Shown here piece after piece: positions 1 through 33,613 of a stretch of 33,613 nucleotides of DNA. Source of the DNA: Oscillibacter sp. (GTDB lineage Bacteria; Bacillota; Clostridia; Oscillospirales; Oscillospiraceae); contig JAAWLO010000017.1 of assembly GCA_022797935.1 (NCBI GenBank), positions 1 through 33,613 of the forward strand, in the 5' to 3' direction. The first letter of the stretch is position 1; each line of letters begins with the position of its first letter. Made by a program: the position numbers and the translations under genes. The notes under the pieces were generated by a model. That model saw only the letters and a program-made list of their open reading frames with translations, was not told where the DNA came from and did not search any database.

Positions 1-126
1 TTCAACCTCCACGACGGGAAGCTCTTCGTCCTCTGCACGGCGGGAACCCTGGCGGTGTTCTGCCTGATCTACGCCCTGGTCTTCGCCTGGACGGCCCGGA
101 CCTACGGACGGATTGTGGGAAACTGA
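1..126 (+). CDS. C-terminal end of a membrane permease (FtsX-like?), partial
   Basis: Only the last 41 residues lie in the window; the frame is open from base 1 and stops with TGA at 124-126. The piece holds one clear hydrophobic helix (about residues 8-30, rich in Leu, Val, Phe, Ala) followed by a short basic tail ending TARTYGRIVGN. A last helix and a short cytoplasmic tail of this type are common at the C-terminus of FtsX/BceB-like ABC transporter permeases in Bacillota, which is my best guess. Too little is present to name a substrate or prove the family. Confidence 0.55.
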   Translation, partial: FNLHDGKLFVLCTAGTLAVFCLIYALVFAWTARTYGRIVGN

Positions 127-136
127 ACACGCCGCG

Positions 137-168
137 AAGCGGGAACTGCGTCACAGCGGCTCCCGCTT
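137..168 (+). terminator. possible weak terminator hairpin after the permease
   Basis: AAGCGGGA (137-144) can pair with TCCCGCTT (161-168), with a small CTG/CAG helix inside the loop. It lies just after the permease stop. There is no proper T-run behind it, so termination efficiency is doubtful. Confidence 0.3.
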
Positions 169-214
169 TGCTGTTCCGGGGAATCTGACAGGACTGTTAT
201 ATTTCGGAAAGAAT

Positions 215-243
215 TTGGAAAGATTGTTGTGATATCGTACAAT
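215..243 (+). promoter_or_regulatory. possible distal promoter for the glycosyltransferase cluster
   Basis: TTGGAA (215-220), a 17-bp spacer and TACAAT (238-243) match the sigma-A spacing. The region is AT-rich, so chance matches are likely, and a much better promoter lies downstream. Confidence 0.3.
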
Positions 244-343
244 TCGAAAAAATCGGTGAAGTATTTTTCTAGTCTTGCTCGTCTTATATAGGAAGAACGG
301 TTTCGCCGCCGGAGGAAATTTCCCGGAATCCGGAAATCGCCTC

Positions 344-384
344 TTGACAAACTGTGTCAACTGTATTATTATATCTAATACGGT
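344..384 (+). promoter_or_regulatory. near-consensus sigma-A promoter with two overlapping dyads (operator-like)
   Basis: TTGACA (344-349), a 17-bp spacer and TATTAT (367-372) form a strong promoter for the glycosyltransferase at 491. Two inverted repeats cover it. TTGACA-AACTG-TGTCAA (344-360) sits on the -35 box. ACTGTATTA (360-368) with TAATACGGT (376-384), one mismatch, sits on the -10 box. The second has the GTATTA...TAATAC look of YtrA-type GntR operators. No GntR gene is in the window, so a dedicated repressor is inferred only. Confidence 0.65.
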
Positions 385-490
385 AGTACAATGACACAAA
401 AGGGAAATTTTTTTCCGGAGGGCTGAAGAATCTCCCAAAGCCATCTCGTAATATACATGAAAACAGGAAAAACAGGAAGCGAGGCATACA

Positions 491-1675
491 ATGAAAATTT
501 TAATCACCTCTGATTGGTATATACCCGCCGTCAATGGCGTGGTGACCTCCGTCCGGAACCTCCGCCAGGAGCTGGAGGCCCGGGGACACGAGGTCCGGAT
601 TCTCACCCTGTCCCGCAGCACCCGCTCCAGCCAGGAGGACGGCGTCACCCGGCTGGGCTCCGTGGCCGCCGGAATCGTCTACCCCGGCGCCCGGCTGCGG
701 ACCGCCCTGGCGGGGAAGTGGGTCCGGGAAATTGTGGAATGGGGACCCGACGTGGTGCACTCCCAGTGCGAGTTCTCCACCTTTTTCCTGGCCCGGCGCA
801 TAGCCGAGGAGCTGGACATCCCCCTGGTGCACACCTATCACACGGTCTACGAGGACTATACGCACTATTTCTCCCCCAGCGTCCACTTCGGCAAGAAGGC
901 CGCCGCCGTCTTCACCCGCTGGGCCGCCGCCCACACCGACTGCCTCATTGCCCCCACGGGGAAGGTGCGGCTGCTGCTCCAGAGCTACGGCGTTCAGAAG
1001 CCCGTCTTCGTGGCGCCCTCCGGCATTGACCTGCGTCACTTCCGCCGTGAGGCGGACCCGCTGCGCTGCGCGGTGCTGCGGGCCAGCCTGGGCATTCCCC
1101 AGGACCGGACGGTGCTGGTCAGCGTGGGCCGCCTGGCGGAGGAGAAGAATCTGGAAGAGCTGCTGCGCTTCCGGGCCAACCTGGGTTCCGGCGGCGTGAC
1201 CCTGCTGCTGGTGGGAGACGGTCCCGACCGGACCCGCCTGGAGGGCATAGCCGGGGACCTGGGGCTGGAGGCCCCGGACGTGCTGTTTGCCGGTATGGTT
1301 CCCGCGGAACAGGTGGCGGACTGGTATCAGCTGGGGGACCTGTTTGTCAGCGCCTCCACCAGCGAGACCCAGGGCCTGACCTATGCGGAGGCTCTGGCCG
1401 CCGGGGTGCCGGTGCTCTGCCGGGAGGACAGCTGCCTTCTGGGCGTGGTCCGGGACGGGGAAAACGGCTGGCAGTACCGGGACGAGGCGGATTTCCGGCG
1501 GAAGCTGGAGGCCTTCCTGGCGCAGCCCCACCATTGGGAGCGTCTCTCCCGGGCCGCCCGGGAGACGGGGGAGGAATACTCCGCCCAGCGCTTCGCGGAG
1601 CGGGTGGAGGCTATTTACATCCAACAGATTCAGCGGAACGAAGGAGGCCGTTATGTGGCAAAAGCAGCCGGTTGA
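491..1675 (+). CDS. GT4 glycosyltransferase, probably diacylglycerol glucosyltransferase type
   Basis: A 394-residue GT-B fold enzyme. The N-terminus (ITSDWYIPAVNGVVTSV) is the glycine-containing acceptor loop typical of MgtA/LafA-like lipid glycosyltransferases. The C-terminal donor domain starts near SVGRLAEEKN (residue 211) and carries the GT4 EX7E motif at E292/E300 (SETQGLTYAEA). Such enzymes move glucose from a nucleotide sugar to diacylglycerol on the inner membrane face. Length is normal for the family. Start chosen at ATG 491 behind a purine-rich AGGAAGCGAG. The stop overlaps the next gene by 23 bases, and a second GT4 enzyme follows that one, which supports glycolipid synthesis. The exact sugar and acceptor cannot be read from sequence. 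Confidence 0.85.
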   Translation: MKILITSDWYIPAVNGVVTSVRNLRQELEARGHEVRILTLSRSTRSSQEDGVTRLGSVAAGIVYPGARLRTALAGKWVREIVEWGPDVVHSQCEFSTFFLARRIAEELDIPLVHTYHTVYEDYTHYFSPSVHFGKKAAAVFTRWAAAHTDCLIAPTGKVRLLLQSYGVQKPVFVAPSGIDLRHFRREADPLRCAVLRASLGIPQDRTVLVSVGRLAEEKNLEELLRFRANLGSGGVTLLLVGDGPDRTRLEGIAGDLGLEAPDVLFAGMVPAEQVADWYQLGDLFVSASTSETQGLTYAEALAAGVPVLCREDSCLLGVVRDGENGWQYRDEADFRRKLEAFLAQPHHWERLSRAARETGEEYSAQRFAERVEAIYIQQIQRNEGGRYVAKAAG

Positions 1676-2252
1676 GAAACAGGTTCTGCAAATCGTGTCC
1701 CTGGCGGGCTTTGCCGTCTGCGTGGCGGTGGCGGTCTGGGGCTGGCAGACGGGCGTCCTGACCTCCCAGGAGAAGCTGCAGGACCTGGTGTCCAAATGGG
1801 GCCCTGCCGGGGCGCTGCTGTTCACCGTCTTCCAGGCGGTGCAGGTGGTGGTGCCGGTGCTGCCCGGGGGACTGGGCTGTCTGGTGGGGGTGATCCTCTT
1901 CGGGCCCATCTGGGGCTTTGCCTATAACTACGTGGGGATCTGCCTGGGGTCCCTCATGGCCTTCGCCGTGGCCCGAAGCTGCGGGCGGCCGCTGCTGTAC
2001 CTTCTCTTTTCCGAGAAGACCATTGAGAAATACGACGCCTGGACCGAGAAGCGGGACCGCTTCGCCAAGCTCTTCTTCTGGTCCATCTTTCTGCCCATTG
2101 CCCCGGACGACTTCCTCTGCTATCTGGCGGGCACCACCAGTATGACCTGGAGGCGCTATGCCGCCATCATCTTCCTGGGAAAGCCCTTCAACATTGCCCT
2201 TTACAGCATGGGCCTGCTGGCCCTGTGGAAGATGCTGGCGCCGGGGTTCTGA
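1653..2252 (+). CDS. TVP38/TMEM64 (VTT domain) membrane protein
   Basis: A 199-residue integral membrane protein of the VTT/SNARE-associated family (DedA superfamily). The N-terminal helix is near residues 13-32; the core follows with VVPVLPGGLGCLVGVILFG (about 67-85), the signature re-entrant loop region, then the GSLMAFAVARSCG segment and a late FLPIAPDDFLCYLAG motif. Family members are linked to lipid transport or scrambling, which suits a position between two lipid glycosyltransferases. The start at ATG 1653 is set by AAGGAGG at 1641-1647 and overlaps the upstream gene by 23 bases, so translation is probably coupled. A longer in-frame reading upstream lies wholly inside the glycosyltransferase gene and is rejected. 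Confidence 0.85.
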   Translation: MWQKQPVEKQVLQIVSLAGFAVCVAVAVWGWQTGVLTSQEKLQDLVSKWGPAGALLFTVFQAVQVVVPVLPGGLGCLVGVILFGPIWGFAYNYVGICLGSLMAFAVARSCGRPLLYLLFSEKTIEKYDAWTEKRDRFAKLFFWSIFLPIAPDDFLCYLAGTTSMTWRRYAAIIFLGKPFNIALYSMGLLALWKMLAPGF

Positions 2253-2260
2253 AAAAATTG

Positions 2261-2281
2261 CCGTCATAAAAAGACGGTTTT
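2261..2281 (+). terminator. weak intergenic terminator or attenuator
   Basis: CCGTC (2261-2265) and GACGG (2273-2277) pair around an A-rich loop and are followed by TTTT (2278-2281). The stem is short. It falls in the 177-base gap between the VTT gene and the second glycosyltransferase and could lower expression of the latter. Confidence 0.4.
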
Positions 2282-2429
2282 CGCAAAAACTCTCCATCAA
2301 AAGACCTGAAAAAAAGCGGACAGCCCTGCCCGCTTGGATTTGTGCGCGCAAAATTCGAAAACAGGCGGGCCGCGGGCCGGAAAACTGCGGCGGCGCAGGC
2401 GGGGGACCCCCCTGCGGCAGGGAGGCTGT

Positions 2430-3473
2430 ATGCGTATCTATATCTATCGCGGCGGAGAGAAGCTGGTGGGCCGCAGCGGCGTGGGACAGGCCATCCGCCA
2501 CCAGCAGGAGTGCCTGCGGCGCTCCGGGGTGCCCACCAGCGAGGGCTGGTCCCGGGACACGGCCGCCATCCATGTCAACACGGTCCTGCCGGACTCCGTC
2601 TTCGCCGCCCTGGGAGCCAAGCTCCGGGGCCGGAAGGTGGTCTGGTACGGCCACTCCACCATGGAGGACTTCCGCTCCTCCTTCAAGGGCTCCAACGCCC
2701 TGGCACCCCTGTTCCGGCGCTGGATTACCTTCTGCTACGGTCTGGGGGACGTGGTGCTGACGCCCACGGAGTACTCCCGGCAGCTCCTGGAGGGCTACGG
2801 CCTGAAGAAGCCAGTGTACAGCATTTCCAACGGCGTGGATACCGCCTTCTTTGCCCCGGACCCTGCCCGGCGTTCCGTGTTCCGCCGCCGCTACGGCCTG
2901 GGGGAGACGGAACGGGTGGTGGTCTCCGTGGGGCATATGATCGCCCGGAAGGGCCTGCCGGAGTTCCTGGAGCTGGCCCGGCGGATGCCGGAGGCGCGGT
3001 TCCTCTGGTTCGGCTGGACGAATCCGAAGCTGATTCCCGCAGAACTGGCCCGAGAAATTCAGGAGGCCCCGGCCAACGTGACCTTCCCCGGCTACGTGTG
3101 CCGGGAGGAGCTGCGGGACGCCTACTGCGGGGCGGACGTCTTCGCCTTCCTCAGCCGGGAGGAGACGGAGGGCATTGTGGTGCTGGAGGCCCTGGCCTGC
3201 GGGATTCCCACGGTGCTGCGGGACATCCCGGTCTACGGCGGCTGGCTGGAGGATGGAAAGAATGTATACAAAGCGTCGAGCGACGGCGCGTTTCAACGGA
3301 TTGTAATGGGCCTGCTGGACAAGAGCCTGCCGGACCTCACCGCCGCCGGGCGGGCCGTGGCGGAGTCCCGGAGTCTGGAGCGGGTGGGGGAGCGCCTGCA
3401 GGAAATTTACCTGAAGGAGCGGATTCTGCCCCCGCTGCCCGCGGCCCTGCCCCAGAAGCGGGCAAAGGCCTGA
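2430..3473 (+). CDS. second GT4 glycosyltransferase, LafB/CpoA-like
   Basis: A 347-residue GT-B enzyme. The N-terminal GRSGVGQAIRHQ motif matches the short glycine loop of LafB/CpoA-like enzymes that add a second sugar to monoglycosyl-diacylglycerol. The donor domain begins near VVVSVGHMIARKG (about residue 164) and has the EX7E motif at E245/E253 (ETEGIVVLE) followed by ALACGIPTV. The start is ATG 2430, four bases after GGAGG (2421-2425); a longer in-frame start at 2334 gives a basic, low-complexity extension and is rejected. With the GT4 enzyme at 491 it would make a two-step glycolipid pathway. Function is inferred from family and context. Confidence 0.82.
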   Translation: MRIYIYRGGEKLVGRSGVGQAIRHQQECLRRSGVPTSEGWSRDTAAIHVNTVLPDSVFAALGAKLRGRKVVWYGHSTMEDFRSSFKGSNALAPLFRRWITFCYGLGDVVLTPTEYSRQLLEGYGLKKPVYSISNGVDTAFFAPDPARRSVFRRRYGLGETERVVVSVGHMIARKGLPEFLELARRMPEARFLWFGWTNPKLIPAELAREIQEAPANVTFPGYVCREELRDAYCGADVFAFLSREETEGIVVLEALACGIPTVLRDIPVYGGWLEDGKNVYKASSDGAFQRIVMGLLDKSLPDLTAAGRAVAESRSLERVGERLQEIYLKERILPPLPAALPQKRAKA

Positions 3474-3515
3474 CGGAAACAGACGCCGCGTCCGGCTGGT
3501 GGCGGCGTAAAAAAT

Positions 3516-3561
3516 ATACGGATAGGATTATCGAAATCAGATAGTCCTATCCGTATTTTTC
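3516..3561. terminator. strong bidirectional terminator
   Basis: A 17-bp stem (3516-3532 with 3540-3556, one G-T pair) encloses a 7-base loop. T-rich sequence follows on the plus strand, and an A-run precedes it at 3509-3514, giving a T-run on the minus strand. It separates the glycosyltransferase from the convergent small gene ending at 3562. Confidence 0.88.
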
Positions 3562-3723
3562 TTACATCTCAGAGAGCTGGCCGGAAGTCAGATGGGCTTC
3601 TTCACCCAGGGCTTCTGCCTGAAGAAGAATCTGGATAGCGGCAGGAGAATTACCGGTTTCCAGGGCGGATAAGGCGTCTTCCATTGCGGCAAAGAACTGG
3701 AAATAGAGTTCGCGGTAAGTCAT
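3562..3723 (-). CDS. 53-residue protein, unknown function, under a divergent XRE operator
   Basis: Translation gives an acidic helical protein beginning MTYRELYFQFF and ending SGQLSEM, with an Ala/Glu/Gln-rich middle that looks like one or two amphipathic helices and no membrane segment. Support for it being real: GAGGTG ribosome binding site seven bases before ATG at 3723, a TTGATT-17-TAAAAT promoter just upstream, and a strong terminator right after the stop. It is divergent from two XRE regulators and the operator between them overlaps its promoter. It could be a small effector, an antirepressor or a phage-remnant product. I do not recognise the family. Confidence 0.68.
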   Translation of the reverse strand: MTYRELYFQFFAAMEDALSALETGNSPAAIQILLQAEALGEEAHLTSGQLSEM

Positions 3724-3740
3724 ATTATCACCTCACATAC

Positions 3741-3769
3741 ATTTTAGCGAAAAATTCGCTAAAAATCAA
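3741..3769 (-). promoter_or_regulatory. promoter of the 53-residue gene with perfect palindromic operator
   Basis: On the minus strand TTGATT (3764-3769), a 17-bp spacer and TAAAAT (3741-3746) make a good promoter. A perfect inverted repeat, TTTTAGCGAA (3742-3751) and TTCGCTAAAA (3755-3764) with AAA between, fills the spacer and overlaps the -10. A repressor bound here would block transcription. The TTTAGCGAA half-site is typical of XRE/phage-repressor operators, and two XRE genes start at 3813. Confidence 0.75.
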
Positions 3770-3812
3770 TGGGAAATCTCCGCCTCTTTTAGGATATTTC
3801 TGAGGTGAGTCT

Positions 3813-4052
3813 ATGAAACCCTATTCCCGCATCCGCGCTTTCCGGGAGGACCGGGACCTGACCCAAACGGATATGGCAAAAGCGCTCAATTGCAGCCAGC
3901 GCATTTACAGCAATTACGAACGGGGGGATGTGGATATTCCCACGGAAATCCTCCGGGCTCTGGCCTTGTTTCACGGCACCAGCGTGGATTATCTCCTGGA
4001 GCTGACCGACGACCCGGCCCCGTATCCCCGCCGGCGGAATCCTTCCAGATGA
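3813..4052 (+). CDS. XRE-family HTH regulator, first of a tandem pair
   Basis: 79 residues that are almost entirely one Cro/C1-type helix-turn-helix: DLTQTDMAKALNCSQRIYSNYERG (about residues 15-38), then the typical LALFHGTSVDYLLELTD helix. It probably binds the palindrome at 3742-3764 and represses the divergent 53-residue gene, and perhaps itself. GAGGTG lies seven bases before ATG 3813. Its stop overlaps the ATG of the next gene (ATGA), so the two are translated together. The C-terminal third is nearly the same as in its neighbour, including the PAPYPRRRNP tail. Confidence 0.88.
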   Translation: MKPYSRIRAFREDRDLTQTDMAKALNCSQRIYSNYERGDVDIPTEILRALALFHGTSVDYLLELTDDPAPYPRRRNPSR

Positions 4053-4285
4053 GCGCCGCGTACCGCCGGATTCGAGACCTGCGGGAAGACAGGGACTTGA
4101 CGCAGCGGCAGGTGGGGGAGGCCATAGGCGTCCCGCAGCGGACCTATGCCTATTACGAGAGCGGCCAGCGGATGCCCACGCCCCAGGTTCTCTGCGCCCT
4201 GGCGCGGTTCCACGGCACCAGCGTGGACTACCTCCTGGAGCTGACCGGCAATCCCGCGCCCTACCCCCGCCGGAGAAACCCGTGA
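4049..4285 (+). CDS. XRE-family HTH regulator, second of a tandem pair
   Basis: 78 residues, paralogous to the gene at 3813: same length, same HTH position (DLTQRQVGEAIGVPQRTYAYYESG) and an almost identical FHGTSVDYLLELT...PAPYPRRRNP end. The recognition helix differs (VPQRTYAYY against CSQRIYSNY), so the two may have different DNA targets or form heterodimers. Start ATG 4049 overlaps the upstream stop by four bases and has no separate ribosome binding site, which points to translational coupling. The close match at the DNA level over the last 75 bases suggests recent duplication or gene conversion. Confidence 0.87.
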   Translation: MSAAYRRIRDLREDRDLTQRQVGEAIGVPQRTYAYYESGQRMPTPQVLCALARFHGTSVDYLLELTGNPAPYPRRRNP

Positions 4286-4340
4286 GAGGATACATTATAA
4301 AAAGAAACGACCGCCCGAAACGGCCAAAGGAGGAGCGAAC

Positions 4341-4964
4341 ATGTCTTATGCCTGCGCCCAATGCAGCGTCTATGCCTGCGGGCAGGAGCGCCCGGAGACG
4401 CTGCCCAAAAACTGCCCCATGCGGGAGACCTCCCTGATGGAGAAGGCCCAGGCGGCCTACCGGCTTCCGGAAAACCGGACCTTCTACATCACGGCCTCCG
4501 AGCTGGAGGCCCTGGGCTACTGCCAGTGGCCGCGGCTGAAGGAGACGATTCAGGTGTGTCTGAAAATGGGTTATACGAAAATCGGCCTGGCCTTCTGCCG
4601 GGGTCTGCGGAACGAAGCCAAGGTGGTGGACGGCCTCCTCCGGCGGGCCGGGCTGGAGGTGGTTTCCGTCATCTGCAAGACCGGCGGAACCGACAAGACC
4701 GCCTGCGGCATCCCGGAGGCGGGCAAGGTGCATCCGGGGCAGTTCGAGCCCATGTGCAACCCCATTGCCCAGGCGCTGCTGCTGAACGAGCAGCACACCC
4801 AGTTCAACCTTGCCCTGGGCCTCTGCGTGGGGCACGACGCCCTGTTCTGCAAATATTCCGACGCCCTGGTGACCACCTTGGCGGCCAAGGACCGGGTGCT
4901 GGGACACAACCCGCTGGCGGCGGTCTACTGCGCGGAGGGCTATTTCCAGGACCGGATTCTGTGA
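4341..4964 (+). CDS. DUF1847 family cysteine-rich protein
   Basis: 207 residues of the DUF1847 family, whose function is not known. The N-terminus has a metal-site-like cysteine cluster, C5xxC8xxxxC13, followed by C25P. Further conserved-looking pieces are GLAFCRGLRNEAK (about 80-92), CKTGGTDKTACGIPEA (about 113-128), FEPMCNPIAQALLLN and CVGHDALFCKYSDALVTTL. The many cysteines and the thiol-rich core suggest metal or redox chemistry; this is inference. Start ATG 4341 follows a perfect AAAGGAGG by seven bases. The gene is 55 bases after the XRE pair; I see no terminator between them, so it may share their transcript. Confidence 0.82.
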   Translation: MSYACAQCSVYACGQERPETLPKNCPMRETSLMEKAQAAYRLPENRTFYITASELEALGYCQWPRLKETIQVCLKMGYTKIGLAFCRGLRNEAKVVDGLLRRAGLEVVSVICKTGGTDKTACGIPEAGKVHPGQFEPMCNPIAQALLLNEQHTQFNLALGLCVGHDALFCKYSDALVTTLAAKDRVLGHNPLAAVYCAEGYFQDRIL

Positions 4965-5143
4965 CCGGCGTCCCCTGTGGGAATCTGGAGAATTGAATGG
5001 ACAGAGGCGGGCGGCAAGTCCCCTTTTTCAATGATTCTTCTATAGCCTTCACGCTGGAAACTGTGATACAATAGGGCCGCCGGCAGGTGTGTCCCGCCGG
5101 GAAAACCGCCGGGAATTCTCCCCGGCCTGGAAGGAGCTGCCCC

Positions 5144-5983
5144 ATGATTAAAATTACCACCGACAGCACCTGCGACCTCCCCGCCCATCTCCTGGAGCGT
5201 TACGATATTACCGTGTTTCCCCTGGGCATTGTGAAGGCCGGGAAGCTGTATCACGACGGCGTGGACATCCGCACGGCGGACATTGCCGCCCATGTGGACG
5301 CCGGAGGCGATATCACCACCACCAACGCCGTCAACGTCTCGGACTACACCGGCGTTTTCCGGACTCTGTCGGAGAAGTACGGCGCCGTCATTCACATCAA
5401 CATAGGGAGCGGCTTTTCCTGCTGCTGCCAGAATGCCCGTCTGGCGGCGGAGGAGGTTCCGGAGGTCTATGTAGTGGACTCCGGGAATCTCACGGTGGGA
5501 CACGGCCTGCTGGTGCTGGCCGCCGCCGAGGCCGCCGGAGACGGGAAGTCCGTGACGGAAATTCTGTCCCTGCTGGAGGACATGCTGCCCCGGCTGGAGA
5601 CCAGTTTCGTTCTGGACCGGCTGGACTATATGAAAAAAGGCGGGCGCTGTTCCGCCGTCACGGCCCTGGGAGCCAACCTGCTGAAGCTGCATCCCTGTGT
5701 GGACGTCATAGATGGAAAGATGACGGTGACGAAAAAATACCGGGGCAGCATCGCAAAGGTGGTGGAGGACTACGTGCGGGAACGCCTGGGAAACCGGAGG
5801 GACCTGGATACCCGCCGGGCGGTCATTGTGGACACCTGCGGGGACGACGAACTGGCCTCCATAGCCCGGCGTCTTCTCCAGGAGGACGGCCGCTTTGAGG
5901 AGGTCCTGGAGGCCAAGGCGGGCTGCACCATCTTCTGCCACAGCGGGCCCCGCACCCTGGGTCTGGCCCTGGTGCGCAAATAA
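5144..5983 (+). CDS. DegV family fatty-acid-binding protein
   Basis: 279 residues, normal DegV length. The N-terminal ITTDSTCDLP motif (residues 3-12), TTTNAVNVSDYTGVF (about 57-71), INIGSGFSCCCQNARLAA (about 86-103) and the FVLDRLDYMKKGGRCS motif (about 155-170) are family hallmarks. DegV (FakB-like) proteins hold a fatty acid and, with the kinase FakA, feed exogenous fatty acids into phospholipid. The usual SxTSGLSGTYQ segment reads SGFSCCCQ here. Start ATG 5144 follows AAGGAG by seven bases; a longer frame upstream runs through non-coding sequence. An extended -10 (TGATACAAT, 5064-5072) with no clear -35 may drive it. A terminator follows at 5993. Confidence 0.93.
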   Translation: MIKITTDSTCDLPAHLLERYDITVFPLGIVKAGKLYHDGVDIRTADIAAHVDAGGDITTTNAVNVSDYTGVFRTLSEKYGAVIHINIGSGFSCCCQNARLAAEEVPEVYVVDSGNLTVGHGLLVLAAAEAAGDGKSVTEILSLLEDMLPRLETSFVLDRLDYMKKGGRCSAVTALGANLLKLHPCVDVIDGKMTVTKKYRGSIAKVVEDYVRERLGNRRDLDTRRAVIVDTCGDDELASIARRLLQEDGRFEEVLEAKAGCTIFCHSGPRTLGLALVRK

Positions 5984-5992
5984 GAGACGAGA

Positions 5993-6019
5993 GGGACCCG
6001 GAGGGGTTCCTTTTGTTTT
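5993..6019 (+). terminator. intrinsic terminator after degV
   Basis: GGGACCC (5993-5999) pairs with GGGTTCC (6004-6010), allowing one G-T pair, and is followed by TTTTGTTTT (6011-6019). It lies ten bases after the DegV stop. Confidence 0.75.
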
Positions 6020-6040
6020 CCCCGGCGCGGCGGCGGTTTG

Positions 6041-6296
6041 CGGGCCCGCCAGGGTAATGGAACGAGTGAACCAGGTACCATAGACAGCGTCCAAAGGCTC
6101 CCTCTCTGAGGGAGCTGTCAGCCGCAGGCTGACTGAGGGAGTCCCCAAGGGCACGCAGGTCTCCGGGGGGGCTCCAGAGAACTCCAGAGAACTCCCTCCG
6201 TCACGGCTTCGCCGCGCCACCTCCCTCTAAGAGGGAGGCTTTTGGACCACGGTTGTTCACAATTTATTTGCTCATTCCATTACCCTGGCGGGCCCG
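6041..6296. repeat. 256-bp palindromic repeat with terminal inverted repeats (MITE-like)
   Basis: The ends 6041-6067 and 6270-6296 are inverted copies matching at 25 of 27 positions (outermost CGGGCCCGCCAGGGTAATGG). A second inverted pair lies inside: GTCCAAAGGCTCCCTCTCTG beginning at 6090 and its partner ending TTTTGGAC at 6246. The centre contains small palindromes such as GAGGGAGCTGTCAGCC and GGCTTCGCCGCGCC, plus a short tandem of CTCCAGAGAA. No coding capacity. CTCCCTC/GAGGGAG intergenic repeats of this kind occur in Oscillospiraceae genomes, from memory. No target-site duplication could be assigned with confidence. Confidence 0.75.
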
Positions 6297-6305
6297 GCGG
6301 TTGGA

Positions 6306-6334
6306 TTGACACCTTAAGGGAACTGTGATAAAAT
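6306..6334 (+). promoter_or_regulatory. sigma-A promoter for the purine salvage genes
   Basis: TTGACA (6306-6311), 17-bp spacer, TAAAAT (6329-6334) with an extended TG two bases before the -10. It starts ten bases after the inverted-repeat element and reads into the phosphorylase at 6394. Confidence 0.82.
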
Positions 6335-6393
6335 GACCAAATCACCCGGCGGCGGCATTCCCGCTGCCGGTCTTGTCAGGAGGCGGGTCCGCC

Positions 6394-7236
6394 ATGTCGT
6401 ACTCTCTGGAATTCTTTGAAAAAAGCGCGGAGTTCCTGCGGAAAAACGCGCCCTTCCAGCCGGAAACGGCCGTGATTCTGGGTTCCTGCCTGGGCCCCTT
6501 CGCCCGGGAGATTCAGGACCCTGTTACGGTGCCCTACCGCGATATCCCCAACTTTCTCCTCTCCACCGTGGAGTCCCACGCCGGAGAGCTCATCTTCGGC
6601 ACGGTCGCCGGGCGGAAGGTGGTCTGCATGTCCGGCCGCTTCCACTCCTATGAGGGCTATTCCTTTGAACAGCTGGTGATACCCATCCGGGTGCTGAAGC
6701 GGCTGGGCGTCCGGGCGGTGCTGCTCACCAATGCCGCCGGGGCGGTGAATCCCGCCTACCAGCCGGGGGACGTGATGGTGATCGCGGACCACATCAAGCT
6801 CAACGGGAACAGCCCCCTGCGGGGACCCAACGAGGAGGCCTTCGGCCCCCGGTTTTTCGACGTCTCCCGGATGTACACCCCCGCCCTGCGCCGCCTGGCC
6901 CTGGAGCGGGCCGCCGATGTGCCGGAGCTGCGGGTGCACGAGGGAACGTATCTGTTCTTCCCCGGCCCCCAGTTCGAGACCCCGGCGGAAATCCGGGCCG
7001 CCCGGATTCTGGGGGGCGACGCCGTGGGCATGTCCACCGTCACCGAGGCCCTGACCGCCGCCCACTGCGGCCTGCCCCTGCTGGGCCTGTCCGTGCTGAC
7101 CAACATGGCCGCCGGGGTGCTGGACCAGCCCCTCAGCGCCGGGGAGGTGGACGAGACCGCCCAACGGGTGGCCGCCCCCTTCAGCCGGTATGTTCAGAGC
7201 CTCATCAAAGCCATAGGAGAGGAGTTTTTCGCATGA
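6394..7236 (+). CDS. punA: purine-nucleoside phosphorylase (trimeric type)
   Basis: 280 residues. It splits purine nucleosides with phosphate into base and ribose-1-phosphate in the cytoplasm. Motifs: VILGSCLG (27-34; the usual phosphate loop is GSGLG), GRFHSYEGY (81-89), LLTNAAGAVNP (110-120), GDVMVIADHIKLNGNSPLRGPN (purine/phosphate site), GPQFETPAEIRAAR (191-204) and VGMSTVTEA (211-219). Length and motif order fit the trimeric PNP/MTAP family, with the phosphorylase rather than MTAP motifs. ATG 6394 follows AGGAGG by ten bases; a start at 6373 would overlap that site. The stop overlaps the deaminase start (ATGA), so the two enzymes form one salvage unit. Confidence 0.93.
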   Translation: MSYSLEFFEKSAEFLRKNAPFQPETAVILGSCLGPFAREIQDPVTVPYRDIPNFLLSTVESHAGELIFGTVAGRKVVCMSGRFHSYEGYSFEQLVIPIRVLKRLGVRAVLLTNAAGAVNPAYQPGDVMVIADHIKLNGNSPLRGPNEEAFGPRFFDVSRMYTPALRRLALERAADVPELRVHEGTYLFFPGPQFETPAEIRAARILGGDAVGMSTVTEALTAAHCGLPLLGLSVLTNMAAGVLDQPLSAGEVDETAQRVAAPFSRYVQSLIKAIGEEFFA

Positions 7237-8531
7237 AGCTGCTGCTGAAGCACGCCGCCATTCTGGCCGGGGAGGGCCCGGACTTCCAGTGCCTGGAGGA
7301 CGCCTATCTGGGCATTGACGGCGATACCATTGACTATATCGGCCAGACCCCGCCCGAGACGCCCTACGACCGGGAAAAGGACCTCACGAACCGCCTGCTG
7401 CTGCCCGGCCTGGTCAACTGCCACGGCCACACCCCCATGGTGCTCCTCCGGGGCATTGGCAGCGGCCTGCCCCTTCAGGAGTGGCTGTTTGAAAAGATGA
7501 TGCCGGTGGAGGACCGCCTCACCGCCGGGGATATCCAGGCGGGCAACGCCCTGGCCCTGCTGGAGATGATCGCCAGCGGCACCACCAGCTATTCCGACAT
7601 GTACTTCGAGCCCCGGACCGCCGTGGAAAACGCCCTGGCCGCCGGCATCAAGGCCAACCTCTGCCGCCCGGTCCAGTGCTTTGACGCCGGGGAGGCCTAC
7701 GCCCAGAACCGCCGGGCCCAGGAGTCCCTGCAGTTCTTCCGGGACTGCCACGGCCTGGGAGAGGGCCGTATCCGGGTGGACTTCTCCATCCACGCGGAGT
7801 ACACCTGCTTCCCCCAGATTGTGGAGGGCTACAGCGCGGACTGCAAAGCCCTGGGAGGGCGGATGCACCTCCATCTCTCCGAGACGGAGAAGGAGCAGCG
7901 GGAGTGCCTGGAGAAATACGGAAAGACCCCGGCTCAGTGGTTCCGGGACCTGGGGACCTTCGATTCCCCGGCCTATGCGGCGCACTGCGTGGCGGTGACG
8001 GAAGGGGACCTGGAGATTCTCCTGGAAAAGGGCGTCAGCGTGGTCCACAACCCCACCAGCAACATGAAGCTGGGCAGCGGCTTCGCCCCGGTGCAGCGGA
8101 TGCTGGACCTGGGTCTGAACGTGGCCCTGGGCACCGACGGCGCCGCCAGCAACAACAACCTGAACCTGATGGAGGAACTCCATCTGGCGGCGGTGATCCA
8201 CAACGGCTACCACCGGGACCCCACCCTGCTGAAGCCCGCGCAGCTGCTGGCTATGGCCACCCGGAACGGGGCCCGCCTCCAGGGGCGGGAGGACACAGGC
8301 TCCCTGGAAACGGGCAAAAAGGCGGACATCATCGCCCTGGACCTGGACCGGCCCCACCTGTACCCGAATCTGGATACGATGGCGCTGGCGGTCTACGCGG
8401 CCCAGGGCAGCGACGTGGTAATGACTATGGTGGACGGCAGGATCCTCTATGAGAACGGGGAATTCCTCACCCTGGACAAGGACCGGATTCTCCACGGCGC
8501 CCGGGCCGCCGTGAAGCGCCTGTACGGCTGA
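7233..8531 (+). CDS. mtaD: 5-methylthioadenosine/S-adenosylhomocysteine deaminase
   Basis: 432-residue amidohydrolase of the MtaD/TrzF-like family. Metal ligands appear in order: HGH at 64-66 (VNCHGHTPMVLLRG), His in the HLHLSETEKE segment (about 210), His in AAHCVAVTEGD (about 249) and Asp in LGTDGAASNNNLNLM (about 299). The VVHNPTSNMKLGSG motif is typical for the MTA/SAH deaminases. The enzyme removes the 6-amino group of adenosine-type nucleosides. Coupled by ATGA overlap to the phosphorylase, it would deaminate adenosine, MTA or SAH, and the phosphorylase could then split the inosine-type product. Substrate range cannot be settled from sequence. Confidence 0.92.
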   Translation: MKLLLKHAAILAGEGPDFQCLEDAYLGIDGDTIDYIGQTPPETPYDREKDLTNRLLLPGLVNCHGHTPMVLLRGIGSGLPLQEWLFEKMMPVEDRLTAGDIQAGNALALLEMIASGTTSYSDMYFEPRTAVENALAAGIKANLCRPVQCFDAGEAYAQNRRAQESLQFFRDCHGLGEGRIRVDFSIHAEYTCFPQIVEGYSADCKALGGRMHLHLSETEKEQRECLEKYGKTPAQWFRDLGTFDSPAYAAHCVAVTEGDLEILLEKGVSVVHNPTSNMKLGSGFAPVQRMLDLGLNVALGTDGAASNNNLNLMEELHLAAVIHNGYHRDPTLLKPAQLLAMATRNGARLQGREDTGSLETGKKADIIALDLDRPHLYPNLDTMALAVYAAQGSDVVMTMVDGRILYENGEFLTLDKDRILHGARAAVKRLYG

Positions 8532-8563
8532 CGGCCCGCCCGATACAGACGGAGGAAGCGCCT

Positions 8564-10315
8564 ATGCAGAATGCCGGATTGGAAAGTCTCTCCGCCGTGC
8601 TGGCCCGGCAGTACGGCCAGGACCGGACCCGCCCCCGGCCATTGCCCACGGGGTTTCCCCGGCTGGACGCCCTTCTGGGCGGCGGTCTCAGCCCCGGCCT
8701 GACGGTGCTGGGCGGCAGTCCCGGCCTGGGGAAATCCACCTTTGCCCTCCAGCTGGCGGCGGGGGCGGCGGAGCGGGGGGTTCCGGTTTTGTATTTCTCC
8801 CTGGAGATGTCCGGCGCCCGTCTGGCCGCCAAGGCCCTCAGCCGCCGGATGTTCCTGGCAGGGCCTCCGCAGCGGGAGGGGATCACCGCCGCGCAGCTGT
8901 ACAACGGCGAGGCCCGGCCCACGGAGGAGGCCTGGCAGGCGGTGCGCCGGGGTCTGGAGCGGCTGTATGTCATAGACACGGTGCTTCCGGCGGCGGAAAT
9001 CGCCCGGACGGCGGGGGATTTTCGGGACCGGGGGGAAACGCCCCTGGTGATTGTGGATTACCTCCAGATTCTGCCCGCCCCCCGGGGGAGCAGTGAGAAG
9101 CAGCAGGTGGAAGAGAGTCTGAAGCAGCTCTCCCGGCTGGCCCACGGGGGATTTCCCGTCCTCCTCATCAGCTCCCTCAACCGCAGCAGCTACAACGGGT
9201 CCATGCAGCTGGACGCCTTCAAGGAGTCGGGCGGCATTGAGTACTCGGCGGATGTGCTGCTGGGCCTCCAGTTCTGCGCCTGCCGGGGCCGGGGCGGATG
9301 GGACCCCAACGCGGAGCGGAACAAATTCCCCCGGCAGGTGGAGATTGCCGTGCTGAAACAGCGCTACGGTCTCAGCGGCGGCACGGTGCGCTTCCGCTAC
9401 TACGCGGAGTTCGACTGCTTCCAGGAGACGGAGGAGGGCGATGCCGCCGGTCTGCCGGAGCGCCGGGGTCCCCTCTTCGTCATGAACAACACGAAGCTGT
9501 GCAACGAAATCCGGAGCGGCCGGGCCCCGGTGGGGGAAGCCGTCTCCTGCCGGGTTTTCGAGGAGACCGTCACCCGCTGCCGCCTCTCCGGGAGCCTCTC
9601 CCCCTTTGACTGTGACGTGGCCGACGCGGTGTACACGCTGCTTCTCCGGCGGCAAAAGTCCTTTTCGCCCGGGGACGTCCTCCGCGTCCTCTCCGGCGAC
9701 GCCCGGCAGACCATCACCCGGCAGAAACGGCAGGTCATCACGGCCAGCCTGGAGCGGCTGCGGAACGTGGAGATTGCGATTGACTGTACGGCGGAGATGC
9801 GGGCCCGGGGAAAGCTGGGCCTGGAGGAGACCCGGGAGCTCTCCGGTCCCTTCCTCTCCGCCGTGCCGGAGGAGGGACGCTATGTCTTCCCCAAGGACGT
9901 TCTGCCGCTGCCCCTCTACACCTACGGGGAGCTGACCACCCAGATGATTTCCTTTCCCCAGTGTCTTCTGGAGGTTCGGGCCGGGGGACGGCGGCTGTCC
10001 AACACGGAGGGAAACATCTGCCTCAAGCGCTATCTCATCCGCCGTCTGGAGGTCATCCGCAACCGCCGCTCCAAGGCGGGCCCGGCCATGCGGAGTCTTT
10101 CCTTTCAGGAGGGGAGCGGGCTGATGACGGCCCTGGGCTTTGCCGGCCGGAGCTATCAGACGGAGGCGGCCCGGGAGGCCCGGCGGAAGGCCCTGGCTAA
10201 AACCGCTATGGATGTTCTGGAGTATTACCGCCGCCTGGGCTATCTCACCGGCTTCACCCCCCGGTCGGACGGCGTCACCATCACCGGCGAGGTGCGGGAC
10301 CCCTGGCAGCTGTGA
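8564..10315 (+). CDS. DnaB-like RecA-fold ATPase fused to an initiator-like C-terminal region
   Basis: 583 residues. Residues 25-290 are the C-terminal ATPase domain of DnaB-type replicative helicases: GGSPGLGKST (Walker A, 50-59), YFSLEMSGARLAAKALS (77-93), LVIVDYLQIL (Walker B, 161-170), LISSLNRSSY (201-210) and KQRYGLSGG. The DnaB N-terminal domain is missing. Residues 305-583 are unlike DnaB: basic and helical, with SGDARQTITRQKRQVITASLER-type winged-helix character and LIRRLEVIRNRRSK, resembling Firmicute plasmid/ICE replication initiators of the RepA type. Such a fusion could load itself at an origin. It lies 32 bases after mtaD with a good GGAGGA site and ends at a shared terminator with the convergent operon. 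The initiator call is inference. Confidence 0.75.
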   Translation: MQNAGLESLSAVLARQYGQDRTRPRPLPTGFPRLDALLGGGLSPGLTVLGGSPGLGKSTFALQLAAGAAERGVPVLYFSLEMSGARLAAKALSRRMFLAGPPQREGITAAQLYNGEARPTEEAWQAVRRGLERLYVIDTVLPAAEIARTAGDFRDRGETPLVIVDYLQILPAPRGSSEKQQVEESLKQLSRLAHGGFPVLLISSLNRSSYNGSMQLDAFKESGGIEYSADVLLGLQFCACRGRGGWDPNAERNKFPRQVEIAVLKQRYGLSGGTVRFRYYAEFDCFQETEEGDAAGLPERRGPLFVMNNTKLCNEIRSGRAPVGEAVSCRVFEETVTRCRLSGSLSPFDCDVADAVYTLLLRRQKSFSPGDVLRVLSGDARQTITRQKRQVITASLERLRNVEIAIDCTAEMRARGKLGLEETRELSGPFLSAVPEEGRYVFPKDVLPLPLYTYGELTTQMISFPQCLLEVRAGGRRLSNTEGNICLKRYLIRRLEVIRNRRSKAGPAMRSLSFQEGSGLMTALGFAGRSYQTEAAREARRKALAKTAMDVLEYYRRLGYLTGFTPRSDGVTITGEVRDPWQL

Positions 10316-10317
10316 AC

Positions 10318-10368
10318 AGGAAAAAAAGAGGGCGGACTGAGGAGGAACATCTCCCAGTCCGCCCTTTT
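10318..10368. terminator. strong bidirectional terminator
   Basis: GGGCGGACTG (10330-10339) and CAGTCCGCCC (10355-10364) form a perfect 10-bp stem, extended inside by GGAG/CTCC pairing. TTTT follows on the plus strand and the A-run at 10321-10327 gives a T-run on the minus strand. It serves both the DnaB-like gene and the convergent operon ending at 10435. Confidence 0.92.
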
Positions 10369-10434
10369 GGCGCTGCTGCGGGGGCGTATGGCTCTGCGGA
10401 TTTTTTGAGGGAAGCGGATTGCCTCAAACAAGGC

Positions 10435-11721
10435 CTAGAACGCCAGCGGCTGGTCCCATTGCGGCGCGGTGTTCTCCTTCTGGGCCTCCGGGAGGAAGGC
10501 GTAGTCTTTGTGGGTGGTGAGGTCGAATTTCCGGACCTTCTGAGGCGGGGCTCCCCGGGTGAAGAGATAGGCCTCGTTCAGGGGGAGGTTCAGGATGGAA
10601 TCCGCCGTGCGGTTGGCCTTGACGCTGATGTACCGCGCGGTTTCCACATCCTGCCCGCCCAGGTAGAGGCAGTTGTCGCAGTTGTTGAGGATGGTCAGGG
10701 CTTTCTGATGGCCATAAAGGGCTTCCAGCTGGGAGATGCTTTGGAGGATGACGCTGACGGAGATCTCCCGGGAGCGGATGACGGAGATGATGTTGTCAAA
10801 GTCCGGGATGCAGGCGTTGGTGGCGAAGTCGTCCAGAATCAGGCGCACCGGCACGGGCAGGCGGTGATTCGGATAATCCTTGCCGGCGCTGGCGCAGAGG
10901 GACTGCAGCGCCTGGAGGTAGAAGAGGGCAGCCAGGCGGTCGGCGGAGCGGTCCGTGTCGCTGATGGTGAGGAAGACCGCCGTCTTCTCCCGGCCCAGAG
11001 ACGGAAAGTGCAGCTGGCTGGGCCGCTTGAAGAGGCGGAAGGGTCCTTCGAAGGTGAAGGGGTCCAGCTTTTCCGACAGGATGCCCCGGACGCTCTCGTG
11101 CATCTTCTCCGCCTGCTTGATGCCGGATATCATGCGGAATTTGCGGTAGGCAAAGCTCCGGGGGTTCTCCAGTCCCAGCTCCTCCAGCAGGCGCTCGAAA
11201 TTCCCGCTGGGCATCTCCCCGAAGAGCTCCGTGACCATTTCCAGGTTGTGTTCCTCCGGGGGCAGGCATTCCAGGACGTAGCCCACCAGTACCTCCATAT
11301 ACATCCGGGCCAGATACTCCCAGAAGGGTTGGGTGGCGTCCTCCACGGGAACCAGGGTGGCGCAGATGGAGAGGATGTCCTGCTCGGAGTACGTCTGCCG
11401 GACCGGGTCGTACCGGACGTAGGCCAGGGGATTGTAGCCGCAGTTCTCGGGACCCTCGGACGCCATATCCGTGAAATCCAGGTTCCAGACCCGGAAGCCC
11501 CGGCGGCGGAGGACGGCGGCGGTCTCCTGGAACAGGCTGCCCTTGGTGTCCGCAATGATGAGGCTCTCCTCGCTCTGGAGGAGGTTGGGCTTGACGTAGC
11601 TGCGGGTTTTTCCGGCGCCGCTGGGGCCAATGATGAGGTCGTTGTTGTTCAGGCCGGTGCGGCGGGTGTTGTTGCAGCGGAGATGGCCCTGGGCCAGGAT
11701 GCGGTAGGTGTCTTTGTTCAT
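10435..11721 (-). CDS. VirD4/TraG-like coupling ATPase lacking the membrane domain
   Basis: 428 residues. LIIGPSGAGKTRSYVKPNLL has Walker A at 32-39, then IIADTKGSLFQE (55-66). Walker B is LILDDFAT (294-301), followed by CIPDFDNIISVIRSREISVS and ILQSISQLEALYG, very close to type IV coupling proteins of Gram-positive conjugative elements. Those are usually near 600 residues with two N-terminal transmembrane helices; here the protein begins about 30 residues before Walker A and no helix is seen, so it should be soluble. Start ATG 11721. It is the last gene of a five-gene operon, 26 bases after the ClpP-like gene. No relaxase or secretion genes are nearby, so the substrate it might pump or bind is unknown. 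Confidence 0.85.
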   Translation of the reverse strand: MNKDTYRILAQGHLRCNNTRRTGLNNNDLIIGPSGAGKTRSYVKPNLLQSEESLIIADTKGSLFQETAAVLRRRGFRVWNLDFTDMASEGPENCGYNPLAYVRYDPVRQTYSEQDILSICATLVPVEDATQPFWEYLARMYMEVLVGYVLECLPPEEHNLEMVTELFGEMPSGNFERLLEELGLENPRSFAYRKFRMISGIKQAEKMHESVRGILSEKLDPFTFEGPFRLFKRPSQLHFPSLGREKTAVFLTISDTDRSADRLAALFYLQALQSLCASAGKDYPNHRLPVPVRLILDDFATNACIPDFDNIISVIRSREISVSVILQSISQLEALYGHQKALTILNNCDNCLYLGGQDVETARYISVKANRTADSILNLPLNEAYLFTRGAPPQKVRKFDLTTHKDYAFLPEAQKENTAPQWDQPLAF

Positions 11722-11747
11722 AGAGCGGTCCTTTCTGCCCGGGGGCG

Positions 11748-12329
11748 TCAGATGGTTTGGAGGATGCCGTCGGCCAGACCGAAGTCCACGGCCTCTTCGG
11801 CGGTGAAGAAGGTGTCCTGCTTGGTCCGCTGGCAGATGTCCTCCAGGGACTTGCCGGTGTGCTTGGCCAGGATGCCGCAGAGGCGTTCCCGGTTCTGAAG
11901 GAGGCGGCGGGCGGTTTCCTGAACCTGCAGAGCGCTGCCGCCGGGACCGCTGGAGAGGAGGGGGTCGTGGATCATGACCTCGCTGTGGGGCAGAAGCTCC
12001 CGGCGGGCTCCGGCGGAGAAGAGCACCGCTGCCATACTGGCCGCCTGGCCGACGCAGAGGGTGCGGATGGGACAGGAGAGGTTCTGCATCACGTCATACA
12101 GGGCCAGGCCGCTGAGGATCTCGCCGCCGGGGCTGTCGATGTACATCCGGATTTCCGCCTCCGGGTCCTGGCGCTGGAGGTGGCGCAGCTGGCGGATAAG
12201 GGACTGGACGCTGTCGTGGTCAATGGGGCCGAAGCACTCCACCTCCCGGTTTTTCAGCATCTCATCCCGGATGTCGCTGAGGAAGTCTCCGCTGCTGGTT
12301 TCCTTGAGAATTTTAGGCGTCGTGTCCAT
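11748..12329 (-). CDS. ClpP-like serine protease
   Basis: 193 residues of the ClpP/crotonase peptidase fold with a complete triad: Ser98 in GQAASMAAVLFSAG, His121 in PHSEVMIHDPL, Asp172 in TKQDTFFTAEEA. YIDSPGGEILSGLALYD (64-80) is the oxyanion region. It is diverged from housekeeping ClpP (MAA for MGA, HDPLL for HQPLG) and no Clp ATPase gene accompanies it. It may work as an element-encoded protease with a host unfoldase or its own partners. The start ATG 12329 follows AAAGGAAGA and overlaps the upstream gene by 17 bases; a longer reading begins inside that gene and is rejected. Confidence 0.88.
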   Translation of the reverse strand: MDTTPKILKETSSGDFLSDIRDEMLKNREVECFGPIDHDSVQSLIRQLRHLQRQDPEAEIRMYIDSPGGEILSGLALYDVMQNLSCPIRTLCVGQAASMAAVLFSAGARRELLPHSEVMIHDPLLSSGPGGSALQVQETARRLLQNRERLCGILAKHTGKSLEDICQRTKQDTFFTAEEAVDFGLADGILQTI

Positions 12330-12666
12330 GATCGTCTTCCTTTCTGCCGGCGGCGGCGTGTAATTCGGCTTCCTGCATCCGGGCAAAGGGCTCAATCAGG
12401 CCCCGGTACAGGATGGTCAGGCTCTCCTCCCGGCTGTCTGGAATCAGGTTGCCGGCGGAGAAGTATGCCAGATACTGAAGGTCGTAGTCCGGCGGGACGC
12501 CCCAGTCCTTCAGGATTTTTTGGACGCGCCATTCCAGGCTGGGCCGTCCCGCCGCCAGGGCCGCGCCCTGGGCGATGGTGATGGCGGAGGTTTGGCAGAG
12601 TGCCTTTCGCTCGGAGCTGTTTTGCTTGGGCAGGTATTTCAGCCGTTCGCGCAATGAAATCTGCAT
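12313..12666 (-). CDS. 117-residue protein of unknown function
   Basis: Starts MQISLRERLKYLPK at 12666, with AAAGGGGCG six to seven bases before. Soluble and mixed-charge; the middle (PSLEWRVQKILKDWGVPPDYDLQYLAYF) looks helical, and the C-terminus is His/Glu/Lys-rich (AGRKEDDHGHDA). No membrane segment and no motif that I recognise. It overlaps the preceding gene by one base (TGATG) and the ClpP-like gene by 17 bases, so it is tightly built into the operon and may be a partner or substrate of the protease. A longer frame extends upstream to 13215 but lacks a ribosome binding site and overlaps the upstream gene. Confidence 0.7.
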   Translation of the reverse strand: MQISLRERLKYLPKQNSSERKALCQTSAITIAQGAALAAGRPSLEWRVQKILKDWGVPPDYDLQYLAYFSAGNLIPDSREESLTILYRGLIEPFARMQEAELHAAAGRKEDDHGHDA

Positions 12667-13499
12667 CAGACGCCCCTTTCTTCTAAGTCTTGTGTGATGG
12701 GTTTGGCCAGAGTCAGCATCAGCTTGCAGCCGGTCTGGCGGGTCTGCGGGTCCTGGAGAAGGCAGTGGATGCGGTAGGCCGCCTGCTGGAGGGTGTGGAA
12801 GTCGTGGATTTTTTCTTTTTCCAGCTCCCAGAGGCCGGAGGGATAATTCTGAAACAGGTCCCCAATCCGGAGAGCCCCGAAGCGCCGGACCAGGGCCAGG
12901 CTGTATCCGGGCGTGCTGGCCTGGCCCTGGCGCAGGCGTTCCAAACGGACGGCCAGGGGGGACTGGGGCCAGAGGGGTTCGGCGGCGGGCGGTTCCCTCC
13001 AGAGCGGGGAGGCGCAGGGGACGTACCGCACCTGCTGGTCCTGAAGAACGGCGCACCGCAGAAGCCCCAGGGACTCGCCGTAGTCCGAGGGAAGACAGCC
13101 GTTTTTCTGGGAGAAAATCAGGTCCTGGCGCTCCAGGCTCCGGAGGCTGCCGGCAGGCAGAAAGCGGAAGGGATGGGGGCGGCGGGATTTCTCTGGGGGC
13201 GGCTCCTTCTCCCACTTCAGCCAGCGGAGGAGGGGCGTGTGGTCCTCTTTGCCGTAGGGATAGTGGAGGGTGGGAATGGTTTCCGGAATCCGCGTCTTTG
13301 CGCGTTTCGTCAGGGCCAGGACGATCTCCGTTTGGCTGCAGATGAGACAGGGAAGCCGCTGGGAGGAGGATTCGCCGAGGGCGGTCAGAGGCACGTCAAA
13401 ACAGAGGAAGAGGGAGGGAATCTGCTCCAGGGCGGCTTGGGCCAGGGAGCGTTCCCAGCTGGGGGGCATGGGGGACAGAGGCGCGGGCCAGGTGTACAT
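12666..13499 (-). CDS. 277-residue protein of unknown function
   Basis: I do not recognise the family. The N-terminus is MYTWPAPLSPMPPSWERS; a CLICSQTEIVLAL segment near residue 65 has a CxxC pair; the C-terminus (LRIGDLFQNYPSGLWELEKEKIHDFHTLQQAAYRIHCLLQD) is helical with regular hydrophobic spacing. No transmembrane helix. Two ATG codons stand side by side; the AAAGGAG site (13507-13513) is seven bases from the second (13499) but only four from the first (13502), so the second is preferred. The frame stays open upstream to 14069 but that part overlaps the preceding gene and has no start signal. Second gene of the five-gene operon. Confidence 0.72.
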   Translation of the reverse strand: MYTWPAPLSPMPPSWERSLAQAALEQIPSLFLCFDVPLTALGESSSQRLPCLICSQTEIVLALTKRAKTRIPETIPTLHYPYGKEDHTPLLRWLKWEKEPPPEKSRRPHPFRFLPAGSLRSLERQDLIFSQKNGCLPSDYGESLGLLRCAVLQDQQVRYVPCASPLWREPPAAEPLWPQSPLAVRLERLRQGQASTPGYSLALVRRFGALRIGDLFQNYPSGLWELEKEKIHDFHTLQQAAYRIHCLLQDPQTRQTGCKLMLTLAKPITQDLEERGV

Positions 13500-13546
13500 C
13501 ATAAAACTCCTTTCGTTTGGACGGATGGCGGCGGAGGGAAGGGAAA

Positions 13547-14272
13547 TCAGAGCTGCAGGAATTGCCTCAGAATATATTCCACTTCCGAGGCGAAGCAGAG
13601 CGCCTGTCCGGTTCGATAGAGGCCTTTCCGGAAAATCCAGTATTCCCGGCAGAAGGCTTCCGCGTCTGGAAAGGACTCCGGCGGAGAGGGAGCGCGTTTG
13701 GACCCTTGGCCTCCCCCCGGTCCCTGAACGCGGCGGAGGGTCTCGGGCGGCAGAAGGTCCGTGACCTTCTGTCCGGTAATCCGAAGGAAGACCGCGTCCA
13801 GTTTTCCGAAGAAGCCGGATGCGCCCTCCGGGGAGAGTTCGTCGGAAATCAGGGCCTCTTCCTGCGGGTAGACGGCGGAGACGTTGTGAGCGCAGAGCAC
13901 CAGGTCCCAGAGGCTGTGTGACGTCTTTTCCGAGAGAATCCGCAGGGCGCAGTAGAAGAAGCCTCCGTAGAACTCGGTTAAGGCTTCCTGTTCGTCCGGC
14001 TGGAGCACCGTGGGGAAGGGGAATTTGGCCTGCTGTGCCCAGCCTTCCCGGAGAATGCGGAGGAAGCATTTCGTCAGCTTTTGACAGTTTGCCTCCAGGC
14101 TTGTGCCGCCGCTGCTTTGAATGTAGGGATAGAGGGAGTCGTGCAGAGTCTTTTCCGGTTTTCTGTAGTAATTTCGTTCTTGCTGCTGCATGGCCTTCCA
14201 GACCAGATCGTCGTAGGCGTCTTGGATGTCAGCGCCCTCTGCGTCTAGCAAATATTCCCAATCGAAACCCAT
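13547..14272 (-). CDS. 241-residue protein of unknown function, first gene of the operon
   Basis: Starts at ATG 14272 with a perfect AGGAGG seven bases upstream. MGFDWEYLLDAEGADIQDAYDDLVWKAM begins an acidic helical N-terminus. The middle carries FLRILREGW and FYGGFFYCALRILSEKTSHSLWDLVLCAHNVSAVYPQEE; a Gly/Pro-rich linker lies near residue 190, then an aromatic C-terminal helix. No membrane segment, no nucleotide-binding motif, and no family that I know. It opens the operon with the unknown proteins, ClpP-like protease and VirD4-like ATPase, reading out of the AT-rich region at 14.3-14.65 kb. Confidence 0.75.
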   Translation of the reverse strand: MGFDWEYLLDAEGADIQDAYDDLVWKAMQQQERNYYRKPEKTLHDSLYPYIQSSGGTSLEANCQKLTKCFLRILREGWAQQAKFPFPTVLQPDEQEALTEFYGGFFYCALRILSEKTSHSLWDLVLCAHNVSAVYPQEEALISDELSPEGASGFFGKLDAVFLRITGQKVTDLLPPETLRRVQGPGGGQGSKRAPSPPESFPDAEAFCREYWIFRKGLYRTGQALCFASEVEYILRQFLQL

Positions 14273-14285
14273 GATAAAACCTCCT

Positions 14286-14652
14286 AGTCTTAATTAAACT
14301 GATAGTCGTTTTTCTACCTCAATAAATCAACCGGGCCTAGCACCGCTAGGCCATTGGAAAGACTTTCAAAAAGTAGGGCCTGAGTAAAAAGTGAGAGTTT
14401 AAGTTAGCTATTCCTAAAAATTAAATTAAAAATAAGAAACATAGAAAAATCAAAAATATTAAAATTTAGCTGTAAAAATCATGCTTTTAGAAAACGGAAT
14501 GATTCTATTTTCTTATTAAAAATTTACTTTTCACGAATAGAAATTGAAATTCAAGAAAACCGGCTCTGAAACTCGCTCTGCCGGTTCGGGAAGACTCAGA
14601 AGAAAACACGAAAAACTTTCATCGGGCCGTGGACATCAGCGGCAGGCTGTGC
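14286..14652. other. AT-rich divergent control region
   Basis: This non-coding stretch lies between two divergent operons and differs sharply in composition from its surroundings: 22 G or C in the 120 bases 14401-14520 (18 percent), against GC-rich coding sequence on both sides. It contains two perfect inverted repeats: GGCCTAG/CTAGGCC (14334-14352, 5-base loop) and AACCGGC/GCCGGTT (about 14559-14587). A-tracts are frequent. The features fit a protein-binding or bent-DNA control region for both operons, or an origin-like site; neither can be told from sequence alone. Confidence 0.6.
14425..14453 (-). promoter_or_regulatory. possible promoter of the five-gene minus-strand operon
   Basis: Reading the minus strand, TTGATT (14448-14453), a 17-bp spacer and TTTAAT (14425-14430). 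The region is so AT-rich that several similar matches could be found, so this is tentative. Confidence 0.3.
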
Positions 14653-14658
14653 TATAAT
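14630..14658 (+). promoter_or_regulatory. sigma-A promoter of the helicase operon
   Basis: TGGACA (14630-14635), 17-bp spacer, perfect TATAAT (14653-14658). Expected start point about 25 bases before the helicase start codon. Confidence 0.75.
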
Positions 14659-14689
14659 AATAAAGACCCTTTTACATCATAACGAGAGG

Positions 14690-17600
14690 ATGATTTCCTT
14701 GGATATCCAAGCCCTATGGAAGTACTACACCTTAGCGGCGGCGCTTCAGGGACGGAAACGGCCTTCTGAAAAGACGCCCGTCCCCTCCGCTCTGGTACAG
14801 GCGAATTACTCTCTCCTCTGGTTCTTCGCCGAACAACAGGACCCAGGCGGTCTCAATGAATTGACCAGGGCGTTCCTGGGCAGCCCGAACACGGCGCTGT
14901 CCTGGGGGGAACCCCTGTCCGCGGACCAGCTGGACTCCTTTTGGCTGGAGGGCCTCCAGCCCAACGACAGCCAGCGCAGGGCCATTTACACGGCCTTCCG
15001 CAATTCGATTTCCTTCATTCAGGGGCCGCCGGGCACCGGAAAGACGGCCACCATCCTGAATCTGCTTTCCTGTATACTCCATATGGGGAAAAAGGCGGCT
15101 GTGGTTTCCAGCAACAATTCGGCCCTGAACAATATTCAGGATAAAATCAGCGGCTGGAAAGACCCTGCGCCCAATCAGCGCCTCCTTCAGGAGGCCTTTG
15201 TCCGCCTGGGGGGCAAGAGCTACCGGGACGGCTCGCCCAAGGAGGACCCGCCGGTCAGCTTCAACCAGACCCACCCGGACCTCCCTTCCTCCGAGCGGTT
15301 CCAGTGCGCCCGCCTGGACATCTCCAGGGAGGGGCTGGAATGGCTCCATTTTCTGGATGAGGAGCGGGCCGGGGAGTGGAGCCTCACCGTCAGCCGGGAG
15401 GGCCGCCTCACCGCCCAGTCTTTTTTAAACCGCTATCCCATCATTTCCAGCACCGTGCACTCCCTGAAAAACTGCTTTCAGGACGGCGGCACGTACCTTT
15501 ATGACTATGTCATCATGGACGAGTCCTCTCAGACCAACCTGGTTGCCGGCTTGACCGCCATGAGCTGTGCCCGGCATCTGGTATTGGTGGGGGACCAGGA
15601 ACAGCTGCCCCCGGTGGTCAACGCCGGCAGCGCCGGGGAGCTGGAGCTCTTCCGCCAGACGCTGAACCTGGACGTGCCGGAGCAGTACCGCGTTCGGGAG
15701 AACCGGAGCTTTCTGGACCTGTGCCGGGAGGTCTTCCCGGACCCGGCCCTGGATGTGTTCCTGGAGGAGCATTATCGCTGTCATCCCGCCATTATCGGCT
15801 TCTGCGCCCAGGAGATTTACGGAGGCCGCCTCCAGGTCCGCACCCCGGACGACGGCCGGATTCCCATCAAGGTCCTCTGGTTTGAGGGGGACTACTGTGA
15901 AAGCGCGCCGGTGGAAGGGGAGAAGGAGGGGGAGAAGGAGCGGGGGTATTCCAAGCAGAACCTGCGGCAGGCGGCCATTTTTCTGGAAGAGGAGTGGCCC
16001 CGCCTGCGGCAGCGGATGGAGCGGGAGAATTTGACGGCCTGCATCCTCACGCCCTTCCGGGGCCAGCGGGCAATCCTGCGGAAGGCCCTGCAGGAAGACG
16101 CCCCCAACCTGGAGATCAAACAGCTGGAGGCCCAGGGGGATGAGAATGTGATCCCCATGCTGTCCATTACGCCTCCGGTGCAGACCATTCACAAGGCCCA
16201 GGGGCAGGAATTTGATATTGTGTACCTCCTGCCGGTGGAGGACGCCGACTGGGAGTGGCCCTGGTCCCAGCACAGGCGGCTGATCAACGTGGCGGTATCC
16301 CGGGCGAAGCGGGAACTGCGGCTGATTCTCTCCACCGCCCTGATGGACGGGGACGTCCAGCGGGAGCTGACGGGCTATGCCGTCGCGCCCCGGTCAAATC
16401 CACGGCTCACCGGCCAGGAGCGGGCCCAGGGGAAGGAACAGGAACGCTATCTGAAAAAGCTCGTTGCCTACGCCAGGGACCGGCATGCCGCAGCCGGAAG
16501 CTATCCCGCCAGCAGCCACGACTTCGGCTTCCACCGGGCCCGGCGGCGCTCCATCTTTGACCGGGAACCCCTGGTCCGCCAGCTGCTGGGGAAGCAGGCG
16601 GACCTCTGGGCCCCGCAGCTCTGCGTGGAGGACGCGCTGGTCCAGGCCATCTGCACCCTGTGGAACGGGGAGGAGGCGATTTCCCTCCACGTGCTGACGG
16701 AGTGCCTGCTCCAGGACCTGCGGGACGGGGCGGGACAGCCTCCGGACCTGTCGGATGCCAGCGAGGAAATGCGGAGTCTGGTGGAAAACGGCGGGCACTT
16801 TGACTTCCTGGTCTGTTACGAGGGCCAGGTGCTGCTGGCGGTGGAGGCCGACGGGGCCTATCACCGGATGCGGGACGGCGGCCGGGACGCCGTTAAGAAC
16901 GATTTCGTCCGGGAGGTTCTCCACGGCGTCTGCTATGGGGAGGGCGGCGATTTGGACGGCGGCTCCTTCACCTTCCTCCGCCTGCCCGACAATGGCAGAA
17001 CTGTCCAGGAAACCGAACTGTTTCTGGATCTGCTCCGGCGGCGGATTCGGACGCTCTCCAGAGAGCCGGACCGGCCCCTTCCGGAGGGAGCCTGGTTCCT
17101 GCGGGGGAAGAGCCTGAGCGCCATTTTCCAGGAGCGGATGTTTTTCCCGGAGCTGGCCCGGCAGACGGCGGTCCGGCAGGCGGGTCAGCTGCTGACTGCG
17201 CAGGGCTGGATAACCGAACGGAACTACCATAAAGAGCTGTTTCCCTCCTTTGCCCAGAAAGCGGAGCAGAGAGAGGATTATGCCGCCAAAGCGCCCACGG
17301 AAAAGGGCTTCCGGTCCGGCATGTTTCTCTGCTATAACATCAGCAAGAAAGGGACGCCGTATGCCGTCATAGGCTACACGGAGAAAGGGGAGGCCATGCT
17401 CGCCCGGTTTCTGGAGAACGGGGGGAAACCTCCGGCGGCTTTCCAGGGGAACCCGCCCTCAAAGGGGAGTCCGGCGGAAGCCGCGCCTGGGGAGCAGGCC
17501 GTGGTCACGCGGAATACGGCGGTGCGGGACCTGCGGGGAGCCCTGCGGGCGGATATGCCCATTTGCGATCTGGTGTCCGCCATTTTCCTCCAGCTTCAGA

Positions 17601-18472
17601 GCCGCTTCGGCCCTGGGGACGGCGTCCGTCAGGGGCTGTTGGGCGTGGCCGCGTCCATGAACTTTCTGCGGACCGTGGACTATGACACGGAGGACTCTCA
17701 GGCCTACTACCTTCTGCGCTTCCTCTATGGCTACGCCTATGAGTACAAGTGTATGTACCGGGACCTGCTGGCGGCCTGGCGGCCCGGCGGGCCGGTACTC
17801 TCGGCTGTCTCCATTGGCTGCGGCAATCTGGTGGACTACTGGGGCCTCCGGGCAGCGCTGAACCAGGAGGGGCTGCGGGAGCTCCCGGTGGATTACACCG
17901 GCATTGATCTGGCGGACTGGTCGGAACGCCTGCGTATCCAGGCTTCCGCGGGAGACCAGGCCCGTTTTGTCTGCCAGAGCGCGGTGGACTACCTGCAGAA
18001 TCCGGAGAACGAGGCGGCGGAGCTCTATATCATCCCCAAGTCCATCAGCGACTTTGACGGGCAGGAGGCGGAAGACGGGCCGGTTCTGGACGGCATTCGG
18101 AAGGGCCTGACCAATACCCTGCGCCGGAACGGCAGGGAGACAGTCCATCTCCTCATCTCCCTGCGGCGGAAAGGGGAGCGGGAAATTTACCCCAACGACT
18201 GGGCCAAGTGCCTCTCTCTGGTGCGGGCCGTTCAGGCGGCGGGGTACGAGACCCCCCGGCCCCCCACGGAGGAGGGCTTCTTCTCCCAGGCGGAGGAGCG
18301 GATGTACATTCACCTCAAGGACGACAGCTTCTGTTTCCCCATGCACATCCACAGGCTGTTTACGGAGCTGAACAAGGATTATCCTGAGGAAGTCCGGATG
18401 CCGATGCTGAGCACCGGGCATCTGTGCTATCAGATTCTCTCATTCCGCCGGAAGGAGGGGGAAGCGCTATGA
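14690..18472 (+). CDS. SF1 helicase / PD-(D/E)XK-like nuclease / methyltransferase-like fusion
   Basis: 1,260 residues. Residues 85-560 form an Upf1/Dna2-like superfamily 1 helicase: GPPGTGKT (112-119), MDESSQ (276-281), VGDQEQLPP (300-308), HKAQGQEFDIVYL (501-513), NVAVSRAKREL (533-543). Residues about 615-790 resemble the DUF2726 nuclease domain, with FDF at 704-706, EAD at 719-721 and K736. Residues 1036-1160 look like a class I methyltransferase Rossmann fold: SIGCGNL (1041-1047) and D1068-YTGID-1073. The linker around 910-935 is Gly/Pro-rich. GAGAGG abuts the ATG at 14690, so an in-frame TTG at 14699, with nine-base spacing, may be the true start. Its stop overlaps the DUF1848 start (ATGA). 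Helicase-nuclease fusions are common in defence and repair; this use is inferred. Confidence 0.85.
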   Translation: MISLDIQALWKYYTLAAALQGRKRPSEKTPVPSALVQANYSLLWFFAEQQDPGGLNELTRAFLGSPNTALSWGEPLSADQLDSFWLEGLQPNDSQRRAIYTAFRNSISFIQGPPGTGKTATILNLLSCILHMGKKAAVVSSNNSALNNIQDKISGWKDPAPNQRLLQEAFVRLGGKSYRDGSPKEDPPVSFNQTHPDLPSSERFQCARLDISREGLEWLHFLDEERAGEWSLTVSREGRLTAQSFLNRYPIISSTVHSLKNCFQDGGTYLYDYVIMDESSQTNLVAGLTAMSCARHLVLVGDQEQLPPVVNAGSAGELELFRQTLNLDVPEQYRVRENRSFLDLCREVFPDPALDVFLEEHYRCHPAIIGFCAQEIYGGRLQVRTPDDGRIPIKVLWFEGDYCESAPVEGEKEGEKERGYSKQNLRQAAIFLEEEWPRLRQRMERENLTACILTPFRGQRAILRKALQEDAPNLEIKQLEAQGDENVIPMLSITPPVQTIHKAQGQEFDIVYLLPVEDADWEWPWSQHRRLINVAVSRAKRELRLILSTALMDGDVQRELTGYAVAPRSNPRLTGQERAQGKEQERYLKKLVAYARDRHAAAGSYPASSHDFGFHRARRRSIFDREPLVRQLLGKQADLWAPQLCVEDALVQAICTLWNGEEAISLHVLTECLLQDLRDGAGQPPDLSDASEEMRSLVENGGHFDFLVCYEGQVLLAVEADGAYHRMRDGGRDAVKNDFVREVLHGVCYGEGGDLDGGSFTFLRLPDNGRTVQETELFLDLLRRRIRTLSREPDRPLPEGAWFLRGKSLSAIFQERMFFPELARQTAVRQAGQLLTAQGWITERNYHKELFPSFAQKAEQREDYAAKAPTEKGFRSGMFLCYNISKKGTPYAVIGYTEKGEAMLARFLENGGKPPAAFQGNPPSKGSPAEAAPGEQAVVTRNTAVRDLRGALRADMPICDLVSAIFLQLQSRFGPGDGVRQGLLGVAASMNFLRTVDYDTEDSQAYYLLRFLYGYAYEYKCMYRDLLAAWRPGGPVLSAVSIGCGNLVDYWGLRAALNQEGLRELPVDYTGIDLADWSERLRIQASAGDQARFVCQSAVDYLQNPENEAAELYIIPKSISDFDGQEAEDGPVLDGIRKGLTNTLRRNGRETVHLLISLRRKGEREIYPNDWAKCLSLVRAVQAAGYETPRPPTEEGFFSQAEERMYIHLKDDSFCFPMHIHRLFTELNKDYPEEVRMPMLSTGHLCYQILSFRRKEGEAL

Positions 18473-19404
18473 TTCTCAGTGCCAGCCGCCGGACGGACCT
18501 GCCGAATTACTATGCGGAATGGTTTTTCAACCGCATCCGGGAGGGCTTTTTATACGTCCGCAATCCCATGAACGCCCACCAGATCAGCCGGGTGGACCTG
18601 TCGCCAGCGGTGGTGGACTGCATCGTCTTCTGGTCCAAGAACCCCGCGCCGCTCCTGCGCCGTCTGGACAGCCTGCGGGACTACATGTACTATATCCAGT
18701 TCACCCTGGAGGGCTACGGCAGGGATATAGAGCCCCATCTGCCGGATAAGAAGGCGGTGCTGATTCCGGCCTTTCAGGAGCTGTCCCGGCAGCTGGGACC
18801 CCGGCGGATGGTCTGGCGGTATGACCCGATTCTCTTCAATCCCCGCTACACGCCGGACTATCACCTGCGGGCCTTCGAGGAGATTGCCGGGCAGCTGGAG
18901 GGCTTTGCGGACCGGGCGGTCATCAGTTTCGTGGACCTCTACGCCAAGACCCGCCGGGGCACTGCCGGGCTGGATATCCGGGAGCCGGAGAAGGCGGAGC
19001 TGCTGGACTTCGCCGGGCAGCTGGCGGAGACGGCCCGGCGGCATGGCTTCACCCTGGAGTCCTGCGCGGAGGCCATAGACCTGGCCCCGGCGGGGGTGCG
19101 CCACGGCAGCTGCATTGACAAGGCCCTGATTGAGGAGCTTCTGGGCTGCCGTCTCAAGGTGTCCAGGGACAAGACCCAGCGGCCGGAGTGCGGCTGCTTT
19201 GAGAGCATAGACGCAGGCGCCTACAACACCTGCCGGAACGGCTGCAAGTACTGCTACGCCAACTTCAGTCCCCAGCAGGTGGAGCGGAACGCGGGACTCT
19301 ACGACCCGGAATCCCCCATCCTCTGCGGAACCCTGGGCCCGGAGGACGTGGTAACGGAGCGAAGGGTATCCTCCCTCAAGGAAACCCAGATCAGCCTCTT
19401 TTGA
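18469..19404 (+). CDS. DUF1848 family protein with C-terminal CxxxCxxC cluster
   Basis: 311 residues starting MILSASRRTDLPNYYAEWFFNRI, the hallmark start of DUF1848. IVFWSKNPAPLLRRLD (52-67), YYIQFTLEGYGRDIEPHLP (74-92) and RRMVWRYDPILFN (112-124) are further family-like pieces. The C-terminus has C241xC243 and C255xxxC259xxC262 (CRNGCKYCYANF), the spacing of a radical-SAM iron-sulfur site although at the wrong end of the protein. DUF1848 proteins are often annotated as DNA-repair photolyase-like, without proof. GGAGGGG precedes the ATG, which overlaps the helicase stop by four bases, so the two are made together and may act on the same DNA or RNA substrate. Confidence 0.87.
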   Translation: MILSASRRTDLPNYYAEWFFNRIREGFLYVRNPMNAHQISRVDLSPAVVDCIVFWSKNPAPLLRRLDSLRDYMYYIQFTLEGYGRDIEPHLPDKKAVLIPAFQELSRQLGPRRMVWRYDPILFNPRYTPDYHLRAFEEIAGQLEGFADRAVISFVDLYAKTRRGTAGLDIREPEKAELLDFAGQLAETARRHGFTLESCAEAIDLAPAGVRHGSCIDKALIEELLGCRLKVSRDKTQRPECGCFESIDAGAYNTCRNGCKYCYANFSPQQVERNAGLYDPESPILCGTLGPEDVVTERRVSSLKETQISLF

Positions 19405-19407
19405 GAA

Positions 19408-19442
19408 AAACATCCCCGGACAAACTTCGTCCGGGGATGTTT
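19408..19442. terminator. bidirectional terminator between DUF1848 and a convergent gene
   Basis: AAACATCCCCGGAC (19408-19421) pairs perfectly with GTCCGGGGATGTTT (19429-19442) around a 7-base loop. The A-run on its left gives GTTTTTCTC on the minus strand, so it works best for the gene ending at 19471. Confidence 0.87.
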
Positions 19443-19470
19443 GATATAGTCAACTGCGCCGGTTATACGC

Positions 19471-19851
19471 TCAGTCCTCCACGATCCGGCAGGAGACGCC
19501 CCGTTCCCGCAGGGCGGCTTCCATATCGGCAGGCAGGGGCAGTTTGGAGGTTTGATAGCCCTTGTAGTAGACGCGCCGGGCGGAGCCGTTTTTCCGCACG
19601 ACCTTTACGAACAGGCCGTAAGACAGCCTGTGTTCCACCTCCCAGGGGCTGTAGCGCAGCTCCACCCAGTCGATTTCCGCCAGGGGAATGGAAGCGGGAA
19701 GGCCGCAGTTCAGCACCAGACAGCCGTTCTCAAAGAAAAACGCCCCGGCGTTGGAGCGGTTTTTATACCGGCTTCGGAATATCAGAATCGCAGCGGCTGC
19801 GCCAAGAATCAAAAGGAACTGAAGAATCGGAACCACAACATAAAAATCCAT
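19471..19851 (-). CDS. small membrane-anchored protein of unknown function
   Basis: 126 residues. MDFYVVVPILQFLLILGAAAAILIF forms one N-terminal transmembrane helix (about 4-25), followed by a basic RSRYKNRSN stretch that would stay inside the cell, then a beta-rich soluble domain (GAFFFENGCLVLNCGLPASIPLAEIDWVELRYS) reminiscent of small PH-like membrane-anchored domains. Start ATG 19851 lies nine to ten bases after AAAGGA. No family is recognised with confidence. It is divergent from the sortase gene and ends at the shared terminator at 19408. Confidence 0.72.
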   Translation of the reverse strand: MDFYVVVPILQFLLILGAAAAILIFRSRYKNRSNAGAFFFENGCLVLNCGLPASIPLAEIDWVELRYSPWEVEHRLSYGLFVKVVRKNGSARRVYYKGYQTSKLPLPADMEAALRERGVSCRIVED

Positions 19852-19904
19852 TTCAACGCATCCTTTCCGGTCCCGGCTCAAGCCGCCGGAGGCCAAACCC
19901 GCAG

Positions 19905-19933
19905 TAGACTTTTCCGTCTCCGCGCGTTATAAT
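19905..19933 (+). promoter_or_regulatory. promoter of the sortase gene
   Basis: TAGACT (19905-19910), 17-bp spacer, perfect TATAAT (19928-19933), 32 bases before the start codon. Confidence 0.65.
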
Positions 19934-19965
19934 AAAAAAACTATGTTCCCCCAGGAGGTCCCGCC

Positions 19966-20790
19966 ATGAATATCCTGAAAATACACCTCAGCCGCCGGAC
20001 CGTCTGCGTGGCGGTGCTGCTGGTGGTGTTCTGCTTCTCCGCCGCCATGCTGGCCCGGGATCTGTATACCGCCCGCCGGGAGGCCGCCGCCTTCGAGGCG
20101 CTGGCCCGGCAGGTCGAGGCGGATTCTGCCGGAGAATCCCGGGAAAGCGGCTCTGCGGCCCGGTTTGTACCTCCGGAGCAGGAGGAGCGTTCCCCTTACG
20201 AGGCGATTTACCAGCTGAACCCGGACTTTTTTGCCTGGGTGAGCATCCCGGACACGAAGCTGAATTATCCGGTCATGTACAGTCCGGAGGAGCCGGAGCG
20301 CTACCTCCACCGGGCCTTCGACGGCAGCTATTCCGCCAGCGGCGTCCCCTTTCTGGACGGGGCCTGCTTTCCGGGCTGCGGGAACTATCTCCTCTACGGC
20401 CATAATATGAAGAACGGGACCATGTTTGCCCCGCTGCTCTCCTACGCCAAGGAGGACTTCTGGCGGGAACACCCCGTCATCCGCCTGGGCGGCCTGGAGG
20501 GTGTGGCGGAATACGAAGTCGTTGCCGCCTTCTACAGCCGCCTCTATTCTGTGGAAGACACAGGAGTATTCCGCTATTACACGGCCACGGACCTGCGGGA
20601 GGAGACGGATTTCCAGGCCTACCTGGACCAGGTCGCCCGGGCGGCGCTGTATGACACCGGCGTCACGGCCTCCTGGGGCGACCAGCTGCTGACGCTCTCC
20701 ACATGCAGCTACCACACCCGGAACGGACGCTTTGTCGTGGTAGCCCGCCTGCAGGGAGAGGAGACCGAAGGCCTCCCGGCGGTCCCCTGA
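19966..20790 (+). CDS. srtB: class B sortase
   Basis: 274 residues. One N-terminal signal anchor (about 11-30, VCVAVLLVVFCFSAAML), a charged linker, then the sortase barrel: FAWVSIPDTKLNYPVM (89-104), YGHNM with catalytic His146, TLSTCSY with catalytic Cys247, and NGRFVVVARL with Arg256. The class B features are the WVSIPDTKLNYPV opening and the long inserted helix region before the Cys. The enzyme sits outside the membrane and joins surface proteins to peptidoglycan. No protein with a sorting motif is in the window, so its substrate is elsewhere. ATG 19966 follows AGGAGG. The gene converges on gluQ with a single base between the stops. Confidence 0.93.
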   Translation: MNILKIHLSRRTVCVAVLLVVFCFSAAMLARDLYTARREAAAFEALARQVEADSAGESRESGSAARFVPPEQEERSPYEAIYQLNPDFFAWVSIPDTKLNYPVMYSPEEPERYLHRAFDGSYSASGVPFLDGACFPGCGNYLLYGHNMKNGTMFAPLLSYAKEDFWREHPVIRLGGLEGVAEYEVVAAFYSRLYSVEDTGVFRYYTATDLREETDFQAYLDQVARAALYDTGVTASWGDQLLTLSTCSYHTRNGRFVVVARLQGEETEGLPAVP

Positions 20791-20791
20791 C

Positions 20792-21721
20792 TCAGAGGAG
20801 GCCCTCCGGCAGAAGCACGTCCTCCCGGGGCACCCGGTCCCAGGAGAAGTCCGCCGTCAGGCTGGCGGCTGTGCGGGGCTCCGGACGGGGCTGAAGGCCC
20901 GCCAGATAGGCCAGGGCCCCCACCACCTCCTCCGGCGATTTCCGCTGCCGCAGCTGAACAAGGCTCAGCCCGCCCCGCCGCTTGGCCAGGCGGGCTCCTT
21001 TGCTGTCCAGCAGCATGGGGATGTGGACGTACCGGGGCTCCGGAAGGCCGAAGAGCCGCTGGACGTAGAGCTGGGGCGGCGTGGACAGCAGCAGGTCCCG
21101 GGAGCGCACCACCTCCGTGACCCCCATCAGGGCGTCGTCCAGGGCGGCGATAAACTGATAGCAGTACACCCCGTCCGCCCGGCGGATGGGGAAGTCCCCC
21201 CACTCCCAGGCCAGATTCAGGCGCACGGGGCCCTGGAGGCCGTCGGCAAAGGCGATTTCGGTGTCCAGCGCCTCCAGCCGCCAGGCGGGAGCGCGGTTTT
21301 TTTGTGCCCGTTCCGCCTCCGTCAGGTTCCGGCAGATACCGGGGTAGATGGCGTGTCCGTCCCCGGCGTGGGGAGCGGAGGCCAGCTTCAGGTCGGCCCG
21401 GGAGCAGTAGCAGGGATAGGCGAGCTTCCGCTTCTTCAGCTCCTCCAGACAGCGGTCGTAGACCGCCGTGCGGGCGGACTGAAACCAGGCGGGGACAGGG
21501 ACGCCGTCCTCCGGTCCCTGGTCCCAGTCCAGGCCCAGCCAGCGCAGGTCCTCCAGGGTCTGCCCTATGGAGCCGGGAACCGTGCGGGGCTGGTCGGCGT
21601 CCTCCATGCGCAGGACCACCTGTCCCCCCTGCCGCCGGGCGGAGAGCCACGCCAGCAGATAGCAGAAGGCGTTGCCCAGATGGACGTCCCCACTGGGAGT
21701 GGGGGCGAAGCGGCCGGTCAT
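20792..21721 (-). CDS. gluQ: glutamyl-queuosine tRNA(Asp) synthetase
   Basis: 309 residues, a truncated glutamyl-tRNA synthetase: it has the catalytic domain only and no anticodon-binding domain. RFAPTPSGDVHLGNA holds the HIGH-like HLGN (14-17); MEDADQPR matches the glutamate site; AYPCYCSRADLK, with a later YPGICRN, forms the Cys/Cys/Tyr/Cys zinc site of GluQ-RS; RLAKRRGG is the KMSKS-like loop. It attaches glutamate to queuosine at position 34 of tRNA(Asp). Start ATG 21721 lies one base after the gltX stop, so both synthetases come from one transcript. Confidence 0.9.
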   Translation of the reverse strand: MTGRFAPTPSGDVHLGNAFCYLLAWLSARRQGGQVVLRMEDADQPRTVPGSIGQTLEDLRWLGLDWDQGPEDGVPVPAWFQSARTAVYDRCLEELKKRKLAYPCYCSRADLKLASAPHAGDGHAIYPGICRNLTEAERAQKNRAPAWRLEALDTEIAFADGLQGPVRLNLAWEWGDFPIRRADGVYCYQFIAALDDALMGVTEVVRSRDLLLSTPPQLYVQRLFGLPEPRYVHIPMLLDSKGARLAKRRGGLSLVQLRQRKSPEEVVGALAYLAGLQPRPEPRTAASLTADFSWDRVPREDVLLPEGLL

Positions 21722-21722
21722 C

Positions 21723-23381
21723 TCACGCCAGCCTCTGGAGGAAGGCCTCCACCCGGCGGCGGGCCTCCTCCTCGCCCAGGACGTGGATGACGGCGTGGAG
21801 GTCCGGGGTGTTCAGCCGTCCGGTGACGGCGAAGCGAATAAAGGAGGATACGTCGGCAATGGAGCCGTTATAGTCCTCGGGGTGCTTCTTGTAGGGGCCC
21901 ATTTTTACCGCGTACTGGTACTTGGAAGCGATTTCCCGGACCTTGCCGAACCAGGCGTTGGAATCGTCGGCGTAGTCGAAGGTCTCCAGATAGTCCCCCA
22001 GCAGCTTGGGAATGAATGCCCTGTGGGCGTCAAAGCTCTCCGGCAGAGGCTCGCTGCCGGGGCGGTATTCCTGGTCGTAGAGGTAGGGGTACAGCTCCAG
22101 CAGGTCGGACCACCGGGCCACGTCCAGGCGGCTGTCGTGCCAGACGGGGATGGAGCGCAGATAGGTCTCGGGATGGGCCTCAATAAAGGCGGAGAGCTTG
22201 GGGGCGTAAGTTTTGGCCCAGGCGCGGCTGAGGTCGAAGACCTCCTGGCAGCTGAGGTGGGCAATCCGCTTGCGGGCAATGTTGTTCAGTTTGTCGAAGT
22301 CGAAGAGGGCCCCGGCCACGCCGGTCTTGGTCAGGTCCAGGGGGAAGTCGAAGATGGAGGCGTCCATGTGCTCCTCCCGCCAGGGCTCGTAGGCGGCGCT
22401 GCTGATGTTCAGCAGATAGTCCAGCACGGCCTGGATGGGATACCCGGCCTCCTCGTAATAGCGGACCCGGGCCTCAGGGTCCTTGCGCTTGCTGAGCTTC
22501 CGGCGGGATACACCGCCCTCGTGCTCCTCCAGCTTCATAATGGGGCTGAGGTGGGCGTAATGGGGCACGGGGAAGCCCAGCATCTCAAACATCTCCACAT
22601 GGAGGGGGATGGAGGCGATCCACTCGTCGGCCCGGATGACGTCGGTGGTGCGCATGAGGTGGTCGTCCACCACGTGGGCAAAGTGGTAGGTGGGCAGGCC
22701 GTCGCTCTTGAGGATGACGGCGTCCAGGATGTTTTCCTGCATGGAGATATCGCCCCGGATGATGTCGTGGTAGACCCGGCTGGTTCCCTCCGTGCCGCGG
22801 CTCTTCATGCGGATGACACAGCGCTGGCCCTGGTCCAGCTTTTCCAGCACGGCGGCCTCGTCCAGGTCCCGGCAGCGGGCCCACTTGCCGAAATAGCCCT
22901 TCTGGAGGGCGTTTTCCGCCTCCTGGCGGTCCCGGAGGGCGGTCAGCTCCTCTTCGGTGCAGAAGCAGGGGTAGGCCAGGTCCTGTTCCACCAGATGCTT
23001 GGCGAAGGCCTGGTAAATCTCCCGCCGGTGAGACTGGCGGTAGGGCCCGTAGGCCCCCTTGTCGGAGGTCTCGCCGGAGGCGCCCTCGTCGAAATGGATA
23101 TCGAAGGCGTCCAGGGTCTGGATGATTTCGGTGACGCCGTTTTCCAGCTGGCGCTTCTGGTCCGTGTCCTCAATGCGGAGGAGGAACGCGCCCTGCTCTC
23201 CCGCGCCCTTGGCGAAGAGGCTGTTCACCAAGGCGGTGTAAAGTCCTCCAATGTGCATGAAGCCCGTGGGGCTGGGGGCGAAGCGGACGCAGACGCCCTC
23301 CCGGGGGGGATAGAGGGTCTCGTAGTCCTGATCGGTTTTGGTAATATGGGGAAACAGTTTTTCCGCAACGGCCTTGCTCAT
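21723..23381 (-). CDS. gltX: glutamyl-tRNA synthetase
   Basis: 552 residues, class I. RFAPSPTGFMHIGGLYTAL has the HIGH-type signature at 43-46, IEDTDQKR follows, and KLSKRKDP (295-302) is the KMSKS-type loop. The C-terminal helical region is that of the anticodon-binding part. It charges tRNA(Glu), and possibly tRNA(Gln) if a GatCAB route exists. It is longer than the usual 480-500 residues, mostly because of an N-terminal extension of about 30 residues before the first strand. ATG 23381 follows AAGGAGG. A TTGCGT-17-TACACT promoter lies just upstream. Confidence 0.93.
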   Translation of the reverse strand: MSKAVAEKLFPHITKTDQDYETLYPPREGVCVRFAPSPTGFMHIGGLYTALVNSLFAKGAGEQGAFLLRIEDTDQKRQLENGVTEIIQTLDAFDIHFDEGASGETSDKGAYGPYRQSHRREIYQAFAKHLVEQDLAYPCFCTEEELTALRDRQEAENALQKGYFGKWARCRDLDEAAVLEKLDQGQRCVIRMKSRGTEGTSRVYHDIIRGDISMQENILDAVILKSDGLPTYHFAHVVDDHLMRTTDVIRADEWIASIPLHVEMFEMLGFPVPHYAHLSPIMKLEEHEGGVSRRKLSKRKDPEARVRYYEEAGYPIQAVLDYLLNISSAAYEPWREEHMDASIFDFPLDLTKTGVAGALFDFDKLNNIARKRIAHLSCQEVFDLSRAWAKTYAPKLSAFIEAHPETYLRSIPVWHDSRLDVARWSDLLELYPYLYDQEYRPGSEPLPESFDAHRAFIPKLLGDYLETFDYADDSNAWFGKVREIASKYQYAVKMGPYKKHPEDYNGSIADVSSFIRFAVTGRLNTPDLHAVIHVLGEEEARRRVEAFLQRLA

Positions 23382-23419
23382 ATGCGGTACCTCCTTCTGT
23401 TCTGAGAAAATCCGGAATC

Positions 23420-23448
23420 AGTGTAACACACCCGGCGGGAAAACGCAA
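23420..23448 (-). promoter_or_regulatory. promoter of gltX-gluQ
   Basis: On the minus strand TTGCGT (23443-23448), 17-bp spacer, TACACT (23420-23425) with an extended TG motif. It is 39 bases before the gltX start, leaving no room for a T-box leader. Confidence 0.6.
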
Positions 23449-23510
23449 CCGGGGAGAAGGCGCTCCCCGGAGGTCTTTTGCGGGGGAGCGGGACGCCGCA
23501 GAAAACGATT

Positions 23511-23542
23511 GCGCCGCCCGCCGGAATTCCGGCGGGCGGCGC
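23511..23542 (-). terminator. perfect 32-bp palindrome, probable terminator of the XRE gene
   Basis: GCGCCGCCCGCCGGAA is followed directly by its exact inverse (23511-23542). On the minus strand AATCGTTTTC follows. A second hairpin, CCGGGGAG/CTCCCCGG (23449-23470), lies between it and the gltX promoter. Confidence 0.6.
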
Positions 23543-23640
23543 GTCATGATACATACATGGCTGATGTCCCTGCGGGTGCAAGAGAGCAAACAGGACCTCC
23601 GTACCGGCGCGCCCGCAGAAGGCAGGACGCCGGAGGCGGT

Positions 23641-23985
23641 TCATTCCTCCGTCTCCCAAAGCTGTATCATGTTCAGGAATAACTCAGCAAAGCGAAGCCG
23701 CTTGTCTTCCGGAAGCGAGGCTAGCTCGCGGATGGTTTCCAACAGCAGCAGAAGGACTTTCTCCTGTGTTGGCTCTAACATTCCTGATAACAAGACAATG
23801 GGATCCACCTTCATTTTTTTCGCAAGGTGCTCTACCATCTCCAGGCTGGGATTTCCCTGGCCCCTGAGGTAGCCCTGCAATGTGGAGCGAGAAATTTCCA
23901 GCTCTTCCGAAAGCTCCGAGAGCGATTGCTGGCGCTGGTCTTTCATCAGGCGGATCTTGTCAGCCATATTTTGCTGTATCCCCAT
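23641..23985 (-). CDS. XRE-family HTH regulator
   Basis: 114 residues. MADKIRLMKDQRQQSLSELSEELEISRSTLQGYLRGQGNPSLEMVEHLAKKMKVDP is a Cro/C1-type helix-turn-helix covering residues 7-60, with a C-terminal Leu-rich helical part (VLLLLLETIRELASLPEDKRLRF) that probably dimerises. Start ATG 23985 has AAAGGAGG six bases upstream; an internal Met7 (MADK) lacks its own site. Base composition is clearly lower in GC than gltX next door, which may mean acquisition by transfer. The target is not evident. Confidence 0.85.
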   Translation of the reverse strand: MGIQQNMADKIRLMKDQRQQSLSELSEELEISRSTLQGYLRGQGNPSLEMVEHLAKKMKVDPIVLLSGMLEPTQEKVLLLLLETIRELASLPEDKRLRFAELFLNMIQLWETEE

Positions 23986-24084
23986 ATGACGCCTCCTTTC
24001 TACAAGATTATAAAAGAGAAGATATATGGGGATAAATACTTATTTTTCGACAGACCGTATTATTATACCGGTATCACCCGGCGC

Positions 24085-24123
24085 AAAAAAGGAGGGGAAT
24101 GACCGGAGTTACCCGGTCATTCC
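24085..24123 (-). terminator. terminator overlapping the stop codon of the DUF2325-like gene
   Basis: GGAATGACCGG (24096-24106) and CCGGTCATTCC (24113-24123) form a perfect 11-bp stem. On the minus strand a run of six T follows (24090-24085). The stop codon at 24117-24119 lies within the stem. Confidence 0.88.
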
Positions 24124-25997
24124 TCAGCGGACAGCTCGTCCAGAACCAGTTGTTCCGCGCATTTCCGCGCGCTGGCGGTGGTGAAATACCGGACGGGGAC
24201 GCCCTCTTTCCGCACCACGTCAATGACGCGGTAATAGAACTTGTGGGACAGGGCGTTGGACTGAATCCAGACGGCGTCGGCGGTTTTCACGGTATTGAGA
24301 TCCGGCAGCATCTCCCGGTCAATGAAGCGCACGCCGGGCAGCATAGGGCGGATGGCCTTGCGCCAGGTCTCGTGGCCGCCGAAGACGACAATGCGCCGCT
24401 TCACCGGCCAGGGGAAAGAGATTTCGGTTTCCGTCTCGTCCTCGGGCTGGCCCTCCTGGGCCTTCAGGGTGAAGAGGGCCTCCCGGAGGCGGCTGAGCTC
24501 CGCCCGGTCCTGCCGGGACTCCTCCTGGACGTTCTGCAGCTGCTCCTGAAGCAGCCGGGCCTGCCGTTCCGCCTCGTAGAGCGCCAGGCGGAGTTCCTTG
24601 ATCTGCCGGGCCTGGGCAGGGTCCTGCGCGGCGGTTTCCCCATTTTTTTCCGGCGGGGGGACCTCTGGCGGTGTTTCCGCCGGTATATCCGCCGGTATGA
24701 TGGAAGGGGGCGGCAGCTGGCTGGAAGAGGGCTTGAGGGAGAGACTCCACGCGCTCCAGGTCAGGGCCTGGGCCCGTTCCGGCGGCAGGCCCTGCTGTTC
24801 CAGCCAAGCCGCCAGACGGCTGGAGGGAACCTGATTCCGCGGGGGGAAGCGGCCTGTGGCCAGGTAAAAAAGCTGATTTTCGGAGAGGAGCGTTCCGGCT
24901 TTCTCTCCGGCGCAGGGCAGGAAGCTCCCCTCCTCCTCCGGCGGGCGGAGGGCGCAGCAGAGGCGGTAATCCGGCTCGCCTTCCTGGGAGACCGCCGGAG
25001 GGGCGGAGACCTCCCCGCCGCCCCAGGGAAGGTGCCGTTCCGCGCAGGTGAGGGCGGCGGCCGTGAAGAGGTTCAGCCGGGCCAGCAGGTCCCCCTCCCG
25101 CTCCAGAAGCAGGTAGGCGGCACAGAGGGCGCAGGGTTCGCTTTGGATGCGGAAGCCCTCCATCAGGTCCGAGGAGCGGCGGTAGTAGAGGGTTTTGCGG
25201 ATTTCCTCCTGCGGCTGTCCCACCAGCAGGGTAGACTGCATCAAAAACCAGAGGGCCGGGTATTCCTTGGCCGGGCTGCGGACGTCTTCCTCCGGCAGGT
25301 CCCATTCCAGGGGGGAGACGCTGAAGGAGGGATTGGGCCGGGGCGGTTCGGCGGCAGGAGGCTTCACCCGGGTGGAGACTTCCAGAAAACGGCCGGCAAA
25401 ATCCAGCAGAACTTCCTTGAATTGCGTCCGCAGGGCGGCGGCGGTTTCCGGGTCCACCAGGTCCCAGAGCCGCTGAAAGGTTTCCCGGCTCTCCCGGTCC
25501 CGGTTCCGGAAGACGGCGGTCAGGGCCAGAATCCGTTCCTGGGGATGGAAAAAATCCTCTCCGGCGGGCAGGGGCGCCCCCGGGTCTCCCGCCGGAGGCA
25601 GCAGCGCGGCGCAGGCAGCCTCCTGGCCCGACTGCGCCGCGTAGTCCAGCATCCACAGTGCCGCCCCCAGCGGGTAGGACATGGAATCCAGCCGGTGGCG
25701 GTTTACCGGAGCGGAGAAGGCGGCGGCGGCGCCCAGAGCGCCTGCTACGTCGGTCCGGGTGTATTTTCCGTCGAAGTGCTGGAAGAAGAAGCCGGCGGCG
25801 GCACGGGCGGCCTGTTCAGCGGCTTTGGAAAAGGCTTTTGGGGAAAAGGCGGCCCGGTCCTCACCCACCGGCTTGAGGATATTGGCGGCGCTGTCCTGGA
25901 AGACCTGTTCCTCCCCGGGGGACAGCGCCGTGGGAACGCACGCTTCCCCGGCCAGGGTCCAGACCTTGGAGGAGGCCGTTTTTTTCGCTTCGCCCAT
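24117..25997 (-). CDS. large coiled-coil protein with C-terminal DUF2325-like domain
   Basis: 626 residues. About residues 1-440 are helical, Ala/Leu/Pro-rich and of unknown family, with no membrane segment. A Pro-rich linker (about 440-465) leads to a coiled coil (QIKELRLALYEAERQARLLQEQLQNVQEESRQDRAELSRL, about 475-525). The last 93 residues (RRIVVFGGHETWRKAIRPMLPGVRFID..., ...ARKCAEQLV) match DUF2325, a small Rossmann-like domain found in proteins of unknown function. It may bind nucleic acid or a nucleotide, but that is conjecture. The start at ATG 25997 has only a weak purine tract; a GTG at 26009 is possible. Confidence 0.75.
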   Translation of the reverse strand: MGEAKKTASSKVWTLAGEACVPTALSPGEEQVFQDSAANILKPVGEDRAAFSPKAFSKAAEQAARAAAGFFFQHFDGKYTRTDVAGALGAAAAFSAPVNRHRLDSMSYPLGAALWMLDYAAQSGQEAACAALLPPAGDPGAPLPAGEDFFHPQERILALTAVFRNRDRESRETFQRLWDLVDPETAAALRTQFKEVLLDFAGRFLEVSTRVKPPAAEPPRPNPSFSVSPLEWDLPEEDVRSPAKEYPALWFLMQSTLLVGQPQEEIRKTLYYRRSSDLMEGFRIQSEPCALCAAYLLLEREGDLLARLNLFTAAALTCAERHLPWGGGEVSAPPAVSQEGEPDYRLCCALRPPEEEGSFLPCAGEKAGTLLSENQLFYLATGRFPPRNQVPSSRLAAWLEQQGLPPERAQALTWSAWSLSLKPSSSQLPPPSIIPADIPAETPPEVPPPEKNGETAAQDPAQARQIKELRLALYEAERQARLLQEQLQNVQEESRQDRAELSRLREALFTLKAQEGQPEDETETEISFPWPVKRRIVVFGGHETWRKAIRPMLPGVRFIDREMLPDLNTVKTADAVWIQSNALSHKFYYRVIDVVRKEGVPVRYFTTASARKCAEQLVLDELSAEE

Positions 25998-26134
25998 ACT
26001 TGGCACCACGCTTTCTCAAAACAGTTTGTACCAGTGTACCACATAAAAAGGCAAAAGTCACGCATGAAGTGTATCGATTGGGGGGTGATATTTGACAAAA
26101 TCAAAAATTTCCGGCGGAAACCGCGAAAAATCTA

Positions 26135-26164
26135 TTGCCAGCTTTTGCGGGAATCTGCTATAAT
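26135..26164 (+). promoter_or_regulatory. promoter for the NhaC-type antiporter
   Basis: TTGCCA (26135-26140), an 18-bp spacer, perfect TATAAT (26159-26164). It would give a leader of roughly 300 bases before the start codon at 26469. A second TATAAT at 26403-26408 has no good -35. Confidence 0.6.
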
Positions 26165-26228
26165 TTTGTGCGTGGGAGAGGGAAACTTTCGGAAGAGAAT
26201 CCGTTTTTGGCGGGAGAAAATTCATGGA

Positions 26229-26306
26229 GGACGGTTTTGGCCTGACAGCGGCAGGACCGGATCTGGACGGCGCCTGCAACGTGCCTCCGTCCGGCCAAGA
26301 CAATCC
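26229..26306 (+). ncRNA. candidate structured RNA leader upstream of NhaC
   Basis: Bases 26229-26242 can pair with 26293-26306 at 12 of 14 positions, counting one G-U. Inside, GGACGG (26265-26270) pairs with CCGTCC (26287-26292), while GCAGG (26251-26255) can pair with CCTGC (26273-26277); the two cross. GGACGG also occurs in the outer arm (26229-26234) and could compete. No known riboswitch class is recognised and no terminator follows. A short open frame from 26224 overlaps it but has no convincing coding signs. Confidence 0.35.
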
Positions 26307-26468
26307 AGCCGCATATGAAGCCGCGGACGCCGCGCCTGATATGGAGGAGCCTTCCATTCGAAGACGTGGCGGAGACCGTTTCCGTTTCCCATTCCGTTCC
26401 CTTATAATAGAGAAGAAAGTCAAGACAAGCCTGCGAAGAGGAAACAAGCGGAGAAAAAGGAGAAGAAT

Positions 26469-27881
26469 ATGGAGAAAAACCGAAACAAGAAAAGCAGCGG
26501 CCTGGCCCTGGCGCCCTTTCTGATTTTTGTCGTCATCTACTTGGGGGCGGGCCTGATTCTGCAGAGCCAGGGAGTGGAAATGGCCTTCTATCAGTTCCCC
26601 TCTGTTACGGCCATGTTTATCGCCCTGCTGGCGGCCTTTGCCATGACGCCTGGGGCCGTCAATGAGCGCTTTGCCGTCTTCGCCCGGGGCGCGGCCAACG
26701 TGGACGTATTGACCATGCTGATGATCTACCTCCTGGCGGGAGCCTTTTCCAGTGTGGCCGCCGCTATGGGCGGACGGGACGCCACCGTTCACCTGGGACT
26801 CTCCCTGGTGCCTGCCCAGTTCCTGGCCGCCGGGGTGTTCATCATCTCCGCCTTCATGGGCACCGCTACCGGCACTTCCATGGGTACCATTGGCACCATC
26901 ATTCCCATTGCCGTGGGCGTGGCGGCGGAGAGCGGTTTGAGCATCCCCCTGTTTACCGGCGCCTGCGTGGGCGGGGCCATGTTCGGCGACAACCTCTCTA
27001 TGATTTCCGACACTACGATTGCCGCCACCCGCTCCCAGGGCTGTGAGATGCGGGACAAGTTCCGGGTGAACTTCTTCATTGCCCTCCCCGCCGCCGTGCT
27101 GACCATTGCGGTCCTGCTGGTGGTGGGCCGTCCGGAGACGGTGCAGGCCCTGGACGGTCTGGAGTTCAGCATTCTGAAGGTGATTCCCTACCTGCTGGTG
27201 CTGCTGCTGGCCCTGGTGGGCATGAACGTCTTCCTGGTGCTGACCATCGGTATTTTCACCGCCGGTCTCATTGGCATTGTCTCCGGGTCTCTGGACGTTT
27301 TCGGCTTTGCCCAAGGGGTTTGGAGCGGCTTTACGGGCATGAATGAGGTGTTTTTTCTGACCCTGTTCTGCGGCGGCATGAGCGAGATGGTCACCCACAA
27401 CGGCGGCATCCGCTGGATGATGGAGAAGCTTCAGGGCATGATGCGGGGCAACAAATCCGCCCAGGTGGGCATTGCGGCCCTGGTCTCCCTGGCGGACTGC
27501 GCCACGGCCAACAACACAGTAGCCATTGTCCTCAGCGGCAGCATGGCCAAGGACATCAGCCGGGAGTACCGGGTGGACCCCCGCCGGACGGCCTCCCTGC
27601 TGGACGTGTTCTCCTGCGTGTTCCAGGGCATCATTCCCTATGGCGCCCAGCTGCTCTCCGCCGCGGCCCTGGCCACAGCCAACGGCGTTCCCCTGAATCC
27701 CACGGATATTATTCCGAACCTGTGGTATTGCTGGATGCTGGCCATTGTGGGCCTGGCGTCCATCTTCATCCCCTTTGCCGATGGCGTCTGCCGCCGGGAC
27801 CCCTGGAACTGGGAATATGACACGGCGGAATCCGGTGTGGCGGAAAAGAAGGCCCTTCTGGAAGCGGAAAAATCCATCTGA
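26469..27881 (+). CDS. nhaC: NhaC-superfamily sodium antiporter
   Basis: 470 residues with about eleven hydrophobic segments. GTATGTSMGTIGTIIPIAVG (around 137-156), GACVGGAMFGDNLSMISDTTIAATRSQGC (about 165-193) and a late SLADCATANNTVAIVLSGSMAKDISREY repeat are typical of the NhaC superfamily. Members exchange sodium for protons; some relatives carry methionine, lysine or dicarboxylates, and since a methionine gamma-lyase lies downstream an amino-acid substrate is possible. ATG 26469 follows AAAAAGGAGAAG. Transcription probably starts at 26135-26164, giving a long leader, and ends at a strong terminator after the stop. Confidence 0.85.
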   Translation: MEKNRNKKSSGLALAPFLIFVVIYLGAGLILQSQGVEMAFYQFPSVTAMFIALLAAFAMTPGAVNERFAVFARGAANVDVLTMLMIYLLAGAFSSVAAAMGGRDATVHLGLSLVPAQFLAAGVFIISAFMGTATGTSMGTIGTIIPIAVGVAAESGLSIPLFTGACVGGAMFGDNLSMISDTTIAATRSQGCEMRDKFRVNFFIALPAAVLTIAVLLVVGRPETVQALDGLEFSILKVIPYLLVLLLALVGMNVFLVLTIGIFTAGLIGIVSGSLDVFGFAQGVWSGFTGMNEVFFLTLFCGGMSEMVTHNGGIRWMMEKLQGMMRGNKSAQVGIAALVSLADCATANNTVAIVLSGSMAKDISREYRVDPRRTASLLDVFSCVFQGIIPYGAQLLSAAALATANGVPLNPTDIIPNLWYCWMLAIVGLASIFIPFADGVCRRDPWNWEYDTAESGVAEKKALLEAEKSI

Positions 27882-27896
27882 ATCCAGTGGAACCGA

Positions 27897-27926
27897 ACGT
27901 GCGCCGGTACTTCCGGCGCACGTTTT
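27897..27926 (+). terminator. intrinsic terminator after nhaC
   Basis: ACGTGCGCCGG (27897-27907) and CCGGCGCACGT (27913-27923) form a perfect stem with a TACTT loop, followed by TTTT. Confidence 0.9.
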
Positions 27927-28117
27927 GATTCTGCCGGTTCCGGCGGGGAGACGGCCGGAGGAGAAGCGGAACAGGGGAATAACCGTTTCTTGTTCAGAAA
28001 TGCTGGCTTTTTCGGAGAAAAGATGATAAGATACCCTTAGAAGCGGAAAGAAGTTGAAAAAGAACGGGGCGGCAGTCCCGGCTGTGTCCGTCCCTCTATT
28101 CCTATGGCAGGAAAACA

Positions 28118-28147
28118 GCCGCCGGAGCGGCGTTCCCCTCCGGCGGC
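28118..28147 (+). other. perfect hairpin just before the methionine gamma-lyase ribosome binding site
   Basis: GCCGCCGGAG (28118-28127) pairs perfectly with CTCCGGCGGC (28138-28147) around a 10-base loop. It ends ten bases before the GAAAGGAAGG ribosome binding site. No T-run follows, so it is not a terminator; it may stabilise the mRNA or affect initiation. No SAM-box motifs are visible in the 28.0-28.17 kb leader and I could find no convincing promoter there. Confidence 0.55.
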
Positions 28148-28173
28148 GCGGAAAAGAAAGGAAGGTATTCTCT

Positions 28174-29367
28174 ATGAACTGTCAGAATAAGGGCTTTGCC
28201 ACCCGCCAGATTCACGCCGGAAAGAGCGAAAACGCCGCCGGTTCCCTGTGCGCACCCATCTACCAGACCTCTACCTTTGAATTTGCCACGGTGGAGCAGG
28301 GCGGAGCCCGGTTTGCCGGACAGGAGGCGGGCTACATCTACAGCCGCCTGTCCAACCCCACCACGGCCCTGGCGGAAGCGAAACTGGCCAATCTGGAGGG
28401 CGGCGAGGCGGCCCTGATGGCGGCTTCCGGCATGGGCGCGATTTCCACGGCCCTGTGGAGCTCCGTAACGGCAGGGGATGAGATCGTGGCGGACGAGACC
28501 CTGTATGGCTGCACCTATTCTCTGCTGGAACACGGCATGAGCAAGTTCGGCGTAAAGGTCCGGCTGGCGGACCTGCGGGACCCGGAGAACCTGAAAGCGG
28601 TTTTGACGGACCGGACGAAGGTGGTCTACTTCGAAAGCCCCTGCAATCCCACCATGAAAATCCTGGACATTGCCGGGATTGCCCGGACCGCCCACGCCTT
28701 TCACGCCGGCATCCGGGTGATGGTGGACAACACCTTCTGCACGCCCTACCTCCAGCGGCCCCTGGAGCTGGGAGCCGACGTGGTGGTCCACAGCGCCACC
28801 AAGTACCTCAACGGACACGGCGACGTCATTGCGGGGGCGATTGTGGGCAGCGCGGAGTTTGTGGAGACCTGCCGTTCCTTCGGCCTGAAGGATATGACCG
28901 GCGCGGTCCTCAGCCCCTTCGACGCCTTCCTGCTGGCCCGGGGCATGAAGACGCTGGACATCCGCATGGAGCGCCACTGCGCCAACGCCCAGAAGGTGGC
29001 GGAATTCCTGGAGGCCCATCCCGCCGTGGCGAAGGTGTATTACCCCGGTCTGAAGAGCTTCGAGGGCCACGAGACTGCCGCGCGGCAGATGAAGCTGCCC
29101 GGCGGTATGATTTCCATAGAGCTCAAGGCGGACAGGGCCGCTGCCGCCGCCGCCCTGAACCGGCTGGAGCTGTGCACCATTGCCGTCTCTCTGGGGGACG
29201 CCGAGACCCTGGTGGAGCATCCCGCCACCATGACCCATTCCACCTACACCGCCGAGGAGCTGAAGGCCTCCGGCATCTCCGAGGGTCTGGTCCGCATCAG
29301 CGTGGGCCTGGAGGACCCGGAGGACTTGATCGCGGATTTCAAGGCCGTTCTGGATCCCCTGGCGTGA
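28174..29367 (+). CDS. megL: methionine gamma-lyase (PLP enzyme)
   Basis: 397 residues, Cys/Met metabolism PLP family. GFATRQIHAGKSENAAGSLCAPIYQTSTFEF begins the family fold; YIYSRLSNPTT holds the phosphate-contact Tyr; TLYGCTYSLL has Tyr111 and Cys113, the latter being the active-site Cys that separates methionine gamma-lyases from cystathionine enzymes; VDNTF has Asp185; HSATKYLNGHGD has the PLP lysine Lys210. The enzyme breaks methionine to methanethiol, ammonia and 2-oxobutyrate in the cytoplasm. ATG 28174 follows GAAAGGAAGG. The 2-oxobutyrate could feed a ferredoxin oxidoreductase such as the one at 32718, but the two are in different transcripts. Homocysteine or cystathionine lyase activity is also possible. 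Confidence 0.9.
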   Translation: MNCQNKGFATRQIHAGKSENAAGSLCAPIYQTSTFEFATVEQGGARFAGQEAGYIYSRLSNPTTALAEAKLANLEGGEAALMAASGMGAISTALWSSVTAGDEIVADETLYGCTYSLLEHGMSKFGVKVRLADLRDPENLKAVLTDRTKVVYFESPCNPTMKILDIAGIARTAHAFHAGIRVMVDNTFCTPYLQRPLELGADVVVHSATKYLNGHGDVIAGAIVGSAEFVETCRSFGLKDMTGAVLSPFDAFLLARGMKTLDIRMERHCANAQKVAEFLEAHPAVAKVYYPGLKSFEGHETAARQMKLPGGMISIELKADRAAAAAALNRLELCTIAVSLGDAETLVEHPATMTHSTYTAEELKASGISEGLVRISVGLEDPEDLIADFKAVLDPLA

Positions 29368-29615
29368 CGCGGGGTTCCGGCGCGGGAGACGGCAAAGCCT
29401 ATAGCAAAGTAGAAGGTTTTCCGCCCATTCCGCCGGAAGACGGACAAATTGCCGCAGGCACGGGGAGAAATTTTGTGCGTTTTCACCATGCCTATTCCCT
29501 TGACCATCCAGCCTGCCGCAGGGCTATGCTGATTCCGACAGAAGGCTGGTGGTTTCTGGGTCCCGGGCTTCGCAGCTGGCAGGGACCCTCCGAATTTCGC
29601 CGGATCCGGCGGGGC
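29368..29615. other. non-coding gap after megL
   Basis: No coding sequence or strong terminator is visible in these 248 bases. CCAGCCT (29508-29514) and AGGCTGG (29543-29549) could pair around a long loop. The rest shows nothing that I can identify. Confidence 0.5.
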
Positions 29616-29644
29616 TTTACGCCCTGCCGGTTATCTGGTATAAT
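29616..29644 (+). promoter_or_regulatory. promoter of the alanine symporter operon
   Basis: TTTACG (29616-29621), 17-bp spacer, perfect TATAAT (29639-29644) with an extended TGG before it. It yields a leader of about 360 bases before the symporter start codon. Confidence 0.7.
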
Positions 29645-29693
29645 CAAACCCGCGGATACCCCAAGGGAGAAACATCCGAAAGGAGAGCCGTGC

Positions 29694-29760
29694 ATGAAAG
29701 AACGCGTATGAGAATCGGAACGCCGTCCGGAAGACGGTGACGGCGAAGACCCGGGCCGTC
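29694..29760 (+). promoter_or_regulatory. leader with two overlapping tiny open frames and competing hairpins
   Basis: ATG 29694 opens MKERV, ending with TGA at 29709-29711, with an AAAGGAGAG site before it. The stop overlaps a second ATG (29708) for MRIGTPSGRR, ending at 29740. That stop overlaps a GTG (29737) that starts an open frame running 92 codons in phase into the symporter gene. Three hairpins compete: CCGTC 29723-29727 with GACGG 29733-29737; CGCCGTC 29721-29727 with GACGGCG 29739-29745; GACGGC 29739-29744 with GCCGTC 29755-29760. This resembles translation-sensing attenuation; no T-run terminator is visible. Confidence 0.45.
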
Positions 29761-30012
29761 AGCGATTCCGCCTCCGCGCCGCGGATGCGGAGACCGGGCC
29801 CTGCCCCTGAGGCCGGGGCTCACATCCTGATTACCACCTCCTTCTCCACCTCTGAAGCCTGGGCGCGGACAACGCCGCCAAGCCGCCCCAGACCCGGAAG
29901 CACAGGCACGGAACACCCGCCTCATTCCGGATTTCCGTCAGGCGGCGGCCTTTGCGGAAGCTGTTCCCATTCAAACTGCGTGAGGCGGGAGAAATCGAGA
30001 AGGAGAAATCGT

Positions 30013-31491
30013 ATGACAATCGCTGATGTCTTAAACAAGCTGGACGGCCTGCTCTGGGGGACGCCCCTGATCGCCTTTGCCATCCTCCTGGGCGCGTATT
30101 ACATGCTCAAAGGCAAATTCTTTCCGTTCGTACATTTCGGGCATATTCTGAAAAACACCATTCTGGCAAAGTCCGGCGAGTCCACCAAAACGGACACGGA
30201 TAAAATCTCTCCCTACCGCGCCTTCTGCCTGGCCGTGGGCGGCGCTGTGGGCATGGGCAACATCTCCGGCGTGGCGTCGGCCATTGCCGTTGGCGGTCCC
30301 GGCTCGATTTTCTGGATGTGGGTCTGGGCCTTCTTCGGCATGATGGTCAAGACCGCGGAGACCTCCCTGGGCCTCTACTACCGCCGGAAGGGTCCGGACG
30401 GCAAGTACAACGGCAGCGCCATGGATTACATGGAGCGGGGCATGGAAGGAGAACTGGGTCTGAAATTCGGCAAACCCCTGGCGGTTCTCTTTGCCATCTC
30501 CCTGTTCCTGATGGTTCTCCAGGGCAGCGGCGCCTACACCGTGGGCGAGACGCTTCACGCCTCCTTCGGGCTGAATCTCATGGCGGTCGTGGCCGTTTAT
30601 GTGCTGTTCGTGGTCTATCTGATCTTCCGGGGTGAGAATACCATCGGCAAAATCGCGGAGAAGATCGTGCCGGTCATGTGCTGCGTATATCTGGCGGCTA
30701 CGGTCATCATCCTGGTTCTGAACATTTCCTATCTGCCGGAGATGTTTGCCGGGATTTTCAAGGGCGCGTTCACCGGCACGGCGGCTGTGGGCGGCTTTGT
30801 GGGCTCCGCGGTGTCCCTGGCCATCCGGCAGGGCATTGCCCGCTCCGTCTACTCCAACGAGGCCGGAAACGGCACCTCTCCCCTGATTCACGGTTCCGCC
30901 GACACGGTGCATCCCGTCCGTCAGGGCCTCTGGGGCGCGGTAGAGGTGTTCTGCGACACGCTGATCGTGTGCACCTGCTCCGGCCTGGCCATCCTGGCCA
31001 CCGGCACCTGGACCAGCGGAACCACCGGCGCGGCCCTAGGGGTTCTGGCCTTCACCGACGCCTTTGGAGGCTTCGGAAGATATTTCCTCGGCATCATGAC
31101 GCTGCTCTTTGCCTTTACCACCTCCACCACATGGTACCTGTTCTATCAGAATATCCTGGCGTATCTGCTCAAGAAGAAGCCCGCCGTTTTGAAGGTGGTG
31201 CAGAAGGGCTTCACGGTTGTATTCCCCCTGATTATGCTGGGCAATGCCGCCCTGATCTACTTCACCGGCTCCAGCGCCGACCTGTTCTGGACCATCGTCA
31301 GCATTGTGACGGCGTTCCCGCTGTTCTTCAACATGATTGCCCTGATCTTCCTGCGCAAGAAGTTCTGGGCGCTGCTCAGCGACTATAAGGCCCGCTATCT
31401 CGGCATTGGCCAGGTAGACCCGAACTTCAAGCTCTTCGCTGAAGACGACCCGGAGGTCATGGCCAAAATCAACCAGAACCTGCGGAAGTAA
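30013..31491 (+). CDS. AGCS family sodium:alanine/glycine symporter
   Basis: 492 residues, about ten to eleven membrane helices. AVGGAVGMGNISGVASAIAVGGPGSIFWMW (about residues 75-104) is the AGCS signature with the unwound substrate-binding helix; RSVYSNEAGNGTSPLIHGSADT (about 279-300) is the second conserved loop, and FAFTTSTTWYLFYQN a third. It takes up alanine or glycine with sodium. ATG 30013 follows AAGGAG by seven bases; an in-phase extension to GTG 29737 has no membrane features and weaker codon use, so the shorter start is chosen. An alanine racemase starts nine bases after the stop, which favours alanine (L or D) as substrate. Confidence 0.92.
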   Translation: MTIADVLNKLDGLLWGTPLIAFAILLGAYYMLKGKFFPFVHFGHILKNTILAKSGESTKTDTDKISPYRAFCLAVGGAVGMGNISGVASAIAVGGPGSIFWMWVWAFFGMMVKTAETSLGLYYRRKGPDGKYNGSAMDYMERGMEGELGLKFGKPLAVLFAISLFLMVLQGSGAYTVGETLHASFGLNLMAVVAVYVLFVVYLIFRGENTIGKIAEKIVPVMCCVYLAATVIILVLNISYLPEMFAGIFKGAFTGTAAVGGFVGSAVSLAIRQGIARSVYSNEAGNGTSPLIHGSADTVHPVRQGLWGAVEVFCDTLIVCTCSGLAILATGTWTSGTTGAALGVLAFTDAFGGFGRYFLGIMTLLFAFTTSTTWYLFYQNILAYLLKKKPAVLKVVQKGFTVVFPLIMLGNAALIYFTGSSADLFWTIVSIVTAFPLFFNMIALIFLRKKFWALLSDYKARYLGIGQVDPNFKLFAEDDPEVMAKINQNLRK

Positions 31492-31500
31492 GCGGCTTTC

Positions 31501-32721
31501 ATGACGCCAGGTGATATCCGGCAGGAACGCTGCTGGGCTGTGATCGATTTAGATGTGATAGAAGGGAACGTGTCCGCACTGCGGAGCCGCCTTCCAGCCG
31601 GATGTGGGCTGATGGCGGTTGTAAAGGGAGAGGGATATGGTTATGGCATGCTCCCTTCGGCCGCGGCCTGTGTGCGGGCCGGTGCGCAATGGCTTGGGGT
31701 TGCGGCGCTGGAAGAGGCGCTCACCCTGCGGCAGAATGGCTTTACCTGCCCGATTCTGATTCTGGGCGTCACCGCACCAGGGCTGGCCCCCGTGCTGGCC
31801 CGGCAGCGGATTTCCCAAGTGGTTCCTTCTCTGGAGTATGCCAGGGAGCTGGCTTCCCGCCTGGAAGGGGCGTGTCTTCCCATCCACCTGGGGGTGGATA
31901 CCGGCATGGGCCGCCTGGGCTGGTGGACCCAGCCGGAGACCATTTCCGCCGTCTGCGGCGAGATCCGAGAGATTCGAGAGATCAGCGGACTCCAGATAGA
32001 AGGCGTCATGACCCACCTGTCATCCGCCCGGGGAACAAATCAAGAAGCGGAGGCCTATACCAGGCGCCAGCTGGACATCTTCCGGCGGCTTTGCCGGACT
32101 CTGGAAAAACAGGGAATCTCCATTCCCTGCAGGCACGCGGCCAACAGCGGCGCTCTGCTTCGCCACGGCGATTCGCTGGAGGGCCTGAACCTGGTCCGGA
32201 TCGGACATCTGCTGTATGACGGTCTTCCCGGCGGAGAGGCTCTGGGCCTTCGCTCCGCGCTGGAGCTGAAAGCGTCGGTTGCCTGCGTGAAGGAACTGCC
32301 TGCGGGCGCCTGTGTTGGCTATGGCCGGACCTACCGGCTGCCCAGACCGGCCCGGATTGCGGTGCTGAATATAGGAAGCTGTGACGGATACCCCGCCTGC
32401 CTCTCCAACAGAGGCTGGATGCTGCTCCGCGGCATACGGGTCCCCGTAGTGGGAAGCGTCTGCATGGATCAAACCATGCTTGACGTCTCTGCGGTCCCCG
32501 ATGCAAAGGCGGGGGATCCGGTCACGATTGTGGGGCGGGACGGCGGAGCGGAACTGACCGCAGAGGATATTTCCGCCCAGGCCGGAGGCGCGATAGACGC
32601 CTTGAGTACTTCTTTCAGGAACCGGCTTCCCCGCTTCTACCGGCAGGGGGGACGGCTGGTGGGGAAACTGCACACCATTCAAACATTTGAGTCGTTCGAC
32701 TCAGAAAGCGAGGAAGGATGA
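31501..32721 (+). CDS. alr: alanine racemase
   Basis: 406 residues, Ala racemase fold. VVKGEGYGYG (41-50) carries the PLP lysine Lys42; MGRLGWW (136-142), NSGALLR (215-221), RIGHLLYDG, CVGYGRTY with catalytic Tyr274, NIGSCDGYPA (290-299), VCMDQTMLDVS (320-330) and RLPRFY (375-380) follow in the usual order. The PLP loop is diverged from the common VVKANAYGHG and the IGYADGY segment reads IGSCDGY, so the substrate could be alanine, serine or another amino acid. It acts in the cytoplasm. The start at ATG 31501 has a weak GGAAG 11 bases before. Its stop overlaps the next ATG. Between a symporter and a ferredoxin oxidoreductase it looks catabolic rather than for the cell wall. Confidence 0.88.
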   Translation: MTPGDIRQERCWAVIDLDVIEGNVSALRSRLPAGCGLMAVVKGEGYGYGMLPSAAACVRAGAQWLGVAALEEALTLRQNGFTCPILILGVTAPGLAPVLARQRISQVVPSLEYARELASRLEGACLPIHLGVDTGMGRLGWWTQPETISAVCGEIREIREISGLQIEGVMTHLSSARGTNQEAEAYTRRQLDIFRRLCRTLEKQGISIPCRHAANSGALLRHGDSLEGLNLVRIGHLLYDGLPGGEALGLRSALELKASVACVKELPAGACVGYGRTYRLPRPARIAVLNIGSCDGYPACLSNRGWMLLRGIRVPVVGSVCMDQTMLDVSAVPDAKAGDPVTIVGRDGGAELTAEDISAQAGGAIDALSTSFRNRLPRFYRQGGRLVGKLHTIQTFESFDSESEEG

Positions 32722-33371
32722 ACGATATGAAAGACACGCGAAGCATCATAGAAATCCGCTGGCACGGCCGGGGAGGCCAGGGCGCGAAGACGGCGTCGCT
32801 GCTGCTGGCGGACGCGGCGTTCAACACCGGCAAGTACGTCCAGGGCTTCCCGGAGTACGGCCCGGAGCGCATGGGCGCGCCCATCACCGCTTATAACCGC
32901 ATCAGCTCGGAGCGGAGCACGGTCCACTCCAACATCTATGAGCCGGACTACGTGGTGGTGGTAGACGAGACCCTGATCTCCGCCGTGGACGTGACGGCGG
33001 GCCTGAAGAAGGAAGGGGCCATCGTCATCAACTCCGGTAAATCCCCGGAGGAGCTGCGCCCCCTGCTGAAGGGCTACGAGGGCCGGGTGTGCACCATTGA
33101 CGCCGGTAAAATTTCGGAAGAAGAGCTGGGAAAGAACTTCCCCAACACCCCCATGCTGGCCGCGATTGTCAAGGTCTCCGGCGTGGTGGGCGAGGAGGAA
33201 TTTGTTCAGGATATGGAGGCGTCTTTTCAGCATAAGTTCGCCGCCAAGCCCCAGGTCATCGAGGGCAACATGCGGGCCCTGAAACGCTCTATGAAGGAGG
33301 TCCGCGTCTGCGGACCGGAAATGCCGGGAGGCCCGCAGGCCGAGACGGCAGAGGAGGTCAAGGAAGGATGA
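32718..33371 (+). CDS. porC: 2-oxoacid:ferredoxin oxidoreductase, gamma subunit
   Basis: 217 residues. IEIRWHGRGGQGAKTASLLLADAAFNTGKYVQGFPEYGPERMGAPITAYNRIS (about 11-63) is the gamma-subunit signature; VVVVDETLI and INSGKSPEEL follow, with NTPMLAAIVKVSGVV near residue 140. It is one part of the four-subunit (gamma, delta, alpha, beta) enzyme that oxidises pyruvate or another keto acid to the acyl-CoA and reduces ferredoxin. ATG 32718 overlaps the alr stop (ATGA) and has GAGGAAGG before it. A second in-frame Met at position 4 is possible. The acidic tail (AETAEEVKEG) is unremarkable. Confidence 0.92.
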   Translation: MNDMKDTRSIIEIRWHGRGGQGAKTASLLLADAAFNTGKYVQGFPEYGPERMGAPITAYNRISSERSTVHSNIYEPDYVVVVDETLISAVDVTAGLKKEGAIVINSGKSPEELRPLLKGYEGRVCTIDAGKISEEELGKNFPNTPMLAAIVKVSGVVGEEEFVQDMEASFQHKFAAKPQVIEGNMRALKRSMKEVRVCGPEMPGGPQAETAEEVKEG

Positions 33372-33613
33372 GCCATTTAGCAAAGGATATGACCCCCCAG
33401 GTCACATGGAAGGACATCACCCCCGGCGGAGCCATCTTTGAGGGCGGCACCTCCCAGGTGGTGGAGACCGGCGACTGGCGGACCATGAAGCCGGTTTTGG
33501 ATATGGATAAGTGTAAGCAGTGCCTGCTCTGCGCCCCGGTGTGCCCGGACATGTCCATCCCGGTCAATAAAGACGGCAAGCGGGAGGACTTCAACTACTT
33601 CTTCTGCAAGGGC
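33368..33613 (+). CDS. porD: 2-oxoacid:ferredoxin oxidoreductase, delta (ferredoxin-like) subunit, partial
   Basis: 82 codons, cut by the window end. VLDMDKCKQCLLCAPVCPD holds the first 4Fe-4S motif, C49xxC52xxC55xxxC59P; FNYFFCKG with Cys80 should begin the second. This is the electron-transfer subunit that follows gamma in POR-type operons. ATG 33368 overlaps the porC stop (ATGA) and AAGGAAGG precedes it. The alpha and beta subunits would be expected just beyond the window. Confidence 0.92.
   Translation, partial: MSHLAKDMTPQVTWKDITPGGAIFEGGTSQVVETGDWRTMKPVLDMDKCKQCLLCAPVCPDMSIPVNKDGKREDFNYFFCKG

Follow-up and report, generated by a model that had tools for sequence, protein, structure and literature searches.

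What does a gene pair do in which one protein of 1,260 residues joins a helicase, a nuclease and a methyltransferase-like (MT-like) domain, and is encoded directly before a gene of the DUF1848 family? The pair lies in the window (the whole stretch of DNA analysed here, 33,613 nucleotides), where the ORF list and translation place the fused ORF at 14690-18472 on the forward strand (1260 aa). Its stop overlaps the ATG of the DUF1848 ORF (18469, end at 19404, 311 aa, same strand) in the sequence ATGA, as the original prediction had read it. An alternative GTG start is listed for the DUF1848 gene at 18424, but is less likely because the homologues begin at the ATG. The GC fraction is 0.47 across 14401-15000, with 0.53 just before, 0.60 after and mostly 0.60-0.70 elsewhere. 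The features of the locus are as follows:

14400..14689, no strand assigned: AT-rich leader, upstream of the gene pair (GC profile and sequence reading)
14690..18472, + strand: fused gene with SF1 helicase, predicted PD-(D/E)XK nuclease and MT-like domain, 1260 aa (ORF and relatives)
14942..16369, + strand: helicase core, residues 85-560, Walker A with K118 at 15023-15046 (Pfam AAA_11/AAA_12, aligned motifs)
16607..17014, + strand: predicted PD-(D/E)XK nuclease region, residues 640-775, E719 at 16844-16846 (DUF2726 below cut-off, residues kept in eight proteins, model)
17678..18451, + strand: C-terminal MT-like domain, residues 997-1254, SIGCG at 17810-17824 and YTGID at 17894-17908 (stand-alone homologues, model and Foldseek)
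18469..19404, + strand: DUF1848 gene, 311 aa (PF08902 match, confident model)
19231..19254, + strand: CxxxCxxC of DUF1848, C255, C259 and C262 (18-sequence alignment)

The composition originally claimed for the fused protein, an SF1 helicase, a DUF2726-like PD-(D/E)XK nuclease and a C-terminal domain with SIGCGNL and YTGID, was borne out by the ORF, Pfam, conserved residues and a structure model. The helicase matches Pfam AAA_11 (7.8e-26) and AAA_12 (1.5e-15), and its Walker A motif, GPPGTGKT, includes K118. The isolated nuclease region gave a DUF2726 match of 17.4 bits (E 0.0037), under the Pfam cut-off of 24.7, and relative L044 scored 65.6 bits with the same model; the AlphaFold2 model has a helix-strand pattern here, at low to moderate confidence. 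Among eight aligned helicase-nucleases D705, E719, G722, H725, R732, D733 and K736 are conserved in all, and H703 and D721 in seven (L026 has S at the H703 position), so that the nuclease residues are indeed kept among homologues, and D705, E719 and K736, together with H703 and D721, are the probable catalytic residues of a PD-(D/E)XK nuclease that misses the DUF2726 cut-off. The closest known architecture is that of the DUF2726-type SF1 helicase-nucleases (AAA domain-containing proteins L044, L025, L026, L027 and L028), which are 31-34% identical to the window protein in the helicase and 21-26% in the nuclease, and have the same catalytic residues except for the S in L026 and one D721 exception, whereas none of them contains the MT-like domain at E values up to 10 (lengths 590-925 residues as read).

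In the C-terminal domain the first residue of SIGCGNL is 1041 and that of YTGID is 1069. The AlphaFold2 model spans residues 573-1260 and is fairly confident over the MT-like region (residues about 953-1192, block means 64-92). Used as Foldseek query in its full length of 688 residues, it gave 71 PDB matches at E <= 1e-3, and the 50 listed were mostly class I SAM methyltransferases, including six GRAS entries having the same fold, with TM by target of at most 0.48. The model thus points to a class I SAM methyltransferase fold, in line with the original prediction, and SAM binding and methyl transfer are plausible activities of such a domain. Pfam gave no family at all for the window domain up to E 10, and so no methyltransferase model, and the stand-alone relatives of the domain, proteins of ~300 aa encoded mostly directly 5' of a DUF1848 gene, gave only matches below the cut-offs. 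Nucleobase amino-methyltransferases have the motif (D/N/S)PP(Y/F), which by eye, in the alignment with relatives, is missing at the expected place, where PKSIS(D/E)F or similar is found.

These properties bear on the reading of the fused protein as a single-chain enzyme of restriction-modification type, comparable to type ISP, with the MT-like domain and DUF1848 marking self and the helicase-nuclease cutting unmarked DNA. The presence of helicase, nuclease and methyltransferase fold in one protein would fit this, as would the restriction systems that adjoin some stand-alone pairs. We nevertheless consider it improbable, with Pfam finding no target-recognition domain in the fused protein, and no nuclease domain in the stand-alone MT and DUF1848 proteins scanned; membership of the type ISP enzymes themselves was rejected on the absence of (D/N/S)PP(Y/F), as judged by eye, from its expected place.

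The stand-alone relatives identify the part of the fused protein to which DUF1848 is coupled. Searches led by the MT gave 13 MT-bearing genomes, and in nine of them a DUF1848 gene is the direct neighbour (G1062 and G1068, both among the nine, carry near-copies). In most loci read the MT-like gene directly precedes DUF1848, with a spacing from a few-base overlap to 37 bp. Because stand-alone MT relatives mostly precede DUF1848, the window gene can be understood as a DUF2726-type helicase-nuclease fused to the operon partner of DUF1848. The coupling to DUF1848 belongs to the C-terminal domain and recurs outside the window genome; a helicase-DUF1848 unit as the core was rejected in favour of MT plus DUF1848. 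In the DUF1848 tree the window protein groups with that of L024 (99/94), which has as partner a stand-alone MT belonging to the same subfamily; once L126 is included, it forms a group with the L126 and L024 proteins (93/93). In the labels of the first of these trees L104 is marked unpaired for want of upstream sequence, and L070 and L072 are marked paired for remnants. L039 and L098 have DUF1848 proteins that share 93% identity and yet adjoin MTs of different subfamilies, which suggests that near-identical DUF1848 proteins can exchange their MT partner.

The same data allow the two genes to be weighed as chance neighbours, that is, a common helicase-nuclease whose MT-like tail is degenerate and which stands before a widespread gene by accident. 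DUF1848 is common, being present in 126 of 398 genomes in a phylum sample (about a third), and most DUF1848 genes are without an upstream MT (no MT match in 26 of 30 loci examined, of which L047 has no more than about 200 bases before the gene). Chance is nonetheless highly improbable, because the adjacency recurs in the 9 of 13 genomes above; moreover, a second fusion has DUF1848 beside it in reverse gene order (L126, DUF1848 ~117 bp upstream), and the only DUF1848 found by genome search in the window genome is the one at this locus.

Three relatives share the three-part architecture of the window protein, which therefore is not a matter of chance: L022 (45% identity over 1157 aligned residues), L023 (44%, 1159) and L126 (37%, 946). 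The proposed helicase/DUF1848 pair recurs only in part, as DUF1848 adjoins two of the four fusions (window and L126), but not L022 and L023, and one of the latter two genomes has no DUF1848 anywhere in its 2.5 Mb assembly. Without L126 in the tree, the fusions of window, L022 and L023 group together (95/93), whereas with L126 a single origin of the fusion was obtained in 20% of bootstraps. No full-length copy of the fused protein was found in 36 same-genus genomes, and DUF1848 is present in 7 of 60 genomes, the window's own counted, which rules out a universal housekeeping locus, one of the outcomes that would have refuted the original prediction; the gene pair is accessory. A search for insertion at a conserved site, in six same-genus stretches, matched only the window's GluQ- and GltX-like genes. 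Scans of viral contigs gave no relative, whether the query was the fused protein, only the L024 MT or the full alignment, and tblastn with this MT had no match among plasmids and matched L024 alone among phages. Of six plasmid matches of DUF1848 four were read (H32-H35, the genes of one unannotated record being unlisted), and four of eight phage records were read (L024, L028, L092, L093).

The DUF1848 protein itself matches PF08902 over the full model (340.8 bits, 8.8e-102, cut-off 30.5, profile positions 1-262 of 262), and its structure model is confident (mean pLDDT 91.5). It was originally described as ending in a CxxxCxxC cluster; the cluster is present, at residues 255-262 of 311 rather than at the end, and C255, C259 and C262 are one part of seven cysteines invariant in an alignment of 18 sequences, the others being C199, C215, C241 and C243. 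The cluster is followed by YCYA-like residues, and a PA0069-family radical SAM model matches at E 0.0042, while the match to Radical SAM PF04055 (12.9 bits) is below its cut-off of 29.5. Shifting the cysteine part to the front of DUF1848 improved the Pfam radical-SAM score in one of three proteins, and the 50 listed Foldseek matches of the DUF1848 model were assorted, with many TIM barrels, a few radical-SAM chains and TM of at most 0.37. We infer that DUF1848 acts on nucleic acid as an Fe-S enzyme resembling the radical-SAM family; the fusion, which ties the partner of DUF1848 to a helicase-nuclease, makes DNA its likely place of work. A literature search on DUF1848/PF08902, with most subscription journals outside it, found no paper, and a domain of hitherto unassigned function is now given a partner and a context.

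Next we compared the neighbourhoods of paired and MT-less DUF1848 genes, counting genome-derived loci only, since records from phages and viruses are mobile by definition. A recombinase, transposase, restriction or CRISPR gene lies within 5 kb at 7 of 12 MT-DUF1848 loci (none at the other five), compared with 0 of 20 MT-less loci, although the seed proteins came partly from paired loci, three of the seven positive loci were matched by no seeds other than their own, and unpaired loci may therefore hold overlooked restriction or CRISPR genes. With seeds from other loci only, the contrast is 4/12 vs 0/20 (one-sided Fisher 0.014), the unpaired loci being hand-picked, one per family and mostly on long contigs, and the paired loci including several per family (5 of 12 from the window's family). 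Stand-alone pairs adjoin restriction systems, CRISPR genes, recombinases and phage genes, with Pfam matches to HsdR before the L105 pair, HsdM and HsdS before L103, Vsr, C5 methylase and Eco29kI before L128, and RAMP and Cmr2/Cas10 genes after L046. The expectation of phage or defence neighbours thus held for some stand-alone pairs, but not for the window, where neither Pfam on 20 further ORFs nor the seed search within 5 kb pointed to a gene of defence or mobility; beside L022 and L023, which were read by eye, such genes were likewise not seen.

A different set of neighbours points to repair of DNA damage without defence, in which DUF1848 would mend or sense alkylated bases with the MT-like protein as SAM-binding partner, the helicase-nuclease would excise, and mobile elements would carry the module as a fitness gene. 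MT-less DUF1848 genes adjoin AlkD (L036, L060), HhH-GPD (L054), Ogt (L061) and Ada-AlkA-Ogt (L106), an annotated AlkB lies near DUF1848 on the opposite strand of a Planktothrix plasmid, and the likeness of CxxxCxxC and YCYA to radical-SAM motifs, although below cut-off, would also fit. Alkylation-repair seeds matched within 5 kb at 0 of 12 MT-paired genome loci and at 3 of 20 unpaired loci, one of them doubtful (the L132 'Ada' match is probably just a common helix-turn-helix) and the other two (L133, L137) being source loci of seeds. Restriction, CRISPR and recombinase genes beside some paired loci also argue against repair, for which an MT partner that diverges faster and is exchanged would be odd, and we regard this reading as possible but unlikely.

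We favour, with about even confidence, the view that the window contains, in fused form, a small exchangeable module of MT and DUF1848, with defence-type control of foreign or modified DNA as its likeliest role. In this mechanism the MT-like part, which diverges fast and here forms the C-terminus of a DUF2726-type SF1 helicase-nuclease, would bind SAM and provide a target or mark, the helicase-nuclease would unwind and cut the DNA thus selected, and DUF1848 would make, remove or tolerate the modification. The repair neighbours point to alkylated bases as the DUF1848 substrate. A more specific form can be proposed, which we hold to be distinctly unlikely: an immune module working by alkylation and its reversal, where the MT-like protein adds a harmful or marking alkyl group to DNA or RNA, DUF1848, as its dedicated Fe-S enzyme, takes it off again in host cells or tolerates it there, and the fused helicase-nuclease destroys DNA on which the mark remains, making a toxin-and-repair pair with quickly changing MTs on one conserved DUF1848. 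Should immunity prove to be its role, the module would bring an unusual chemistry into bacterial defence.

Finally, the locus was compared with known systems. Stand-alone MT relatives match the PADLOC model C3a159 'methyl transferase', a label which we take to denote a type III CRISPR accessory (L045 3.5e-61, L040 1.3e-18, L046 4.4e-16, L039 3.6e-11), whereas the window domain, which is fused, and L024 do not, and L022 reaches E 0.05 only; beside the window pair Pfam on the 20 further ORFs found no cas family, and there was no seed match within 5 kb. The window DUF1848 matches PADLOC RTasDUF1848, filed under DRT, at 9.9e-47, and DRT membership was rejected since Pfam found no reverse transcriptase family in the same 20 ORFs. 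Similarly, the helicase core matches PADLOC MkoA at 5.2e-38 (Mko, with MkoA/MkoC, presumably being the Mokosh helicases), but the match is confined to residues 93-554, on MkoA positions 618-1081 of 1112, leaving out the nuclease, the MT-like domain and DUF1848, and Mokosh membership was rejected. For DUF1848 we assume a kinship to spore photoproduct lyase and related radical-SAM enzymes; its cluster is C-terminal and its scores are below the cut-offs, and the suggested relation lies in the CxxxCxxC and the YCYA-like residues that follow it.

The best supported reading of the window gene is a helicase-nuclease fused to an exchangeable methyltransferase-like (MT) partner of DUF1848 (PF08902). 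The original prediction of a 1,260-residue helicase frame with its stop overlapping a DUF1848 start was borne out by the following two reading frames:

14690-18472, same strand as the DUF1848 frame: fused reading frame, 1,260 residues
18469-19404, same strand as the fused frame: DUF1848 reading frame, stop and start overlapping in ATGA

The helicase part is plain in Pfam and the PF08902 match spans the whole length of the window DUF1848 protein; the C-terminal 309 residues of the fused protein, scanned apart, matched no Pfam family at E up to 10. In the source genome, searches turned up a single fused gene and a single DUF1848. Elsewhere in the window there are a tRNA-Gly (tcc) at 2633-2733, which at 101 bases is above the usual length (ARAGORN), and at 8564-11898 a gene for a DnaB-like ATPase and, after it, one for a 528-residue protein without Pfam or NCBIfam match. 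In a genus search, the latter had in-frame stops in 17 of 22 places among the matches listed, one being a second place in the same genome (contig C115).

DUF2726 is described in a passage of PMC3710099 as a REase-fold DNase, and the nuclease residues are conserved among homologues as predicted: D705, E719, G722, H725, R732, D733 and K736 in all eight aligned helicase-nucleases, and H703 and D721 in seven (S in L026 and N in L028, respectively). K118 was seen in 7/8, the L028 reading frame being without that part. No MT-like domain was found in the five unfused helicase-nucleases (L044 and L025-L028). An AlphaFold2 model of residues 573-1260, built from six alignment rows, had a mean pLDDT of 61, with block means of 64-92 across residues 953-1192 (approximately). 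A Foldseek search of the PDB with this model gave 71 matches at E <= 1e-3, and the best 50 were mostly class I SAM methyltransferases, six being GRAS entries of the same fold; TM scores were low, by target at most 0.48 among the matches listed, with the whole 573-1260 model as query. Together these blocks and matches support the methyltransferase fold proposed for the C-terminus, while methyl transfer itself is only putative.

A scan of genome contigs with the fused protein, able to pick up only close relatives, yielded L022 and L023 at full length (45% and 44% identity), and a profile search within the genus of L023's genome gave a third, L126 (1,159 residues, 37% identity across 946 aligned residues). 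There was no full-length match in the 59 other relatives searched (36 of the same genus), and the partial matches in 14 of these all lay inside the helicase part or just past it. Judged by this sequence distribution, the fused protein is real, old and sporadic, and its locus is not a universal housekeeping one. A genome of the same genus (G033) carries a helicase-DUF2726 protein without MT (L044:1937-5946) and an MT-DUF1848 pair (L039) on separate contigs, thus both halves exist unfused in one genome.

Using tblastn, the whole fused protein matched five phage records, in one of which only the C-terminal part was reported. In this record, locus L024, a 284-residue stand-alone MT relative is followed without gap by DUF1848, and the adjoining gene reads by eye as a tyrosine recombinase. 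MT followed by DUF1848, with spacing from a few-base overlap up to 37 bp, is found again in L039, L040, L046, L083, L084, L088, L091, L092, L099 (near-copies L100 and L101), L102, L103, L105, L107, L127, L128 and L129; L110, where the gap is 64 bp, is a weak instance, and the MT of L098 is broken up into two reading frames. The MT-like protein of L107 (4569-5999) carries an additional N-terminal ~185 residues. An MT match precedes DUF1848 in 9 of the 22 viral-contig loci found via DUF1848, and MT remnants do so in L070 and L072 (which coincide with L089 and L090). Because a DUF1848-led start would bias the count, adjacency was counted from MT-led profile searches of 398, 394, 42 and 300 genomes (overlapping sets), which found MT in 13 genomes with DUF1848 adjoining in nine (G000, G237, G039, G538, G765, G851, G1037 and the near-copies G1062 and G1068). 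DUF1848 lies about 35 kb off in G211, is non-adjacent in G477 (a short fragment), sits on a different contig in G455 (fusion L023) and was not found in the genome of G454 (fusion L022). At the L126 fusion, DUF1848 is about 117 bp upstream of the fused gene, the opposite of the window order.

DUF1848 is far commoner than MT, being present in 126/398 phylum genomes versus 3/398 for the narrower MT profile; 26 of 30 loci taken from among the best for DUF1848 are without MT match, and two of the other four have remnants. A 67-row DUF1848 tree (near-copies included) places the window protein with L024 (99/94) within an 18-row set (98/97) that has 12 MT-paired rows. On supported branches at least eight changes in MT pairing are needed, and the pairing is clustered (0/500 shuffles as low, an outcome favoured by near-copy rows). 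The MT proteins split into two subfamilies (100/100), one with the fusions, L024 and L099 (plus L126, L127 and L128 in a second tree), the other with stand-alone, mostly cysteine-rich forms. Between the window protein and L024 the tree path measures 0.77 for DUF1848 versus 3.11 for MT (1.02 versus 2.73 in the second tree set). The DUF1848 proteins of loci L039:4855-6686 and L098:2001-3839 share 93% identity over 312 residues and have MT neighbours from different subfamilies, the split L098 MT being compared by its second piece alone. The longer MT paths and this apparent partner swap read, at sequence level, as one conserved enzyme, DUF1848, with an exchangeable, faster-changing partner. Two look-alike proteins of ~300 residues without Pfam match, directly 5' of DUF1848 in a pair of genomes from a single family (L055:2310-3254, L059:1979-2875), are possibly a further partner type.

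The DUF1848 model is confident (mean pLDDT 91.5) and barrel-like, with assorted Foldseek matches of low TM score (many TIM barrels, a few radical-SAM chains). Seven cysteines are invariant in an 18-sequence alignment, three forming CxxxCxxC. DUF1848 scores under cut-off with radical-SAM models; shifting the cysteine part to the front gave a better Pfam E-value in the window protein alone (0.13 to 0.033), L099 going from 0.068 to 1.2 and L116 having no radical-SAM Pfam match before or after. DUF1848 may be a permuted, radical-SAM-like barrel.

With regard to function, Pfam identified HsdR immediately upstream of the L105 pair, HsdM and HsdS upstream of the L103 pair, Vsr, a C5 methylase and Eco29kI upstream of the L128 pair, RAMP and Cmr2/Cas10 proteins downstream of the L046 pair, and Csm1/Cas10 and Cas1 within the remnant-bearing L089 and L090. 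In L046:4247-9670 the pair lies between a CRISPR-looking repeat array and Cmr-type genes, and L087-L091, from one genome family, hold intact and decayed DUF1848 and MT copies, several near CRISPR-looking arrays and cas genes. Recombinase, transposase, restriction or CRISPR genes occurred within 5 kb of 7/12 genome-derived paired loci versus 0/20 unpaired loci, one per family (one-sided Fisher 0.0002), with seeds drawn partly from the paired loci themselves; using other-locus seeds only, this was 4/12 versus 0/20 (Fisher 0.014). The seed test found no such gene within 5 kb in the window, L039, L084, L091 and L129. The genes found near stand-alone pairs favour defence as the likelier role, its main rival being repair, given the alkylation-repair neighbours of some DUF1848 genes standing alone: Pfam-confirmed AlkD (L036, L060), HhH-GPD (L054), Ogt (L061) and, in L106, Ada with AlkA and Ogt, plus an AlkB gene annotated near DUF1848, but on the opposite strand, on a Planktothrix plasmid. 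There was no repair seed match in 17/20 unpaired loci, and one of the three loci that did match, L132, is a doubtful case. On a Roseburia plasmid (L095:3322-9886), annotated protein-ADP-ribose hydrolase and Sir2 genes precede DUF1848, with an ARMT1-like gene farther on.

The literature searched yielded no paper on DUF1848 (PF08902), nor one joining type III CRISPR to an accessory methyltransferase and radical SAM; what was covered of the DUF2726 literature has nothing on the helicase-nuclease-MT fusion, and two papers bearing on radical SAM enzymes, methyltransferases, helicases and phage defence systems mention neither DUF1848 nor alkylation in the main-text passages checked. On the best supported reading, the fused helicase-nuclease-MT would act on DNA, jointly with DUF1848 where present; defence and repair could both be true if DUF1848 shields the host from the action of the MT.
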